Shown here in pieces: positions 1 to 64,000 of a stretch of 64,000 nt of DNA. Made by a program: the position numbers and the translations under genes. Source of the stretch: Halobaculum limi (lineage in GTDB: Archaea; Halobacteriota; Halobacteria; Halobacteriales; Haloferacaceae). The stretch's first letter is position 1. Each line of letters begins with the position of its first letter. The stretch spans positions 930,001 through 994,000 of the forward strand of contig NZ_CP120468.1 of the NCBI RefSeq assembly GCF_029490015.1, in the 5' to 3' direction. Under the pieces are notes generated by a model, which made no database searches, had not been told where the DNA came from, and saw only the letters and a list, made by a program, of their open reading frames with translations.

Positions 1-2
1 CC

Positions 3-779
3 CTCGCTATCGTCACGCGAGCGACGCTGGAACTCGCGGGCCGGCCCGAACAGATCAAGGGTGGGCGGGCGACGTTCCCCACACTCGACGACGCGACGGC
101 GGCCATCTCCGACGCCGTGACCGCCGGCGTCGACGTGGCGAAGATCGAACTGTTCGACGCCGAGACGGCGATGCTGGCGAACGCCTACAGCGACGCCGCC
201 TTGCCCGAACAGCCGATGGTGTTCGTGGAGTTCCACGCCAACCACGCTATCGACGAGGAGATTGCCTTCTGCCGGTCGGTGTTCGAGGCGCACGACGTCG
301 AGTCGTTCGAGATGGCCAGCGGCGACCGGATGGACGAGTTGTGGCAGGCGCGCAAGGACATCACCTACGCGGCGGAGGCGTACCACCCCGACAAGGAGAT
401 GGGCCAACCGGGCGACGTGACCGTCCCAATCGGCTCGTACCCCGAGATGATCCGGGCGGTGAAAGACGTCGCCGCCGAGTACGACCTGTTCGTCCCCTGC
501 TTCGGCCACGCTGGCGACGGCAACCTCCACTACTTCGTGCTCCGCGACCCCGACGACACCGACGAGGTGGCGCGCGCGGAGGCCGCCTACGGCGAACTGA
601 TCGACCGGGCGCTGGAGTTGGGCGGCACCGCCACCGGCGAACACGGCATCGGCGCGGGCAAGCGGAAGTACCTCGAACCAGAGCACGGCGAGGCCGCCGT
701 CGGTGCGATGCGTGCGATCAAGCAAGCGCTGGACCCGAACGACATCCTGAATCCCGGGAAAGTGGTCCCCGAGGAGTAG
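3..779 (+). CDS. FAD-linked oxidase, GlcD/D-lactate dehydrogenase type (C-terminal part)
   Basis: The reading frame is open to the left edge, so only about 258 C-terminal residues are seen. They match the FAD-linked oxidase C-terminal domain of glycolate oxidase GlcD and D-lactate dehydrogenase. The motifs GHAGDGNLHY, TGEHGIG and the family-typical end DPNDILNPGK are present. Such enzymes oxidise 2-hydroxy acids to 2-oxo acids and pass electrons to the respiratory chain or a partner Fe-S subunit. The FAD-binding N-terminus lies outside the window, so the substrate cannot be judged. The gene converges on the phosphotransferase gene 62 nt away. Confidence 0.88.
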   Translation, partial: LAIVTRATLELAGRPEQIKGGRATFPTLDDATAAISDAVTAGVDVAKIELFDAETAMLANAYSDAALPEQPMVFVEFHANHAIDEEIAFCRSVFEAHDVESFEMASGDRMDELWQARKDITYAAEAYHPDKEMGQPGDVTVPIGSYPEMIRAVKDVAAEYDLFVPCFGHAGDGNLHYFVLRDPDDTDEVARAEAAYGELIDRALELGGTATGEHGIGAGKRKYLEPEHGEAAVGAMRAIKQALDPNDILNPGKVVPEE

Positions 780-841
780 CGCTCACGCGAGCGGCTGGAG
801 CGACGACACAGTCACACAGATCGGAGCGCTTCTGCGGCGAG

Positions 842-1867
842 TCACTCGTCTCGGAGCACCGATCCGCCAGCGAGCAGTCGGTCGAACGCCGCGTGGTGGT
901 CCGCGACCCGCGCTGCTCGCGCGGACGCGGACTCGCTGGCCATCTCGACATCGAGGTGGCGGGCCAGTCGGATCCGCCCGAGCAGCTCGTACAGCCGCAG
1001 TCGGGCCGGCGCGTCGGGGTAGCCACCGTAGCCCGAGCGAAACGCCGAGCGCAGCGCCGCACCCATCGCGGGGTCGGTGCGGTGCCCCGTCGTGAGCAGC
1101 GTCTCCGCCATCACGGCGTCCCACAGCGGGTCCGCCGCCGTCGGGAGTTCCCAGTCGAGGACCGCGGCGGTCACACGCTCGGCGTCGAGGTCGACGCGGA
1201 GGTTGTCGAGTCGGTAATCGCCGTGGACCAGCGCCGGGTCGACGCCGCCGATGTCGATGTCGTCGAGGAGTCGTTCGCCCGCCGTCGCGAGCGCGGACCG
1301 ACGGTCGGCGAACGGCGTCTCGGACAACTCCCCCAGTTGGCGGTCGAGCGACCGCCCGAGTGACTCCTCGAACGATCGCGGGTCGACGACGGCGAGGCGA
1401 CTCGGGCCGGCCGAGTCGGGCGTGTCGGTTACTTCGTCGGCGGAGGCGTCCGGTGCGACGCCGAGACGCCCGAACTGGGGGAACGTACTGTCGTGCAAGG
1501 CGGCGAGGTGTTCGCCTGCCTCTCGGCAGAGATCCGCTGCCGTCGCCTCGGGGAGTGCTCCGACCCAGTCGATGGCCGCACCGTCGACGTACTCGTAGAC
1601 GGCGAAGGGATAGCCGAGCGGTTCGGTACCCGTCTTCCACACGCTCGGTACCGGGATTGGCGTCGCGCGGTCGACGAGCCTCACAGTCGCGGGTTCGGCG
1701 GCAGACGCCTCGGAAAACCGCGTCCCGACTTTCAGGAACGCGCGCTGTCCGTCGCCGAACGCCACGCGGTACGTGTGGTTGTTCCCCGGTTCGACCGGGG
1801 TGACGGTCACCACCGGTGCGTCGCGGACGTCGGCGACGGCATCGCGAATCGCCGTGTCAGTGAACAC
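842..1867 (-). CDS. Phosphotransferase of the aminoglycoside phosphotransferase (APH/choline kinase) family
   Basis: A 341-aa protein kinase-like small-molecule kinase. The Brenner-type catalytic motif HGDYRLDN (residues 215-222) and the metal-binding Asp of LDWE (D238) are intact, and Lys46 in AFLKVG is the likely ATP-contacting lysine. The family transfers phosphate from ATP to hydroxyls of small molecules (choline, fructosamine, aminoglycosides, homoserine); the substrate here is unknown. The GTG start is chosen because family-like sequence begins there and the upstream frame is low-complexity. It is divergent from purC, sharing the 1868-2062 promoter region. Confidence 0.85.
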   Translation of the reverse strand: MFTDTAIRDAVADVRDAPVVTVTPVEPGNNHTYRVAFGDGQRAFLKVGTRFSEASAAEPATVRLVDRATPIPVPSVWKTGTEPLGYPFAVYEYVDGAAIDWVGALPEATAADLCREAGEHLAALHDSTFPQFGRLGVAPDASADEVTDTPDSAGPSRLAVVDPRSFEESLGRSLDRQLGELSETPFADRRSALATAGERLLDDIDIGGVDPALVHGDYRLDNLRVDLDAERVTAAVLDWELPTAADPLWDAVMAETLLTTGHRTDPAMGAALRSAFRSGYGGYPDAPARLRLYELLGRIRLARHLDVEMASESASARAARVADHHAAFDRLLAGGSVLRDE

Positions 1868-2062
1868 GTCTCCGCGACTCGACCGTGGGAGCAAAACCGT
1901 TCGGCCGGGCGTACTCGGTCGGTCTCCGGAGTGGGCGGCCCGCGAGTGGACAGTTCGCGCCGCCGAGCGGTATGCACATATGTGACTATTCGATGGGTCT
2001 ACTGGTGAGATGTACGCACGAGAGTGGAAGGATTCTTCCCCTCCCCGCCCGCGCGTCCGACT
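1868..2062. promoter_or_regulatory. Divergent intergenic region with CACATATGTG palindrome
   Basis: This stretch separates the phosphotransferase from purC. It holds a perfect 10-bp palindrome CACATATGTG at 1975-1984 in a locally AT-rich patch about 80 bp before purC, which could be an operator or part of a TATA region. No other gene is visible in it. Confidence 0.4.
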
Positions 2063-3082
2063 ATGACGAGCGTCAAGGAGTTCATCGTCGAACGCGACCC
2101 GACCGGCGACGACCTCGGCGCGGGCCGGTTCGCCTTCACCGATGACTACTCCGTGTTCGACTGGGGGAAGATGCCCGACCCGATTCCGGGGAAGGGCGCG
2201 TCGCTGTGCACGATGGGCGCGTTCAACTTCGAGTTGCTGGAGGAAGCGGGCGTCCCCACCCACTACCGCGGGGTCGGCCCGGACGCAGTTCCGCTCTCCG
2301 AGGCGGACGCGCCACCGCGCGAACTCGCCATCGAGTTGGCGACCGTGCCCGACCTCCCCTTCACCGACGGCGCGTACGACTACGACGCGTTCCACGCCGA
2401 GGCGGACGACGCCGCGGGCTACGTCGTCCCACTCGAAATCGTCTTCCGCAACACCGTCCCCGTCGGCTCCAGCCTTCGTTCGCGTGTCGACCCCCGCGAG
2501 GTAGGCGTCGACCGCGACGAGTGGCCCGCAGAAGTCGTCGAGTTGCCCGATCCGGTAGTCGAGTTCTCGACGAAGTACGAAGAGCAGGACCGCTACCTCG
2601 ACGCCGACGAGGCCGAGACCATCGCTGGTGCCGCGCCGCTGTCGGAGTTGGAACAAGTGGCTCGCGAAGTGAACGACCTGATCACAGACCGCGCCACCGA
2701 GGCCGGGTTCGTCCACGAGGATGGGAAGATCGAGTGCGTGTACGCCGACGGCGAGGTGCGCGTCGCCGACGTGGTCGGGACGTTCGACGAGAACCGCTTC
2801 GCGTACGACGGGCAGGAGGTGTCGAAGGAGGTGGTGCGCCAGCACTACAAGCGGGTCGCCCCCGAGTGGGTCGAGGCCGTCGGCGAGGCGAAAAATCGCG
2901 CCGACCGAGAGGGTGTCGCCGACTGGCGGCCGTTGTGCGAGGTGGAGCCACCGGCACTCGACCCGGACGTGGTCGACCGCGTCGCGGACATGTACGCGGC
3001 GGGCGCGAACGCCTACACCGGCCGCGAATGGTTCGACGCTCCCGCTGTCGACGCCGCGGTCGACGCCGTCCGCGACCTGTAA
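2063..3082 (+). CDS. purC: Phosphoribosylaminoimidazole-succinocarboxamide synthase (SAICAR synthetase)
   Basis: A 339-aa protein resembling the haloarchaeal PurC, which joins CAIR and aspartate with ATP to form SAICAR in de novo purine synthesis. The N-terminal segment [16 protein letters not shown] (residues about 31-46) is the family signature that binds ATP, and a later substrate-binding region carries the [16 protein letters not shown]-like segment. The ATG at 2063 is preferred over an in-frame GTG at 2024, as the extra residues are not family-like. It lies upstream of purU and the purS-purQ pair, so this is a loose purine cluster. Confidence 0.92.
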
Positions 3083-3110
3083 GCGACCGATAGCCGCGAC
3101 TGCGCCCGAG

Positions 3111-3260
3111 TCACCCCACTGGGATCGGATTCGGGAGCGACCGGAGGACGGCCTCAGTGTAGTAGAGGAGGACGCTCAAGAAGACGGCGGCGAGTAGCAT
3201 CACGAGCGCAGCGACTCGGCCGTCGAGGCCAGGACTGCCGCCGCGTCCGCGGGTGTGCAT
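3111..3260 (-). CDS. Small predicted membrane protein, 49 aa
   Basis: An ATG-initiated reading frame of 49 codons, read on the minus strand between purC and purU. It has a basic, glycine-rich N-terminus (MHTRGRGG), one strong hydrophobic helix of about 20 residues (VAALVMLLAAVFLSVLLYY) and a short tail ending PNPIPVG. This topology (positive inside, one helix, short outer tail) is that of a real single-pass peptide and codon usage looks haloarchaeal. No function is known to me. It is co-directional with and downstream of purU, 66 nt away, and converges on purC. Confidence 0.6.
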   Translation of the reverse strand: MHTRGRGGSPGLDGRVAALVMLLAAVFLSVLLYYTEAVLRSLPNPIPVG

Positions 3261-3326
3261 CTCTGTCTAATATGTTCGGGAGCGACCGTGAAGAAGCTAC
3301 TCGCCCGCCAGCGTCCGTGACCGTGG

Positions 3327-4253
3327 CTACTCGGCCGGTCGCGCGACGCCGCCGAGGTCGTAGGCGTCGGGGTCGACGCCCTCGCGGAAGTGCGTGCGCC
3401 CTCGTCGGACGATGATCGCGTCGTCGAGGTGCGCCTGGACGCCGGCGACGAGCGCCTCGGCTTCGAGCGGTTGCCCTCGGTCTTTCAGGTCCGCGGGGTC
3501 GTCGTCGGGGTCGACGCGGAACGCACGCTGTGCGATGATCGGCCCCTGGTCGAGGTCGGTCGTCACGTAGTGTGCGGTCGCACCGTGGACGCGCGCGCCG
3601 CCCTCGACGGCTTGGCGGTACGCCTCCGCGCCGGGGTACGCAGGCAGCAGCGACGGGTGGACGTTGATGATGCGCCCCTCGTACCGGAAGACGACCTCCG
3701 GCGAGAGGATGCGCATGAAGCGCGCGAGGACGAGACAGTCCACGTCGTACTCGTCGAGGATGCGCAGCAGTTCACGCTCGTCGTGTGAGCCCTTCTCGTC
3801 GCCCACGTCGACGAACGGCACGTCGTACTCTTCGGCCAGCGGTTCGAGCGTGTCGTGGTTCCCGATCATCACGGGGACGGTCGCGTCGAGCGTCCCGTCG
3901 CGACACGCTTCGAGGATCGCACGCGGGGCGTGCTCTTCTTTGGTGACGAGCAGCGCCGTGCGACGGGCGGCGGCCGCGTCGGCCAGGCGCACGCGGATAT
4001 CGACGCCGAGTTCGTCGCCGAGGGCGGACAGATCCTCCTCGAGCGTCTCCGGCTTGCACACCATCCCGTCGGTGTCGGCGTGCAGACGCATCCGGAACAC
4101 GCCGTCGCGCACGTCCTGGTCGAGGTCTTCGATGTTACAGCCACGTTCGAACAGCAGCGAGGTGACGCGGGCGACCAGTCCCGTCGCGTCGTCCCCGACG
4201 ACGACGATCTCGGTGTCCCAACGTCTCGAATTCGGGCGGTCGGCCTGTGTCAT
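3327..4253 (-). CDS. purU: Formyltetrahydrofolate deformylase
   Basis: A 308-aa protein with an N-terminal ACT domain (IVVVGDDATGLVARVTS, residues about 15-90) followed by a formyltransferase-fold catalytic domain. Catalytic-site landmarks are IGNH, INVHPSLLPAYPG and DLDQGPIIAQ. PurU hydrolyses 10-formyltetrahydrofolate to formate and tetrahydrofolate; the formate feeds formate-dependent purine steps. The ATG at 4253 was chosen over one 57 nt upstream because the ACT domain follows directly. Its start faces purS divergently, so the shared 4254-4375 region probably carries promoters for both. Confidence 0.9.
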   Translation of the reverse strand: MTQADRPNSRRWDTEIVVVGDDATGLVARVTSLLFERGCNIEDLDQDVRDGVFRMRLHADTDGMVCKPETLEEDLSALGDELGVDIRVRLADAAAARRTALLVTKEEHAPRAILEACRDGTLDATVPVMIGNHDTLEPLAEEYDVPFVDVGDEKGSHDERELLRILDEYDVDCLVLARFMRILSPEVVFRYEGRIINVHPSLLPAYPGAEAYRQAVEGGARVHGATAHYVTTDLDQGPIIAQRAFRVDPDDDPADLKDRGQPLEAEALVAGVQAHLDDAIIVRRGRTHFREGVDPDAYDLGGVARPAE

Positions 4254-4375
4254 AGCGACCGATTCTTCGTCCGCGAGTAAACCGGTGTCGCTCCCTCCGA
4301 CCGTTGCCATCCACGAACGTGAATATCGAACGCGTCCCGAAACGGATTTTGGTCATGAACTCGCAGGGTCGAACG

Positions 4376-4630
4376 ATGACCGGCTACACCGCTACGGTGA
4401 CGGTTCGCCTGAAGCGCGGCGTCCTCGACCCCGAGGCCGAGACGACCGCGCAGGCGCTCGAACGACTCGGCTTCGAGTTGGAGGGCCTGCGTTCGGCCGA
4501 CCGCTTCGAAATCGACTTGGACGCCGCCGACGCCGACGAGGCGCGCGACCGCGCCGACGAGATGGCCGAACGCCTCCTCGCGAATCCGACCATCCACGAC
4601 TACGACGTGGAGGTCGAGGAACGGGAATGA
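4376..4630 (+). CDS. purS: Phosphoribosylformylglycinamidine synthase subunit PurS
   Basis: An 84-aa PurS with typical features: N-terminal beta strand TVTVRLKRGVLDPEAE, then the helix QALERLGF and the strand DYDVEVEE. PurS bridges PurL and PurQ in the multi-subunit FGAM synthase and helps ammonia channelling. Its TGA overlaps the ATG of purQ (ATGA), indicating translational coupling. purL is not in the window. Confidence 0.95.
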   Translation: MTGYTATVTVRLKRGVLDPEAETTAQALERLGFELEGLRSADRFEIDLDAADADEARDRADEMAERLLANPTIHDYDVEVEERE

Positions 4631-5301
4631 CCGTCTCGGTGATCCAGTTTGGTGGGTCTAACTGTGACCGCGACGCCGTCCAAGCGCTGGCACACCTCGG
4701 CGTCGACGCCGAACGCGTCTGGCACGAGGACGGCCTGCCCGCCGACACGGAGGGCGTCGTCGTCCCCGGTGGCTTCTCGTACGGCGACTACCTCCGAGCG
4801 GGCGCGATGGCCGCCCGTACCCCGATTATGGCCGACGTTCGGGAGGCGGCCGAGGCGGGTGTCCCAGTCCTCGGCGTCTGCAACGGCGCACAGATCGGCT
4901 GTGAGTCGGGGCTGACCGAGGGTGCGTTCACCACCAACCGCTCGGCACGCTTCCAGTGTGAACACGTCCACCTCCGCGTCGAACGCGCGGACACGCCGTG
5001 GACCGCCGCCTACGACGAGGGCGAGGTGATCGAGGTGCCCATCGCTCACGGCGAGGGCCGCTTCGAGATTCGCGAGGACCGACGGGAGACGCTCGAATCC
5101 GAGGATCGCGTGCTGTTTCGGTACTGTGACGCCGACGGGGCCGTCACCGACGCGGCGAACCCGAACGGGTCGACCGCGAACGTCGCGGGCATCCTCGGCG
5201 CGCGCGACTCCGTGGCCGTGATGATGCCCCATCCCGAGCGAGCGACGCTGCCCGACGTGGGCGGCACGGACGGACAGGGCGTGTTGCGAGCGTTCGCCTG
5301 A
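4627..5301 (+). CDS. purQ: Phosphoribosylformylglycinamidine synthase subunit PurQ (glutaminase)
   Basis: A 224-aa class I glutamine amidotransferase. The catalytic triad is visible: nucleophile Cys85 in GVCNGAQ and the His-Glu pair in MPHPER near the C-terminus. It hydrolyses glutamine and delivers ammonia to PurL for the FGAR-to-FGAM step. The start overlaps the purS stop by 4 nt, so the two are coupled. Confidence 0.96.
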   Translation: MTVSVIQFGGSNCDRDAVQALAHLGVDAERVWHEDGLPADTEGVVVPGGFSYGDYLRAGAMAARTPIMADVREAAEAGVPVLGVCNGAQIGCESGLTEGAFTTNRSARFQCEHVHLRVERADTPWTAAYDEGEVIEVPIAHGEGRFEIREDRRETLESEDRVLFRYCDADGAVTDAANPNGSTANVAGILGARDSVAVMMPHPERATLPDVGGTDGQGVLRAFA

Positions 5302-5403
5302 ACGAGCGATCCGCAAAATGCCGTCCGTACGCGGCGTTTCAGCCACACCTAACGTGTCCTAGTATCCCCACTAACAATCGGTCCGCACGCCGGCACGTGG
5401 ACC

Positions 5404-6837
5404 GTGAACCAGAATCGCAGGCGATACCTCCAGCAACTTGCGGCGCTCTCCGCCGGGGTCGGACTCGCGGGGTGCGGTGCGTTCTCGGAGGAGGACACGC
5501 CTTCTGACACGCCGTCTTCTCCGTCACCGACGTCGTCGTCGACGCCAACCGCCGAGGCGACCACTCAGCCGAGGCTCCAGCGCCTGGCGTCGGCGTGGGG
5601 GCTCGACGAGGCGGTTGACCTCGCGGCGGCGGGTGCAGACCCGAGTGGCGAGACACCGATCGACGACGTGTTCGAAGACCACGTCGGCGACGACACGCTG
5701 GTGTACCTGCCCTCCGGAACGTATCGCCTCGCGGAATCGATCTCTGTCAACGGTGAGCGGCGGATCGGCCTCGCCGGCGACGACGCGACGGTGGTCCCCC
5801 CCGAGGGCAACGACGACGTACTGTTCGGCTTCGGGTGGGATACGCCGGTCGACGCGGCGTTCTGTGCGGGCGTCACCTTCGACTTCTCCGCCGACGACAC
5901 GGGCGGGCGACCCATTCTCGCTCGCGCGAATGACACGGTGTTCATCGAGGATGTCACCGTCGAGGGCGAAGCCGACGTCGACCAAGACCTCGTCCGCGTC
6001 GACGTGACTAGCGCGGCGGGGTCGGGGATGGTTCGTCGCCTCCACCTCCCGGACGGCGCGCCGGCGGGCACCGGCGTCACCGGGTGTGAGGTCGGCGACG
6101 CCAACCGGGGCGACGTCTCGTTCGTCGACTGTCGGATCGCGGGGTTCCCCGACAACGGCCTGTACGCGAATCCCCCGGAGGGAAGCGTCAGCGTCCTCGG
6201 CGGTCGCTACCTGAACAACGGCGTCGCGGGCGTGCGCGTCGAGGTGAACGACGACGCCGTCGTGCGCGGGGTCCACGTTCGGTGTGACGACGCCGAGGGG
6301 GCGGGCGAGAACATGCGCGGTATCCGCCTTCGCGCCGGAAACTCGGTGCTCGTCGAGGACTGTCTCGTCGAGATGCTGGAGGTCACCTCCAGCGACGGCG
6401 CGATCACGTTCGCCTCGGAACTGGGCGGCGGCACCGTCCGAAACTGCCTGCTCCGCGTCGACGCCGACGGGGTCAACGCGATTCGGATGAAGCAGGCCGC
6501 AGACGAGGCCACGCAGGAGGGGCCGTTCGTCTGCGATTCGATCGACATCACCGGAAACGCCAGCGGTGGTGCAGCCATCGAGGCCGCAGACCGCTCGGGC
6601 GTCGCCTTCCGCGAGATCTGCATCCACCAACCCGGACCGGACCGCGACGGCGTCGACGCCAGCTCGATCTCCGGCGAGTTCGTCGACTCCCGGATCAGCG
6701 TGACCGGCGACCCGTTCGTGCTCACGGACGCGGAACTCGACCGTCGCGACGTTACCGTCGCAGAGTCCGTGAGCGCCGACACCGACGCGCCCTGCGACGG
6801 CGTCGACCTGAGCGGGATCGGCTCCACAGACTCGTAA
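5404..6837 (+). CDS. Secreted lipoprotein with right-handed beta-helix fold
   Basis: A 477-aa protein starting at GTG. The N-terminus has a Tat-like twin-arginine stretch (NRRRYLQQ), a hydrophobic core and an archaeal lipobox LAGC at about residues 20-23, followed by a Ser/Thr/Pro-rich linker. The rest consists of short beta-strand repeats with Asn/Asp turns (NTGLYAN-like, LVEDCLVEM, VRNCLLRV), typical of parallel beta-helix proteins related to pectate lyases and periplasmic copper-binding NosD-like proteins. It is probably anchored outside the cell; the ligand is unknown. Isolated gene, divergent from nothing; RaSEA converges from the other side. Confidence 0.8.
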   Translation: MNQNRRRYLQQLAALSAGVGLAGCGAFSEEDTPSDTPSSPSPTSSSTPTAEATTQPRLQRLASAWGLDEAVDLAAAGADPSGETPIDDVFEDHVGDDTLVYLPSGTYRLAESISVNGERRIGLAGDDATVVPPEGNDDVLFGFGWDTPVDAAFCAGVTFDFSADDTGGRPILARANDTVFIEDVTVEGEADVDQDLVRVDVTSAAGSGMVRRLHLPDGAPAGTGVTGCEVGDANRGDVSFVDCRIAGFPDNGLYANPPEGSVSVLGGRYLNNGVAGVRVEVNDDAVVRGVHVRCDDAEGAGENMRGIRLRAGNSVLVEDCLVEMLEVTSSDGAITFASELGGGTVRNCLLRVDADGVNAIRMKQAADEATQEGPFVCDSIDITGNASGGAAIEAADRSGVAFREICIHQPGPDRDGVDASSISGEFVDSRISVTGDPFVLTDAELDRRDVTVAESVSADTDAPCDGVDLSGIGSTDS

Positions 6838-6893
6838 CTAGGTGTGGAACACGCAACTCGACCACGACTACCGGCCCGTTCGCGATTTCCGAG

Positions 6894-7970
6894 TTATCGT
6901 GCGAGCGGTTGGTTGAACGCCGTCTCCTCCTTCAACACGAGTTCCCACGTACGCTCACACTCGCACGACACCTGCTCGAACACCGAGGGGTCCTGCCGGA
7001 GGTCGAAGTCTTTGATCGCGGTCTGCACGCGGTCGTCACACTCGCCGCAGTTGTGCGCGCCGCGGTCGCTGCCCGCGCCGACGGGGTCGGAGACGACGAT
7101 GGCGTCGGCGTCGGCCGTGCGTTCCAGCACCGCCGCGACCGACCACAGCCACGGCGGACGGTAGCCCCCACGGAAGTGCAGTTCGTCGACCATCGTGTAC
7201 CGCTGGACGTTACAGGGGTTCATCGAGACGGTGTGGCAGTTGTCGACCGACGCACAGCGCTCGACCGACGACACCATGTCGTCGAGGGCCTCCGACTCCG
7301 CGAGGAACGGCGGCTTCATCAGGAGGTACGCCTTCACACCCGCGTCGGCGGCGGCGGCCTCGGCGCAGGCGTCCTCGAAGTCGGCGAACTCGAAGTACTT
7401 GTTCACGCAGTCGTGGCGGACGCGGTCGGTCGCGGTTTCGAGGCCGATGGCGACGTCCGTCTCCAGTCCCTGTTCGGTGAACTCGCCGAGTTTCTTCGCC
7501 GAGACGAAGTCGGGGAGCGACTCGACGACGATGCGCTCGCGGTCGCCGAACGTCTCCGCGATGGCCTGTCGGCTCTCGGCGGGCACCTCACGCTCGTCGA
7601 GGAACGACCCGGAGGTGTAGATCTTGATCTGCTCGGCGGGCGCGTCGGCGTTCGCTTCCTCGTGGTCGAGACACACTTGGATCTGGTCCATCAGGGCGTC
7701 GTGGGAGACGCTGCCGCCCTCGACGGACTCGGCGACGTAGCCGCACATCGTACAGCCACCGGCACGGGCCCAGCGACAACCGCCGGTGTTGAGGATGATC
7801 GTGAGGCTCGTCTTGACGCCATCGGGCGTGTTGTCCTCGTCGAGCCACACCCGCGTCGGCTCGTGGGGGTCGTACGTCTCGTCGCGTTCCGCCCGGATGT
7901 CGCGCATCACCGCGTTGTGCGCGTCCATCCCGCGGTCCCGCTCGTAGGTCTCGGGACTCGGCTGACTCAT
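6894..7970 (-). CDS. raSEA: Archaeosine biosynthesis radical SAM protein RaSEA
   Basis: A 358-aa radical SAM enzyme. The Fe-S motif is CRWARAGGCTMC (C-x7-C-x2-C), as in the TIGR01210 family. Strong landmarks are KTSLTIILNTGGCRWA, YTSGSFLD and GLETATD. RaSEA works with ArcS to convert the lysine-preQ0 adduct at G15 of archaeal tRNA into archaeosine. The C-terminal portion carries further cysteines (HNCGECDD, SCECERTW) that look like a zinc site. It stands alone, converging with the beta-helix lipoprotein. Confidence 0.85.
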   Translation of the reverse strand: MSQPSPETYERDRGMDAHNAVMRDIRAERDETYDPHEPTRVWLDEDNTPDGVKTSLTIILNTGGCRWARAGGCTMCGYVAESVEGGSVSHDALMDQIQVCLDHEEANADAPAEQIKIYTSGSFLDEREVPAESRQAIAETFGDRERIVVESLPDFVSAKKLGEFTEQGLETDVAIGLETATDRVRHDCVNKYFEFADFEDACAEAAAADAGVKAYLLMKPPFLAESEALDDMVSSVERCASVDNCHTVSMNPCNVQRYTMVDELHFRGGYRPPWLWSVAAVLERTADADAIVVSDPVGAGSDRGAHNCGECDDRVQTAIKDFDLRQDPSVFEQVSCECERTWELVLKEETAFNQPLAR

Positions 7971-8084
7971 TGTCGGGAGTGGGCGGCACCCGCGGAAAAC
8001 CGCTTCGCTCGACCGATCCGCTCGGAACGGCCCGCCTTCTGACCGGTCTCGTGAGCACCAGGGAGAGAATCCCGTGTGTAAATT

Positions 8085-8131
8085 CCAGTATATAGATAGT
8101 TTTTCTAACCATCAAGTATACGAATTGAACG
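8085..8131 (+). promoter_or_regulatory. AT-rich promoter of the 5'-nucleotidase-like gene
   Basis: A conspicuous AT-rich patch with a TATA-like element (AGTATATAGATAG, about 8088-8100) and the poly-T run TTTTTC just downstream lies 30-45 bp before the ATG at 8132. The spacing fits an archaeal TATA box with a short leader. Confidence 0.5.
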
Positions 8132-10066
8132 ATGCCAGAGCAACGTGGCTTCGGCAGGCGCGACGTACTGCGAATGGGTGGCCTCGTGTTGGGGGGTGCG
8201 GTGGCGTCGGGGTCGGCGGCGGCAGCCGAGGGGTCGACATCTGGCGACACGACTCTGACGCTGTTGTCGTACAACGACATCCAGACCGCCGCCGCGGAAG
8301 ACGAGAACTTCTCGCGACTCGTGACGCTGATCGAACAGCGTCGGGCGGCCGCCGATGGGCCGGTCGTGGTCGTGGGTGGCGGCGACCAGGTCGGTCCGCA
8401 CGCGTTGGGTCCCATCTCCCAGTGGCGGTGCCCCGTCGACGTGCTCAATCGGGTCGCTCCCGACGCCGACGTGATCGGCAACCACGAGTTCGACTACGGC
8501 TTCGACGGGATTTCGGGTGTGACGGCCGACTCGGCGTTCCCGTGGCTGGCGACCAATCTCGTCGACGAGAACGGGGAGGCGTTCGACGGCACCGAGTCGA
8601 GTCGGATCGTCGACCGCGGCGGCGTCCGCATCGGCCTCATCGGTCTCATCGACGAGGGCGCGACGTTCGGCAAGACGAACATCGACTTCGAGGGACGGGG
8701 CGTCACCGTCGAGGACTACACCGAGACGGGGCCCGCCGAGGCGAAGCGCCTGCGCGAGGAGGAGGGCGTCGACGTGGTCGTCGCGCTGGCACACACCGGC
8801 GTCCCGGACGCCGAAGCGCTCGCAGAGGCCGACACCGACGACGACATCGACGTGGTCGTCGCGGGCGACGACGAGATCGTCTACCCACCCGCAGAGACCA
8901 GCGGAACGGTCGTCACCGAGGGGGAGGCGCGTGCGAACTACCTCGGCGAACTCGACCTCCACGTCGACACCGACGCCGGCGCTGTGACCGGCTTCGACGG
9001 GGAACTTCTGCCGGTGACGGAGGATATCCCGAAAGACAGCGAGGCGTCGCAGATCATCGAGGCGTACCGCGCGGAGGCGAAACTCGACACCGTGGTCGCC
9101 GAGACGGAGACGCCACTGGACGCTCGGTTCGCGACGAACTACCACCGCGAGAGCAACTACGGCAACCTCGTCACCGACGCGATGCGCGCGCGCACCGGTG
9201 CCGACGTGGCCATCACCAACGCGGGCGGCATCCGCTCGAACGCGGTGTACGGCCCCGGCCCGATCACCGGCGGCGACGTGTTCAACACGCTTCCGTTCGC
9301 GAACACGCTCGTCACGGTTGAACTGACGGGCGAGGAACTGGTGGAGACGCTCGCCAGTCAGGTGATCACCTTAGAGAGCGACACCGGGCAGGCGTTCGGC
9401 GAGGAGATATCCCAGCAGGTCAGCGGCGTGCGCTTCGAGTGGGTGCCACACGAGGGCGTCGACGAACAGATCCGCGACGTCCGCGTGGGCGGCGACCCAC
9501 TCGACTCCGATGCCACCTACGAAGTCGCTGTCAACAGTTTCATCGCCGCGGGCGGGAGCGGCTACCCACTCGCGGACAAACCGCGGATCGAGGAGACGGA
9601 CGAACTGCTGGCGACCGCAGTCATCGAGTACCTCGACGACCGCGGGACGGTCGCGCCGACCGTCGAAGGGCGGATGCAGCGTGTCGACCGGGACCTCCCC
9701 GACGCGAGCGTCACCGTCGACGGGAACGGGAAGGTGGTCGCCCAGTTCGACACGCCCGCGGACGTGCAGTCGGTCGGCGCAGACACCGTCGCCGTCCGGT
9801 CGCCGGATGGTGAACGCGTCGCGGCCGAGAAAACCGTCTTCGACGCCGACGAGCAGAACTTAATCGTCCGCGTCGACGACACGGCCCTCGCAGAGACGGT
9901 CGAGGACGCAGACGACGGCGCGGAACTACCGCTGGACCTGTACGCCGAGTACGAATCCAGCGAGTTCGACCACGTCTACTTCGAGCGGTCGCGGCTGAAC
10001 GCGGACGTGACGGCGACCGTCCGTGAGCGCGGACGCGCGGAGGCCGGCGGTCCCGCCGGCCGCTGA
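8132..10066 (+). CDS. Tat-exported 5'-nucleotidase/metallophosphatase-like protein
   Basis: A 644-aa secreted protein. A Tat signal (GRRDVLRMGG, residues 8-17) precedes a calcineurin-like phosphoesterase domain (about 40-290), a 5'-nucleotidase C-terminal nucleoside-binding domain (about 310-530, with TNAGGIRSN and GDVFNTLPFANT) and a beta-rich tail. Family members dephosphorylate extracellular nucleotides. The metal site is unusual: GNHEFDYG (117-123) and GD at 84-85 are kept, but the first-motif histidine is Gln51 (NDIQ) and the usual GHxH near residue 245 reads GDDEIV. The C-terminal substrate pocket looks intact. Confidence 0.85.
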   Translation: MPEQRGFGRRDVLRMGGLVLGGAVASGSAAAAEGSTSGDTTLTLLSYNDIQTAAAEDENFSRLVTLIEQRRAAADGPVVVVGGGDQVGPHALGPISQWRCPVDVLNRVAPDADVIGNHEFDYGFDGISGVTADSAFPWLATNLVDENGEAFDGTESSRIVDRGGVRIGLIGLIDEGATFGKTNIDFEGRGVTVEDYTETGPAEAKRLREEEGVDVVVALAHTGVPDAEALAEADTDDDIDVVVAGDDEIVYPPAETSGTVVTEGEARANYLGELDLHVDTDAGAVTGFDGELLPVTEDIPKDSEASQIIEAYRAEAKLDTVVAETETPLDARFATNYHRESNYGNLVTDAMRARTGADVAITNAGGIRSNAVYGPGPITGGDVFNTLPFANTLVTVELTGEELVETLASQVITLESDTGQAFGEEISQQVSGVRFEWVPHEGVDEQIRDVRVGGDPLDSDATYEVAVNSFIAAGGSGYPLADKPRIEETDELLATAVIEYLDDRGTVAPTVEGRMQRVDRDLPDASVTVDGNGKVVAQFDTPADVQSVGADTVAVRSPDGERVAAEKTVFDADEQNLIVRVDDTALAETVEDADDGAELPLDLYAEYESSEFDHVYFERSRLNADVTATVRERGRAEAGGPAGR

Positions 10067-10094
10067 GGCGGCGACCCGCTCACACGCCGCGGAC

Positions 10095-10481
10095 TCACTC
10101 GTCTCGCTCGCGCACGCGCCACCAGACGACGCCGACGGTCGCACCGACCGCGTTGGCGACGGCGTCGAGCGTCGAGAGTGTCCGCCCGGGGACGAACGAC
10201 TGCGCGAGTTCGACTGCGCCGCCGAGCGCGGCGGTCGCGACGACGACGCCGACGAGCGGAAGGGCAGAGTCGGTCCGACGGAACCGGGCCGGTAACGCCG
10301 CCGCCAGCGTGTACGCGACCGCGGCGTAACCGATAGCGTGAACGACCAGATCCGAACCCGGGGGGGCGACGTCACCGGTCGGGGCACCGCCGGGCCCGGT
10401 CGGTGCGGGCGCGAGCGACGAGGCGACAACTACGACGGTAACTGCGACGAAAAGTGCTAACCGTCGGTTGTCGTCGCCCAT
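10095..10481 (-). CDS. VanZ family membrane protein
   Basis: A 128-aa protein with about four transmembrane helices. The family-typical segments are VVHAIGYAAVAYTLA and ELAQSFVPGRTLSTLDAVAN, the VanZ/phosphotransbutyrylase-like pattern. Bacterial VanZ gives low-level teicoplanin resistance, but archaeal members have no known role. The ATG at 10481 is preferred over 10514 because the hydrophobic domain follows immediately. It converges on the nucleotidase gene and is divergent from the aldehyde oxidoreductase. Confidence 0.75.
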   Translation of the reverse strand: MGDDNRRLALFVAVTVVVVASSLAPAPTGPGGAPTGDVAPPGSDLVVHAIGYAAVAYTLAAALPARFRRTDSALPLVGVVVATAALGGAVELAQSFVPGRTLSTLDAVANAVGATVGVVWWRVRERDE

Positions 10482-10596
10482 CGTCGGTATCACGGGACTG
10501 CGTCGGAATAACACCCCCGGTCAACTTCGGATCGGTGACGTGTGGCGAAACGACATTCGGTTACGTCCTTGTGGCAACGGCTAACAGACTCCAGTC

Positions 10597-10620
10597 CGAT
10601 ATAACTAGTGTAGATTAACC
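10597..10620 (+). promoter_or_regulatory. TATA box of the aldehyde ferredoxin oxidoreductase gene
   Basis: The sequence GATATAACTAG sits about 20 bp before the ATG at 10621. An archaeal start point about 25 bp after the TATA box would fall at the ATG, so the transcript is probably leaderless; no Shine-Dalgarno sequence is seen. Confidence 0.5.
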
Positions 10621-12549
10621 ATGACAGACCTCGGCGGATTCAGGGACCACGTGGCACACGTGGACCTCTCGGCGGGCGACGTATCGTACGCGGGCATCGA
10701 CGACGATGACGCGAAGAAGTACATCGGCGCTCGTGGCCTCGGCGTGAAGTACGTCTTCGACGCCGGTCCCGACGTGGAGCCGATGGAACCGGAGAACCGA
10801 CTGTGCTTCATGAACGGCCCGCTCACGGGCACCCAGACCGTGATGAGCGGCCGGATCGCGGTCGTCACGAAGTCCCCGCTCACGGGCACCGTCACCGACA
10901 GCCACCACGGCGGGTGGTCCGGTGCGCGCCTCAAGTGGTCCGGCTTCGACGGCCTCGTCTTCGACGGTGCGAGCGAGACGCCGGTGTACGCCTACGTCGA
11001 GGACGGCGAGGTGGAACTGCGCGACGCGAGCCACCTGATGGGGAAAGGTGTCCACGACACCATCGAGACGCTCGGCGAGGAAGTCGACGGCAGCGTCGGC
11101 AAGAACCTCTCGGTGATGGCCATCGGCCCCGGTGGCGAGAACGGCGTCAAGTACGCCTGCATCGTCAACGAGGACGACCGTGCGTCCGGCCGCGGCGGCA
11201 CGGGTGCGGTGATGGGGTCGAAGAACCTCAAGGCGGTCGTCGTGAAGTCGGGCACGAAGATGCCCAAGCCGAAGAACCCCGACGTGTTCAAGAAGGGCTA
11301 CCAGCAGGCGATGCAGGTCATCCAGGAGTCCGACGTGACCGCGCCCAACGAGGGTGGCCTCTCGCTGTACGGGACGAACGTCCTGATGAACATCGGCGAG
11401 GAGATGGACGGCCTCCCGACGAAGAACGGGAAGTACACGTCGACGGCCGCCTACGCCGACGCCGAGGGCGTCGACATCGACGCCGAACGCGTGTCCGGCG
11501 AGAACGTCCGCGAGAACATTCTCGTCGACGAACCGACGTGCCACTCCTGCCCGGTCGCCTGTAAGAAGGAGGTCGAGGTGTCGGTGATGCACAAAGGCGA
11601 GGAATTGAACGTCCACACCGAGTCGTACGAGTACGAGACGGCGTACGCGCTGGGCCCGAACTCGGGTCACACCGAGCGTGACGAGATCGCCGTGATGCTC
11701 GACCGCTGTAACGACATGGGTGTCGACACCATCGAGATGGGCAACATGATGGCGATGGCGATGGAGATGTCCGAGGAGGGCAAACTCGACGACCTCGACG
11801 AGCAACTCGACTGGGGCGACACCGAGCGGATGATCGACCTCATCACGGAGACGGCCCACCGCGACGGCGAACTCGCGGACGCACTCGCAGAGGGTGCCAA
11901 CGGCCTCATCGAGCGGTTCGACGCCGCCGACAACTCGCTGGCCGTCAAGGGCCAGACCATCCCGGCGTACGACCCGCGCTGTATGAAGGGGATGGGCATC
12001 GCGTACGCGACCTCGAACCGCGGCGCGTGCCACCTGCGCGCGTACACGCCGTCTGCGGAGATTCTCGGCTTCCCGCAGAAGGTCGATCCGTACGCGTGGG
12101 AGGGGAAAGGCGAACTGACCGCCACCTTCCAGGACATGCACGCCATCTCGGACTCGTTCGACATCTGCAAGTTCAACGCGTTCGCGGAGGGCATCGAAGA
12201 GTACGTCCTGCAGTACAACGGGATGACTGGCCGCGACGTGAGCGAAGAGGAACTGCTCGAAGCCGGTGAGCGCGTGTACACGCTCGAGCGGTACTACAAC
12301 AACCTCAACGGCTTCGATGGCTCCGACGACTCGCTCCCTGAGCGCTTCCTCGAGGGCGGAATCCCCGGACAGGGCGCCTCCGAGGGCGAGTACTGTGAAC
12401 TCCCCGAGATGAAAGCCGAGTACTACGAGGTGCGCGGCTGGGTCGACGGCGTCGTCCCCGACGAGAAACTCGACGAACTCGGCATCGACATCGGGCCGGG
12501 TACGGGCGTCTCCTCGGGCGACTCCGGCGTCGCGCCCGCAGACGACTGA
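10621..12549 (+). CDS. aor: Tungsten-containing aldehyde ferredoxin oxidoreductase
   Basis: A 642-aa AOR-family enzyme that oxidises aldehydes to acids with ferredoxin as acceptor, using a bis-pterin tungsten or molybdenum cofactor and one [4Fe-4S] cluster. The cluster ligands are C307, C310 and C314 in CHSCPVACKK plus C516 in DICKFNAF. The N-terminal domain has GARGLGVKY, GPLTGT and the cofactor-binding KSPLTGTVTDSHHGG. Length is near the usual 600-650. It may take aldehydes from amino acid or sugar breakdown; a ferredoxin gene lies at the far right of the window but is not linked. Confidence 0.95.
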   Translation: MTDLGGFRDHVAHVDLSAGDVSYAGIDDDDAKKYIGARGLGVKYVFDAGPDVEPMEPENRLCFMNGPLTGTQTVMSGRIAVVTKSPLTGTVTDSHHGGWSGARLKWSGFDGLVFDGASETPVYAYVEDGEVELRDASHLMGKGVHDTIETLGEEVDGSVGKNLSVMAIGPGGENGVKYACIVNEDDRASGRGGTGAVMGSKNLKAVVVKSGTKMPKPKNPDVFKKGYQQAMQVIQESDVTAPNEGGLSLYGTNVLMNIGEEMDGLPTKNGKYTSTAAYADAEGVDIDAERVSGENVRENILVDEPTCHSCPVACKKEVEVSVMHKGEELNVHTESYEYETAYALGPNSGHTERDEIAVMLDRCNDMGVDTIEMGNMMAMAMEMSEEGKLDDLDEQLDWGDTERMIDLITETAHRDGELADALAEGANGLIERFDAADNSLAVKGQTIPAYDPRCMKGMGIAYATSNRGACHLRAYTPSAEILGFPQKVDPYAWEGKGELTATFQDMHAISDSFDICKFNAFAEGIEEYVLQYNGMTGRDVSEEELLEAGERVYTLERYYNNLNGFDGSDDSLPERFLEGGIPGQGASEGEYCELPEMKAEYYEVRGWVDGVVPDEKLDELGIDIGPGTGVSSGDSGVAPADD

Positions 12550-12672
12550 AGCGAGCCGACGGACGGGCGGCTGAGCAGTCCGGTGCCGCTCCGCCCACGA
12601 ACCCGCAGTCGAACGGTCTACGACCACACAGACTCACACCTTTTTCCACGACCCCGCTCGTGAACGAGACGT

Positions 12673-13014
12673 ATGTCCGCAGAGTCCCCGCTGTCCCTCC
12701 GCGAGTCGCTCCGGACGAACACGGGCGTCGTCGCCGTCGTCCTGTTCGTGTTCGTCGCCCTCTACGCGGTGTTGGTCGTACAGCAACTGCTCGTGGTGGT
12801 GTACGTCGCGTTCCTCTCGCTGTTGCTGTGGCTCCTCTATCGGTTCGTGCGTGCCCACGAGCGCATCGCCGTCGCGCAGGAGCGTCGGGCGGCGTCGGTC
12901 GCGGACGACCGCAGTTCCGCCCGCTCGACGACCGAAGACGGCGTCGACCGGCCCGCCTCAGGCGTCGCCGAAGCGGGTGAGGAGGCCGACGGTGATGCCC
13001 ACCGCGAGGAGTGA
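12673..13014 (+). CDS. Small membrane protein, 113 aa
   Basis: Two closely spaced hydrophobic helices (residues about 18-38 and 40-58) are followed by a charged cytoplasmic tail rich in Arg, Glu and Ala. I do not recognise a family. The last 57 nt overlap the 3' end of the MFS gene on the other strand, so the transcripts would be complementary there. Codon use and the compact transmembrane hairpin suggest a true gene. Confidence 0.65.
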   Translation: MSAESPLSLRESLRTNTGVVAVVLFVFVALYAVLVVQQLLVVVYVAFLSLLLWLLYRFVRAHERIAVAQERRAASVADDRSSARSTTEDGVDRPASGVAEAGEEADGDAHREE

Positions 13015-14211
13015 GACGGCGGCGACGCCGAGGAACGCCGCCTCCCGACCCGCCGTCTCGATGAGGTAGCCGAACGCTGGCGGCGCGACGGCGTTCCCGA
13101 GCATCACGCCGACGGTCGTGACGGCGAAACTCGTCCCCGTCGCGCCGCTGGGTGCGAGTGCGTCCGTCAGTTTCGAGCGCGCCGGCCCCGCGACCGACCG
13201 GACTCCACCGATGAGCAACACGAGGCCGACGGCGACTAGTGGGCCAACGACGCCGACTGCGAACACCGCAACCAGCGCCGACAGCGCCGCGAAACTGGCG
13301 AGCATCACGGGGCCGGCACTCACGCGGTCCGCGAGGTCACCGCCGACGAAGACCGCAACCGCACCGACGAGGTACGACCCAGTGAGCGCCAGGTTCGCCC
13401 GCGACAGCGACAGGCCGTAGCCGTCCTGCAGAAAGACGACGACGTAACTGGTGAACCCCCACCCTGCGGTCGAGGTGACGAGCGCCAACAGCGCCAACAC
13501 GAGGACGCCACGCGAGGCGGTCAGGCCGCGGAGGTACGCCCGAACGCGAGCGACTACCGGTCGGTCGGCGCCCTCGCCCGCCCCCAGGTCGCGGTTCGGT
13601 CTGGTGACGCCGTCGTCGACGCCGACGGCGAACAGCAGGGTGACGAGGAGGCCGAACAGGAGGCCGACGACGCCGATTGCGCCGACGCCGAGTCGCCACG
13701 AGTAGCCCGCGGCGACGACGCTCGCGAGCAACACGGGCGGGGTGGCGAAGCCGAGCGACCCGCCGAAGCCGTAGACGCTGTACGCCCGGCCCATCAGGTC
13801 GTCGGGCGTCGCGTCGGAGATGAGCGGGTAGTGAGCGGGGTGGTGGCCGGCGACGCCGACGCCGATGACTGCCTGCGCGGCGAGGAGCCACTCGTAGGAG
13901 GGCGCGAGTGCGGCCAGCACGACGCCGACCGCGCCCAGCACCGACGAGAGGCCGAGCGCGAGCGTGCGGTCGTACCGATCCGCGAGGTAGCCAAAGGGGA
14001 GTTGAAACGCCGTGTTCGTCGCGCCCTGCACGCCGAGGGCGACGCCGAGTGCCGCGAGGCCGACCGCGAACTCGCCCGACAGAACCGCGAGAATCGGCGG
14101 GAACAAGACGAGATACGCGTGGTTGAGGTACTGCGAGGCGGCGACCGCACCGACCACGACCCACGTCTCGCGCGGGGCACGACGAGCGGCAGCCAACGGC
14201 GACTCAGTCAT
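12958..14211 (-). CDS. MFS transporter
   Basis: A 417-aa major facilitator with 12 predicted helices. The motif-A-like loop GYLADRYDRT (about residues 79-88) and the central loop VGVDDGVTRPNRDLGAGEG separate two six-helix halves. The substrate cannot be read from the sequence. The ATG at 14211 was chosen over one 51 nt further up because the conserved amphipathic start (TESPLAAARRAPRETWVVVG) follows. It converges on, and overlaps, the small membrane protein at 12673-13014. Confidence 0.85.
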   Translation of the reverse strand: MTESPLAAARRAPRETWVVVGAVAASQYLNHAYLVLFPPILAVLSGEFAVGLAALGVALGVQGATNTAFQLPFGYLADRYDRTLALGLSSVLGAVGVVLAALAPSYEWLLAAQAVIGVGVAGHHPAHYPLISDATPDDLMGRAYSVYGFGGSLGFATPPVLLASVVAAGYSWRLGVGAIGVVGLLFGLLVTLLFAVGVDDGVTRPNRDLGAGEGADRPVVARVRAYLRGLTASRGVLVLALLALVTSTAGWGFTSYVVVFLQDGYGLSLSRANLALTGSYLVGAVAVFVGGDLADRVSAGPVMLASFAALSALVAVFAVGVVGPLVAVGLVLLIGGVRSVAGPARSKLTDALAPSGATGTSFAVTTVGVMLGNAVAPPAFGYLIETAGREAAFLGVAAVSLLAVGITVGLLTRFGDA

Positions 14212-14311
14212 CGTCTCGGCGTTCGCCTGCGAGTACCTGTGGTCGTGGCCTCCGGCAAGCACCGCCGTCTCCAGCGGGGTGCGTCGGCGCCTCGACCGAG
14301 TCGTCCCCGAC

Positions 14312-14647
14312 TCACAGCAGGAATCGCGCGAGGTGGAGGCCGACCATCCCCGCGGCGACCGTCCACAGCACGTCGCGCGTGTACCACGCGGCGACCACGG
14401 CCGCGAGACCGCCGACCACTTCGGGCGTCACGACGGCCGCGAGCGACGCCGACGCGGGTGCGAACGACGGTGCGACGAGTGCCGCGAACACCGCCGGCGG
14501 GACGTAGGTGAGTGGGCGCTTCAACCAGTCGGGTATCTCGTCGATGCTGCCGAACAGGTGGATGAACGACAGGCGGATAGCGAACGTGGCGACGCCGGCG
14601 GCGACGACGACGCCCCACACCGAAAGCGGGCCGTAGGTGGTCGTCAC
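14312..14647 (-). CDS. azlD: AzlD family branched-chain amino acid export subunit
   Basis: A 111-aa protein with about four helices and the AzlD-type segment IRLSFIHLFGSIDEIPDWLKRPLTYVPPAVFAAL. It pairs with AzlC to form an exporter for branched-chain amino acids or analogues. Its ATG overlaps the azlC stop (ATGA, 4 nt), so the two are translationally coupled. Confidence 0.88.
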   Translation of the reverse strand: MTTTYGPLSVWGVVVAAGVATFAIRLSFIHLFGSIDEIPDWLKRPLTYVPPAVFAALVAPSFAPASASLAAVVTPEVVGGLAAVVAAWYTRDVLWTVAAGMVGLHLARFLL

Positions 14648-15381
14648 GAGCCGTCACCTCCGGAGTCCGCGGCCGCCGCGTCGCGGTCGGACACTGCTTC
14701 GGCGACGAGACCCGCGGTGACGCCGACAACTGCACCGACGAGGAGGCCCGCGTTGAACGGCAGGCCCGCGCCGGCGACCGCGACGGCGGCGGCGACGACG
14801 GCGGCAGCGAGACTCGGCGCGTCCGAGACGGCGGGGACGAGGAGCGCCAGGAAGACGAGGGGGACGGCGAAGCCGAGTCGCCAGCCGTCGGGGACGGCCG
14901 CGCCGAAGACGACGCCGACGACCGTGCCCGCCTGCCAGACGACCCACAGCGTGAGAGCGACGCCGAGGTAGTAGTACGGTCGGCGAGTCGCCGTGTCACG
15001 GTCGCTGTCGGTCGTGTACCGCGCCAGCGAGAGTGCGAACGCCTGGTCGGTCAGGAGGTACGCGCAGGCGGTTCGAACCCGCACGGAGAGTCGCCGGAAG
15101 TACGGTGCGATAGACGCCGAGTACATCAGCATTCGGAGGTTGATGACGATGGCGGTGAGGAAGACGACGCCGAGGGCGGCGTCGCGACTCAACAGGTCGA
15201 TGATCGCCAACTGTGAGGCACCCGCGAACACGACGACGGAGAGACCGACCGTCTGCACCGGCGTCAGTCCGGCCTCGATGCCGGCGACGCCCGCCACGAG
15301 CGCGAACGGAATGATCCCGAGCAAGAGGGGGAGCGCGTCGCGAACGCCGTCACGGAGGTCCGGGGGGAGCAGACTGTCCAT
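14644..15381 (-). CDS. azlC: AzlC family branched-chain amino acid exporter
   Basis: A 245-aa integral membrane protein. The AzlC signature is clear in LLGIIPFALVAGVAGIEAGL, VVFAGASQLAIIDLL and NLRMLMYSASIAPYF. With AzlD it exports branched-chain amino acids. The ATG at 15381 gives a standard N-terminus (MDSLLPPDLRDGVRDALP). It heads the azlCD pair; the regulator is not obvious nearby. Confidence 0.9.
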   Translation of the reverse strand: MDSLLPPDLRDGVRDALPLLLGIIPFALVAGVAGIEAGLTPVQTVGLSVVVFAGASQLAIIDLLSRDAALGVVFLTAIVINLRMLMYSASIAPYFRRLSVRVRTACAYLLTDQAFALSLARYTTDSDRDTATRRPYYYLGVALTLWVVWQAGTVVGVVFGAAVPDGWRLGFAVPLVFLALLVPAVSDAPSLAAAVVAAAVAVAGAGLPFNAGLLVGAVVGVTAGLVAEAVSDRDAAAADSGGDGS

Positions 15382-15452
15382 ACGCCGAGGGGTGCGCCCG
15401 CGCAAAAGGCGGCGTCGGTTCCGGTCGATAGCGTGGGATACTGCCTGGTCGA

Positions 15453-15914
15453 CTACCCGGAGACGACGACCGCGTCCCGGAGTTCCAGCGCCGACTCGAA
15501 CTCACGTCTGCGCCGTCGCTGCGTGCCGACGCGGAGGAGGTGTTGCTCGTGGGCACGGCGAAGCGCGTCGCACTCGCGGCGATCCAGCGACAGATCTGCG
15601 CCAATTTCGTCCCAGTGGCCGTCCGGGACGAGGTACGTCGCCGTCCCCGTGTCCTCGTCGCGGTCGACGCACTCGTAGCGACGGTCGTACTCGTCGACGT
15701 GTGCGCGGAGGTACTCGTCGGTCTCGCGCAGCAACTCCGGCAGGCGACCCGGACCGACGCTCGCTTTCGCGGCCGCGATGAGGAGGGCGTTGCTGTCGAT
15801 GGGGTGGCCGCGGGTTCGCATCTCGGGGTCGTACTCCGGGTCGACGGCGGCGTCGCTCGCGCCGTTCGACTCACCGGTTCGCCCGGACGGGTCGTCGCTC
15901 ACCTGCTCACCCAC
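15453..15914 (-). CDS. Conserved haloarchaeal protein of unknown function, 153 aa
   Basis: A soluble acidic protein. A disordered N-terminus (about 1-35) is followed by a helical core with HPIDSNALLIAAAKAS, ETDEYLRAHVDEYDRRYECV and an Arg-rich C-terminal helix RRECDALRRAHEQHLLRVG. I cannot name the family. Its ATG overlaps the 3' end of the MoaD-like gene by 8 nt, so it is probably co-expressed with that protein. Confidence 0.7.
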   Translation of the reverse strand: MGEQVSDDPSGRTGESNGASDAAVDPEYDPEMRTRGHPIDSNALLIAAAKASVGPGRLPELLRETDEYLRAHVDEYDRRYECVDRDEDTGTATYLVPDGHWDEIGADLSLDRRECDALRRAHEQHLLRVGTQRRRRREFESALELRDAVVVSG

Positions 15915-16506
15915 CCGCTCGCATCGCTTTCTGCTCGAATCGGTCGAGGAGGTCGTCCAACACGGCGGGATCGCCGGTGAACGTGACCGTGACCTCGGTG
16001 AGCGTGATGCTGCCGATGGCGTTGACCTTCTCGGCGCGGAGGCTGGCGCGCCAGCCGTCGCCGGTCACGTCGGTCACGTCTTCGTCGGGGCCGTCGGCGT
16101 CGCCGCCGAGATTCCGGAGGTAGTGGGCCGCGAGGCGGCGGGAGATGCCGCGGTACGCCTCCACGCGCGTCTCGGTGTCGTCGCCGCCGTCGGTTCGGGG
16201 TTCACTGATCCCCGTCTCGCAGTCGACGCCGCCGCCCGCGACCGGCGGGAACACGGCGAGGGTGTCACCGTCGTCGATGGTGGTTTCGACCCCATTCATA
16301 TGGAGGACTTCACGGCCGTTGAGTAGGACGTTGATCTGCGGTTTCAGGTCGCCGTCGACGAGCAGGTTCCCTGCGAGTCCCTCGTACTCGGACTCCAGCG
16401 CTACCAACACGTCGCCGACGGTGGTGGCGTCGGGAAACGACTGCTCGACGATCTTCGAGCCGACGGCCTCCCGAAAGGTGGCGAAGAATTTCAGGGTGAG
16501 ATTCAT
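15907..16506 (-). CDS. MoaD/ThiS-family beta-grasp protein with C-terminal extension
   Basis: A 199-aa protein. Residues 1-92 form a ubiquitin-like MoaD domain (LKFFATFREAVG, NVLLNGREV, DTLAVFPPVAGG), and residues 100-199 form a second domain (ISRRLAAHYLRNLGG, VTVTFTGDPAVLDDLLDRFEQKAMRAGG). In SAMP and MoaD proteins the Gly-Gly must be C-terminal to be adenylated; here it is internal at 91-92, though the full chain also ends in Gly-Gly. Thermus MoaD-related proteins have a similar two-domain plan. It could act as a sulfur carrier, as a modifier, or only structurally. Operon with the 153-aa gene downstream. Confidence 0.8.
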   Translation of the reverse strand: MNLTLKFFATFREAVGSKIVEQSFPDATTVGDVLVALESEYEGLAGNLLVDGDLKPQINVLLNGREVLHMNGVETTIDDGDTLAVFPPVAGGGVDCETGISEPRTDGGDDTETRVEAYRGISRRLAAHYLRNLGGDADGPDEDVTDVTGDGWRASLRAEKVNAIGSITLTEVTVTFTGDPAVLDDLLDRFEQKAMRAGG

Positions 16507-16538
16507 ACGTGAACGTCGGCGAGGGCGCGTAAAAAGAT

Positions 16539-16690
16539 GCGCGGCGTGCGTGGCCGAACGAGCGGCGCGAGTGAGGCCACGAGGTGAACGGTGAGCGGAG
16601 CGAACCGTGAGCGGCGTGCGCGGCCGACCGGAAGGAGGCGGCGAAACGCGAGCGGGGAGGGACGACCCGCGAGCGGCGCGCGCGGCCGAC
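16539..16690. repeat. Three copies of a GC-rich ~20-bp repeat
   Basis: The motif GAGCGGCGYGCGCGGCCGAC appears at 16609-16628 and 16671-16690, and a diverged copy at 16539-16558. They fill most of the 262-nt gap between the MoaD-like gene and the next gene. The motif is partly self-complementary (GCGCGGCC). This stretch has no gene of its own. Confidence 0.6.
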
Positions 16691-16768
16691 CCAGGCACGC
16701 GAACCGGGAACGCACCCGCCCACGAGGAAATCGCCACGCGTATCCCGACGACACCCGGAGCGGCGGGT

Positions 16769-17167
16769 ATGAGCGACACCATCGATCGCGACCTCTACGA
16801 ACGGACGAAAGCGCTGCTGGAACCGGGCGATATCGAGCTGCTCGGAATGGTCGTCCACACCTCGCTGGGCGGGCAGGAAGACCTCGAGATGCAAGAACTC
16901 ACCGTCGACCTCAACGAGGTCATCGCCGACCACTCGGGGAAAGGTGAGACGTACATCTACGCGGGCAACGACGACACCGACTTTGCGTCGAACCAGTTCC
17001 AAGGGCTGACGCTCGACGACGAGGAGTTCGTTTGGGAGTGTCAGCAACTGCTCCGGCAGGGGACGTTCGACCTGGTGTTCTACTACGAGGCGGGCGTCGA
17101 CCAGGAGTCGCTCGGCGACGACGTCGCCGCGCTCGACGGCGTCGAGGCAGTGACGCTCGTGCCGTGA
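16769..17167 (+). CDS. Conserved haloarchaeal protein, DUF5778-like
   Basis: A 132-aa acidic protein. The N-terminus SDTIDRDLYERTKALLEPGD, the block TSLGGQEDLEMQELTVDLNE and the block LTLDDEEFVWECQQLL match what I remember of the haloarchaeal DUF5778 family. Function is unknown. The mixed alpha/beta pattern suggests a small single-domain soluble protein. The ATG at 16769 removes an upstream arginine-rich non-family extension. Confidence 0.75.
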   Translation: MSDTIDRDLYERTKALLEPGDIELLGMVVHTSLGGQEDLEMQELTVDLNEVIADHSGKGETYIYAGNDDTDFASNQFQGLTLDDEEFVWECQQLLRQGTFDLVFYYEAGVDQESLGDDVAALDGVEAVTLVP

Positions 17168-17198
17168 CTGCTGACCGAAACGTATCGGCCAGATTATA

Positions 17199-17313
17199 GT
17201 AAGCGCCGCTTACATATTATGTCCCATCCCAAACAACCGATGGGACCGGCACCACCATCCCGGCATCCACACGGCATTCCACCACACGGTGGTAGTCGGG
17301 CCCCGACCACCGT
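17199..17313 (+). promoter_or_regulatory. Structured leader: three successive inverted repeats
   Basis: Between the DUF5778-like gene and the DUF7344-like gene there are three inverted repeats. GTAAGCG-C-CGCTTAC (17199-17213) lies beside an AT-rich TACATATTATG. GTCCCATC/GATGGGAC with a 10-nt loop (17221-17246) follows. A two-part hairpin with outer arms ACGGTG/CACCGT and inner GTCGG/CCGAC lies at 17286-17313. The first looks like an operator next to a TATA box; the other two would be RNA hairpins in a leader of about 200 nt, which is unusual for haloarchaea. Confidence 0.5.
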
Positions 17314-17417
17314 GGCGGTGCCACACCGCCCGCGGGCACCAACCCCACGTGGACCTTTTCAGTGCGCTGTCGAAACGGCTATTACCGGGTGCTCCTGCGT
17401 ACCGACGACGACGAGCT

Positions 17418-17942
17418 ATGATGGACGGTGATTCCTCGGAGTGGGCCTACCGGTGGTCGCGTGCGAAATTCGACGCGTTACCCGAGACCGGCGATCCGCT
17501 CTCGAAGTCGCGTGTGTTCGAACTGCTCGCGAGCGTTCGCCGCCGGTACGTCATCGAGCATCTCGACGAGGTCGCCGACGGCGTCGGCGGCGTCGAGTTC
17601 CGCGCCGTGACCGACGCCGTCGCGGCCCGCGAGTTCGGGGCCGACCCGAGTTACGAGGAGCGCAAGCGCGTGTACGTCTCGCTCAGACAGACGCACCTGC
17701 CGCGTCTCACGGAGGCGAACGCCGTCGAGTACGACGCCGACCGCGGTCGGGTCGCCGTCGGCGACCACTTCGGTGCGCTCGCGTTCGCACTCGGTGCGGT
17801 GGGAGCGCGGCCGTTCGCCGCCGAGGTGGACGCCGACGCCCACGAGGCGGGACCGAAGGTCGACACCGGGCCCAGCGCCGCCGACGCGAGGTCGGAGGGG
17901 CCCGTCGACGCCGGGGCGTACGTGGACTCGAACGAAGATTGA
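17418..17942 (+). CDS. DUF7344-like winged-helix regulator
   Basis: A 174-aa protein. The core PLSKSRVFELLASVRRRYVIEHL and VSLRQTHLPRLTEANAVEYD follows the pattern of haloarchaeal DUF7344 proteins, small ArsR-like winged helices with a THLPRL/VHLPKL motif. Two paralogues lie at 31115 and 32342. A DNA-binding or signalling role is likely but unproven. Two adjacent ATGs (17418, 17421) could be used. The Asp/Ala-rich C-terminal 40 residues are probably disordered. Confidence 0.7.
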   Translation: MMDGDSSEWAYRWSRAKFDALPETGDPLSKSRVFELLASVRRRYVIEHLDEVADGVGGVEFRAVTDAVAAREFGADPSYEERKRVYVSLRQTHLPRLTEANAVEYDADRGRVAVGDHFGALAFALGAVGARPFAAEVDADAHEAGPKVDTGPSAADARSEGPVDAGAYVDSNED

Positions 17943-18020
17943 GGCTCCACGGCGTTCACGTTCGAATCGGCTCACGTCCGCGTGTTCGGGGAACGCGACG
18001 CTTATCCTCACGGCGTCCCG

Positions 18021-19136
18021 ATGGCTGATATGGACAACGTCGGCACGGACGTCGACCTCTCGACGCTCGAACGCGCCGTCATCAACGCCTTCCAAGGCGG
18101 GTTTCCGGTCGTCGAGCGACCGTGGGAACCGGCGGCGGCGGCGCTATCCGACCGCGGCGTCGACGTCGACGCCGCGACGCTTCTCGCGACGGTTCGTGAC
18201 CTCGACGAACGAGGCGTGCTCTCGCGGTTCGGGGCGCTGGTGAACGCCGAAGCGATCGGCGGCACGGCGACGCTCGTGGCGATGCACGCGCCCGAGGAGC
18301 GCTACGACGAGGTCGCAGAGACGGTCAACGACTTCCGCGAGGTGGCACACAACTACGAGCGCGAGCATCCCCACCTGAATATGTGGTTCGTCGTCAGCGT
18401 GGCCGAGGCGGACGCCGTCGACCGTGTGCTGTCCGACATCGAGGATGCCACCGGCCAGGAGACGTACAACCTCCCGAAACAGGAGGAGTTCCACGTCGGC
18501 GCGAAGTTCCTCCTCGACGGCCCGGTGAGCGACGGCGACCTTGACCTGTCGCACCTTGGGCCGGAGGTGACGCCCTCGACGACGCGGGGGATCACCGCTC
18601 GCGAACGAGACCTCGTAGTCGAGATTCAGGGTGGACTCCCGATCACCGAGACGCCGTACGCGGACGTGGCCGACGCGGTCGGCCAGCCTGTCGAGTGGGT
18701 GATCGAGACGATCAAGCGGTTCAACCAAGAGGGGAAGGTACGTCGCGTCGGCGTCATCCCGAACCACTACGCGCTGGGGTACACCGAGAACGGGATGACC
18801 GTCTGGGACGTACCTGACGAGTTGCTCGGGGAGGTCGGCCCGGCGGTCGCCTCGCTGGGGTTCGTTACGCACTGTTATCACCGCCCGCGCCACGATGGAG
18901 TGTGGCCGTACAACTTCTTCGCGATGACGCACGGGCGTAGCGAGGCCGAGTCGGAGGCGCGCATCGAGGAGGTTCGTGAGACGATGAGCGAGTTCTGGAC
19001 CGTCGACGACGACGACTGGGACACGCTGTTCTCCTCGCGCATCCTGAAGAAGACGGGCATCCGCCTCGACGAACGCGCCGACGCGCAGGTCCGCGAGGAC
19101 GGCGAGCACACGACGACCGACGCTCCCGACGCCTGA
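18021..19136 (+). CDS. ahbAB: Fused siroheme decarboxylase (AhbA-AhbB type)
   Basis: A 371-aa tandem of two Lrp/AsnC-like modules. The first (about 12-160) has a winged helix and the signature HNYEREHPHLNMWFV; the second (about 190-335) has THCYHRPRHDGVWPYNFFAMTHG. These are the NirDLGH/AhbAB signatures. The enzyme decarboxylates siroheme to didecarboxysiroheme on the route to heme used by archaea. Many annotations call such proteins AsnC regulators, but the next genes are precorrin-2 dehydrogenase and glutamyl-tRNA reductase, which supports the enzyme reading. The ATG at 18021 is preferred to 17982. Confidence 0.85.
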   Translation: MADMDNVGTDVDLSTLERAVINAFQGGFPVVERPWEPAAAALSDRGVDVDAATLLATVRDLDERGVLSRFGALVNAEAIGGTATLVAMHAPEERYDEVAETVNDFREVAHNYEREHPHLNMWFVVSVAEADAVDRVLSDIEDATGQETYNLPKQEEFHVGAKFLLDGPVSDGDLDLSHLGPEVTPSTTRGITARERDLVVEIQGGLPITETPYADVADAVGQPVEWVIETIKRFNQEGKVRRVGVIPNHYALGYTENGMTVWDVPDELLGEVGPAVASLGFVTHCYHRPRHDGVWPYNFFAMTHGRSEAESEARIEEVRETMSEFWTVDDDDWDTLFSSRILKKTGIRLDERADAQVREDGEHTTTDAPDA

Positions 19137-19220
19137 GGTGTCGATGCGACAGCCATCTCGTGGTGACCCGACGCTCGCGCCCACTCCCCTTCGAGTGCCG
19201 AGCGACGCGGAGGCCACAGC

Positions 19221-19859
19221 GTGATCCCCCTGCTCCACGACTTCACCGACGAGACCGTTCTCGTCGTCGGCGGCGGCCCAGTCGGCGCGCGGAAGGCCCG
19301 GCGGTTCGCTCGCGAGGCGCGGACGGTCGTTGTCAGTCCGGAGTTTGCAGACACCGACTTCGGCGACGCGGAACTCGTCCGTGCCGCGCCCGACGCGGCG
19401 GCGGTCCACGAGTGGGTGGATCGCCTCGCGCCGGCGCTGGTCGTGGCAGCGACGAGCGACGACGCGGTCAACGAGGCGGTGGAGGCGGCCGCACGCGAGT
19501 CGGGCGCGTTGGTCAACCGCGCCGACCGATCCGGGGGTCGAGACGCTGGCAGCGTCGTCGTCCCGGCGACCGTTCGAGATGGGTCCGTGGTCGCGGCGGT
19601 GGCGACTGGCGGGGCTGCGCCGGCGCTCTCGAAGGTGCTCCGCCAACGGATCGAAGCCGAAATTGACGGGGCTGGGGCGATGGCCGACCTCCTCGCGGAG
19701 ATTCGTGCCGATCTGAAAGCCGCCGAGGTGCCACCGACCGACAGACGGGAGGCGGTTCGCGCGGTCGTCTCCTCGTCGGCGGTTTGGAAGGCTTTACAAG
19801 AGGGAGTGCCCAATCCCCGGCAGGAAGCAGATAGAGTTATGGAGGAGATCAATGACTGA
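19221..19859 (+). CDS. sirC: Precorrin-2 dehydrogenase / sirohydrochlorin ferrochelatase
   Basis: A 212-aa protein starting at GTG. It opens with MIPLLHDFTDETVLVVGGG, the Rossmann motif of Met8p/SirC/CysG N-terminal domains, and has ATGGAAPALSKVLRQRIE typical of the helical domain. It oxidises precorrin-2 to sirohydrochlorin with NAD+, and may insert iron. The next gene, hemA, overlaps it by 8 nt, so siroheme and heme genes are expressed together. Confidence 0.9.
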   Translation: MIPLLHDFTDETVLVVGGGPVGARKARRFAREARTVVVSPEFADTDFGDAELVRAAPDAAAVHEWVDRLAPALVVAATSDDAVNEAVEAAARESGALVNRADRSGGRDAGSVVVPATVRDGSVVAAVATGGAAPALSKVLRQRIEAEIDGAGAMADLLAEIRADLKAAEVPPTDRREAVRAVVSSSAVWKALQEGVPNPRQEADRVMEEIND

Positions 19860-21192
19860 TACCGGCGTTATCGCGGGAGTGAGCGTGACACATACGCTCG
19901 CCTCGGTCGACGAGATCGAGTCCGCGCAGGCGAGCGACGAGCAGACGCTGGTGTCGGGCCTCCTCGCCCGTGAGGGCATCGAGGAGGCGTTCGTCCTCCA
20001 CACGTGCAACCGCGCCGAGGCGTACGTCGCGGGCGACGACGCCGCTACCTGTCGTGCGGCGCTGGAGTCGTTCGCGCCGGAGGTTCGCGAGGGAGCGATC
20101 GTCCACCTCGACCACGACGCGGCGCTGCGGCACCTGATGCGCGTCGCCGCCGGTCTGGAGTCGCTCGTCCTCGGCGAAGACCAGATCCTCGGTCAACTGA
20201 GCGACGCCGCCGAACTCGCCCGCGACGTAGGTGGCCTCTCTGGTGGCGTCCTCGACGACGCGCTCTCGAAGTCGCTGCAGGTGGGCAAGCGCGCCCGCGC
20301 CGAGACTGCGATCAACGAGGGCTCGGTGTCGCTCGGTTCTGCGGCGGTGGAGTTGGCTGCCCGCGACATCGACCTCGCGGACGTGACGGCGCTGGTCGTC
20401 GGGGCTGGCGAGATGGGGACGCTCGCGGCCCGTGCGCTCGACGCCTCGCCCGTCTCTCGAATCGTCGTCGCCAATCGAACGCTGTCGTCGGCCGAACACG
20501 TCGTCGCCGACCTCGGGAGCGAAGCGGTGGCGGTCTCCCTCGATGCGGTGTCGCGGGTCGTCACCGAGGCGGACCTGCTCATCGCGGCGACGGGCGCACA
20601 GCGGCCGATCGTGGACGACGAAACGCTCGCCGGCGCCGGCGAGACGCTGTGTATCGACCTCGGACAGCCGCGCGACGTGGACCCCGACGCCGGCGACGAG
20701 GCGGTCGTCGTCCACGACATCGACGACCTCGAAACCGTGACCGGCGAGACGCGCAAGCGCCGGGAGGCGGCTGCCGAGGCCGTCGAGTCCATCATCGACA
20801 CGGAGTTCGAACGCCTCCTCCAGGAGTTCAAGCGCAAGCGTGCCGACGACGCCGTCTCCGCGATGTACGAGTCGGCCGAGCAGACGAAACAGCGGGAACT
20901 CCAGGAAGCACTCTCGAAACTTGAGTCGCAGGGCAGCCTCACCGACGACCAGCGCGAGACGGTCGAAGGACTGGCGGACGCCCTGGTCGGCCAACTGCTG
21001 GCCGCGCCGACGAAGAGTCTGCGTGAGGCCGCCGCCGAAGACGACTGGACGACCATCCACACGGCGATGGAACTGTTTGACCCCGAGTTCGACTCCGCTC
21101 CTGCCGTGCCCGAGGACGCGCCGATACCGGACGGCGTCACCGACGCCGACGAGGTTCCGCAGCACGTTCTCGACCAGGTCTCCGACGACTGA
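19852..21192 (+). CDS. hemA: Glutamyl-tRNA reductase
   Basis: A 446-aa HemA. It reduces glutamyl-tRNA to glutamate-1-semialdehyde, the first step of tetrapyrrole synthesis. The catalytic cysteine C52 lies in HTCNR; the NADPH domain has VVGAGEMGTLAA and VANRT, and GLESLVLGEDQILGQ marks the catalytic domain. A C-terminal dimerisation helix is followed by an acidic tail. Translation is probably coupled to sirC. The hemA-sirC-ahb order supports a siroheme-to-heme route. Confidence 0.96.
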   Translation: MTDTGVIAGVSVTHTLASVDEIESAQASDEQTLVSGLLAREGIEEAFVLHTCNRAEAYVAGDDAATCRAALESFAPEVREGAIVHLDHDAALRHLMRVAAGLESLVLGEDQILGQLSDAAELARDVGGLSGGVLDDALSKSLQVGKRARAETAINEGSVSLGSAAVELAARDIDLADVTALVVGAGEMGTLAARALDASPVSRIVVANRTLSSAEHVVADLGSEAVAVSLDAVSRVVTEADLLIAATGAQRPIVDDETLAGAGETLCIDLGQPRDVDPDAGDEAVVVHDIDDLETVTGETRKRREAAAEAVESIIDTEFERLLQEFKRKRADDAVSAMYESAEQTKQRELQEALSKLESQGSLTDDQRETVEGLADALVGQLLAAPTKSLREAAAEDDWTTIHTAMELFDPEFDSAPAVPEDAPIPDGVTDADEVPQHVLDQVSDD

Positions 21193-21276
21193 CTGTCGGC
21201 TCTGTTCTCGCTGTGTCTCGGTTTGTTTCAGGTTGCTGTGGTAGGGGAAAGCATGATGTGCGATGCCAGCGCACGT

Positions 21277-21288
21277 CTGCATATGCAG
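21277..21288. promoter_or_regulatory. Palindrome CTGCATATGCAG
   Basis: A perfect 12-bp palindrome 60 bp before the next start codon, in the 156-nt gap after hemA. It could be an operator or an overlapping TATA site. Confidence 0.3.
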
Positions 21289-21348
21289 GGGTCCGCACAC
21301 GGTGTCGGTCGGCTCTCGACCGCACCGGTCGAACAGGGAGTGGAATCG

Positions 21349-22197
21349 ATGTGTCAGTTCACCGGCTGTGGGAGGCCGGAACTGGCTGTGGGACTCGTCG
21401 TCTTGGGGTTGACAGCGGCGTTTCTCCTCGCGGTCGGTGCGGTCCTCGCTCGTCTCGACAGCGCACGGGAGGCGCTGGCACGCGAGTCGGTTCGGACACG
21501 TGCAGAACGCGACGCGTTCGAGCAGTTCCGGCGGCGGGTCGTGCAACTCGAAGCGACCGACATCGCGGGCGCGACGCCGACAGGTGGGGGGACGAACGTG
21601 TTGACGGCGACTGCGGGGGGTGCCGGGAGCGACGGCCTCACCGAAGCGAGGCGAGCGTACCGCGAGACGGTGATGGCGACCGCACACTACGGCGAGGAGT
21701 ACGACGAGACGCTGGCGAAGAACGTCTCCGAGGAGTTCTCTGGTGCCGTCGCGGGCGCACTCGTCGAGGACGGCGGCGCGTTGACGCCGCCGCTCCAGGC
21801 GACGCTGGCGGGCGGTGCCGAACGGGCACGCGAGGAGCGGTCGGAACTGCTCTCGAAACTCGAAACCGAGGAGTCGGCGCTGTCGGAGGCGGAGTCGACG
21901 CTCGAACCAGCCATCGACGCGGGTGAAGCGGTGTTCGACCGTGACCTCTCGTACGCGAGTTACACCGACCTCGTGGGCGATTACGAGCGGCTGGAGTGGC
22001 ACGAACATCGCGTGGAGACGCTGTTGACCGACCGGCAGGGGCGGATCCACGACGAGGAGGGAGACCGCCGACACTGGTTCGACTACCTGTACCAGTCGCT
22101 GTCGTCGACGTATCCGGTGCTGTCTGCGGGCGCGGAGACGCTATCGTTGCTCGACGACGCGAAATCGGCGCTGGCGTCGGCCGCCAGTCAGCGATAA
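21349..22197 (+). CDS. Membrane-anchored coiled-coil protein, DUF7260-like
   Basis: A 282-aa protein. A short Cys-bearing head (MCQFTGCGRPE) precedes one transmembrane helix (about 14-34) and a long helical region with heptad-like segments (ARESVRTRAERDAFEQFRRRV, LLSKLETEESALSEAES). The C-terminal motif HWFDYLYQSLSSTYPVLSA recalls haloarchaeal DUF7260 proteins. The function is unknown. The ATG at 21349 is preferred over an in-frame start 126 nt upstream that adds non-family sequence. Confidence 0.65.
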   Translation: MCQFTGCGRPELAVGLVVLGLTAAFLLAVGAVLARLDSAREALARESVRTRAERDAFEQFRRRVVQLEATDIAGATPTGGGTNVLTATAGGAGSDGLTEARRAYRETVMATAHYGEEYDETLAKNVSEEFSGAVAGALVEDGGALTPPLQATLAGGAERAREERSELLSKLETEESALSEAESTLEPAIDAGEAVFDRDLSYASYTDLVGDYERLEWHEHRVETLLTDRQGRIHDEEGDRRHWFDYLYQSLSSTYPVLSAGAETLSLLDDAKSALASAASQR

Positions 22198-22252
22198 CCG
22201 CACCGTCGGACCGCGAGGTACGCTTTTGTGTGCGGACGGCGACATTCTCTTC

Positions 22253-22531
22253 GTGAGTGACGTACTCGATGCCGACGAGATAGACGCACAACTGCCCGAC
22301 GGCTGGGACCACGACGCCGACGAGATCGTTCGCACCTTCGAATTCGACTCGTATCTGGAGGGAGTCGGCTTCGCCGCCGGTGCGGGCGGCCTCGCCGAGG
22401 AGGCGTTCCACCACCCGACGATGACCGTCGAGTGGCGCGAGGTCGAGGTCCGTCTCACCACCCACGACGCCGGCGGGGTCACCGAGAAGGACATCGACCT
22501 CGCGGGCCGACTGAACGAACTCGCGGGGTGA
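22253..22531 (+). CDS. 4a-hydroxytetrahydrobiopterin dehydratase (PCD/DCoH family)
   Basis: A 92-aa PCD-like protein starting at GTG. The active-site signature HHPTMTVEWREVEVRLTTHD with GGVTEKDIDLA is complete. The family dehydrates 4a-carbinolamine pterins or assists molybdopterin-related steps; haloarchaea lack the classical phenylalanine hydroxylase, so its native substrate is uncertain. The LWR-salt gene follows after 3 nt. Confidence 0.85.
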   Translation: MSDVLDADEIDAQLPDGWDHDADEIVRTFEFDSYLEGVGFAAGAGGLAEEAFHHPTMTVEWREVEVRLTTHDAGGVTEKDIDLAGRLNELAG

Positions 22532-22534
22532 CCC

Positions 22535-22939
22535 GTGGAGGCGGCGTACGTGTTCCGCGTGGCGTTCACCCTCTCGCCGCGTCGCGCGCGGATCGACCCC
22601 GAGCGATTCGAGACGACACTCCGCATTCCCGCGCCCGAACCCGGCACGGAGGGGTGGCGACTGTTTCGCGACGCACTCTGGCGGGGAGAAGCGAACGACA
22701 CCGAACACGCGCGACGCCTGTGTGCGGATCGACTTCCCGACGGCGTCGAGGTGCTGTCGGCGACGTTTCGAGAGTTCGAGACGGACGAGGCGTACCTCGA
22801 AGCGCTTCGTGCGGCTATCGAGGCCGACCTCGACGCGTTCCGGTCGGACTCCGTCCGCGACACCCTGCACAAGTACTTCGGCTCCTCGATCCGGGTAGGC
22901 GATTCCCAACCCGACGGAGACTCCGCGAGCGACGACTGA
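22535..22939 (+). CDS. LWR-salt family protein
   Basis: A 134-aa GTG-initiated protein. It carries the family motif DALWRGE around residues 46-52 and the conserved block LHKYFGSSIRV. The family (LWR-salt) is known only from haloarchaea and its function is not known. It follows the pterin dehydratase by 3 nt. Confidence 0.82.
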   Translation: MEAAYVFRVAFTLSPRRARIDPERFETTLRIPAPEPGTEGWRLFRDALWRGEANDTEHARRLCADRLPDGVEVLSATFREFETDEAYLEALRAAIEADLDAFRSDSVRDTLHKYFGSSIRVGDSQPDGDSASDD

Positions 22940-23027
22940 GCGTCGGTTCCCACAGTTCACCCACTCGTGAGTGAATCCCCACGCCGTCGCGTGGTAGGTA
23001 TCGGCAAACCGGCTAGTAGGGTGCGAA

Positions 23028-23035
23028 CATATAAC
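23028..23035 (+). promoter_or_regulatory. TATA box for the HAD hydrolase gene
   Basis: CATATAAC lies about 30 bp before the ATG at 23065, the expected place for an archaeal promoter with a short leader. Confidence 0.5.
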
Positions 23036-23064
23036 AACCAATAGGGCCTACTCAGCGGTCTCGG

Positions 23065-23799
23065 ATGGTCCCCGAAACATACGACTTCTGGCTGTTCGAT
23101 CTCGACGGCACGCTCGTCGACGCCGAGTGGTCGTACACTCGCGAAGTGTTCGACCGCGTCGGTTCCCGAATCGGCTACGAGTTCACCGACCGACAGGCGG
23201 AACTGCTGTGGCACGGCCTCACCGGCGCGCGCGACCCGCAACTGCGCGAGTGGGGGCTCGATCCCACAGCGTTCTGGCCGGCGTTTCACGCTGTGGAGGA
23301 CCCGCAGGCGCGCGCCGAAGCGACCTACCTCCACGACGACGCCGCGAGACTGCTCGCGGACCTGCGTCGCCGCGACGTGCCGCTCGGGTTGGTGACCCAC
23401 TGTGCGGAGTTCCTCGCCCGCCCGGTCACCGACCGCCTCGGCTTGACAGACCAGTTCGACACGTTCCTCTCGTGTTCCGACGAGACGGGGTGGAAACCGG
23501 ACCCCGGTCCGCTCCGGGTCGCGATGAACGACCTCGGCGTCGACCCGGCCCGCCAGCGCGGCGTCTACCTCGGCGACGGCGACAGCGACGTGGGCGCGGC
23601 GTGGAACGCCGGTCTCGACGCCGTCCACGTCGAACGCCACGGTCACGAGTACCGCGGGCGCTGTGTCCGGGCCGACCACCGCGTGTGGAGTTTCGACGAC
23701 CTCCCGCGCTCGGCGATGGACCGGGTCAACGCCGAGTGGGCGGCCTACACCGCGCGAACAGACGGGAGCGGCGACGAGGTGACCGGAAGCGACGACTGA
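23065..23799 (+). CDS. HAD superfamily hydrolase
   Basis: A 244-aa phosphatase-type HAD protein. Motif I is FDLDGTLVD (about 10-18), motif II is LVTH, motif III is the Lys of WKPDPGPL, and motif IV is GDGDSDVGAAWNAG. A helical cap inserted after motif I (about 20-85) makes it a C1-type HAD, like phosphoglycolate phosphatase. The substrate is undetermined. Convergent with the Rieske gene. Confidence 0.9.
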   Translation: MVPETYDFWLFDLDGTLVDAEWSYTREVFDRVGSRIGYEFTDRQAELLWHGLTGARDPQLREWGLDPTAFWPAFHAVEDPQARAEATYLHDDAARLLADLRRRDVPLGLVTHCAEFLARPVTDRLGLTDQFDTFLSCSDETGWKPDPGPLRVAMNDLGVDPARQRGVYLGDGDSDVGAAWNAGLDAVHVERHGHEYRGRCVRADHRVWSFDDLPRSAMDRVNAEWAAYTARTDGSGDEVTGSDD

Positions 23800-23859
23800 C
23801 ACCGGGTAGTCCGGCGATCCGTCGACCACCCGTAATCGGCGGCGACCGGGGACGCCCGC

Positions 23860-25668
23860 TCAGTCGTCTGCGACGGAGTCGGCGGCGTCAGCCTCCTCCG
23901 CGCCGCCCGCGTCGTCTCCGCCGTGGACTCGCTCACCTCTGAGCAGTCGCGCCGCGATGGTGAACGTCTGCTCGCGCGAGCGTCGCGTCGGGTAGTGTGC
24001 GGCCATGTAGCGGGCGGCGGCGACCAGACAGGTTCGCTGTCGCTCGGGGTCCGAGCGCAGGTCGTGTTGCCTGCAGGCGGCCTCGTACGCCTGGAACGTG
24101 TGGAAGTTCGTGTCCTCGACGAGCAGTGCGGTCCCAAGGTCGGCCTTCAGTCGGTCGGCGTCGCCGTCGGCGGCGAGGAAGTCTGCGACGGCGGTGGCGG
24201 CCTGTTCGACGCTCCCCTGTTGCTCGAAGGCGGCGTGGAGTCGCTCGATAGCTTCGTCGGGGTCAGCGTCGGGGTCGCCGGTCGGTTCCGGGGCGGGCGG
24301 TGTGTTGAGGAAGCGGTCGAGGTAGACGTTGACGGCGGCGTCGACGACGCCGCGGTACAGCGCCGTCGCATCGGTGCGCTCGGCGGCGCGGTGGACGGCG
24401 TTGGCGAAGGTGAACGTGTGGTGGACGGTGTTCCAGTCGCTGAACTCGTTGCTCGTCGCGAACTGCGCCACCCGTTTCGCGGCGGCGAACGCGACCGCGT
24501 CGGCCAGTTCCTCGACGCTCGCACCCTCCCGAATCGCCTCCTCGATGGCGTCGAACACGAGTTCGGGGTCCGACGAGTGGAGACGCTCGGTGAAGTCGTC
24601 AGGTTCTGTCCACGACTCTCCCTCGCCCTCGGCGACGAGGTCGTCGAGGCGGTCGAACGTCTCCGAACACATCGACGCGAGGTCGATCGGTTGGCGCCAC
24701 GACGACCGTTCCTCGGCGCGGTCGGCAGTCGCGAGGCCGCGCACGAGCGACGCGAGAACGTCCGCGGTCCGCTCTTCGTCGCCCCAGCCGACGATGTCGA
24801 GCGCCTCTGTCGCCTTGTTCACGAAGTCGAACGTGTGGCCGGTGTCGAGGTAGCGGTGGTCGGTCGCGGCGGTGACGAGTAGTTCCGTCAGGCGTTCGGG
24901 ACCGTAGCCGGATGCGACGGCGGTTCGGAGGACGCGCTCTGCACCGTTCGGGTCGCGTACCTCGACGTTCTCGGTGAACCACGAGCGCAGGCGCTCGAAG
25001 GGCACGTCCGTCGCGGAAAACGCCTCCTGGTCGAACTTCGGCGGTTGGCCGTCGACGTCGCTGGCGACCTGTGAGAGCCCCTGATACAGCGCGCGCTTGC
25101 GGTCTTGGTCCTCCAGATCGGGGAGGCGGTTCGCGAGGGCGACGAGGATGGTCAGCCCCGATCCCCAGCCGTCGGCGCGGTTGTCGACGCCGAAGCGGAC
25201 GCCACGTTCGAGGACGTCGGCGGCGTCGACGTCGGCGTCGATGAGGCCGACCGCCGACTTCGCGAGGACGAGTCGGAGGTTCTGTTCGAGGCCGTCATCG
25301 AGTCGCTCGCGCCAATGGACCGCTGGCGGGTCCGAGCGGCGCGGGGCAGGTGAGACGTAGACAGTCCCCTCGCGCACCTCGGTCGGATACGTATCTACGT
25401 CGTCGGCCCACGGGTCGAACGTGTCGCCGCAGGAGAGTTCGAAGCGGGCGTGGTGCCAGTGGCAGGTGAGGACGCCCTCGTCGACGCTCCCCTCCGTCAG
25501 CGGGAAGCCCATATGCGGACAGCGGTTGTCGACTGCACGGACCTCGCCCTCGTGGTGGAACAGGGCGATTGGCGTGCCATCGACGGACGTGAGCGCGCGT
25601 CCGTCATCGCGGAGCGTGTCGAGCGAGACGGCTTCGACGAACTCGTCGGGCGCGTCATTCGTTGCCAT
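23860..25668 (-). CDS. Rieske [2Fe-2S] protein fused to a large helical domain with HTF repeats
   Basis: A 602-aa fusion. Residues 1-105 form a Rieske ferredoxin with ligands C50-x-H52 and C69-x2-H72. The remaining ~490 residues are mostly helical and contain the repeated HTF motif at 278-280 (GHTFDFVNKA), 417-419 (HHTFTFANAV) and 523-525 (FHTFQAYEAA), which resembles the repeated histidine segments of questin-oxidase-like Baeyer-Villiger enzymes; that link is only suggestive. It could be an electron-fed oxygenase. Convergent with the HAD gene and unlinked to any obvious reductase. Confidence 0.75.
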   Translation of the reverse strand: MATNDAPDEFVEAVSLDTLRDDGRALTSVDGTPIALFHHEGEVRAVDNRCPHMGFPLTEGSVDEGVLTCHWHHARFELSCGDTFDPWADDVDTYPTEVREGTVYVSPAPRRSDPPAVHWRERLDDGLEQNLRLVLAKSAVGLIDADVDAADVLERGVRFGVDNRADGWGSGLTILVALANRLPDLEDQDRKRALYQGLSQVASDVDGQPPKFDQEAFSATDVPFERLRSWFTENVEVRDPNGAERVLRTAVASGYGPERLTELLVTAATDHRYLDTGHTFDFVNKATEALDIVGWGDEERTADVLASLVRGLATADRAEERSSWRQPIDLASMCSETFDRLDDLVAEGEGESWTEPDDFTERLHSSDPELVFDAIEEAIREGASVEELADAVAFAAAKRVAQFATSNEFSDWNTVHHTFTFANAVHRAAERTDATALYRGVVDAAVNVYLDRFLNTPPAPEPTGDPDADPDEAIERLHAAFEQQGSVEQAATAVADFLAADGDADRLKADLGTALLVEDTNFHTFQAYEAACRQHDLRSDPERQRTCLVAAARYMAAHYPTRRSREQTFTIAARLLRGERVHGGDDAGGAEEADAADSVADD

Positions 25669-25749
25669 ACTCGACGAGATGACACGATCCGTGAAGAAGG
25701 TACTCGCTGTCGAAGCGACGCGGTGAAAACGGTGGAGCGAACAGCCGAC

Positions 25750-26817
25750 TCAGTCTGCGGTGACGGTGTGGCGCGACCCGTTTCCGACCAGCGACAGCAC
25801 CTCGTCGAAGAAGCCCAGCGAGTCGTGCGGGCCGGGGTTCGCTTCGGGGTGATACTGCCGGGTGATGACCTCGAACTCGTCGCTCTTGAGGCCCTCGGCG
25901 GTGTCGTCGTTGACGTTCACCTGCGTCACTTCGAGGTCGCCGGGGTCGGCGACACTGTAACCGTGGTTCTGCGTCGTCATCACGACTTGGTCAGTCTCCA
26001 GGTCGCGGACGGGTTGGTTGACGCCGCGGTGGCCGAACGCCATCTTCTCCGTCTCGCCGTCGAACGCGCGGGCGACGATTTGTTGACCGAGACAGATGCC
26101 CGCCAGTGGTACCTCGCCAGTGAACTCCCGCACGAGGTCGGTCGCGGCCGCGAAGTTCGCGGGGTCGCCGGGGCCGTTCGAGATGAACAGCACGTCCGGG
26201 TCGAGGTCGGCGACCGTCTCGGCGTCGACGTCGTACGGGAGGACGTGGACGTCGGCGCCGCGTTCGGCGAGCGAGGAGGCGATAGAGCCCTTCATCCCGC
26301 AGTCGACGAGGGCGACGTCGTAGTCGCCACCGCCGTCGACCGTGTACGGTTCGTCTGTCGACACCTGCTTGCCGATGTCGAGGTGGTCGGACATCCCGAC
26401 ACACTCGTCCAGTTCCGCTTTCGCGGCTTCGGGCGTGGCGTCGGGGCCGGCGGCGATACCGCACGCCATCGCACCCTCTTCGCGCACGCTCGTCACCAAC
26501 TCGCGGGTGTCCAGGTGGTCGACCGCGGGCACGCCCTCGCTCTCGAGCCACGCTGCGACGTCGTCGGTGAGTTCGCGGGCGACGGCAGCGTTGGGGTGGA
26601 CACGATCCGACTCGAATCGCTCCGCTCGGACGCCGTAGTTCCCGATCAACGGGTACGAGAACGTCAGGACCTGTTCCTCGTACGAGGGGTCCGTCAACGA
26701 CTCTTCGTACCCTGTGTACGCAGTCGTGAACACCAGTTCACCACGTGTCCGGCCCGGCGCGCGGGCGCGTGCCTCGAAGACACGGCCGTCGGCCAGGGCA
26801 ACGTAGGCGTCCGCCAT
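25750..26817 (-). CDS. carA: Carbamoyl-phosphate synthase small subunit
   Basis: A 355-aa glutaminase subunit. The N-terminal domain starts MADAYVALADGRVFE; the class I amidotransferase domain has SNGPGDP, the nucleophile Cys in GICLGQQ and HPEANPGP. It hydrolyses glutamine and feeds ammonia to CarB for arginine and pyrimidine synthesis. carB is not in the window. It is divergent from an Lrp-type gene with a palindrome between them. Confidence 0.95.
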   Translation of the reverse strand: MADAYVALADGRVFEARARAPGRTRGELVFTTAYTGYEESLTDPSYEEQVLTFSYPLIGNYGVRAERFESDRVHPNAAVARELTDDVAAWLESEGVPAVDHLDTRELVTSVREEGAMACGIAAGPDATPEAAKAELDECVGMSDHLDIGKQVSTDEPYTVDGGGDYDVALVDCGMKGSIASSLAERGADVHVLPYDVDAETVADLDPDVLFISNGPGDPANFAAATDLVREFTGEVPLAGICLGQQIVARAFDGETEKMAFGHRGVNQPVRDLETDQVVMTTQNHGYSVADPGDLEVTQVNVNDDTAEGLKSDEFEVITRQYHPEANPGPHDSLGFFDEVLSLVGNGSRHTVTAD

Positions 26818-26868
26818 TACGAGAAGCACAATACGGGCCGCATCATAAGTGCGTCGTTCGAAGATACG

Positions 26869-26883
26869 TTACGAATTTCGTAA
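26869..26883. promoter_or_regulatory. 15-bp palindrome TTACGAA-T-TTCGTAA between carA and lrp
   Basis: A perfect inverted repeat with 7-bp arms, 52 bp upstream of carA and 31 bp upstream of the Lrp gene. Position and symmetry fit an operator for the adjacent Lrp/AsnC dimer, overlapping its own promoter. Confidence 0.6.
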
Positions 26884-26914
26884 TCTCTATGCCGCGCTTC
26901 GCACAACACCGTGT

Positions 26915-27328
26915 ATGGACGACCTCGACCGGCGCATCCTCAACCTCCTTCGACGGGACGCACGGACGCCGTACACGGAGATCGCGGACGAGGTGGGGAC
27001 CAGCGAGGGGACGGTGCGAAACCGCGTCGACCGGATGACCAACGAGGGCGTGATCGAACGCTTCACCGTCACGACGCGCACGGGGAACGTGAAGGCGATG
27101 GTGGAGATATCGGTCGACATGAACGTCAACACCAGCGCCGTCTCCGAGCGACTCGCCGACTGGGAGGAGGTGGACTTCGTCTGGCAGGTGTCCGGCCAAG
27201 AGGACATCGTCCTCATCGTCGACTGCGTCGACACTCGCGCGGTGAACGAACTCATCTCCCGCGCCCGCGAACTCGACGAGATAGAGGGGACGAAAACGCG
27301 CCTGATTCTCGACGAGCGACTCGGCTGA
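26915..27328 (+). CDS. Lrp/AsnC family transcriptional regulator
   Basis: A 137-aa regulator with an N-terminal helix-turn-helix (YTEIADEVGTSEGTVRNRVD, about 20-40) and a C-terminal RAM ligand-binding domain (about 60-135, with SGQEDIVLIVDC). Because it is divergent from carA with a symmetric site between, it probably controls carA and itself in response to an amino acid such as glutamine or arginine. The ATG at 26915 is the normal family start. Confidence 0.9.
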   Translation: MDDLDRRILNLLRRDARTPYTEIADEVGTSEGTVRNRVDRMTNEGVIERFTVTTRTGNVKAMVEISVDMNVNTSAVSERLADWEEVDFVWQVSGQEDIVLIVDCVDTRAVNELISRARELDEIEGTKTRLILDERLG

Positions 27329-27339
27329 TCCGGCGCTCC

Positions 27340-28029
27340 TCACTCGGCGTCGGTCGGTGTCGACGCCGTCCGTCTCGCTCCTCGCCACTCGTGGACCGCC
27401 GTGTACGCGCGGTCGATGGCTCGTTGGAGTCGGTCGTACCGCAACACCGGGTCGACGCGCCCGTCCCGCACCGCCGCCGCCACAGAACGCGGCGTCAGCG
27501 GGTCGTCCCCGAGGTCGACCGCGGTGTACGCGCGGCCGACCTCGACGGGGTAGTGCGCGTCGCTCCCACCCACCAACGGGAGGTCGAGACGGTCGGCGAG
27601 TCGTCGGGTGCGGTCGGCGTGTTCGGGGTTCTTCCCGTTGATCTCGACGGCGTCGAAGGCCGCACCGCTCTTGCGGGCGGTGCTGCCGCGGAACGGGTGC
27701 GCGAGGATCGCCGCGCAGTCGCGGTCGTGTGCCAGGTCGACCGTCTCCGCCGGCGTCAACTCGCCCGGCGTCGTTCGTCCGGGGGGATTCGAGCCGACGA
27801 TCAAGACGTGCCCGCGCGTGGTCGACACCTCGATACCGGGAACCGTCGGGAACGTCGTCTCCGCGGAGTAGGCGTAGTCGTGGTTCGTCACCGCAAGCGC
27901 GTCGAGGCCGCGGCGACGGGCCGCGAGTGTCATTGTTCGCAGGCCGACCGGGTCGTACGCCATCGGGCGACCGGGGTTCGCGTGGAAGAAGCGACTGTGG
28001 CTGTGGAGGTCGACGGCGACGACGGTCAC
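27340..28029 (-). CDS. PHP-domain metal-dependent phosphoesterase
   Basis: A 229-aa PHP protein. The metal motifs are DLHSHSRFF (about 7-15), TNHD, an invariant E in IEVSTTRGH, AHPFRG and GSDAHYPVEVG. Such stand-alone PHP proteins hydrolyse phosphodiesters or phosphomonoesters; the substrate is unknown. The GTG at 28029 is chosen because the first metal motif begins seven residues later and no ATG precedes it suitably. It is divergent from the lipid kinase gene, 51 nt away. Confidence 0.85.
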   Translation of the reverse strand: MTVVAVDLHSHSRFFHANPGRPMAYDPVGLRTMTLAARRRGLDALAVTNHDYAYSAETTFPTVPGIEVSTTRGHVLIVGSNPPGRTTPGELTPAETVDLAHDRDCAAILAHPFRGSTARKSGAAFDAVEINGKNPEHADRTRRLADRLDLPLVGGSDAHYPVEVGRAYTAVDLGDDPLTPRSVAAAVRDGRVDPVLRYDRLQRAIDRAYTAVHEWRGARRTASTPTDAE

Positions 28030-28080
28030 GCCGGGGAGACTCCCCGGCAGGGCTTTGGTCTTGCGGGCGGGCGGTGACGT

Positions 28081-29031
28081 ATGCGCGTCCTCGTCCGTAA
28101 CCCGAACAGTGGCGACCGAAAGCGGAGCGTCCGCGCCGCCGATATCGCCCGCGACCGCGGCTACGACGTCCGTGACTCGACACGACGCGGCGAGACGTAC
28201 GACCTCGCGCGCGAGGCCGCCGCCGAGGGTGCGGCCCTCGTCGCGGCCTGTGGCGGCGACGGCACGCTCAACGAGGTGGTGCGCGGCGTCGACGACGCCG
28301 GTCGCCTCGACGAGACGGAGGTGGGCGTCGTCCCCGCGGGCACGGGCAACGACTTCGCGGACAACGTCGGTATCCGCGGCGTCGAACACGCCTTCGAGGT
28401 GTTGGATCACGGCGAGTCACGCCGCATCGACCTCGGGAGCGTCGACCTCCCCGCCGGGACGACGACCGACCACGACGACCCGACGCCGCCGCGCCCGTTC
28501 CTCAACTCCTGTGTCGGCGGTCTCACCGCCGAGTCGAGCGCCCGGACCAACCCCGAGTCGAAGCGTCGCCTCGGCGTCCTCGCGTACGTGGTGTCGACGC
28601 TCGCACACACCCGCGACTTCCAAGGACTGGAACTCGACGTGCGTGCCGGTCCCGAACGCGACCCGGTGTGGGAGGGGACCGCCGCGATGCTGTTGGTCGG
28701 CAACGGGCGGCGCTTCCCCGGCGAGGAGCGCCGACAGGCGGATATGGAAGACGGCAGACTGAACGTGGTCGTCGTCGAGGACGCCCCCACGTACGACTAT
28801 CTCGCTCGCGGCGCACTCGACAAACTCCTTCGACGTGGAGCGTCGCACCTGACGCGCCTGAAGGTCCCGTCGCTGGTCGTCGACGCGAGCAGACCCCGGC
28901 AGTTCTCGCTCGACGGCGAACTCGTCGAGCGTCGCCACGTCGAGTTCGCGTGTCGCCCGGGCGCGATGCGGTTCCGCGTCGGCGACGACTACGACCCGCA
29001 CCCGCCGGAGACCCCGCCGGACGTTCGCTGA
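28081..29031 (+). CDS. YegS/diacylglycerol kinase-like lipid kinase
   Basis: A 316-aa kinase with the DAGK catalytic motifs: NPNSG near the start, CGGDGTLNEV (about 57-66) and VPAGTGNDFA. A second beta domain ends with FSLDGEL. These enzymes phosphorylate diacylglycerol, sphingosine or other lipid alcohols with ATP. In haloarchaea the natural substrate could be an archaeal glycerol diether; this is inference. Confidence 0.88.
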   Translation: MRVLVRNPNSGDRKRSVRAADIARDRGYDVRDSTRRGETYDLAREAAAEGAALVAACGGDGTLNEVVRGVDDAGRLDETEVGVVPAGTGNDFADNVGIRGVEHAFEVLDHGESRRIDLGSVDLPAGTTTDHDDPTPPRPFLNSCVGGLTAESSARTNPESKRRLGVLAYVVSTLAHTRDFQGLELDVRAGPERDPVWEGTAAMLLVGNGRRFPGEERRQADMEDGRLNVVVVEDAPTYDYLARGALDKLLRRGASHLTRLKVPSLVVDASRPRQFSLDGELVERRHVEFACRPGAMRFRVGDDYDPHPPETPPDVR

Positions 29032-29152
29032 GCGCCGCCACCGGGTCCCCGTCGAGTCGCCGTAGAGTTGCCGCTGGGTCGCCGCCGCCGAACGAGCGAC
29101 GTGGCCGGATTCGACCGAAGCCGTCATAGTCCGCGCTTACGACCCACGCCGT

Positions 29153-29740
29153 ATGAGCACGGACGACGCCGGCGCGAGCGACGCCGGAGCGAGCGAAGAG
29201 ACGGAACACGAGAACGCGCTTCAAGACGTTATCGCCGTCGACAGCGACGACAACCCGCAGGGGACGGTCAATCGCTTGGAAGCCCACACCGGGCACGGTA
29301 TCCGCCACCGGGCGTTCACCTGCCTCGTCTTCGACGGAGAGGGTCGCCTCCTCCTCGGCCAGCGCGCCCCCGGCAAGCGCCTGTGGGGGACGCACTGGGA
29401 CGGCACCGTCGCCTCCCATCCGGTCGAGGGACAGTCACAAGAAGAGGCGACAGCCGTCCGTCTGGAGGAGGAACTCGGCGTCACGCCCGACCAGTACGAC
29501 GACCTGCGCGTGACCGACCGCTTCGAGTACAAGCGCTACTTCGAGAACGCCGGCCTGGAGTGGGAGGTGTGTGCGGTGCTGAAGGTGACGCTCGACGACA
29601 CCACCCTCGACCCCGATGAAGACGAGATTGCGGGGCTGCTGTGGGTCGACTACGAACACCTCCACGAGCACCCCGAGTGGTACCGTCAACTGCGCCTGTG
29701 CCCGTGGTTCGAGATTGCGATGCGCCGCGACTTCGAGTAG
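29153..29740 (+). CDS. idi: Isopentenyl-diphosphate delta-isomerase type I-like (Nudix)
   Basis: A 195-aa Nudix protein resembling type I Idi, which interconverts IPP and DMAPP for archaeal lipids and carotenoids. Matching landmarks are RHRAFTCLVF, GQRAPGKRLWGTHWDGTVAS, EEATAVRLEEELG and EWEVCAV, whose Glu138 fits catalytic E116 of the E. coli enzyme. The active Cys67 equivalent (in NSVCGHP) is Ala87 in TVASHP. Haloarchaeal forms may naturally use this variant, but a Nudix hydrolase role remains possible. A JAMM protease gene begins 3 nt after its stop. Confidence 0.85.
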   Translation: MSTDDAGASDAGASEETEHENALQDVIAVDSDDNPQGTVNRLEAHTGHGIRHRAFTCLVFDGEGRLLLGQRAPGKRLWGTHWDGTVASHPVEGQSQEEATAVRLEEELGVTPDQYDDLRVTDRFEYKRYFENAGLEWEVCAVLKVTLDDTTLDPDEDEIAGLLWVDYEHLHEHPEWYRQLRLCPWFEIAMRRDFE

Positions 29741-29743
29741 GGC

Positions 29744-30193
29744 GTGCCCGCCGACCGCCTCCTGCTTCCGTCCGCGGTCCGCGAGACCCTCCACGAGCGA
29801 CGGGCCGCGGGCGCACCACAGGAGGTGTGTGGCGTCCTCCTCGGCGACCGAGCGACCGACAGCGACGACGAGACGACCCCCGACGTCGGCGACCCGCTAG
29901 CCGACCGCGTCGTCGAGGCCGTCGCCGTCGACAACGTCGCCGCCGACCCGGAACGATTCTACGAACTCGATCCGACCGAGACCGTCGCCGTCGTCGAGGA
30001 CGCCGAAACGCGGGGGCTAGCGGTGGTCGGCTTCTACCACACCCACCCACGCGGCCCCGCGTCGCCGTCGTCGGTCGACCGCGATCGCGCGACGTGGGTT
30101 GGCTACGTCTACTGCATCGTCGCGCCCGACGACGTCGTCGCGTACCGGTGGACGGGCGAGCAGTTCCGCTCGCTCCGGGTCGAAACGCCGTAA
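29744..30193 (+). CDS. JAMM/MPN+ metalloprotease (desampylase-like)
   Basis: A 149-aa single-domain JAB1/MPN protein starting at GTG. The zinc site is complete: Glu27 in QEVCGVLLG, H99 and H101 in YHTHP, and D112, giving the H-x-H-x10-D JAMM pattern. Relatives remove ubiquitin-like SAMP modifiers from proteins or process their precursors. It probably shares a transcript with idi. A MoaD-like protein with internal Gly-Gly is encoded at 15.9 kb and could be a distant substrate candidate. Confidence 0.85.
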   Translation: MPADRLLLPSAVRETLHERRAAGAPQEVCGVLLGDRATDSDDETTPDVGDPLADRVVEAVAVDNVAADPERFYELDPTETVAVVEDAETRGLAVVGFYHTHPRGPASPSSVDRDRATWVGYVYCIVAPDDVVAYRWTGEQFRSLRVETP

Positions 30194-30217
30194 TCCCCCC
30201 CGGCCCGAAGGAGACGT

Positions 30218-30967
30218 ATGACCGACCACGACGCGACTCGAGACGCCGACCTCGTCGCCGACGGCGGGACGCCCGATCCGGACCTGTACGACGACCTGAC
30301 CGGCCAGGCGGCGCTCGTGACCGGCGCGAATCGCGGCATCGGTGCGGAGATCGCCGCGAACCTCGCGGACTTGGGCGCGACCGTCTACGCGGGCGTGCGC
30401 AGCGTCACGTACGACCTGCCCGACGAGTACGAACGCGTGACTCTCGACGTGAGCCAGGAGGGCGACATCCAGGACGCACTCAACCAGATCGGCGAGACCG
30501 AGGACGGTCTCGACATCCTCGTGAACAACGCCGGCGTCGGCCACTTCGGGAACCCACTTCACGAAGAGCAGACGCACCACATCGACCACTCCATCTCGGT
30601 GAACCTCCGCGGGCCGATGCTGCTGTGTAAGTACGCCGTACCGCCGATGTTGCGCACGGAGACGCCCCGCATCGTCAACGTCTCCTCCGGGATGGGTGCG
30701 CTCGGGGAAGACCAGTCGGGTGGATCGCCGTCCTACCGCGTGACGAAGACGGGGCTGAACGGCCTGACGAAGTATCTCCACGGCGAGTACGCCGACGAGG
30801 GGTTGATCGCCAACTCGGTGTGTCCCGGTTGGGTCCACACCGAGATGGGCGGCGAAGAGGCTCCTCGAACCCCCGCCGAGGGCGCGGAGACGCCGACGTG
30901 GCTCGCACGGTTCCGGTCGGGGCCGGGCGGGCGGTTCTGGCGGAAGAACGCGGTCATCGACTGGTAG
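30218..30967 (+). CDS. Short-chain dehydrogenase/reductase
   Basis: A 249-aa SDR. The cofactor motif is TGANRGIG (about 37-44), the NNAG motif follows, and the catalytic Ser-Tyr-Lys appears as VSSGMG and YRVTK. It likely reduces a carbonyl with NAD(P)H. The C-terminal segment (TPTWLARFRSGPGGRFWRK) is basic and unusual. It lies 24 nt after the JAMM gene and could be in the same operon. Confidence 0.9.
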   Translation: MTDHDATRDADLVADGGTPDPDLYDDLTGQAALVTGANRGIGAEIAANLADLGATVYAGVRSVTYDLPDEYERVTLDVSQEGDIQDALNQIGETEDGLDILVNNAGVGHFGNPLHEEQTHHIDHSISVNLRGPMLLCKYAVPPMLRTETPRIVNVSSGMGALGEDQSGGSPSYRVTKTGLNGLTKYLHGEYADEGLIANSVCPGWVHTEMGGEEAPRTPAEGAETPTWLARFRSGPGGRFWRKNAVIDW

Positions 30968-31036
30968 TTCCACGCTACCGGAATCGTGCACGGTGACCGG
31001 CCCCGAAGAACGAATACGTCCGGTGGCCCGGCGAAG

Positions 31037-31070
31037 CGAACGATCCGTTCCGGAACCTCGTGATCGTTCG
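31037..31070. promoter_or_regulatory. Inverted repeat upstream of a TATA box
   Basis: CGAACGATC and GATCGTTCG form 9-bp arms around a 16-nt centre that itself contains TTCCGGAA. A TATA-like element (AGTATATAAG) begins about 8 bp later, so the repeat overlaps the expected upstream control region of the DUF7344-like gene. It could alternatively end the SDR transcript. Confidence 0.45.
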
Positions 31071-31114
31071 TCCACTAGTATATAAGACGCTGATATGACA
31101 AGCATCACCTACTG

Positions 31115-31516
31115 GTGGGGACGAATCTTCTTACTGGTGTGACACTGGAGACCCCACCCGACTGGTCGACCGTATTCGACGCACTCGCGAACGCCGAGCG
31201 GCGGCGTGTGCTCGTCCACCTGACCGACGCTCCAGCGGAGCCGGTTTCGCCTCACGACCTCGCGGTGGTGTTGACCGGGGACGGTCCACCCGACGCTGTC
31301 GAGGAGCACCTCGTCCGCCTGCGTCACGTGCACCTCCCGAAACTCGAAGCGAGCGGTCTCACGACGACCGAGGACGGGGGCGTGGTGGCGAGTCAGTTCG
31401 CGATGGCACTGCCGACGTGGTCCCTCGACCCGACGGCAGGCGCCGTGCCAGATCCGGTGGAGTTCGGGCTGGTCCAGAACGAACGGGGGGCCGCCGGGCG
31501 AAGCAGCGGCGACTGA
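31115..31516 (+). CDS. DUF7344-like winged-helix protein
   Basis: A 133-aa protein with the core WSTVFDALANAERRRVLVHL and LRHVHLPKLEASGLTTTED, i.e. a small winged helix with the VHLPKL motif. Paralogues are at 17418 and 32342. It opens a regulator cluster including an HTH_10 protein and a HalOD1 protein. The start may be GTG 31115 or GTG 31139; TATA spacing favours a leaderless or nearly leaderless start. Confidence 0.65.
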   Translation: MGTNLLTGVTLETPPDWSTVFDALANAERRRVLVHLTDAPAEPVSPHDLAVVLTGDGPPDAVEEHLVRLRHVHLPKLEASGLTTTEDGGVVASQFAMALPTWSLDPTAGAVPDPVEFGLVQNERGAAGRSSGD

Positions 31517-31597
31517 GACCCACGCCGGTAGCCTCGCGTCGTCGTGGACCGTTCACCGAACAATCGAGTTGAATACCCGCTACGGCGTACTCATCGT

Positions 31598-32254
31598 ATG
31601 GCAGTCATCGCGGAGTTCACCGTCGCGCCCGAGCAGTTCGTCCTCGGGCAGGTGCTGTCGCGGGCCTCCGACATCGAAGTCGAGATGGAACGCGTGGTGC
31701 CGAGTTCTCAGCGGGTGATGCCGTACATCTGGGTCCGCGGTGACGACCTCGCGAGTTTCGAGGAGGCTATCCAGTCCAGCGACTACGTCGAGGAAGTCGT
31801 CCCGCTCGACGTCGTCGGCAACCGGGGATTGTATCGCGTCGAGTGGAGCGAAGACGTCCGGAGCCTCATCTACGCGATGGCGGCGTTCGACGCAACCATC
31901 CTCGAGGCGAACAGCACCGGGCAGTGGTTCTTCCGCATCCGATTCGAGGACCAAAACCGCGTGGCGGAGTTCAACGAGTTCCTCAACGACCGCGGCATCG
32001 ACATCACGATGACCCGCCTGTACCGACTTCACGAGGGCGAACGCGAACGTCCGTTCGGCTTGACCGAGACCCAACAGCGCGTCCTCTCGCTGGCTATCGA
32101 ACGCGGGTACTTCGAGGTGCCGCGGCGGGCGACCCTGCGGGACATCGCCGCCGAACTCGACGTCTCCGAACAGTCCGTCTCCGAGACCATTCGCCGCGGC
32201 GCGAACAAGGTGCTCAAACAGACGCTCGTACAACTGGAAGCCGTCTCGGAGTGA
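31598..32254 (+). CDS. HTH_10-type transcriptional regulator (bacterio-opsin activator family)
   Basis: A 218-aa protein with a ligand-like N-terminal domain (about 1-155) and a C-terminal HTH_10 domain: GLTETQQRVLSLAIERGYFEVPRRATLRDIAAELDVSEQSVSETIRR. This is the DNA-binding domain of Bat, the bop regulator, and of many orphan haloarchaeal regulators. Its target is unknown. A sensory rhodopsin operon lies 5 kb downstream. The ATG at 31598 is the family start. Confidence 0.85.
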   Translation: MAVIAEFTVAPEQFVLGQVLSRASDIEVEMERVVPSSQRVMPYIWVRGDDLASFEEAIQSSDYVEEVVPLDVVGNRGLYRVEWSEDVRSLIYAMAAFDATILEANSTGQWFFRIRFEDQNRVAEFNEFLNDRGIDITMTRLYRLHEGERERPFGLTETQQRVLSLAIERGYFEVPRRATLRDIAAELDVSEQSVSETIRRGANKVLKQTLVQLEAVSE

Positions 32255-32259
32255 CTACG

Positions 32260-32276
32260 CGGCCGACGGTCGGCCG
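32260..32276 (+). terminator. Hairpin after the HTH_10 gene
   Basis: CGGCCGAC-G-GTCGGCCG, 8-bp arms, directly downstream of the stop. It is too tight in the centre for full pairing but a good terminator candidate. The next gene has its own AT-rich promoter (TTACTTAAAG, CATTACATAA) right after it. Confidence 0.45.
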
Positions 32277-32341
32277 ATTACTTAAAGAGCATTACATAAC
32301 AAGCGACAGGGCTTCGTGAGGGCTAGAACAGATACTCTATT

Positions 32342-32695
32342 ATGACTGGTCGGGGACCACAAAATTGGTCAAATATCTATGATGCGCTGTCTCACATCCA
32401 TCGCCGGGAACTCCTCCGATATCTCACCCGCGAGACCGTTGGGCCAGTACAGACCGAGTCGTTGGCACGGCACCTGCAAAGTGAGGGCACCGATCGGGAG
32501 TCGTTAGACGACGCACTCGTCGAACTTCGACACGTCCACCTGCCGAAGTTGCTCGACGCAGATCTCATCACGTGGCGACGCGACGACGGTGTCGTCGTCC
32601 CGACGACGTTCGCGCGCGAAGCGCCGGCCCTGTTGTACGAACCCGCCAAGACGTTCGAGCGAACGGTCGACAGTCGACAAGAGGGTCAGCTATGA
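32342..32695 (+). CDS. DUF7344-like winged-helix protein
   Basis: A 117-aa protein with NWSNIYDALSHIHRRELLRYL and LRHVHLPKLLDADLITWRRDD, a clear paralogue of 31115. It probably binds DNA or a partner. The HalOD1-domain gene overlaps its stop by 4 nt (ATGA), so the pair is made together. It has a separate AT-rich promoter. Confidence 0.7.
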   Translation: MTGRGPQNWSNIYDALSHIHRRELLRYLTRETVGPVQTESLARHLQSEGTDRESLDDALVELRHVHLPKLLDADLITWRRDDGVVVPTTFAREAPALLYEPAKTFERTVDSRQEGQL

Positions 32696-33042
32696 TCGAG
32701 GACCCTGGGAGAAACGATCGCTTCACTGGGTTCGACTCGTCGGCGGTGACCGAGTACCCGTACGACGAGGACGGCGACACCGAACCGGTGAGCGTCCGCG
32801 TCGTCGAGAGTGTCGCCGCGGCGACGAACAGTCGCGCCGTCGACCTCTCCCCCCTTTTCGAGACGGTCGAACCCGACGCACTCGACTCGTTGTATCCGCC
32901 GCACGGCCCCGGTGGAATCGTCATCGCCTTCCGATACGAGGGGACCATCGTCGAACTCAGTGGCCCCGGAGATGTGGTCGTCGCACTCGAAGACGACTCA
33001 GCGGCCGGTGAGGCCGACGAGAGCGGCGGCCTGCCCAGCTAG
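32692..33042 (+). CDS. HalOD1 output domain protein
   Basis: A 116-aa acidic protein whose core SVRVVESVAAATNSRAVDLSPLFETVEPDALDSLY and IVIAFRYEGTIVELSG match the HalOD1 output domain, a small module common in haloarchaea and thought to act in two-component-like signalling. It is translationally coupled to the DUF7344-like gene. No receiver domain accompanies it here. Confidence 0.82.
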   Translation: MIEDPGRNDRFTGFDSSAVTEYPYDEDGDTEPVSVRVVESVAAATNSRAVDLSPLFETVEPDALDSLYPPHGPGGIVIAFRYEGTIVELSGPGDVVVALEDDSAAGEADESGGLPS

Positions 33043-33135
33043 GGGAGTAGCACCGACCGTTCGGCGTCCGAGTCGCAACCTCACGTAGCATCGCCGTCGT
33101 TTCACCCGTGAGCCGTCGCTGGACGCTATCAAACC

Positions 33136-33143
33136 GTTTATAC
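33136..33143 (+). promoter_or_regulatory. TATA box for aIF5A
   Basis: GTTTATAC lies about 24 bp before the ATG at 33167; the transcript may be leaderless or carry a very short leader. Confidence 0.5.
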
Positions 33144-33166
33144 GGCGGCGACGGAAATCGCGAGGT

Positions 33167-33541
33167 ATGCCTCGAGAGCAGAAGCAGGTCCGCGAACTTC
33201 AGGAGGGGAGCTACGTGATGATGGAGGACTCCCCCTGCAAGATTAACGCCTACAGCACCGCGAAGCCGGGCAAACACGGCAGCGCGAAGGCCCGTATCGA
33301 GGGCAAGGGCGTCTTCGACGGCAAGAAGCGGTCGCTCTCTCAGCCGGTCGACGCGAAGGTGTGGGTGCCGATCATCCAGCGGAAACAGGGTCAGGTCGTC
33401 AGCGTCTCCGGCGACGACGCACAGGTGATGGACTTAGACACCTACGAGACGTTCACGATGCGCGTGCCCGAAGACGAGGACTTCCAGCCCGACCAGAACA
33501 TCGAGTACCTCGAGTACGAGGGCCAGCGGAAGGTCGTCTGA
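33167..33541 (+). CDS. eif5A: Translation initiation factor aIF5A (hypusine-bearing)
   Basis: A 124-aa aIF5A. The hypusination loop [14 protein letters not shown] is intact, with Lys36 as the modified residue (PGKHG). The N-terminal SH3-like and C-terminal OB-fold halves are of normal length. aIF5A helps ribosomes at hard-to-translate peptides and binds RNA. An agmatinase-family gene follows after 7 nt, and deoxyhypusine synthase lies 5 kb downstream. Confidence 0.97.
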
Positions 33542-33548
33542 TCGGCTC

Positions 33549-34421
33549 GTGACCTTTCCCGGTGCTGTCGCCGACCGCGAGGAGGCGGCGTACGTCCTGA
33601 CGGGTGCGCCACTCGACGCGACGACGACGTTTCAGCCGGGCACTCGCTTCGGCCCCGAGCGGATCCGCCGCTTCGCGGCCACCTACGACGACTACGACCA
33701 CCACACCGACGCTTCGTTCTCCGACCTCGGTGTCCACGACGCCGGCGACGTCCCCGCGTGGGACGCCGTCGACGACTATCTCGACCACCTCAGCGCCGAG
33801 CTTCGCGCGGCGGTCATCGACGACGCCGTCCCGCTCCTCCTCGGCGGCGAACACACTGTCACGTGGGCGGGCGTGCGCGCCACCGACCCCGACGTGCTCG
33901 TCACGCTCGACGCGCACCTCGACCTCCGTGACGCCTACGACGGCAATCCGCTGAACCACGCCTGCGTCGTCCGCCGCTGCTTGGACGGCTACGCGGGCGG
34001 GGACGGAGCCGACGACTACCCCACCGTCGACGAGGTGGTCGTCCTCGGCGCTCGAACTGGCTCACCCGAGGAGTTCGAGCGTGCCGACCACGACGACGTG
34101 ACTGTGGTCCCCCCCGAAGACGTGGCCGACTGGGAGCCAGCGTTCGGCGACCGCGACGTGTACCTCTCGGTCGACATCGACGGCGCGGACCCCGGCTTCG
34201 CGCCCGGTACGGGGACGATGGAGCCGTTCGGCCTCACGCCCCGAGAGATGCGCGACGCCGTCCGCGCGGTCGCCCCCCACTGCGTCGGTATCGACGCCGT
34301 CGAAGTGAACGACCGCGACGACGGGCAGGCGGCGGCGCTGGCGGGCAAACTCCTCCGTGCGGCGGTGTACGCCCACGCCGCGGCCGCCGCCGACGCGACG
34401 GGCACGGCGGACGCGCCGTAA
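33549..34421 (+). CDS. speB: Agmatinase/ureohydrolase family protein
   Basis: A 290-aa GTG-initiated ureohydrolase. The Mn ligands are in GGEHTVTW, DAHLDLRD and SVDIDGADPGFAPGTG. Such enzymes split agmatine to putrescine and urea. Next to aIF5A in haloarchaea, a homologue has been proposed to remove urea from an agmatine-modified aIF5A to give deoxyhypusine. The 7-nt spacing from aIF5A supports that role; substrate choice cannot be read from sequence alone. Confidence 0.88.
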   Translation: MTFPGAVADREEAAYVLTGAPLDATTTFQPGTRFGPERIRRFAATYDDYDHHTDASFSDLGVHDAGDVPAWDAVDDYLDHLSAELRAAVIDDAVPLLLGGEHTVTWAGVRATDPDVLVTLDAHLDLRDAYDGNPLNHACVVRRCLDGYAGGDGADDYPTVDEVVVLGARTGSPEEFERADHDDVTVVPPEDVADWEPAFGDRDVYLSVDIDGADPGFAPGTGTMEPFGLTPREMRDAVRAVAPHCVGIDAVEVNDRDDGQAAALAGKLLRAAVYAHAAAAADATGTADAP

Positions 34422-34480
34422 TCCACCGTCGTTGACAGCGTCGCGCCGACTACATATTCCCGGAGCGTGAACGCCGCCGT

Positions 34481-35248
34481 ATGCAACGCTCCACGTTCGT
34501 CGACCGACTCGACGAGACACTCGACACCGACGCGTACAGCGACCTCGACGCCTCGCCGAACGGCCTCCAAGTCGGCACACGCGAGGGTGACGTGACGCGC
34601 GTCGCCTTCGCCGTCGACGCTGTCGAGGCGACGGCGCGGGAAACCATCGAGTGGGGGGCCGACCTCCTCGTCACTCACCACGGGATGATCTGGGGCGGCC
34701 TCGACCGCGTGACCGGCCGCGAGTACGACCGCATCGAACCGCTCGTCGCCAACGACGTCGCCCTGTACGTCTCGCATCTCCCCCTCGACGGCCACCAGGA
34801 ACTGGGCAACGCCGCCGGCGTCGCCGACACCCTCGGCCTCGTCGACCGCGACCCGTTCGGCGAGATGGGCCCCGAACACGTCGGGCAAGCCGGTGTCGCA
34901 CCCGACGGACTCACACGCGAGGCGGTCGCCGACACGCTGGCGGCGGACCTCGACCACGCGGGCGAAGGAGTACAGGTGCTTCCGTTCGGCCCCGACCGTA
35001 TCGACACCGTCGGCATCGTCACCGGGAGCGGCAGCGACTGGCTTCGCGAGGCTGAATCCCGCGGCCTCGACGCCCTCGTCACGGGCGAGGGGAAGGGGAA
35101 GGCGTACCACGAGGCACGCGAGGCGGGCGTCAACGTGTTCCTCGCGGGCCACTACGCCACCGAGACGTTCGGCGTCCGGTCGCTGCAGGCGCTCGCAGAC
35201 GAGTGGGGCCTGGAGACGCGCTACATCGACCACCCGACCGGACTGTAG
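34481..35248 (+). CDS. Nif3-like dinuclear metal centre protein
   Basis: A 255-aa NIF3-family protein. The metal-binding motifs THHGMIWGG, YVSHLPLDGH and AGHYATETFG match the dinuclear site. Hexameric family members are linked to GTP cyclohydrolase-like folds; the cellular role is unknown. It sits between speB and the photosensory operon. Confidence 0.9.
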   Translation: MQRSTFVDRLDETLDTDAYSDLDASPNGLQVGTREGDVTRVAFAVDAVEATARETIEWGADLLVTHHGMIWGGLDRVTGREYDRIEPLVANDVALYVSHLPLDGHQELGNAAGVADTLGLVDRDPFGEMGPEHVGQAGVAPDGLTREAVADTLAADLDHAGEGVQVLPFGPDRIDTVGIVTGSGSDWLREAESRGLDALVTGEGKGKAYHEAREAGVNVFLAGHYATETFGVRSLQALADEWGLETRYIDHPTGL

Positions 35249-35358
35249 CCGACACCCGCTACCGGCCACGACTGCGCCCGCCAGCGACGGCGAGTGTCCG
35301 ACACACTCTGTGATTCAATTGTGATACTCGGGTACGTGCTTTCATACGCCCGACGACG

Positions 35359-37632
35359 GTGTCTCACGCGATGCAATTCACAGACGTCTGGGGGTCGTTG
35401 GTCCCAGACAGACTTCGCCGTCGATACGCGGCGAAGTTGACGGTCGCGTTGCTGGTGGTGGTCGTTCTCACGGTCGCCTTCGGTGCGGTGGTACAGGCGC
35501 AGACGGAGGCGCAACTGCGGCAAGACGTCGACGAGGAACTGTCGACCACGGCCGCGGTTCGGGCGGACACGCTCGATACGTGGCTCAGCGGCGTTCAGAA
35601 GCAGACCGTCCTCACGTCCCAACACCCGGCGATGGTCTCCGGCGACCTCGACCGGGTGAACGGTCACCTCGAACAGTTGCAGGTGAGCGGTGCGATTCCC
35701 GCCGGTGTCGCCGCGGTCCACTACTACGACACCGCGGACAAGCGCATCGTCGCGTCGACGAGCGACAAGATGGTCGGCGTCAGTCCGGCCGACCAGGGCG
35801 CGCCGTTCGCACAGACCCCGCCGACGTTCGACGGCGCCGACGATACGCACGTCACCGACCCGTTCGAGGTGCCCGTCGTTGACCACCCGGTCGTCGCGGT
35901 CGTCTCGCCGGTACCGGGCGCGGAGAACCGCGCGGTCATCTACATGTTGAACATCGAGACGCACGCGTCGGCGCTCGCGGGCACCTCCGGCACGGAGACG
36001 ATGGTCGTGGACGCCGACGGCGAGTTCGTCGTCCACCCGGACGCGTCGCAGATTGGCGAGGCGTTCGCGGCCGCCGATGCACTGCTCGGTGCGTCCGACC
36101 TCGTCGAGCGAGACGGGCAGGTGATGACGTCGGCGAACGTCGTCTCGACCGACTGGACGGTCGTCACGCGAACGCCGGCGGCACAGGCGTACGCCCTCGG
36201 TGACCGCGTCACCTCGAATATTCTCGGCCTCATCCTGTTGACCGTCGTCGGCCTCTCGGTCGTCGGCGTCACCATCGGGTCGAACACGGTCGTCGCTCTC
36301 CGGCGACTCGCGGACACCGCCGACGCCATCGCCGGTGGCGACTACGAGGCAGGGATGGAGACGAACCGCGTCGACGAGGTGGGTCGGGTCGTCGACTCCG
36401 TCGAGACGATGCGCGACTCGCTTCGCTCGACGATCGCAGAGGCCGACGACGCACGTGCGGAGGCCGAACGCGCCCGTGCCAGCGCACAGGCCAGCGCCGA
36501 CGCCGTCGAGGAGACCGCCGCCGAGTACGGCGCGGTGATGCGGTCGGTCGCCGACGGCGACCTCACCCGCCGGGTCGACGCCGACACCGACAGCGCCGCG
36601 ATGCGTGCGGTCGGCGAGGCGTTCAACGAGATGGTCTCGGCGATCGAAGACACCATCGCGGACGTGAAGCGGTTCTCCGGCCGCGTCGTCGACGAGGCCG
36701 AGGTCGCCGAGACGAACGCCGCGGAGGTTCGCGAGGCCAGCGAGTCGGTCGCCGTCTCCGTCGACGAAATCGCAGACGGTGCGGACGAACAGACCGGTCA
36801 CCTCCACGACGTCGAAGCCGAGATGTCGGACCTGTCGGCGTCGGCCGAGGAGGTCGCGTCGACGGTCGTCTCCGTCTCTGAACGCGCGAGCAGCGCAAGC
36901 GAGGCCGGCGAGTCCGGCCAACAGACTGCCGAGGAAGCGCTCGCCGAGATGGACGCTGTCCGCGAGCGAACGGCCGAGACGATGGCCGAACTCGAACAGT
37001 TGGACGACGAGGTGGCCGAGATCGGTGAGATCGCGGAGGTCATCGGCGACATCGCCGAGCAGACGAACCTGCTCGCACTCAATGCCTCCATCGAGGCCGC
37101 CCGCACCGGCGCGGGCGGCGACGGGTTCGCCGTCGTCGCAGACGAGGTGAAGTCGCTCGCGGAGGAGACGAAAGAGTCCGCGGAGGCGGTCGAGGCGCGC
37201 ATCCACCGCGTGCAAGCCCGCACGGGCGACGCCGTGGAGGGGATGCGTGCGACCGACGACCGCGTGCGGGCGGGCGCGGAGACGGTCGAGGGAGCGATCG
37301 ATTCGCTGTCGACCGTCGCCGGGCACGTCGACGGCATCGACGACGACCTCTCGGAGATCGAACGCGCGACAGAGCAACAGGCCGGGGCCGCCGAGTCCGT
37401 CGTCGGGATGGTCGAGGAAGTCGCCGCCATCGGCGACGAGACCACGGCCGAGGCCGCCGAGGCCGCGGCCGCGACCGACCAGCAGACGGCCGCCCTCGCC
37501 GACGTCGACACCGCCGCGACCGACCTCGCGACGCGGGCACGACGGCTCCGGGGCCTCCTCACGGAGTTCGACGTCGCCGCCGGCGCGACGTTGGAGACGA
37601 CTGCCCGCGGCCACACGGAGGCTGACGACTGA
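35359..37632 (+). CDS. htr: Sensory rhodopsin transducer (HtrII-like methyl-accepting protein)
   Basis: A 757-aa chemotaxis transducer. TM1 (about 25-48), an extracellular sensor-like domain (about 49-280), TM2 (about 286-310), a HAMP region and a long cytoplasmic coiled coil follow in order. The hairpin tip [20 protein letters not shown] and [13 protein letters not shown] are the kinase-control region. Size and large outer domain are closer to Halobacterium HtrII (about 765 aa) than to HtrI. The rhodopsin gene starts one base before its stop ends. The start could also be ATG 35371. Confidence 0.92.
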
Positions 37633-38351
37633 TGACGGCGTTCACGACGGACCTGTGGCTGTGGCTCGGCTTTGCCGGGATGGCCTTGGGGACGGTGCCG
37701 CCGCTGTGGCAACTGCTGGTCGACTCCGAGCGACGAACCCACTACCTCGCGCTCGCGGGCATCACGGGCATCGCGGCCCTCGCGTACGCGGGGATGGCGC
37801 TCGGTATCGGGACGGTCACCGTCGACGGCCGCCCGCTGTACGGCCTGCGGTACGCCGACTGGCTGGTGACGACGCTGCTGTTGGTCGGCTACCTGTGGCT
37901 GTTGGCCGACGCCGACCGCCGGACGCTCGGTCGCGTCCTCGCACTCGACGCAGCGGTCATCCTGCTGGGTATCGCGGCGGTTGTCCTGCCGACGCCGATT
38001 CGGTTCGCCGCCTTCGCCGCCGGTGGGGTGGCGTTTCTCGCACTCGCGCGCGACTTGATCCGAACGCTCCCGGCGCGGGCGGGCACGACCGACGCCCGGC
38101 GACTCGCGACGTTCGCGAAACTCCGCAACCTGACGGTCGTGTTGTGGACGCTGTACCCGGTCGTGTGGCTGCTCGGCCCCGCGGGACTGGGGCTGTTGTT
38201 CCCATCGGCGGAGGTACTCGTGTTCGTCTACCTCGACGTGGTGGCGAAGGCTGGGTTCGTCATCATCGCGGTGAACTGGGTCGCTGGCGTCGCCGGGTCG
38301 GCCGACACGGACGACACCCCCGCGGACGCAGGCGTCGTCTCTGCCGACTGA
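37632..38351 (+). CDS. sop: Sensory rhodopsin
   Basis: A 239-aa seven-helix retinal protein. Helix G carries the retinal Lys206 in YLDVVAKAGF. The counterion Asp76 sits in RYADWLVTT, and the proton-donor position of bacteriorhodopsin (D96) is Tyr87, so it is a sensor, not a pump. Y175-P176 and WLLGPAGLGLLFP resemble Natronomonas sensory rhodopsin II. Odd points: Ala205 precedes Lys206 where SRII has Thr, and the helix-C proline is Leu82. It pairs with the preceding transducer; signal transfer goes to CheA/CheW. Confidence 0.92.
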   Translation: MTAFTTDLWLWLGFAGMALGTVPPLWQLLVDSERRTHYLALAGITGIAALAYAGMALGIGTVTVDGRPLYGLRYADWLVTTLLLVGYLWLLADADRRTLGRVLALDAAVILLGIAAVVLPTPIRFAAFAAGGVAFLALARDLIRTLPARAGTTDARRLATFAKLRNLTVVLWTLYPVVWLLGPAGLGLLFPSAEVLVFVYLDVVAKAGFVIIAVNWVAGVAGSADTDDTPADAGVVSAD

Positions 38352-38443
38352 ACGGGCGGCGACCGACGACGCTGCTTCTTCTTGGCTGACTGGTCTGGCT
38401 GTGAACCACGCGGTTCAAGCGCCCCGCCGCCACAAACCCGCGT

Positions 38444-39505
38444 ATGAGCGACGAGGGTCACGACGGCGACGACCACGAACACGACGATACGGAGTACGAG
38501 ACGCCCCACCGCGAGGCGTTCGACCACGACCCGCTGGGGCACACGCGCGTCTCCGGCGGGATGAGCGTCGGCCAGTTGGTCGAGCAGTACGGCCACGCCG
38601 GCATCGGCGCGGAGTCGGTCCACGGCGCGGCGGACGTGCTCTCGGAGATGTGGGCCGACGACGACTGCACGGTGTTCCTCTCGTTGGCGGGTGCGATGGT
38701 GCCGACGGGGATGCGTCGCGTCGTCGTCGACCTCATCCGCGACGGCTACGTCGACGCCCTCGTCACGACGGGCGCGAACCTCACCCACGACGCCATCGAG
38801 GCCATCGGCGGCAAACACCACCACGGCGAGGAGCGGCAGGAGGGCAAGACCCTGCGCGAACACGATGAGCAACTCCGCGACGAGGAGGTCGACCGCATCT
38901 ACAACGTCTACCTCCCGCAGGAGCACTTCGCGGAGTTCGAGTCGCACCTCCGCGAGGAGGTGTTCCCGCCGCTTGCCGAGCGAGACGGTGCGGTCAGCAT
39001 CGCCGAGTTGTGCGCGGAGTTGGGTCGGGCGAACGCCACGGTGAACGACCGCGAGAACGTCGAGGAAGGGGCCGGCGTCGCCGCCGCCGCGTACGAACAC
39101 GACGTGCCGGTGTACTGTCCGGCAGTGCAAGACTCCGTCCTCGGGCTACAGGCGTGGATGTACGCACAGACTTCGGATCTGACGCTCGATGCGCTGGCGG
39201 ATATGACGCCGCTGACGGACCAGGCGTTCGAGGCAGACACGGCTGGCTGTCTGCTCGTCGGCGGCGGTGTCCCGAAGAACTTCACCCTCCAGACGATGCT
39301 CGTCACGCCGCGAGCGTACGACTACGCGGTGCAGGTGACGATGGATCCGGAGGCGACCGGCGGCCTCTCGGGGGCGACGCTGGAGGAGGCGCGGTCGTGG
39401 GGGAAGTTGGAGAAAGACGCGCGGAACGCGTCGGTGTACGGCGACGCGACGGTGTTTCTGCCGTTGCTCGTCGCAGCGGCGCGCGAACGTGTCGAAGCCG
39501 AGTAG
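38444..39505 (+). CDS. dhs: Deoxyhypusine synthase
   Basis: A 353-aa DHS. Landmarks are the TTGANLTHD block and the catalytic Lys region ARSWGKLEKDAR, corresponding to Lys329 of the human enzyme. DHS transfers the aminobutyl group to aIF5A Lys36 (here with spermidine or agmatine, as haloarchaea lack much spermidine). N-terminal acidic/His extension (about 1-25) is species-specific. With aIF5A and the agmatinase it forms a hypusine set. Confidence 0.92.
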   Translation: MSDEGHDGDDHEHDDTEYETPHREAFDHDPLGHTRVSGGMSVGQLVEQYGHAGIGAESVHGAADVLSEMWADDDCTVFLSLAGAMVPTGMRRVVVDLIRDGYVDALVTTGANLTHDAIEAIGGKHHHGEERQEGKTLREHDEQLRDEEVDRIYNVYLPQEHFAEFESHLREEVFPPLAERDGAVSIAELCAELGRANATVNDRENVEEGAGVAAAAYEHDVPVYCPAVQDSVLGLQAWMYAQTSDLTLDALADMTPLTDQAFEADTAGCLLVGGGVPKNFTLQTMLVTPRAYDYAVQVTMDPEATGGLSGATLEEARSWGKLEKDARNASVYGDATVFLPLLVAAARERVEAE

Positions 39506-39520
39506 ACGACTGGTAGCCGT

Positions 39521-39625
39521 CTAGTCGACGAGACCCTCGTCTCGTACGTGTCGTTCGAGTTCCTCTGGCGAGTCGAATCCTCTGCCACAGTCGTGACAGA
39601 AGACGCGGTCAGATCCGGTTAGGCT
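39521..39625 (-). CDS. Short half zinc-finger protein, about 34 aa
   Basis: The core FCHDCGRGFDSPEELERHVRDEGLVD looks like a C2H2 finger with C-x2-C and one His but lacks the second His. An ATG at 39625 gives 34 residues; one at 39643 gives 40. Short zinc fingers are common in haloarchaea. Function unknown. Confidence 0.55.
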   Translation of the reverse strand, partial: SLTGSDRVFCHDCGRGFDSPEELERHVRDEGLVD

Positions 39626-39770
39626 CATGTGTACCGATAGCATACTGCAGGAACAGTCTTGAACCCACCGGCCGCCGACAATGTTTACCGAGACGCGAGT
39701 ACCCGCTGACAAGACGGATAGGACGGGCGCTCGGGGACGTGAGTGCCGTCACTCCCGACGCGTCACCGGA

Positions 39771-41024
39771 TCAGGAGTGGTCTGGTCGGTTACGTGCGAA
39801 CCGGCGAGGCCACGGGAGGCTTCGTGAGATGCCCTCCGGCAAGACGTTGCCGACGCCCACGAGGAACGGCCACGGGTCGTCCAGTTTGAGGTAGTCGAAC
39901 CGGGGTTCTCTGAGGATCGAGGTGCCGATGGCCCACACGGTCCCTGGTATCGACGGGCGAGGGACGTGTGGGGAGTCTTCGGTGAGGACGCTCATCAGGT
40001 AGCCCAACTCGCCGTGGAGCATGTGCGTGCCGACGCCGATGTCGTAGTCGTGGTCAATCTCGTCGGCGCGGCCCGTCGCCGCCAGCCAGTAGTACCACGG
40101 ATAGTCTGCGCCGGCCGCGACGGTCGACGGGAGTGACTGCCACATCCGGGGGTTGATCTCCGTGAGGACGTACTCACCGGTCGTGGCGTCGCGCATGTAC
40201 TCGATGCACGCGAGGCCGTTCCACTCGAGGTGATCCAACAGCGCCCGGCCCACCCGCTCCAGTTCGGGGTCGTAGATGGAGCGTCGGTAGACGCCGCCGC
40301 CGCCGGTGTAGGAGTTACCGCGGATCTGTCGGTGCTGGAACGTCGCCAATGCCTCGCCGTCCTGGTACAGGCCGGTGAACATGTACTCGCCGTCGGTGTG
40401 GATGAACTCCTGGACGATGGGGTCGTGACGCATCGCCCGTCGGACCGCCTCGACGTCCGGCGTCTCGCCGTGGCCGGTGTGGTAGATGTGCTTGACGACG
40501 TCCATATCGTCGGGGCCCAACTCGTCGAGGTACGCGTCCGCGAGGACGTTGTACCGCGATTTGATCAGCAGGTCCGGGTCCCAGTCGTCGACCGCAGACA
40601 GCGCCCGCGTCTCGGGGACGGGGACGCCCGCGGCCTCCGCCTCTGCGGCCAGTTGCAGGCGGTCGTGGACGCGTTCCAGTTGCGCCATCGTCGGCACGAC
40701 CAGCGAGACGTGGTCGCTGAACTCGGCTTCGTACCGCGAGAGGACGTACGAGTCCTCTGGACGGACGGGGATGATCGTCTTCACGTCGTCACGTTCGGCG
40801 AGTTCGAGGAGGGCGTCGCGGTACGTCAGCAGTCCTTCACGGGGGTTCGGCAGTGATACAGATTCGTCGCAGTAGCGTGAGGCCGCCGCGGGGACCGTCT
40901 CCTTCTCGGAGGCGATGACGGCGCCGACGCCCCGGCTCGCGAGCGACCGCAGACACGTGTAACTGGAGGCGTCGTGTCCCGTCGGGATCAGGGCACGGTC
41001 GACCGTCCGCTGCGTAGGCTCCAT
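39771..41024 (-). CDS. ATP-grasp domain protein
   Basis: A 417-aa ATP-grasp protein. The N-terminal domain (IPTGHDASSYTCLRSLASRG, LASEKE-like) resembles the preATP-grasp fold; the C-terminal region has IYHTGHG, IVQEFIHTDGEYM and TEINPRMWQSLP, where Glu and Asn bind Mg-ATP. The family ligates amino acids or carboxylates. The substrate is unknown; no peptide cluster is adjacent. It is co-directional with the spermidine-synthase-like gene upstream. Confidence 0.82.
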   Translation of the reverse strand: MEPTQRTVDRALIPTGHDASSYTCLRSLASRGVGAVIASEKETVPAAASRYCDESVSLPNPREGLLTYRDALLELAERDDVKTIIPVRPEDSYVLSRYEAEFSDHVSLVVPTMAQLERVHDRLQLAAEAEAAGVPVPETRALSAVDDWDPDLLIKSRYNVLADAYLDELGPDDMDVVKHIYHTGHGETPDVEAVRRAMRHDPIVQEFIHTDGEYMFTGLYQDGEALATFQHRQIRGNSYTGGGGVYRRSIYDPELERVGRALLDHLEWNGLACIEYMRDATTGEYVLTEINPRMWQSLPSTVAAGADYPWYYWLAATGRADEIDHDYDIGVGTHMLHGELGYLMSVLTEDSPHVPRPSIPGTVWAIGTSILREPRFDYLKLDDPWPFLVGVGNVLPEGISRSLPWPRRFARNRPDHS

Positions 41025-41100
41025 TCGTACTATTCGATTTCGTGAGCCGCGTGATAGATATGCGGCGGCAAACTGGCTACGGGCCCCGGGTAGCGTGTGG

Positions 41101-42744
41101 CTACCCAGTAGACTGCGGGGCACTCGACGGCACACTCGACGGCGGCCGTGCGGCGTCGATACGGATCGCCGGTCGGGCGTTCGCGGGCGGCGAATTGCTC
41201 TCGTTCGTCTCCTGGATCACGTATCGCTGGCCTACCATCGGATCGAGGAGGCTGTCAACCGGTGCCCGGTCGTCGCGCAGGCGGGGCACGTCGTCGGTGC
41301 GCGGCGGCGGAGCGAGCGTCCGTATCTCCTCGTCGAGGCCGATGCCGATGTCGCGGCGGGCGTTGCGATCCAACAGCGTCGCCTCGGAGAGTCGGGTGCC
41401 GTTTTTCGTGGCAACGACTTCGACGTTCTGGACCACGGGACCGCCGAGCGTCGGGAAGCCGTACACCTGCGGGAACACCGCGTTCATCGTGCGATACTCG
41501 GCGCGGTAGAACTGTGATGCGGGACCGCTCGCCGCCGAGACGACGTTCGCGAAGAGGATGCCGTCCTCGTCGAGGCGGTCGCGTGCCAGTCGCATGAACT
41601 CCACCGTCGTCAACTCGAACGGCACCTTGTCTTTCTGGTAGGCGTCGAGGACGATGAGGTCGTACGTGTGGTTCGTCTCGCGGAGGTACTGTCGCCCGCC
41701 CTCGGTGTGAATCTGCAGGCGCGGCGACTCCTCGACGCCGAAGTACGCTTTCGCCGTGTCGACGACCTCGGGGTCGATTTCCGCCACGTCGACGGTCACG
41801 TCGTAGTCTTCGACAAATCGCTTCGGGCCGGTGAAGCCACCGCCGCCGATGAACAGCACCCGGTCTATCTCGTCGGGGTCGTCGGCGAACAGCATCGGGA
41901 GGTGGAAGTAGCGGGTGTACGAGAACACGTGCCGGTTCGGGTCCTCCAGATCCATCGCGCTGTGTCGCTGCCCGTCGAGATACAGCGTGCGCGTGTCACC
42001 GAGGTCAACGACCTGGAGGTGTTGGTACGGCGTCTGCGTCTCGTAGACCACCTGCCCCTCGACGGTGTACCCCGCCGCGCCCGTCGCTGCCGACGTGATC
42101 AACAACAGGGCGACGAACCCAGTGACTGCAGCGCGGTCTCGGCTGATCGGGCGGCTGATCACGAGCGCCGTCACCACCGAGAGGACGCCGAAGACGAGCG
42201 CAATTTGGTTGATGCCGAGCGACGGGACGAGCAGGTACGTCGTCGCGAACGCGCCGACGATGCTGCCGACGGTCCCAAGCATGTAGACGTGACCGGACGC
42301 CTCGCCGATGCCCTCTTTCGCGGACAACTCTGCGGCGCACGGGCTGACGTACCCCAGCAGGTAGGTGGGCGGGCCAAACAGGAGGACGACCGCCGGCAGC
42401 GACGCGATTCGGCTGGGCAGGGGGAACCCGGAGGCCGAGCGCAGGAGGATGTCACCGACGAGGATGAGGCCGGCGACGTACGCCGCGGTGATCAGGAACA
42501 CGCGGGCCATCCGGCCGTTCGTCGCCTGCTGTGCGGCCTGCTTGCCGCCGCGGTGGTAGCCGTAACTCAGCGCCGCGAGGAAGACGCCGATGATGGTGCC
42601 CCACGTGTAGATGCTGCTACCAAACTGCGGGGCGATCATCCGCCCGGCGAGTATCTCTAGTCCCATACTCGCGACGCCGGAGACGAACACGGCCGTCTCC
42701 GGCTTGCTCAAGCGGAGGCTGTCGAGCGACGGCGAACTACTCAT
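41101..42744 (-). CDS. Membrane protein fused to spermidine-synthase-like methyltransferase-fold domain
   Basis: A 547-aa fusion. About eight transmembrane helices (residues 15-225) are followed by an extramembrane domain of the aminopropyltransferase fold: LFIGGGGFTGPKRF, VDVAEIDPEVVDTAK and LIVLDAYQKDKVPFEL. Classical spermidine synthases have GGGDG in the first loop; here it is GGGGF, so aminopropyl transfer is uncertain. Such fusions are common in archaea with unknown function. The ATP-grasp gene lies downstream on the same strand. Confidence 0.8.
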   Translation of the reverse strand: MSSSPSLDSLRLSKPETAVFVSGVASMGLEILAGRMIAPQFGSSIYTWGTIIGVFLAALSYGYHRGGKQAAQQATNGRMARVFLITAAYVAGLILVGDILLRSASGFPLPSRIASLPAVVLLFGPPTYLLGYVSPCAAELSAKEGIGEASGHVYMLGTVGSIVGAFATTYLLVPSLGINQIALVFGVLSVVTALVISRPISRDRAAVTGFVALLLITSAATGAAGYTVEGQVVYETQTPYQHLQVVDLGDTRTLYLDGQRHSAMDLEDPNRHVFSYTRYFHLPMLFADDPDEIDRVLFIGGGGFTGPKRFVEDYDVTVDVAEIDPEVVDTAKAYFGVEESPRLQIHTEGGRQYLRETNHTYDLIVLDAYQKDKVPFELTTVEFMRLARDRLDEDGILFANVVSAASGPASQFYRAEYRTMNAVFPQVYGFPTLGGPVVQNVEVVATKNGTRLSEATLLDRNARRDIGIGLDEEIRTLAPPPRTDDVPRLRDDRAPVDSLLDPMVGQRYVIQETNESNSPPANARPAIRIDAARPPSSVPSSAPQSTG

Positions 42745-42978
42745 TACTCGGGGCACGGCCCGCGTCGGGGTAACTGTTGGCCGCGACACAGAGGAGTAAC
42801 GCACTTGCGGGGGCGGGCGGTAGGTGTGGGTGGCCGATGACGAGGCGACCGCTCAGAGCCTGGGTGGCACCGGTGCCGTGACGAGCCCTATGAGTGCCGA
42901 GGCCAGCGTTTTCGACCGTAGCCAGTTCCGAACGAACGGTGCGTACGTCGCTAACGGGCGACGGGTTCTACCCCATAA

Positions 42979-43704
42979 TCACAGCGGTTCCGTCTCCTCC
43001 ACCGCCGCCGCCAATCGGTCGAGACCGGCGGGGTCGTAGTCGTCGCCGACGTGGTCGACGTTCCACAGTCCCGACGCGCGGATCGCGGGACTGCGACTGT
43101 GGTGACCCAGCCAGTGGGCCGGTCGGCGGTCGATCTGTTCCCTGTCTGTGTTGCTGAGAAGCGCGATGAGCGTTCGCTCGACGAGCGCCCGGTCGCTGTC
43201 CGGGCCGGGTTCGTCGTCGACGGCGACCCACAGGAACGGCTGGTCGCGGATGTACGCACTCACGCGGCGTTCCAGCGGATACTCCTCCTCGCGGACGGTC
43301 GTGCGGTCGCGGTCCAGCGACGCGGTTCGGGTGCCCCAGTCGGGGTAGCGGTCGTGCAAGCCGTACCGTTCGATGAGCGCCTCGCCCACTCGAAGGCGGT
43401 ACACCGATCCGCGGTGGTTGCCGCCGTGCGGGTGATCAGAACTCCCCGCGCCGGTCCCGTAGTGCTGTTTGAGCCGATTCCACAGCGTCGTTCCGCTCCC
43501 AGTAGAGACGGCGTGCGTGCCGACCCGCGTGACGCGACGGCGGCCGTCGCGTCGACGCGCTCCGGGTTCGAGAAACACGTACACGCCGCGTTCGGGCCAG
43601 TCCAGATACCCGTCACAGTCGCCCAAGCGACGGGGACCACCGACTGCGTCGCTGACGCGCTCCAAGATGTCGTACAGTCGCTCGACGTCGTCGCGTCGTC
43701 CCAT
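42979..43704 (-). CDS. GIY-YIG-like nuclease-fold protein
   Basis: A 241-aa protein. RGVYVFLEPG (about 39-48) and RVTRVGTHA (57-65) occupy the places of the GIY and YIG strands, followed by a helix with R77 (LWNRLKQHYG). This is the layout of GIY-YIG endonucleases, but the canonical Gly-Ile-Tyr and Tyr-Ile-Gly are altered. A long C-terminal part is unassigned. The 42745-42978 gap upstream of its stop region shows no gene. Confidence 0.6.
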   Translation of the reverse strand: MGRRDDVERLYDILERVSDAVGGPRRLGDCDGYLDWPERGVYVFLEPGARRRDGRRRVTRVGTHAVSTGSGTTLWNRLKQHYGTGAGSSDHPHGGNHRGSVYRLRVGEALIERYGLHDRYPDWGTRTASLDRDRTTVREEEYPLERRVSAYIRDQPFLWVAVDDEPGPDSDRALVERTLIALLSNTDREQIDRRPAHWLGHHSRSPAIRASGLWNVDHVGDDYDPAGLDRLAAAVEETEPL

Positions 43705-43838
43705 CCGCCTACCCGTGCTGCGTCGGTGTCGCACAAAGCGGTTCGGGTGGGTGGTGGTGGCAACTCGACACGGGCGACACTCCGCGACCGAGGCCCTGGA
43801 TTCGGACTCCAGCGACTCGGGTATCGTCGCGGGGTGCT

Positions 43839-44861
43839 ATGCCGACTCCCCGCGTGTGTACCTCCGTGAGCAAGCAGCACACGGTACTGCTCGCAGCGAC
43901 GGTAGCCGTCGCGCTGGTCGCGGTCGCGATGGTGTTCCCGCTCGTCGAGTACGTCCTCGCGGCGGCGCTGCTCGCGTACGTCCTCTACCCCATCCACCGT
44001 CGGCTGTCGCGACGGACCGACGAGCGACTGTCGGCCGCGCTGTTGCTCGCGGTGTCGGTCGTCGCAGTCGTCGTTCCAGTCGGCCTCGTGCTCGGGGTCG
44101 CCCTGCGCGAGGCGATGCGGGTTCGCGAGGCGCTGCTGGCGGGCGAGTTCGGGCTTCGAGAACTCGACGCGCTGGCGGCCGCCGGCGGCTTCGACCTCCG
44201 GGGTGAACTGCAGGAACTGACCCGGCAGGAACTGGGTGCCGGACTCGGAACACTGTTGGGGCTGTTCGGCGGCGTGACGGAGGTGCTCGTCGGGCTGACG
44301 GTGCTACTGTTCGTCGTGTACTACCTACTGAAAGACGGCGATCGACTGCTCGCGTGGGTCACGGCCGTCGTTCCGGTCGACCCGGCCGTGCAGGCGTCGC
44401 TCCGCCGTGATCTTGACCGCATCACGTGGGGCGTCGTCGTCGGCAACGTCGCCGTGGCGTTGGTACAGGGTGTGCTCACGGGGCTGGTGTTCCTCCTCGT
44501 CGGCGTCGACAACGTCGTGTTCTGGGTCGTCGTGACGACGCTGCTGTCGCTGCTCCCGATGATTGGTGCGTCGGTGGTGTGGCTGCCGATGAGCGTCTTC
44601 CTCGCGGTCACGGGCCGCCCGGTCGACGCCGTGGTCGTGTTCGTCCTCGGCGCGGCGGTGATCAGTCTCTCGGACAACTACCTCCGGCCCATCATCACGG
44701 GCCGCGAGGCGCACGTTAGTCCGGGACTGATGGTGCTCGGCATCTTCGGCGGCGTCCTCACTGTCGGCTTCGTCGGTCTGTTCGTCGGCCCCATCGCGCT
44801 GGCGTTCCTGAAGTCGCTCGTCGAGACACTCGCAGCGGAGCCACCGTCGCCGCCGGCGTGA
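43839..44861 (+). CDS. AI-2E family transporter
   Basis: A 340-aa integral membrane protein of the PerM/AI-2E exporter family with about eight helices. DNYLRPIITGREAHVSPGLMVLGIFGG is the family signature near the C-terminus. In archaea the transported compound is unknown. An alternative start is the GTG at 43866, which would give MSKQHTVLL. Confidence 0.85.
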   Translation: MPTPRVCTSVSKQHTVLLAATVAVALVAVAMVFPLVEYVLAAALLAYVLYPIHRRLSRRTDERLSAALLLAVSVVAVVVPVGLVLGVALREAMRVREALLAGEFGLRELDALAAAGGFDLRGELQELTRQELGAGLGTLLGLFGGVTEVLVGLTVLLFVVYYLLKDGDRLLAWVTAVVPVDPAVQASLRRDLDRITWGVVVGNVAVALVQGVLTGLVFLLVGVDNVVFWVVVTTLLSLLPMIGASVVWLPMSVFLAVTGRPVDAVVVFVLGAAVISLSDNYLRPIITGREAHVSPGLMVLGIFGGVLTVGFVGLFVGPIALAFLKSLVETLAAEPPSPPA

Positions 44862-44941
44862 CGACGACACGCGAGAGACAGGACGGCTCTGGTCGCGTTC
44901 ACTTCTGGTACTTCTTTACTGCCCGCGAACACACGTGCGGT

Positions 44942-45784
44942 ATGGCCGGACGTGCCACCGAGCGCCCGCCCACGGCTCCCCGCGAACGGGTCCGATTCTA
45001 CCTCTTGGACCACAAGACGCTGCTGGGTCGGGCCATCGACGTGGCACTGTTGCTGTTGAACCTCGTGTTCGTCGGCGTGTTCGTCGCGCAGACGTACGAT
45101 ATCTCGGCGGGCACGCGAGATGCACTCTGGTCGCTGGAAGTGGGTATCGCCGCGATATTCGTCGTCGAGTACGTCCTCCGCCTGTACGGTGCGGAGAATC
45201 GCGTGGCGGAGTTCTTCGACCCGTACACGGTCGTCGACCTGCTGTCGGTGTTACCAACAATCGTCGCCGCACTCACGGTCGGGCCGCTCGTCGGAGTGAA
45301 CGTCGGGTTCCTGCGTGTCGTGCGTGCGATCCGCGTACTGCGATTCTATCGGTTCACACGCGACGAGGAGTTCTTCTTCGGGACCGTCTCCGCGGGTGCG
45401 CTGCGAGCGATGAAGTTCCTGCTCACCGTGTTGGTCATCTTCTTCGTCGCGAGTGGGCTGTTCTACAGCGCCGAGGCGGCGGCCAACCCCGGCGTCGACA
45501 ACTTCGGCGACGCGTTCTACTACATGGTCGTCGCGCTCACGACGGTCGGCTTCGGCGACATCGTCCCGATGACCGTCGCGGGCCGGTGGGTGACGGTCGC
45601 CGGTATCCTCGCGGCGATCGTCCTCGTCCCGTGGCAGGCGGGCAAGATCGTCAAAGCGTGGACGAGCGAGGGTCGAGTCGACGTGACGTGCCCCAACTGC
45701 GGACTCACGGGTCACGACCCCGACGCCTCACACTGTAAGGCGTGCGGGAGCGTCATCTATCAGGAGTACGAGTCGTCGGAGTAA
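44942..45784 (+). CDS. Voltage-gated potassium channel with C-terminal zinc ribbon
   Basis: A 280-aa six-helix channel subunit. The S4 voltage sensor reads RVVRAIRVLRFYRFTRDE (about 125-143) and the pore filter is TTVGFGD (200-206), i.e. K+ selective. The tail after S6 holds a four-cysteine zinc ribbon CPNCGLTG-x(n)-CKACG (C250, C253, C265, C268). That is an unusual extra domain and may sense redox, zinc or partners. Tetramer in the cytoplasmic membrane. Confidence 0.9.
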   Translation: MAGRATERPPTAPRERVRFYLLDHKTLLGRAIDVALLLLNLVFVGVFVAQTYDISAGTRDALWSLEVGIAAIFVVEYVLRLYGAENRVAEFFDPYTVVDLLSVLPTIVAALTVGPLVGVNVGFLRVVRAIRVLRFYRFTRDEEFFFGTVSAGALRAMKFLLTVLVIFFVASGLFYSAEAAANPGVDNFGDAFYYMVVALTTVGFGDIVPMTVAGRWVTVAGILAAIVLVPWQAGKIVKAWTSEGRVDVTCPNCGLTGHDPDASHCKACGSVIYQEYESSE

Positions 45785-45866
45785 CCCCGCAACCGGGGGT
45801 CGTCCCGGTCGGGTCGCGGGGTGGTCGGTCGGTGCGGTCGATCAGGTCGTCGGCAGGGTCGTCAGA

Positions 45867-46808
45867 TCACTCTTCGCTCTCTTCCTCCTCCTCGCCTTCG
45901 TCGTTCTCGTCCTCTTCGTCTTCGTCCTCGTCGTCTTCGTCATCATCGTCGTCGTCACCGTCCGGTCCAGGGTCCTCTGGCGGTCCTGGGTCCACGGGTG
46001 GGCCGTTTGGCCCGTCGGGGAGTTCGACGGTTCGCGTCGCGTCTTCGGTGAGGAGCACGCCGAAGCTGCTGGCGTTCTCACTCGGCGGGTCGAGGTAGCC
46101 GACCGCGTAGGCGGTGTAGGCAGTCTCCTCGTCGAGTTCCACGTCGACAGTCGCGACGACGGTGCCGTTGTTGTCCTCACTCGCCGCGCGAATCTCGACG
46201 GTGTACTCGCCCTCGGGCACAGTCAAGTAGTCGGTCGCGTCGCCGAAGGAGACGTTGTCCGCGAGGACGACGTCCGTGCCTTCGACGGTCACGTCGACGG
46301 CGGGCGCGTCAGGCGAGAGGTGGATCACCGAGATGGCGGCCTCCTCTTCCTCGGGCGTGTACGCGTCGTCCGAGTAGGTCACCAGATCGAACGGCTCCGT
46401 CGCGTTCTCACCGACCTCACCGCTGGCGGCGATGGTCGTGATAGAACGCGGCGGCACCGTGAGCGATCCCTCGTACACGACCGTCTCGCCGTCGGCAGTC
46501 GTCACGGTGACGTTGTAGTCACCGGCCCCGACTTCGAGGTAGCCGGTTGAATTGCCGAACGCGAGATCGTCGGCGACGGTCTCGTTGTTCACGAGTACGT
46601 CGACGGCGGGCGCGTCAGGTGAGGCGTGGACGATCCGAAGATACGCCGTCTCCTGTGTGGTCGGTCCGTCTTCCTGTACCGCTACGTTCGCTGTCGGCTG
46701 TGGTGCCGACGCGGTAGGGCCCGCGAACGCCGCTCCCGTGAGAACGACGCTTCCCACGAGTACCGCCGCGAGTACCACCGCGAGTCTTGCTGTCAGTTGC
46801 TGTCGCAT
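45867..46808 (-). CDS. Secreted DUF4397 repeat protein with acidic tail
   Basis: A 313-aa protein with a Sec-type signal peptide (about 1-29), two DUF4397 domains (about 50-135 and 160-255, each opening with xVIHxSPDAPAVDV) and a tail of about 40 mostly acidic residues after a Pro-rich hinge. DUF4397 is a beta-sandwich often on cell surfaces. The acidic tail could bind cations. A second DUF4397 gene lies 750 nt away. Confidence 0.85.
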   Translation of the reverse strand: MRQQLTARLAVVLAAVLVGSVVLTGAAFAGPTASAPQPTANVAVQEDGPTTQETAYLRIVHASPDAPAVDVLVNNETVADDLAFGNSTGYLEVGAGDYNVTVTTADGETVVYEGSLTVPPRSITTIAASGEVGENATEPFDLVTYSDDAYTPEEEEAAISVIHLSPDAPAVDVTVEGTDVVLADNVSFGDATDYLTVPEGEYTVEIRAASEDNNGTVVATVDVELDEETAYTAYAVGYLDPPSENASSFGVLLTEDATRTVELPDGPNGPPVDPGPPEDPGPDGDDDDDDEDDEDEDEEDENDEGEEEEESEE

Positions 46809-47237
46809 CGCACATTATTGATATGTCTGTTCGGGGATTGTTATGCGCTGGTCGGCGGTTTCGGGGCGTCTCTTACCGATTTACGCCTTGTTCGTAACGT
46901 CGGCGTACGTGCACAGCGGGGTCGCTGTTCGAGTATCGCCGACCGTCACCCCCGGTAGCAGTAAGTGCGTCGTGTAGCGAGAAATCGAGCATTTCGTTCG
47001 CACGGCCCGCCGACAGTCACGCCAACGGAGCCACCAACAGAGTCACCGGTGTATCTCCGTATCCGTCGAAGCAACCGGTGGTTGTGACGGATTGGGCACC
47101 GAATCGACGTGAAACCAAATGTGCTTGGTCAAATGTACACAGAAGTAGCTTCTCGCAGAATATTCGTTTAGCATAAATCGGGTCTGCAAAACAAATACCC
47201 AAGTCTTATCCCATTCAGGGCCATTCGTTTAGTTGCA
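46809..47237. promoter_or_regulatory. Long gene-free AT-richer region between DUF4397 gene and cspA
   Basis: This 429-nt interval is the longest gene-free stretch in the window and is clearly AT-richer than its surroundings. It should hold the DUF4397 promoter on one side and the cspA promoter on the other. The direct repeat ATTCGTTTAG occurs at 47162-47171 and 47223-47232, the second copy ending 6 nt before the cspA start. I see no credible gene in it. Confidence 0.5.
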
Positions 47238-47432
47238 ATGGCAAACGGTAAGGTTGACTTCTTCAACGACACTGGCGGCTACGGTTTCATCTCGACTGAC
47301 GACTCGGACGACGACGTGTTCTTCCACATGGAGGATGTCGGCGGCGAGGATCTGACCGAAGGTACTGAGATCGACTTCGACATCGAGCAGGCTCCCAAGG
47401 GCCCCCGCGCGACGAACGTCGTTCGCAACTAA
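47238..47432 (+). CDS. cspA: Cold shock domain protein
   Basis: A 64-aa cold-shock protein. The RNA-binding strands carry the RNP-like motifs GGYGFIS (about 14-20) and VFFHMEDV, and the fold is completed by GPRATNVV. Proteins of this family melt RNA structure and aid expression in the cold or under stress. The pI is acidic, as usual for haloarchaea. A hairpin follows. Confidence 0.95.
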   Translation: MANGKVDFFNDTGGYGFISTDDSDDDVFFHMEDVGGEDLTEGTEIDFDIEQAPKGPRATNVVRN

Positions 47433-47442
47433 GTTTCACACC

Positions 47443-47458
47443 GTCGCCACACGGCGAC
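47443..47458 (+). terminator. Hairpin after cspA
   Basis: GTCGCC-acac-GGCGAC, 6-bp arms and a 4-nt loop, 10 nt after the cspA stop. It is a plausible terminator or a stabilising 3' end. Confidence 0.5.
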
Positions 47459-47563
47459 ACACTGTGGACCGCTTTCTTCGAGACGCACTTCAGTCGTGAG
47501 CCGATGGCTTCGCGTCAGTCGGGACAAAAAGAACGCCGAGACGGTCGTCACGCAGTGACGCTG

Positions 47564-48631
47564 TCAGGCCGCTTCGGTTCCGGCCTCAGTTCCGCTTTCG
47601 GTTCCGCTCTCCGTCCCGGCCTCAGTTCCGCTTTCGGTTCCGGTCTCGGTTCCCTCAGCCGTCCCAGTTTCGTCTTCCGACGCCGTCGCGTCGACGGTCG
47701 TGAGGACCTCGAACGGGGCGTCGGCCGCTTCGCCATCGGGAGAGACGTACCCGGTCGCGAACGCCGACGCCACAGAGGCACCAGGCAGCGACACGTCGGC
47801 GGACGCGACGACGGTTCCGGGCGCGACCGTCTCGGCCGCCGTGCCGGTGTCGGTACCGCCGTCGGTCTCGTTTCCGGTCTCTGTGCCCGTCTCATCGCCG
47901 CCCGCCGTCTCGGTTCCGGCGTCGCCACCGCCGCCCGCGACGGCGATGTCGAGCGTGTAGTCACCAGCGGGGACCTCCACGTAGTCGCTGGCCTCGCCGA
48001 ACGCCACTTCCTCGACGAGTGTGTCGCCACCTTGGACGGCGACGCTCACGGCTGGCGCGTCGGGCGAGGCGTGGACGACTCTGACGGCCGCAGTCTCTGC
48101 GTCGGGCGCTTCGACGCGGTCCTCGAACGCCTCGACGGCGAACGACTGTCGCTGCTCGGCCAGTTCACCGAGGGCGCCGACGGTGAACGCGCCGCTGGTG
48201 AACTCTACGTCCTGTTCGAAGACGGCGTCGTCCTCGCCGGTCGGCGCGACAGCGACCGCGTACGTACTCGGTTCGAGGACGTAGTAGTCGCTCACCGTGC
48301 CGTACGCGACGTCGGTGAGAATCTCTGCCCCGCCGACGGACACGTCCACATTGGGCGCGTCCGGCGAGAGGTGTGCGATCCGCACGACCGCGTTGCCCTC
48401 CTCGACGGCCGCCGCCGGGTCGTCAGTCGTCTCCGGCGGTTCGGGCGTCTCGGTGGGTGAGCCCTCCGTCTCTTCGTCTCCTTCGGTCATCTCCTCGACG
48501 GTTCCGACCGTTCCGTTCGTCGCGTTCGTGCTGTTGTTCCCCGTCGTGCCTCCACATCCTGCGAGGCCGACACCGACGGCTGTCCCGAGCACTGCTGCAA
48601 ACTGTCGCCGCGACACTGTTCGTCGTGTCAT
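47564..48631 (-). CDS. Tat-exported DUF4397 lipoprotein
   Basis: A 355-aa protein. A Tat motif (SRRQFAAVLG) and lipobox LAGC (about 22-25) anchor it outside. Two DUF4397 domains (about 78-170 and 185-330, SPDAPNVDVSV and SPDAPAVSVAV) are split by a Gly/Thr/Glu-rich insert, and the C-terminus is a run of short GTE(A/S) repeats. It is a paralogue of the protein at 45867. Confidence 0.85.
   Translation of the reverse strand: MTRRTVSRRQFAAVLGTAVGVGLAGCGGTTGNNSTNATNGTVGTVEEMTEGDEETEGSPTETPEPPETTDDPAAAVEEGNAVVRIAHLSPDAPNVDVSVGGAEILTDVAYGTVSDYYVLEPSTYAVAVAPTGEDDAVFEQDVEFTSGAFTVGALGELAEQRQSFAVEAFEDRVEAPDAETAAVRVVHASPDAPAVSVAVQGGDTLVEEVAFGEASDYVEVPAGDYTLDIAVAGGGGDAGTETAGGDETGTETGNETDGGTDTGTAAETVAPGTVVASADVSLPGASVASAFATGYVSPDGEAADAPFEVLTTVDATASEDETGTAEGTETGTESGTEAGTESGTESGTEAGTEAA
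47581..47642. repeat. Tandem 36-nt repeat in the DUF4397 C-terminal coding region
   Basis: A 26-bp sequence starting CGGCCTCAGTTCCGCTTTCG is perfectly repeated at 47581 and 47617, period 36 nt, i.e. 12 codons. It encodes the short GTE-type repeat tail and could vary in copy number. Confidence 0.7.
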
Positions 48632-48856
48632 ACGGGTCCAACCGTCCCACGCGCACCGCTTTGTTATGGATGTGAGCGCGACCCGACACGTTCGGATTAC
48701 GACCGGGAGCGACCCCGTCGTCTCTCGGGCGGCGGATGCGACACGTTCACACGATGACACGCGGTGCAGTCGGTCGGTAAGGTCGCCTCGTCCGACGTTG
48801 TCAGCACGTAAGGCGAGCGTACGGGCGCCAATCCGCGACGCGCCAGCGATTCGCGG

Positions 48857-50056
48857 CTACCCGGTGGTGATGACCTCGACCACGTCGCGGTGGTCGAGGA
48901 CGGTGTCGGCACCGACCTGCCGACCGCTCCGACAGTCGATGCCGTGGAGGAAGCCCTCGCCGATGTCGGAGTGGAGCGTGTACGCGAAGTCCTCGGCCGT
49001 CGCGTGGCCGGGCAGGACGAAGCAGTCGCGGAACGGTCCCTTGCTCCAGTTGCCGTTCGCACTCCCGGGGAAGACTGCCTTCGCGTCGAGTTCCTCGAAC
49101 AGCGCCGTCTCGATCACCTGCTGGACGCCCGTGCCGTCGTACTCGGTGACGAACTCGCGGATCACTTCCAGCCCCTGTTGTTGGTCGTCGCTCACGTCGC
49201 CGACGATGTCGAAGTCGTCGTCGCCCTGCGTGTACTCGACGACGCCCGCCTCGTCGGCCTTCTTCAGCGACCCTTCGGCGTGTGCGCTCGTGGGGACAAC
49301 CGTGAGGTGTTCGTACTCGGGGTCGCTCGTGACCGCCTCGTAGTTGTCGCTGGCGGCGGGCGTGTCCATCTTGTTCGCGGCGACAACCATCGGCTTCGTC
49401 CGCTTGCGAATCTCGCGGGCGAGGTCGAAGCGGTCGTCGTCGTCCCACGTCTCGGGGTCCAGATCCAGATCCAGCGCAAGGATCGTCTGTTTGATCTCGT
49501 CTTTGTTCGTGCGGAAGGCGCTCATCTGCTCGGCGAGGACCTCCTCGACGCCCGTCTCGTCGCCGGGGTTCGGTCCCTGATACATCGACTCGAACTTCTC
49601 GATGCCCTTCTGTAAGATGTCGAGGTACCACTGGTCGAGTTCGTTCTCGAGGAAGTCGATGTCCTCGCGCGGGTCGTGGCCCTCGGTCGGTTCACCCTCG
49701 ATGTCGGTCGTCCCCGAGAAGTCGACGACGTGGATGAGGACGTCCGCCTCGTTCAGGTCAGAGAGGAACTGGTTGCCGAGGCCGTTGCCCTCGTGTGCGC
49801 CGGGGATGAGGCCCGCCACGTCGACGAGTTTGACGGGAACGAACCGGGTGTCCTCGCGACAGAAGCCGTGGTTCGGTTCGCACGTCTCCTCGAACTCCGG
49901 GGCCGGACAGTCGACGCCGACGTACGCCTCGCCGACGCTGGGATCGATGGTCGTGAACGGGTACGCACCCTCGGGCACGTCGTTCATCGTCGCCGCGTTG
50001 AAGAAACTCGACTTCCCGACGGACGGCTTGCCGACGAGACCGATCTTGTAGCTCAT
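48857..50056 (-). CDS. ychF: YchF-type GTP/ATP-binding protein
   Basis: A 399-aa P-loop NTPase of the Obg/YchF group. The G1 motif is GLVGKPSVGKSS, the G3 DVAGLIPGAHEG, and the NKMD motif (ANKMDTP) is kept. A helical insert and the C-terminal TGS domain follow. YchF binds ribosomes and, in bacteria, ATP. The usual length is about 390-400. The 218-nt gap to the next gene shows no other feature. Confidence 0.95.
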   Translation of the reverse strand: MSYKIGLVGKPSVGKSSFFNAATMNDVPEGAYPFTTIDPSVGEAYVGVDCPAPEFEETCEPNHGFCREDTRFVPVKLVDVAGLIPGAHEGNGLGNQFLSDLNEADVLIHVVDFSGTTDIEGEPTEGHDPREDIDFLENELDQWYLDILQKGIEKFESMYQGPNPGDETGVEEVLAEQMSAFRTNKDEIKQTILALDLDLDPETWDDDDRFDLAREIRKRTKPMVVAANKMDTPAASDNYEAVTSDPEYEHLTVVPTSAHAEGSLKKADEAGVVEYTQGDDDFDIVGDVSDDQQQGLEVIREFVTEYDGTGVQQVIETALFEELDAKAVFPGSANGNWSKGPFRDCFVLPGHATAEDFAYTLHSDIGEGFLHGIDCRSGRQVGADTVLDHRDVVEVITTG

Positions 50057-50274
50057 TACCCGCGCTTGCCGCGCCGAGTGAAACGGCTTTCTACTGCACG
50101 GCTCCTGTGTCGTCCGTTCACACGGGCATCACACGGGATCGGTTCGAGTGGAACATCGAAGAAGGGCGGGACCGACGACAGTTTCGGCAACCCCGACGGA
50201 GTCTGTCGATCCGGCGCGATCCACGGTACTGTCTATCTCGGAAGCCCTATACGTCGAACTCCCTTCCCTCGTCT

Positions 50275-50889
50275 ATGAACTACGCAGACGCACTCGACAG
50301 AGCCTACGGCGAGTTACCCGACACACCCGCGGACGCCGGCGACCGCTTGCAGGTACCCGACCCCGAGGGACAGACCGACGGGGCGTTCACGCGCCTGACG
50401 AACCTCTCGAACATCGCAGACGCTCTCTCGCGAGACGCCGAACACCTCCACAGCGCCATCCAGCGACAACTGGGGACGAACGGCCAGTACGAGGACGGCG
50501 TCGCCCGGTACAACGGGTCGTTCTCCATCGCGGACTTCACCGAGGCCATCGACGAGTACGTCGCCGAGTTCGTCACCTGCTCGGAGTGTGGCCTCCCCGA
50601 CACCGTCCTCAAGACCGAAGACGGCGTCCGAATGTTGCGCTGTCAGGCGTGTGGTGCGTTCCGGCCCGTCCAGAAGCGTTCTTCGGCGGCGTCTCAGCAC
50701 TCGCAGGGCCCCGACATCGAGGAGGGCAAGACGTACGAACTGGAGATCACCGGCACCGGCCGCAAGGGCGACGGCGTCGCGGAGAAGGGCAAGTTCACCA
50801 TCTTCGTCTCCGGCGCACAGGAGGGACAAACCGTCCAGGCGTACGTCCACAACATCTCGGGCAACCTCGCGTTCGCCCGCCTGACGTAA
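50275..50889 (+). CDS. Translation initiation factor aIF2 beta-like with TRAM domain
   Basis: A 204-aa protein. The eIF2-beta/eIF5 core (about 1-145) holds a zinc site CSECG/CQACG around residues 102-125, and the C-terminus (about 150-204) is a TRAM domain (VAEKGKFTIFVSG). aIF2 beta joins the alpha and gamma subunits that bring initiator tRNA to the ribosome. The TRAM tail is common in haloarchaeal versions. The ATG at 50275 is chosen because upstream codons are not family-like. Confidence 0.88.
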   Translation: MNYADALDRAYGELPDTPADAGDRLQVPDPEGQTDGAFTRLTNLSNIADALSRDAEHLHSAIQRQLGTNGQYEDGVARYNGSFSIADFTEAIDEYVAEFVTCSECGLPDTVLKTEDGVRMLRCQACGAFRPVQKRSSAASQHSQGPDIEEGKTYELEITGTGRKGDGVAEKGKFTIFVSGAQEGQTVQAYVHNISGNLAFARLT

Positions 50890-50996
50890 GCACGCGACTT
50901 GCTGCCATCTCTGCGGACTTCTCTCGCGGCCGCGCGGAGTCTCACACCTGAATTTCGGGGCGGAACCTACTTTCCGTGCAGCGACCGCCACCGAGT

Positions 50997-51242
50997 ATGA
51001 CGCGGCTCGACATCTCCGACGGTTTCGACGTCCACGACTACCGGAGCAAGTTGAAACTCCTGCGGCAGGACGCCGGATCGATGTCGCTGGAGAACCGCGC
51101 AGAACTCGGCTGTCCGGCCTGTGGCACCCCGTTCGACCGCCTGTTCGTCAGCGACGACGAGACGGTGACGTTCGATTCTGCACCGAGCGGTCCCATCTGT
51201 CTCGCTCGAACCGACGAGCGACTGCTCGTGTTGACCCACTGA
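50997..51242 (+). CDS. Small zinc-binding protein, flagella-cluster type
   Basis: An 81-aa protein opening MTRLDISDGFDVHDYRSKLK and containing LGCPACGTPFDRLFVSDD. It resembles a short haloarchaeal protein found in some archaellum gene clusters, but that assignment is from memory. One Cys pair alone would need a partner to bind zinc. Converges on the 2-hydroxyacid dehydrogenase gene. Confidence 0.65.
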   Translation: MTRLDISDGFDVHDYRSKLKLLRQDAGSMSLENRAELGCPACGTPFDRLFVSDDETVTFDSAPSGPICLARTDERLLVLTH

Positions 51243-51302
51243 GCGGTGTGTAGCGGCGCGGTCGCCGCCCCCGCCGACTCCCGCCGCACCCATCTCACCC
51301 GC

Positions 51303-52262
51303 TCACAGCACGCGATTTCGCATCCCGTCGAGGTCGTCATCGGCCAGTCGGCGGTAGTTCTCCGCGATAATCGCTGTCCACCGTTCGGTCTTGTGTGGCG
51401 TGCTCCCCGCCATGTGCGGCGTGACGATGACGTTCGACAGATCCCACAGCCGCGAGTCCGCAGGCAGCGGTTCCTCCTCGAACACGTCGAGGGCGGCCCC
51501 GCGGATCAGGTGTGAGCGCAGTGCTCCGACGAGATGCGCTTGCTTGCACACCGCGCCGCGGGCGACGTTGACGAGGACGCCGTCCTCGCCGAGGAGGCGC
51601 AACTCGTCGCCGCCGATGAGGCCCTCCGTCTCGTCGGTCAGGGGACACGCGAGGACGAGGTAGTCGGCGGCGAGGCACACCTCGTGGAGATTGGCGGGCG
51701 TGCGCGCCTCGTCGACCGACTCCGGCATCGTGTCGAGGTCGCGTTTCACGCCCCACACGTCCATCCCCAGCGCCGAGGTCAGTTCCGCGACGCGCGTGCC
51801 GATAGCGCCGACGCCGACGATACCGACGGTTTTGCCGCGCAATTCGCCACCCTCGCGGCGCTCCCAGCGATTTTCTGCCTGCTGGCGGGCGAGCGTGTGG
51901 AGGTTGCGTTCGAAGGAGAGTATGTACGCGAGCACCTGTTCGCCGATGGGTTCGGCGTGGACGCCCGCGGCGTTCGTCACCGCGAGGCCGCGGGCTTCGA
52001 GGTCGGATTTCGGGAGGTAGTCGGTGCCCGAGGAGAGCGTCTGGATCCACCGCAGGGAGTCGGCGCGGTCGAGGAAATCGTCCGGCAGACGGCCGAGGAC
52101 GACACCCTCGGCGTCGGCGATGTGTGCGTCCGTCTCGGCGGGCGTCGCCGCGGCGACGACGCGGTCGGCGGGAACGTCGGCGTCGACGAGGCGGTCGCGG
52201 AGGGCCGTGCCCCGGTCGGGGCCGACCGTGTGCGCGAACAGGAGGGTGGGAGCGTCGGTCAT
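51303..52262 (-). CDS. D-2-hydroxyacid dehydrogenase
   Basis: A 319-aa NAD(P)-dependent enzyme. The Rossmann motif is GIVGVGAIGTRVAEL (about 147-161), the substrate Arg is in VNVARGAV, and the catalytic His is in TPHMAGSTPHK. It reduces a 2-oxo acid to a D-2-hydroxy acid. The precise acid is unclear. It is co-directional with msrB and the aldo/keto reductase, the three forming a redox group. Confidence 0.9.
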   Translation of the reverse strand: MTDAPTLLFAHTVGPDRGTALRDRLVDADVPADRVVAAATPAETDAHIADAEGVVLGRLPDDFLDRADSLRWIQTLSSGTDYLPKSDLEARGLAVTNAAGVHAEPIGEQVLAYILSFERNLHTLARQQAENRWERREGGELRGKTVGIVGVGAIGTRVAELTSALGMDVWGVKRDLDTMPESVDEARTPANLHEVCLAADYLVLACPLTDETEGLIGGDELRLLGEDGVLVNVARGAVCKQAHLVGALRSHLIRGAALDVFEEEPLPADSRLWDLSNVIVTPHMAGSTPHKTERWTAIIAENYRRLADDDLDGMRNRVL

Positions 52263-52346
52263 ACGCCGGGGTCGGACGGTCGCGAGAAAAGCCCGCCGGT
52301 GGCTGTGCAGTGGGCGCGGACCGCGACCGCTGCCGCCCGCGCTGGC

Positions 52347-52763
52347 TTACTCGTCGGCCTCGAAGTCGATGGCGACGGAGTTGATGCAGAACCGTTCGCC
52401 GGTCGGTTCGGGGCCGTCTTGGAACACGTGGCCGAGGTGGCCGTCGCAGGTGCCACACCGAACCTCGACGCGCGTCATCCCGTGGCTGTGGTCGTCGAGG
52501 AGGCGCACCTTCGAGTCGTCGGCGGCGTAGAAACTCGGCCAGCCACATCCGGAGTCGTACTTGGTCTCCGACTCGAAGATGACGGTGCCACAGCCAGCGC
52601 ACTTGTACACGCCGTCGTCTTTTCGGTCGACGTGCTCGCCGGAGAAGCGCGCCTCGGTCCCCTGCTCGCGGAGGATGCGGTACTCCTCGTCGGTCAGTCG
52701 CTCGCGCCACTCCTCGTCGCTCTCGGGGAGGTCCTCGGGCGTCGTCTCTGCGGAGTCGCTCAT
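52347..52763 (-). CDS. msrB: Peptide methionine (R)-S-oxide reductase
   Basis: A 138-aa MsrB. It repairs methionine-R-sulfoxide. The Zn site is CAGC and CGTC, and the catalytic cysteine is in RFCINS, with GCGWPSF and the HLGHVF block also intact. The ATG at 52763 removes a long non-family extension. Confidence 0.95.
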   Translation of the reverse strand: MSDSAETTPEDLPESDEEWRERLTDEEYRILREQGTEARFSGEHVDRKDDGVYKCAGCGTVIFESETKYDSGCGWPSFYAADDSKVRLLDDHSHGMTRVEVRCGTCDGHLGHVFQDGPEPTGERFCINSVAIDFEADE

Positions 52764-52825
52764 ACCAGATACTGGTGCCGCAGACGCATCAACCCACGGG
52801 CGCTGCCGGTCGCTCACCCGTGAGA

Positions 52826-53605
52826 CTACTCCGGGAACAACTCCTCCTCGCGGTCGATGCCGTCGATTCGCTCGTGGTCCTCGGGGTCGAGCGTCAGGTC
52901 GGCCGCCGCGAGGTTCGCACGCAGGTGACGTTCGCTCGACGCCTTCGGGACGGTGACGGCGCCGTCCTTGTCGGTGAGCCACGCGATGCTCACGGCCTCG
53001 GGCGTCGTGTCGTGTTTCTCTGCGACCGCGCACACTTCAGCCACCTCCCGCACTCGGCCGCCCGCCAGCGGCGAGTACGCGACCAGCGTGTAGCCGTGGT
53101 CGACGGCGTGCTCTCGGAGCGCGGGGCGCTGGAACAACGGGTGGTACTCCGTCTGGTGGGCCGAAAGCGGCGCGTCGAGGCGGGCTATCGCCTCGTCGAG
53201 TTCGTCGACCTCGAAGTTGGAGACGCCGACCCCGCGGACGAGGCCATCGTCGACGAGTTCGTCGAAGGCGGCGAGCGTGCCTTCCGGGTCGTAGCCACCC
53301 TTCGGTCGATGGACGTACAGGAGGTCGAGCGTGTCGAGGCCGAGGCGGTCGAGACTCGCCTCGGTCGAGGGCCGGACGTCGGCGGGCGCGAGGCGGTCGA
53401 TCCACGTCTTCGAGGCGACGAGGAGGTCGTCGCGGTCGACGTCGCTGCGGGCGAGGCCGTCGCCGACGGTCGCCTCGTTCTCGTACACCTGCGCGGTGTC
53501 GAGGTGTCGGTAGCCAACGTCGAGCGCCGTTTCGACCGACCGTGCGCCGTCGTCGCCGTCGAGGCCCATCGTGCCGAGGCCGACGGGCGGGAACGCCAGA
53601 TCCAT
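52826..53605 (-). CDS. Aldo/keto reductase
   Basis: A 259-aa AKR. The catalytic tetrad is visible: Asp36 and Tyr41 of DTAQVYENE, the Lys in SKTW and His in YVHRP. It reduces aldehydes or sugar carbonyls with NADPH. It lies upstream of msrB with 62 nt between. Confidence 0.92.
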   Translation of the reverse strand: MDLAFPPVGLGTMGLDGDDGARSVETALDVGYRHLDTAQVYENEATVGDGLARSDVDRDDLLVASKTWIDRLAPADVRPSTEASLDRLGLDTLDLLYVHRPKGGYDPEGTLAAFDELVDDGLVRGVGVSNFEVDELDEAIARLDAPLSAHQTEYHPLFQRPALREHAVDHGYTLVAYSPLAGGRVREVAEVCAVAEKHDTTPEAVSIAWLTDKDGAVTVPKASSERHLRANLAAADLTLDPEDHERIDGIDREEELFPE

Positions 53606-53889
53606 ACGACGGCTTCACCGCTCGTGAGGAAAGGATCGACGGTCTCGACGAGGTGACTGGCCGTGGCTCGCTGGGGTGGCGAGTTGGGATGGGCGGTCGC
53701 GACCGCCGGGGCCGGGCAGGTGGCGGTCGGCGACCGATCCAGTCCGTCGCGGCGTCGCTGGTGCCGACGCCGGACGGGGGGATGCCGGGCGACCAACAGC
53801 GCGCTTGGCAGCCGTCGGTCTGAGCAGTAGTTCGCTGGCACCGCCACAGAACGTTCTGGTTGACGTGACAACTCGTTTATCAGGGGGCG
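53606..53889. other. Gene-free interval
   Basis: 284 nt upstream of the aldo/keto reductase and beyond the stop of the HTH_10 gene. It is GC-rich and holds no reading frame with haloarchaeal codon use; only a promoter for the reductase is expected. Confidence 0.4.
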
Positions 53890-54531
53890 TCAGTTGTGTG
53901 CGATGCTCGCGCCCAACAGTGCGTCGAGTCCGAGTCCAATTCGTCGGGAAACGGCCTGTTCGGTGACGCCGAGTTCGGCACTCAGATCCGCGAGCGTCGC
54001 CTCCCGCGGGCGCTTGAAGTACCCCGCCTCGTAGGCCGCGACCAGCGTCTCGTGTTGGCGCTCGGTGAGGCCGTACTCGGCGCGTTCGTCGGCGTCGTCG
54101 AGGGTGACGACGCGGGTGATATCGACCGGAATCTCGTGTTCGTGACACCGTCGATGGAATGGCTTGGTCTCGGCAGCCTCGTCGAAGCGGAGGCGGAACG
54201 ACCAGATGCCGTCGTTGAGTCGCGCCTCTAGCATCGTCGCGTCCGCCTCGATGACGGCCGCGAGGAGGTCGTCGTCGCCGGCCCACCGGGCGCGGTAGCG
54301 GTGCCGGCCGTCGGTCGATTCCACTCGATTGAGTCGGTCGACGGCGGGGTCGTCGGCGACGGCGTCCTCGAACGTGGCCCGGTCGCCCCGGGTGAGCCAA
54401 AACGAAGGGAGCGCGGTGTCGCCGACTGGCACGACGCGGTCGAAGTGGACCCGGAGGTCGCGGTCGCGGTTGACCGCGGCCGCGAACGCGAACGCGTCGG
54501 CCGGCAGGGTAAACGAGACGAGAACGGGCAC
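53890..54531 (-). CDS. HTH_10-type transcriptional regulator (bacterio-opsin activator family)
   Basis: A 213-aa paralogue of the regulator at 31598. The C-terminal HTH_10 is GLTERQHETLVAAYEAGYFKRPREATLADLSAELGVTEQAVSRRI. The N-terminal domain (about 1-145) may sense a signal. Target unknown. Confidence 0.85.
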   Translation of the reverse strand: MPVLVSFTLPADAFAFAAAVNRDRDLRVHFDRVVPVGDTALPSFWLTRGDRATFEDAVADDPAVDRLNRVESTDGRHRYRARWAGDDDLLAAVIEADATMLEARLNDGIWSFRLRFDEAAETKPFHRRCHEHEIPVDITRVVTLDDADERAEYGLTERQHETLVAAYEAGYFKRPREATLADLSAELGVTEQAVSRRIGLGLDALLGASIAHN

Positions 54532-54600
54532 TCACACCACCGACTCACCACCACGCGATAGGTCTGTGGGTGTCTCGGAGCACCTCGGTTTCCGACCGTC

Positions 54601-55257
54601 TCAGAGACAGATGGCCTGTAAGTCGGTCAGGTCGTCGATGTCGTAGGTGGGGGTGACCGAGAGGTTCCAGTCGGTCCGGTGGGGGCGGCGGATGAACGCC
54701 GAGTCGATGCCGGCGTTGTTCGCGGCCTCGATGTCGGACTCGTTGTCGCCGACGAACAGGGCCGTCTCGGCGTCTAAATCGTCGAGTGCGCGGTCGATGT
54801 AGTGGCTGTTGGGCTTCTTCAACCGGAGGCTCTCGACGGTCGGCTCTCGTCCGTAGGCGGTGTCGAAGAGGTCCGAGACGCCGAAGTGGTCGAGGAGGAA
54901 CTCGACGGTCTCGTGTTGGTTCGAGGAGACGATACCAAGCGGGGCCGACAGGTCGCGGAGGACGTCGATGTCGTCGTACAGGCGCTTGTTTCCGGCGTGG
55001 ACTTCGCGGCGCTGTGCCTCGAAGGCCGTCCGGTCGCGCATCGCCCAGAACTCCCGCGGCGTGAGGTCGTACGTCGAACAGACGTCTTCGACCTGTGCGG
55101 GGGAGACGCCGACGACCATCGACTCGACGTGCTCGGGGTCGGGGTCCGCCACCGAGAGGGCGTCGAAGGCGTCCCAGGCGGCCTCGTGGAGGACGTCGTA
55201 TCTGGTCCGGCCGACGAGGACCCCGTCGTTGTCGAAGACGATAGCGTCGTACACCAT
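54601..55257 (-). CDS. HAD superfamily hydrolase
   Basis: A 218-aa HAD protein. Motif I is FDNDGVLVG, motif II VSSN, motif III the Lys in LKKPNSHY, motif IV VGDNESDIEAANNAG. It lacks a large cap, so it probably acts on a small phosphomonoester such as phosphoglycolate. Divergent from the flavoprotein gene. Confidence 0.9.
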   Translation of the reverse strand: MVYDAIVFDNDGVLVGRTRYDVLHEAAWDAFDALSVADPDPEHVESMVVGVSPAQVEDVCSTYDLTPREFWAMRDRTAFEAQRREVHAGNKRLYDDIDVLRDLSAPLGIVSSNQHETVEFLLDHFGVSDLFDTAYGREPTVESLRLKKPNSHYIDRALDDLDAETALFVGDNESDIEAANNAGIDSAFIRRPHRTDWNLSVTPTYDIDDLTDLQAICL

Positions 55258-55380
55258 TGCCGATAGTGACGGGGCTCTCTTCTTAAGGCTTTCACACGAG
55301 TCGGAAGCGTCTCCGGGATGCTCGGCCACCCGACGCGACCGCCCGCAAGCGATACGGCGTTCCCGCCCGTGGGTCCCACG

Positions 55381-56421
55381 ATGGCAGACATCGGCATCAT
55401 CGGCGCGGGCCTCGCGGGGTCGGGAGCGGCGTACGCGCTTCGCGACACGGACCACGACGTGACGCTGTTGGAGAAGTCCCGTGGCGTCGGCGGTCGGGCG
55501 GCGACCCGCCGCGGCAACGACTGTCGATACGACCACGGCGCGAACTACGTGAAAGACGCCGACGACCGGACGGTCGGCCTTCTGGAAGACCTCGGGACCG
55601 ACGGTCTCGTCGACATCGACGGGCCCGTGTGGACGTTCGACGAGTCCGGCGACATCGCGGCGAGCGACCGGCAGGAGGAGCACAAGTACACGTGGGAGGC
55701 GGGCATCACCCAGTTCGCCAAGCGCCTCCTCGCGGCGACAGACGCGGCGGTACGCAAGACCACTCGCGCCGAGTCGCTGGCGCGAACCGACGGGACGTGG
55801 ACGGTCACCGACACCGACGGCGACGACCACGGCCCGTTCGACGCCCTCCTGCTCACGCCCCCTGCCCCACAGACCGCGGACCTGCTGGCTGCGACCGAGT
55901 GGGCAGACGGCGAGGACACGCTGACCGCGCTTCACGACGCGGTCGACGCCGTCGAGTTCCGCACGATTCGGACGCTCGTGTTGCACTACGACTTCCCGCT
56001 GGACGTGCCGTGGTACGCGGTCGTCAACGCGGACAAAGCCCACGAGGTCGGGTGGATCGCACGTGAGGAGTGCAAGCGCGGGCACGTCCCCGAGGGTGAG
56101 TCGCTGCTCATCGCACAGATGAGTCCCGCGTGGTCGACCGCTCACTACGACGACCCCCTAGAGGAGGCTGCCGACGCCGCGGCCGCGCAGATCGCCGACG
56201 TGGTGGGCGACGACCGCCTCACAGACCCCGACTGGGTCGACGACCAGGGCTGGCGGTACGCGCTCCCGGACGACGCACTCTCGCCGGAGGCGGACGCCGT
56301 CGCCGACGCACGCGACGCGGGCCTGTTCGTCGCCGGCGACTGGGTCGCGGGGGAGGCGCGCGCCCACGAAGCCGTCTGGGACGGCATCGAACTCGGCGAG
56401 ACGCTCGCGGAGTCGCTGTAA
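55381..56421 (+). CDS. FAD-dependent oxidoreductase, renalase-like
   Basis: A 346-aa flavoprotein. The FAD-binding motif is IIGAGLAGSGAAYAL, and KSRGVGGRAATRR with YDHGANY match renalase-type amine oxidases. The C-terminal segment LFVAGDWVAGEARAHEAVW closes the FAD site. Substrate unknown. The ATG at 55381 follows a non-family extension. Confidence 0.88.
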   Translation: MADIGIIGAGLAGSGAAYALRDTDHDVTLLEKSRGVGGRAATRRGNDCRYDHGANYVKDADDRTVGLLEDLGTDGLVDIDGPVWTFDESGDIAASDRQEEHKYTWEAGITQFAKRLLAATDAAVRKTTRAESLARTDGTWTVTDTDGDDHGPFDALLLTPPAPQTADLLAATEWADGEDTLTALHDAVDAVEFRTIRTLVLHYDFPLDVPWYAVVNADKAHEVGWIAREECKRGHVPEGESLLIAQMSPAWSTAHYDDPLEEAADAAAAQIADVVGDDRLTDPDWVDDQGWRYALPDDALSPEADAVADARDAGLFVAGDWVAGEARAHEAVWDGIELGETLAESL

Positions 56422-56521
56422 CGCTTCCGGGTTCCACTCCCGCCACCCGCACGTCGCCGTCCGTATTGTCCGCTGTCGAAACCGACACCACGGCCACCGA
56501 CCTACCACGAGTCGAGACACG

Positions 56522-57556
56522 ATGGGACGCGACGCCGACCACACCGGCGACAGGAACTCCGACCGACCGAACGCGACTCGTTCGGTGACGGTCGAGTCTG
56601 GCGCACGCCTCCACTTCGGCTTCGGCAACCTCTCGCTGGCACACGAACGGCTGTACGGTGCGGCCGGCGTCGCGATCGATGGCCCCCGCGTTCGGCTGAC
56701 GTGTACGCCCGCCGCCGGCGTCGACGCCGACCACGACGAGGTCGCCGAGTACGCCGCTCGCGCGTGCGGCCTCCTCGGCGTCGCGGGTGCACGCGTCACG
56801 GTTCACGAGGAACTCCCGCGCCACCGAGGACTCGGCAGCGGTACCCAACTCGCGTTGGCGACGCTCGCAGGCGTCGCCCGCGCACACGGCCTCGACCCGG
56901 CGGTTCGCGATCGCGCCCCCTCGCTCGGACGGGGTGGCCGCTCGGGTGTCGGCGTCGCGACGTTCGAACGCGGCGGGTTCGTCCTCGACGCGGGTCACCC
57001 AACCGGCCGGTTCACCACCGCACGCCCGGCCGACGGGGAGTGGCAGGTGCCGGCGGTCGCGGCGCACCACACTATCCCCGACGACTGGCGATTCCTCCTC
57101 GTCGTTCCCGCGGTCGACCCCGGACGCTCCGGCGACGACGAGGATTCGTCGATCAGAAACGCCGTCGAAGAGGCCGACCCGGCGGTCGCCGACCGCGTCT
57201 CGGGCGTGATCCAACGGCGCCTCCTCCCGGCCGTCGCCGAGGGATCAGCGGAACGGTTCGGCGAGGCCGTCGCGGAGGTCGGTCGGCTCAACGGCGCGTG
57301 GTTCGCGGACGAACAGGGCGGCGTCTACCGCCCGCCCGTGGGCGACGTCGTCGCGACGCTCGACGACGACCCCGCGGTGTTCGGCGCGGGACAGTCCTCG
57401 TGGGGGCCGACGGTGTACGGCGTCACCGACGCCGACCGCGCGGACGCCGCACGGGCAGCAGGCGAGGCGGCGTTGTCGGCGGCGGGCGTCGACGGTAGCG
57501 TCCGGGTCGTCTCGGCGCGGAATCGGGGAGCGACGGTCCGGCCGGCCGACGAGTGA
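56522..57556 (+). CDS. Beta-ribofuranosylaminobenzene 5'-phosphate synthase family protein
   Basis: A 344-aa GHMP-fold protein. The phosphate loop is HRGLGSGTQLALATL, and SLGRGGRSGVGVATFERGGF is the family signature. The enzyme condenses p-aminobenzoate or 4-hydroxybenzoate with PRPP in methanopterin synthesis; haloarchaea use folates, so its local product is uncertain. Confidence 0.85.
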   Translation: MGRDADHTGDRNSDRPNATRSVTVESGARLHFGFGNLSLAHERLYGAAGVAIDGPRVRLTCTPAAGVDADHDEVAEYAARACGLLGVAGARVTVHEELPRHRGLGSGTQLALATLAGVARAHGLDPAVRDRAPSLGRGGRSGVGVATFERGGFVLDAGHPTGRFTTARPADGEWQVPAVAAHHTIPDDWRFLLVVPAVDPGRSGDDEDSSIRNAVEEADPAVADRVSGVIQRRLLPAVAEGSAERFGEAVAEVGRLNGAWFADEQGGVYRPPVGDVVATLDDDPAVFGAGQSSWGPTVYGVTDADRADAARAAGEAALSAAGVDGSVRVVSARNRGATVRPADE

Positions 57557-57655
57557 GTGGCGGCAGGCGGGTGAGTGGTTGCAGGCGGAGTGGGACGTGA
57601 GTGCTCCCCGCTCACTCGGCACAACGCCTAAGCACGCCCCCGAGTGAGGTGGCCT

Positions 57656-58492
57656 ATGGATCGGATCCCGTTCGGCGTCGGCCAACTCGACCGGGTGCTC
57701 GGCGGCGGCGCACCCGAGGGGAGCGTCGTGCTCGTCGCCGGCGAGTCGGGGGCAGGCGCTCGTGAGTTCGCCTACACGAGCGCCGCAATGAACGCACTCG
57801 CGAACGCCGACAGCGAGACGTTCGACCTCTACTACGGTGAGATGGGAGAGGAGGCGACGGTGCCACCGTCAGTTCACTACCTCTCGTTTACGAACGGACA
57901 GGACTTCATCGAACGCGAACTACGCTACACGATGGCCGACGAGATCGTCGACCCGGCCATCGAGGCTATCGAGTTCGTCGACCTCTCGCCGGAGTACTTC
58001 CAACTCTCGTCGATCCCCCGCGAGTGGTATATGGGCACGACGAGTTCGATCACCGACCTCGGGAAGGCGGGCAACCGCGACGGCGTCCTCTCGGCGTTCG
58101 GCGAACACCTGACCCAGCGTGCGGCGGGCAACCTCGTCGTCGTCGACTCGATCACCGACCTCGTCGGCGCGTCCGGCGGCGAGGTGGAGTGGAGCGACGT
58201 GGCGATGCTCGTGCGCGGCCTCGCGAAGGCGGTCCACTCGTGGGGCGGTCTCCTCCTCGCCGTCGTCAACACCGACACGATCACCGACCAGCAGTTCGGC
58301 CAACTGATGGACGGCAGCGGCGGCACGCTGGAGTTCAACTGGGAGTCCGGCGGGTCGAAGCGCGGCCGCACGATGATCGTTCGCGAGTTCCGGGGCGTCC
58401 TCTCGCAGTTGGAAAAAGAGAACATCGTCCGCTTCGAGACGGAGATTCACGACGGCGGCCTCGACATCAGCGACGTGCGCAAGATTCGCTAA
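57656..58492 (+). CDS. RecA/RAD55-fold protein with degenerate P-loop
   Basis: A 278-aa KaiC-like/RAD55-like protein. The opening IPFGVGQLDRVLGGGAPEGS is typical, but the Walker A stretch is AGESGAGAREF: the GK[ST] of a working P-loop is GAR. A Walker B-like segment LVVVDSITDLVG remains. It may be a non-hydrolysing regulator. It ends LDISDVRKIR. Confidence 0.8.
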   Translation: MDRIPFGVGQLDRVLGGGAPEGSVVLVAGESGAGAREFAYTSAAMNALANADSETFDLYYGEMGEEATVPPSVHYLSFTNGQDFIERELRYTMADEIVDPAIEAIEFVDLSPEYFQLSSIPREWYMGTTSSITDLGKAGNRDGVLSAFGEHLTQRAAGNLVVVDSITDLVGASGGEVEWSDVAMLVRGLAKAVHSWGGLLLAVVNTDTITDQQFGQLMDGSGGTLEFNWESGGSKRGRTMIVREFRGVLSQLEKENIVRFETEIHDGGLDISDVRKIR

Positions 58493-58575
58493 CTCCGAGC
58501 GAACGCGTCTCCTGAGTACGAGCGCCGATAACTGGGCCGGTAGTATTTATGTAGCGGCTCACTACTCACCCGTAG

Positions 58576-59433
58576 ATGGCCGGAGAGCAGGTCGAGGGGC
58601 TTCCGGATGCCCTTCAAGAGTGGGTGTACTCACGGGCCGAGGAGACCGGGCGTGCTCCCCAAGAGGTGCTCGCACGGGCGGTCTCGGTGTCGCGATTACT
58701 CGACGCAGAGGCCGACTCGCTTCCCACGCCCGACACGCTTGGCGACACAGCGGCGGCACCGGACGACCTCACCGACCAGATTGCCGACCTCGACCGGCGG
58801 GTACAAGCACTCGACGACGACCTGGACGAGAAAATCGACGACGTTCGCTCGCGCGTCATCCAGGTCAAACGCGAGGCCGACGCGAAAGCCGAGGCCGACC
58901 ACGACCACCCCGACCTCCAGGAAGCGGTCGACTCGCTGGCGTCGCTGGAGGGCCTCGACGCCGAACTCGACTCGCTGGCCGCCGACCTAGACTCGCTTCG
59001 GACGGACGTCGAGGCGTTGGAAGCGCGGTTCGAGGAGGGCTTCGATAACTACGAGGAGGTGTTGGAGTACCTCACCGACACCACCGACGACCACGACGCG
59101 AAACTCTCGACGCTCGCGCGGGTCGTCGCCGACCTCCGAACGCGCGTCGCGAAACAGGAGGCACGCGAGTCACAGCGCCGGGCCGCTGAGGAGTTACAGA
59201 CGGAGGCGAATCGCCACGGCATCACCAAAGCCACCTGCGACAGTTGCGGGGCGACGGTGCAGTTGGCACTGCTGTCTGTGCCCGAGTGTCCCCACTGTGC
59301 CGCGACCTTCGAGTCGGTGGAACCCGCATCGGGATTCCTCGGGTCGCCGTCGCTGTCGGTGGGCCACCGCCCTGCGCTGGAGGGTGAGACGGTCGAAGAG
59401 ACCGACCCGTCGGACATCTTCGAGGGAATGTAG
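58576..59433 (+). CDS. Coiled-coil protein with C-terminal zinc ribbon
   Basis: A 285-aa protein. The N-terminus (LPDALQEWVYSRAEETG, about 9-25) resembles a ribbon-helix-helix (CopG-like) start; the middle (65-210) is a long coiled coil; the end has CDSCGATVQLALLSVPECPHC, a zinc ribbon. A TATA-like AGTATTTATG is 25-35 bp upstream. Function unknown. It abuts the next gene with no gap. Confidence 0.7.
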   Translation: MAGEQVEGLPDALQEWVYSRAEETGRAPQEVLARAVSVSRLLDAEADSLPTPDTLGDTAAAPDDLTDQIADLDRRVQALDDDLDEKIDDVRSRVIQVKREADAKAEADHDHPDLQEAVDSLASLEGLDAELDSLAADLDSLRTDVEALEARFEEGFDNYEEVLEYLTDTTDDHDAKLSTLARVVADLRTRVAKQEARESQRRAAEELQTEANRHGITKATCDSCGATVQLALLSVPECPHCAATFESVEPASGFLGSPSLSVGHRPALEGETVEETDPSDIFEGM

Positions 59434-60090
59434 ATGAGCGACGACCCCGACGACACCGACTCGACCGACACGGCCGCCGACGGAGACGACCCGCCGACCG
59501 TCGACAACCCGTTCGCGACCCCCGAGGACACGACCTCCGAGGATGCGACCGACGCCGACGGCTCTGACGCCGAAGACGTCGACGCCGAAGACGCCGACAG
59601 TTTGGCCCCCTTCAGCGACCTCGCACGCGGGGTGGACGAGCGCCGCCGTCGCCGCGAGGAGACCCCCGACGACGACTTCTTCGAACACGTCGAGGTGGGT
59701 GACGTCGACGAAGACGACCTCTGGCGGACACTCGACGAGACGGACGACCAACCGCTCGGGTCGGGGGAGGCTGCCGAGGAGGTCGCACGCGCCGCCGACG
59801 CGCAGGACGCCCGCCCGGAACACGTCGTCGACAAACGCGAGTACTGCCAGCAGTGTCCGTTCTTCTCTGCACCACCTGCTGTCGCGTGCGGCCACGAGGG
59901 GACCGACATCGTCGAAGTCGTCGACGCCGGGCGATTCCGGGTGCGTGGCTGTCCGATGGTGACCGACACCGGGCGACCGAACTTCGGAGCCGTGGTGGCA
60001 GACGCCGAGACGGACGACGCCACCGAGGCGACCGACACCGGGGAGTCGACGCCCGCCGACGCCGCCGATGCGACCGAGGCGGACACGTAA
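59434..60090 (+). CDS. Acidic protein with cysteine cluster
   Basis: A 218-aa protein. Very acidic ends flank a core with YCQQCPFFSAPPAVACGHEG and RVRGCPMV, four or five cysteines likely binding zinc or iron. It begins directly after the stop of the coiled-coil gene. Unknown function. Confidence 0.7.
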   Translation: MSDDPDDTDSTDTAADGDDPPTVDNPFATPEDTTSEDATDADGSDAEDVDAEDADSLAPFSDLARGVDERRRRREETPDDDFFEHVEVGDVDEDDLWRTLDETDDQPLGSGEAAEEVARAADAQDARPEHVVDKREYCQQCPFFSAPPAVACGHEGTDIVEVVDAGRFRVRGCPMVTDTGRPNFGAVVADAETDDATEATDTGESTPADAADATEADT

Positions 60091-60123
60091 CACCTACCGG
60101 CACGCGCCCGGTAGTGGCGCGGT

Positions 60124-60447
60124 ATGCAGTTCTGTGACGAGTGCGGGTCGATGATGCGCACCGACGACGGCGTGATGGTGTGCTCGTCGTGCGGCGCGAC
60201 CGCCGACCGCGACGAGGAGTTGGCCGCGCAGTTCGTCTCGACCGAAGAACAGAGCGACGACGACGTCATCGAGACGGAGGAGGGCGCGAACTTCGAGGGG
60301 AAGCCCACCTCCGAAGACGTCGTCTGTGACGACTGTGGCCACACCGTGGCGTGGTACACGATCAAACAGACGGGGGCGGCCGACGAACCGCCGACGCGCT
60401 TTTTCAAGTGCAAGGAGTGTGGGTATCGCTGGCGGGAGTACAACTGA
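60124..60447 (+). CDS. tfs: Transcription factor S (TFS), RNA polymerase cleavage factor
   Basis: A 107-aa TFS. The N-terminal zinc ribbon (CDECG, CSSCG) and the C-terminal TFIIS-type ribbon QTGAADEPPTRFFKCKECGYRW are intact, including the Asp-Glu pair that activates RNA polymerase for transcript cleavage. The QTR of most homologues is QTG here. It may be co-transcribed with the two zinc proteins upstream. Confidence 0.92.
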   Translation: MQFCDECGSMMRTDDGVMVCSSCGATADRDEELAAQFVSTEEQSDDDVIETEEGANFEGKPTSEDVVCDDCGHTVAWYTIKQTGAADEPPTRFFKCKECGYRWREYN

Positions 60448-60483
60448 CGACGGCTTTTTGTCACCCTGCCGAGTGGTCCGCGT

Positions 60484-60897
60484 ATGGCCCTCCACCACCG
60501 CGTCGCCGCTCAGTTACGACCGTGGCACGCGCTGATGCTCGCTGTGTTTCTCGCCGGCACGGCGCTCCAACTGACTCGCGGCCTCGACCCGCTATCTGCC
60601 GCCCTCTCGGGACTGTTCGGCCTCGTCATCTTCCAGTTCACCGTCGGCAACGTCTGGGCGGCGGCCGTCGAGTACCGCAACGCCGGCGGTCGGTGGCGTG
60701 ACCTCCCGTTTCTCGTGCCGATTGGACTCGCCGCCTTCGCCGCCACGACGCTGTACGCCGTGAGCGAGAACGTCGCCGTCGCCGCCAGCGCCGCCTTCTG
60801 GGTGTTCGTCGGCGCGACGGCGGTCACGGCCGTCGTCGTCAATCTCGTGGTTGGCTACCACCAAGGCGACAGCGACGCCTCACAACGCGTCGAGTAA
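60484..60897 (+). CDS. Membrane protein of unknown function, 137 aa
   Basis: About four hydrophobic helices. No family recognised. The last 18 nt overlap the end of the hydrolase gene on the opposite strand. Confidence 0.65.
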   Translation: MALHHRVAAQLRPWHALMLAVFLAGTALQLTRGLDPLSAALSGLFGLVIFQFTVGNVWAAAVEYRNAGGRWRDLPFLVPIGLAAFAATTLYAVSENVAVAASAAFWVFVGATAVTAVVVNLVVGYHQGDSDASQRVE

Positions 60898-61473
60898 CCA
60901 CTCCCCCGCGGCGTCGCCCACCTTCCCCGCCTGGCCGACGAAGAAGTGGTCGGCGGAGAACTCCCGCACGTCGAAGCCGAGTTCCCGCGCACGCTCCACC
61001 ACCGGCCGCCAGTCGGCGGTGTCGTCGCGGGTGCCGTACACCACCTGTGCGGGGCAGTCGATAGCGTCCATCGCGGCGACGGCGTCCAGATCCGACGCGA
61101 GGCGGGCCGTCGGCGCGAGCGCGGAAACGGCGTCCACCTCGCTCTCGCTTGCCACCAACAGCGCCACACAGCCACCGAAACTGAACCCGAACAGTCCCAC
61201 CCGGTCGTAGCGCTCGCGGGCCCACGCGACGGCGTTGCGGGCGTCGGCGCGTTCGCCGTACCCCTCGTCCCAGTCGCCGTAGTCGAAGCGAAGGCAGTCG
61301 ACACCGCCCGCAGTCACCACGTCCGAGACGGCACGCAGTCGCTCGTCGCCGCGGTGGCCGCGGTGCTGGGGGTGTGGCGGGCACGCGACGACACAGGCGT
61401 CGGTGGTGGTGTCGTCAGCGCGGTCCAACGAGGCACGAACGTCGCGCCCGCCGGGAACGAGTACGTCGGTCAC
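60880..61473 (-). CDS. Alpha/beta hydrolase
   Basis: A 197-aa hydrolase. The nucleophile elbow GFSFGG (about 100-105), an acid in GTRDDTADW and the His in SADHFFVG form a triad. It starts at GTG 61473, followed by a strand VLVPGGRDVRASLDR. Resembles esterase/dienelactone-type enzymes; the substrate is unknown. Confidence 0.85.
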   Translation of the reverse strand: MTDVLVPGGRDVRASLDRADDTTTDACVVACPPHPQHRGHRGDERLRAVSDVVTAGGVDCLRFDYGDWDEGYGERADARNAVAWARERYDRVGLFGFSFGGCVALLVASESEVDAVSALAPTARLASDLDAVAAMDAIDCPAQVVYGTRDDTADWRPVVERARELGFDVREFSADHFFVGQAGKVGDAAGEWLLDAL

Positions 61474-61532
61474 ACGCGGGGGTGCGACCGCGGCGATGAA
61501 AACGGCGTCGGGAGTACCTCTCGGTCGGGTGA

Positions 61533-61541
61533 GATTTATAC
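61533..61541 (+). promoter_or_regulatory. TATA box for pspA
   Basis: GATTTATAC lies about 25-30 bp before the ATG at 61565, at the usual archaeal distance. Confidence 0.5.
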
Positions 61542-61564
61542 GGCTACTGAGCCTAGCCGACGCT

Positions 61565-62380
61565 ATGGGAATCCTCTCACGCACCTCCTACGTCATCCGC
61601 TCGAAGATCAACGCGATCCTCAACCGAGCGGAAGACCCCACCGAGACGCTGGACTACAGTTACGAGCAGATGCGTGACGAACTCCAGCAGGTGAAACAGG
61701 GTATCGCGGACCTGACCACCCAGAAGAAGCGCCTGGAGATCCAGAAGCGTCGCTTGGAGGAGAACGTCGAGAAGCACAACGAACAGGCCCGCGAGGCCGT
61801 CCAACAGGACCGTGACGACCTCGCTCGGCGTGCGCTGGAGAAGAAGAAGTCGAAGATGAACCAGATCGAGGACCTGGAGACCCAGATCGCACAACTCCAG
61901 AACACGCAAGACGACCTGGTCGACAAGAAGGACCGCCTCCAGAGTCGCATCGAGGAGTTCAAGACGAAGAAAGAGACGATGAAAGCCCGCTACGAGGCGG
62001 CAGAAGCCTCCACGCGCGTCTCGGAGGCGATGTCGGGCGTCGGCGACGAGATGGAGGACGTGAGCCGAGCCATCGAGAACGCGGAGTCGCGCACCGAGGA
62101 GATGGAAGCGCGGTCGATGGCGATGGACGAACTGCAAGACACCGGCGCGTTCGACGACGCCCTCTCGTCGGGCGACGAAATCGACCGCGAACTCGAATCG
62201 GGGCGAACCGACCGCGAAGTCGACGCCGAACTAGAGACGCTGCGTGCGGAACTCGGGAAGGCCCCCGCAGAACCCGAAGGCGACGGCGAGGCCGACGTCG
62301 ACACCGAGGTGGAAGACGAAGAGGTCGAAGCCGAACTCGAAGAACTCCAGCAAGAAGAAGACGCAGACGCCTCGAAGTAA
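61565..62380 (+). CDS. pspA: PspA/IM30 family protein
   Basis: A 271-aa PspA/Vipp1-type protein: GILSRTSYVIRSKINAILNRAEDP is the membrane-binding amphipathic helix, and long helices (about 35-165) form the ESCRT-like core. The C-terminal 80 residues are acidic and low-complexity. These proteins protect and repair membranes under stress. Confidence 0.93.
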   Translation: MGILSRTSYVIRSKINAILNRAEDPTETLDYSYEQMRDELQQVKQGIADLTTQKKRLEIQKRRLEENVEKHNEQAREAVQQDRDDLARRALEKKKSKMNQIEDLETQIAQLQNTQDDLVDKKDRLQSRIEEFKTKKETMKARYEAAEASTRVSEAMSGVGDEMEDVSRAIENAESRTEEMEARSMAMDELQDTGAFDDALSSGDEIDRELESGRTDREVDAELETLRAELGKAPAEPEGDGEADVDTEVEDEEVEAELEELQQEEDADASK

Positions 62381-62517
62381 CGAGCGCCGGCGATTCGGTC
62401 ACACCGCCCGCCCTCCGCTCTCCGCGCTCTGTGCTCCCTCCGCCGACCGCCCTCCCTGATCGATTTCGGTGTCACCGACCGACTCCGAGTCAGCGGTCTC
62501 AGCGGCCGTCTTCTGGG
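62381..62517. other. Pyrimidine-rich convergent intergenic region
   Basis: Between the ends of pspA and the next gene. The plus strand has several C-runs (minus-strand G-runs at about 62408-62455) and no gene. Confidence 0.4.
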
Positions 62518-63522
62518 TCAGTCGTCGCGGGTGGTCGTCTCCCGGAGCGTGAACGGTCCGATAGAGAGCGTTCGCTTCGTGACGGTCGCGATGCGGAGGA
62601 CGTACGACAACAGGATTGCGAACGGGAGCAGTGCAACCGCGAGGGCCGCACTCACGACGAACGGCCCGGCGAGGTACAGGCCGGTCGCGGGTGCACCCGG
62701 CACGAGCGCACTGAGGTACAGCACCGACCCAACGGCGACGGCGAGCGACGGCACCGCCGCCCACAGCACCGACCGGGAGAGGTCGACCAGTTCCCACTGG
62801 AAGTACAGCGTCTTGAAGTGTTCACGGGCGGGGCCGAACAGTTCGAGCACGTCCGCAAGCGCCGACAGCGCGTCGTCTTGCTCGTCGGAGAGGTCGTGGT
62901 CGGCGCGGAGTCGCCGGGCCTCGTACAGTTTCCACGAGTAGTTGAAGTTCAGCGCCGCCGACACCACGTCGAACGTCCCGAACTGTGCGTCGTCGAGACT
63001 GTCACCGACCGTCTCGGCGTTGCCGCGGACGCTGTCGACGAGTCGCTGGGCGTCGTCTACGAGGTTCTCGTCGTCGGCCAGTGCCTCCTCCACGTCGTCG
63101 GCACGCTGTCCCGCGGCGACGACGAGGTCCCGGAGGAACGCGGCGGGTTCCGGCGGCATCACGTCGCGTCCGAGCTCGTCGGCCACGTCCCGGCGGAATC
63201 CGGTCGCGCCCTCCATCCGTTCGCGCTGGTCGCCGACCGCGCCCAACTCCTGTGAGAGCACGAGTTGGTTCAGCGTGAGCACGAGCGTGACGCCCGTGAT
63301 GATGCCGCCGAGGAGCGGTTGAAACGCCGTCTCGATGGGGTCGCCATCGGCGAGAAGTGTCGCAGCGTCCGGGACGAGTATCCCGGCGAGAAACACGAGG
63401 ACGAACACGGCGACGAGAAAGCCCACCGCGACGAGTCGACGGTCGGCGTCGATGAGGAGCCACAGCTTCACCCGACTCGCACCGGCGCGCTCGCGCATCG
63501 TGTCCTCGGGGGCGTCGCTCAC
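62518..63522 (-). CDS. Integral membrane protein of unknown function, 334 aa
   Basis: Two N-terminal helices (FLVAVFVLVFLAGILV and GGIITGVTLVLTLNQLVLS), a long soluble middle (about 105-240) and two C-terminal helices. No family recognised. GTG 63522 is preferred; ATG 63498 would also work. Confidence 0.75.
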   Translation of the reverse strand: MSDAPEDTMRERAGASRVKLWLLIDADRRLVAVGFLVAVFVLVFLAGILVPDAATLLADGDPIETAFQPLLGGIITGVTLVLTLNQLVLSQELGAVGDQRERMEGATGFRRDVADELGRDVMPPEPAAFLRDLVVAAGQRADDVEEALADDENLVDDAQRLVDSVRGNAETVGDSLDDAQFGTFDVVSAALNFNYSWKLYEARRLRADHDLSDEQDDALSALADVLELFGPAREHFKTLYFQWELVDLSRSVLWAAVPSLAVAVGSVLYLSALVPGAPATGLYLAGPFVVSAALAVALLPFAILLSYVLRIATVTKRTLSIGPFTLRETTTRDD

Positions 63523-63633
63523 GAGTTCGTGACTCGATGGACTCCTCAAAAAGGGCGACGGCCATTCTGCTGGGATCGGAACTGTCGGGGCCGCCACCGA
63601 CAGACGGAAAGTCGGGCCCCTCGAAGCGAGGGT

Positions 63634-63975
63634 ATGAGCGACCTCGACGCGGAGGTACAGACCGCGAGCGACGTCGGCGGCGACGGCCCGCCGGTGGAGG
63701 AGAAGCCGTACAAGATCATCTTCGAGGCGAACGCCTGCTTCGGCGCGGGCAAGTGCGCGGAGGTGGCGGACAACTGGGAGATGGACATCGCTAGCGGGAT
63801 GGCGAAGCCGAAGTCGTACTACATTGCCGAGGACGAACTGGAGGAGAACATCCGCGCGGCGGAGGTGTGTCCCGCCAAGAAGGACGTGGGCTGTATCCAC
63901 GTCGTCGACCGGCGGACCGACGAGGAACTCGCGCCCGACCCGCACGGCGACGGCACCCTCAGCGTGGACTGGTAG
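63634..63975 (+). CDS. Ferredoxin-like protein
   Basis: A 113-aa small acidic ferredoxin-like protein. The cysteines lie in ACFGAGKCAE (C-x5-C) and EVCPAKKDVGCIHV. The N-terminal 20 residues are acidic and low-complexity. It probably carries electrons; the partner is unknown. The window ends 25 nt later. Confidence 0.82.
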   Translation: MSDLDAEVQTASDVGGDGPPVEEKPYKIIFEANACFGAGKCAEVADNWEMDIASGMAKPKSYYIAEDELEENIRAAEVCPAKKDVGCIHVVDRRTDEELAPDPHGDGTLSVDW

Positions 63976-64000
63976 GAACCGAAACCCACAACCCGCCGAC

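Follow-up and report, generated by a model that had tools for sequence, protein, structure and literature searches.

A Halobaculum sensory rhodopsin II without the helix-C proline or the Thr204-site hydroxyl, encoded beside an HtrII-type transducer

Background

The locus described here raises the question of whether a rhodopsin that differs from sensory rhodopsin II (SRII) at two sites held essential is still an SRII, and whether it could serve the HtrII-type transducer encoded beside it. The model against which it is judged comes from Natronomonas pharaonis SRII (NpSRII). According to a review (PMC3274258), photoisomerisation in NpSRII brings the retinal C14 into a clash with Thr204 and alters the Thr204-Tyr174 hydrogen bond, and mutating Thr204 or Tyr174 is reported to disrupt negative phototaxis; the same review states that A215T gives bacteriorhodopsin (BR) signalling, which two further changes strengthen. 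The accepted distinction between SRII and a proton pump leans on Thr204 in that review and in PMC11992208. A crystallographic study published in 2025 linked the stiffness of helix G and the long photocycle to Thr204, and Thr204Ala, in combination, made the NpSRII photocycle more than 100-fold faster (PMC11992208). The T204A mutant of ppR is red-shifted by 8 nm (PMC6197263). Pro91 of BR has been termed essential, and mutating it slows the dynamics of the protein (PMC12983209). A literature search for Halobaculum returned no paper on a sensory rhodopsin and no functional data on an SRII of this genus.

Gene pair and genomic context

The window, a stretch of 64,000 nucleotides, was taken from a Halobaculum genome of 3.48 Mb, and both genes of the pair lie on its forward strand. 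The transducer gene htrII (35359..37632) has 757 codons as listed from a GTG start, with an in-frame ATG at 35371 as the likelier start, and its orthologues in three other Halobaculum species are 70-80% identical. The rhodopsin gene sopII (37632..38351) encodes an SRII of 239 amino acids, and its start overlaps the htrII stop in the sequence TGATG. The pair is flanked in all four species by a Nif3-like gene and a deoxyhypusine synthase gene (34481-35248 and 38444-39505 of the window); these two genes are adjacent without the pair in 7 of 11 Halobaculum genomes. Four rhodopsins were found in the source genome, namely a BR-like pump, a halorhodopsin, a sensory rhodopsin I (SRI) beside a transducer and the SRII of the window, together with CheW-domain genes and archaellins.

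The first-pass annotation had described a transducer of HtrII size with a large outer domain, and this description was borne out by the length of the reading frame and by its domains. An extracellular Cache-like domain (aa 53-270; 35515..36168) was matched by Pfam dCache_1 with an E value of 1.9e-7 and a score of 31.3 bits, a weak match because it lies below the Pfam cut-off of 45. It is followed by a HAMP domain (aa 310-356; 36286..36426; E 8e-12) and by an MCP signalling domain (MCPsignal, aa 508-691; 36880..37431; E 4.2e-40), whose tip of 19 residues (37048-37104) is intact when aligned with relatives. In the second transmembrane helix (TM2), Gly298 (36250..36252) is aligned with NpHtrII Asn74, the partner of SRII Tyr199. 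Glycine is the usual state at this position in Halorubrum HtrII as well, which ruled out Gly298 as a clade-specific partner change. Strict co-variation between SRII residue 204 and HtrII residue 74 was absent, alanine in the rhodopsin being paired with Asn, Gly and Ser in the transducer. Changes specific to the Halobaculum HtrII clade include Val301 in TM2 and Met333 and Val344 in the HAMP domain.

Residues of the rhodopsin and their distribution

The sopII protein was matched by PF01036 (E 1.4e-49), and a search of NCBIfam gave no rhodopsin model matching it. Reading of the DNA codons confirmed the residues named in the first-pass annotation: the counterion Asp76 (GAC, 37857-37859), Leu82 (CTG, 37875..37877), Tyr87 (TAC, 37890-37892), and Ala205 (GCG, 38244-38246) followed by the retinal Lys206 (AAG, 38247-38249). 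By alignment, Leu82 replaces the helix-C proline (Pro81 in NpSRII, Pro91 in BR), and Ala205, the first residue of the segment 38244..38249, occupies the position of NpSRII Thr204. The Schiff-base complex is complete, with Lys206, Asp76, Arg73 and Asp202 all present. Trp172, Tyr175 and Tyr200 are also retained, the two tyrosines being the equivalents of NpSRII Tyr174 and Tyr199 and invariant in 125 other SRIIs. In the AlphaFold model (pLDDT 90.4), helix C is continuous from residue 71 to 92. The best matches in a PDB sequence search were NpSRII entries (E about 5e-45), and a fold search with the predicted model likewise placed NpSRII ahead of BR (TM 0.87 on the query, 1.5 A). A sequencing error or frameshift behind Leu82 and Ala205 was ruled out by the agreement of four species, the three other Halobaculum genomes having identical states at both sites.

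Residue counts were made against the same 125 other SRIIs, drawn from publicly available genomes of a single order and a few from outside it. The helix-C site is Leu in all four Halobaculum SRIIs and Pro in each of the 125 others, and a scan of 170 genomes of the family and of a sample of 392 from the order for the DNA pattern RYxDWxxTT-Leu found it only in Halobaculum. This proline does not set SRII apart, because pumps share it. The residue before the retinal Lys is Ala in the four Halobaculum SRIIs, whereas it is Ser or Thr in 113 of the 125 others and Ala in the remaining 12; a hydroxyl residue at this site is thus the usual SRII state and not a criterion of the family. Alanine there is scattered over the SRII tree and requires at least five changes between Ala and Ser/Thr. 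Nine residues are common to the four Halobaculum proteins and rare elsewhere (at most 3/125): Phe14, Gln27, Gly54, Pro68, Leu72, Leu82, Gly86, Trp89 and Arg140. Four of these (Leu72, Leu82, Gly86 and Trp89) lie with the counterion Asp76 in the helix-C stretch at 37845..37898 (predicted helix 71-92), and the chance of four or more falling there at random positions, computed post hoc, is about 0.006.

The helix-C proline has also been lost in certain SRIs as a separate event. The SRIs at L039/L243 (Halobaculum G355), L040 (Halobaculum G392) and L244 (G242, of the same family) have Ala at this site, in the motif RYLDWFVTTA, and two of the three are in Halobaculum. Genome G355 additionally encodes a BR-like protein without the retinal Lys (L048:1486-2223, reverse strand; LDLAAT) in an intact frame of 245 codons, with Gly and Ala at the sites of BR Asp85 and Asp96; it is possibly a type-1 opsin lacking the retinal Lys, as described in PMC4915679.

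The 12 other SRIIs with Ala before Lys (L102, L117, L118, L121, L131, L134, L135, L137, L138, L140 and the Gln-counterion proteins L125 and L136) all adjoin an HtrII-like gene, and for nine of them the MCP tip was shown to be normal. They share these features with the Halobaculum protein, but have kept the helix-C proline and occupy other positions in the tree. Within this set, the counterion Asp is replaced by Gln in the SRII-like L125 (G285) and L136 (G024) (RAQWATP and KGQWATP), and the transducer adjoining L136 has an altered tip, KTNILAVNARIESSR.

Among characterised systems, the SRII-HtrII pair of Halobacterium salinarum (locus L165) resembles that of Halobaculum in having an HtrII with an extracellular domain and an intact MCP tip adjoining the rhodopsin, and its SRII has an Asp counterion, a Tyr at the BR Asp96 site and a place in the same rhodopsin clade. 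It differs in the helix-C Pro and the Ser before Lys of the rhodopsin, and in the Ser of its HtrII where Halobaculum has Gly. The N. pharaonis pair (PDB 1h2s, 5jjn and others) is the closest solved structure by sequence and fold; unlike the Halobaculum pair, it has Thr204, Pro81 and Phe86 in the rhodopsin and Asn74 in a transducer without the large outer domain.

Placement among the sensory rhodopsins

Class placement was based on a maximum-likelihood tree of 113 rhodopsins, combined with approximately unbiased (AU) tests. The four Halobaculum SRIIs formed one clade (support 100/99) within a 49-row clade that also includes H. salinarum SRII (98/98), while a single clade of all SRIIs was weakly supported (67/15). 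A placement of the Halobaculum protein outside all other SRIIs was rejected (p-AU 0.0046). A tree setting the four outside the remaining H. salinarum-type SRIIs was not rejected (p 0.154). Identity of the Halobaculum SRII is about 50% to other Haloferacaceae SRIIs, compared with 38-39% to SRI and BR. A basal branch of the sensory rhodopsins, the rhodopsin L139 (G011), was found to combine the proton-donor Asp of BR with the SRII-type Tyr199 and Thr204.

Since SRI and BR likewise have Ala in front of the retinal Lys, and since forcing the four Halobaculum SRIIs to group with SRI was not rejected (p-AU 0.148), though the constraint tree shifts a long SRI branch, an intermediate between SRI and SRII or a member of another sensory class (SRM, middle rhodopsin) had to be weighed. 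SRI-HtrI does share this Ala and the Tyr at site 87, but the pocket residues Val109 and Gly131 of the Halobaculum SRII correspond in SRI to Met or Phe and to Ser or Ala, and SRI has Phe at the Tyr200 site. The best tree does not group the two, and the genome's own SRI sits elsewhere beside its own transducer. SRM is paired with a transducer, HtrM, that lacks an MCP domain (PMC6450946), whereas the transducer here has one. With the rejected outside position, the support for the H. salinarum-type clade and the higher identity to SRIIs also standing against it, an intermediate or other sensory class is scarcely probable. The spacing of Asp76 and Tyr87, earlier taken as an SRI trait, does not serve as one: Tyr at this site is the commonest state among the other SRIIs (89/125), and NpSRII has the same spacing in Asp75/Phe86. 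For these reasons, and given the tree and the AU result, the proposal of a mixed subtype in the first-pass annotation was abandoned, while its alternative wording, an otherwise unusual photosensor, is upheld by the counts for Leu (0/125) and Ala (12/125). The phylogeny that it had suggested as a check did place the protein inside a standard SRII clade, but members of that clade with the same residues were not found beyond Halobaculum. As judged from sequence, then, the pair is a genuine SRII-HtrII and not an SRI/SRII intermediate.

Retention and output of the pair

Pairwise dN/dS among the four Halobaculum sopII genes (Nei-Gojobori) was 0.26-0.41, with every one of the six pairs below 1, and these ratios may be too high because G+C codon bias probably lowers dS. 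At the level of codons, a ratio below 1 shows that the SRII protein has been kept; it says nothing on signalling through HtrII. A decaying, non-functional relic would agree with the loss of two conserved residues and with the finding that 7 of 11 Halobaculum genomes lack the pair at this place, but is very improbable given a gene open in four species at these ratios, a helix C and retinal-Lys segment near-invariant among them, the retention of the retinal Lys, Asp76, Arg73, Trp172, Tyr175 and Asp202, and an intact HtrII. A receptor that has been kept with a changed output, whether weak, modulatory or attractant, following loss of the relay residue, is unlikely, though less so. It would accord with the disruption of negative phototaxis by Thr204 and Tyr174 mutations in NpSRII (PMC3274258), with an HtrII site facing Tyr199 that is Gly and not Asn, and with the clade-specific Val301, Met333 and Val344; however, the Gly is usual in Halorubrum HtrII and so not special to the Halobaculum clade, and the sign of an output cannot be told from sequence.

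Proposed working

The preferred reading, which is considered probable, is that the pair is a working SRII-HtrII light sensor with output to the chemotaxis system, in a form specific to Halobaculum with a rebuilt helix C and no Thr204 relay. In such a sensor, blue-green light would isomerise the retinal on Lys206, the Schiff-base proton would be accepted by Asp76, helix F would then tilt, and the resulting change would travel through TM2 and HAMP of the transducer to CheA at its tip. The NpSRII relay, steric and hydrogen-bonded, from retinal C14 by way of Thr204 to Tyr174 could not work as such with Ala at position 205, and the signal would therefore have to follow what remains of the common path (Trp172, Tyr175 and Tyr200), as happens in SRIs with Ala at the same site. 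Helix C is envisaged as repacked around the lost proline by Leu72, Leu82, Gly86 and Trp89. A modest red shift is predicted and, from the Ala alone, a photocycle faster than that of an SRII with Ser or Thr; the net photocycle is uncertain because T204A speeds it and proline loss slows it. That the Halobaculum SRII signals is something that we infer, as are the sign of its output and its kinetics.

Conclusions

The Halobaculum SRII is, by alignment, a naturally occurring variant at two sites regarded as essential. Among the SRIIs sampled, what is new is the loss of the proline, which was seen in no other; Ala at the Thr204 site taken alone is not unique to Halobaculum. An SRII-HtrII pair kept without both residues offers a natural test of the generality of the accepted light-signalling model, and the repeated change from Ser/Thr to Ala in other HtrII-linked SRIIs suggests that what was found in one species may have been over-generalised. 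It is tentatively proposed that signalling through HtrII may proceed here with neither the helix-C proline nor a hydroxyl at the Thr204 site, the rebuilt helix C replacing the Thr204-Tyr174 relay. If this were true, the Thr204 relay, held to be essential, would become one option among several in SRIIs.
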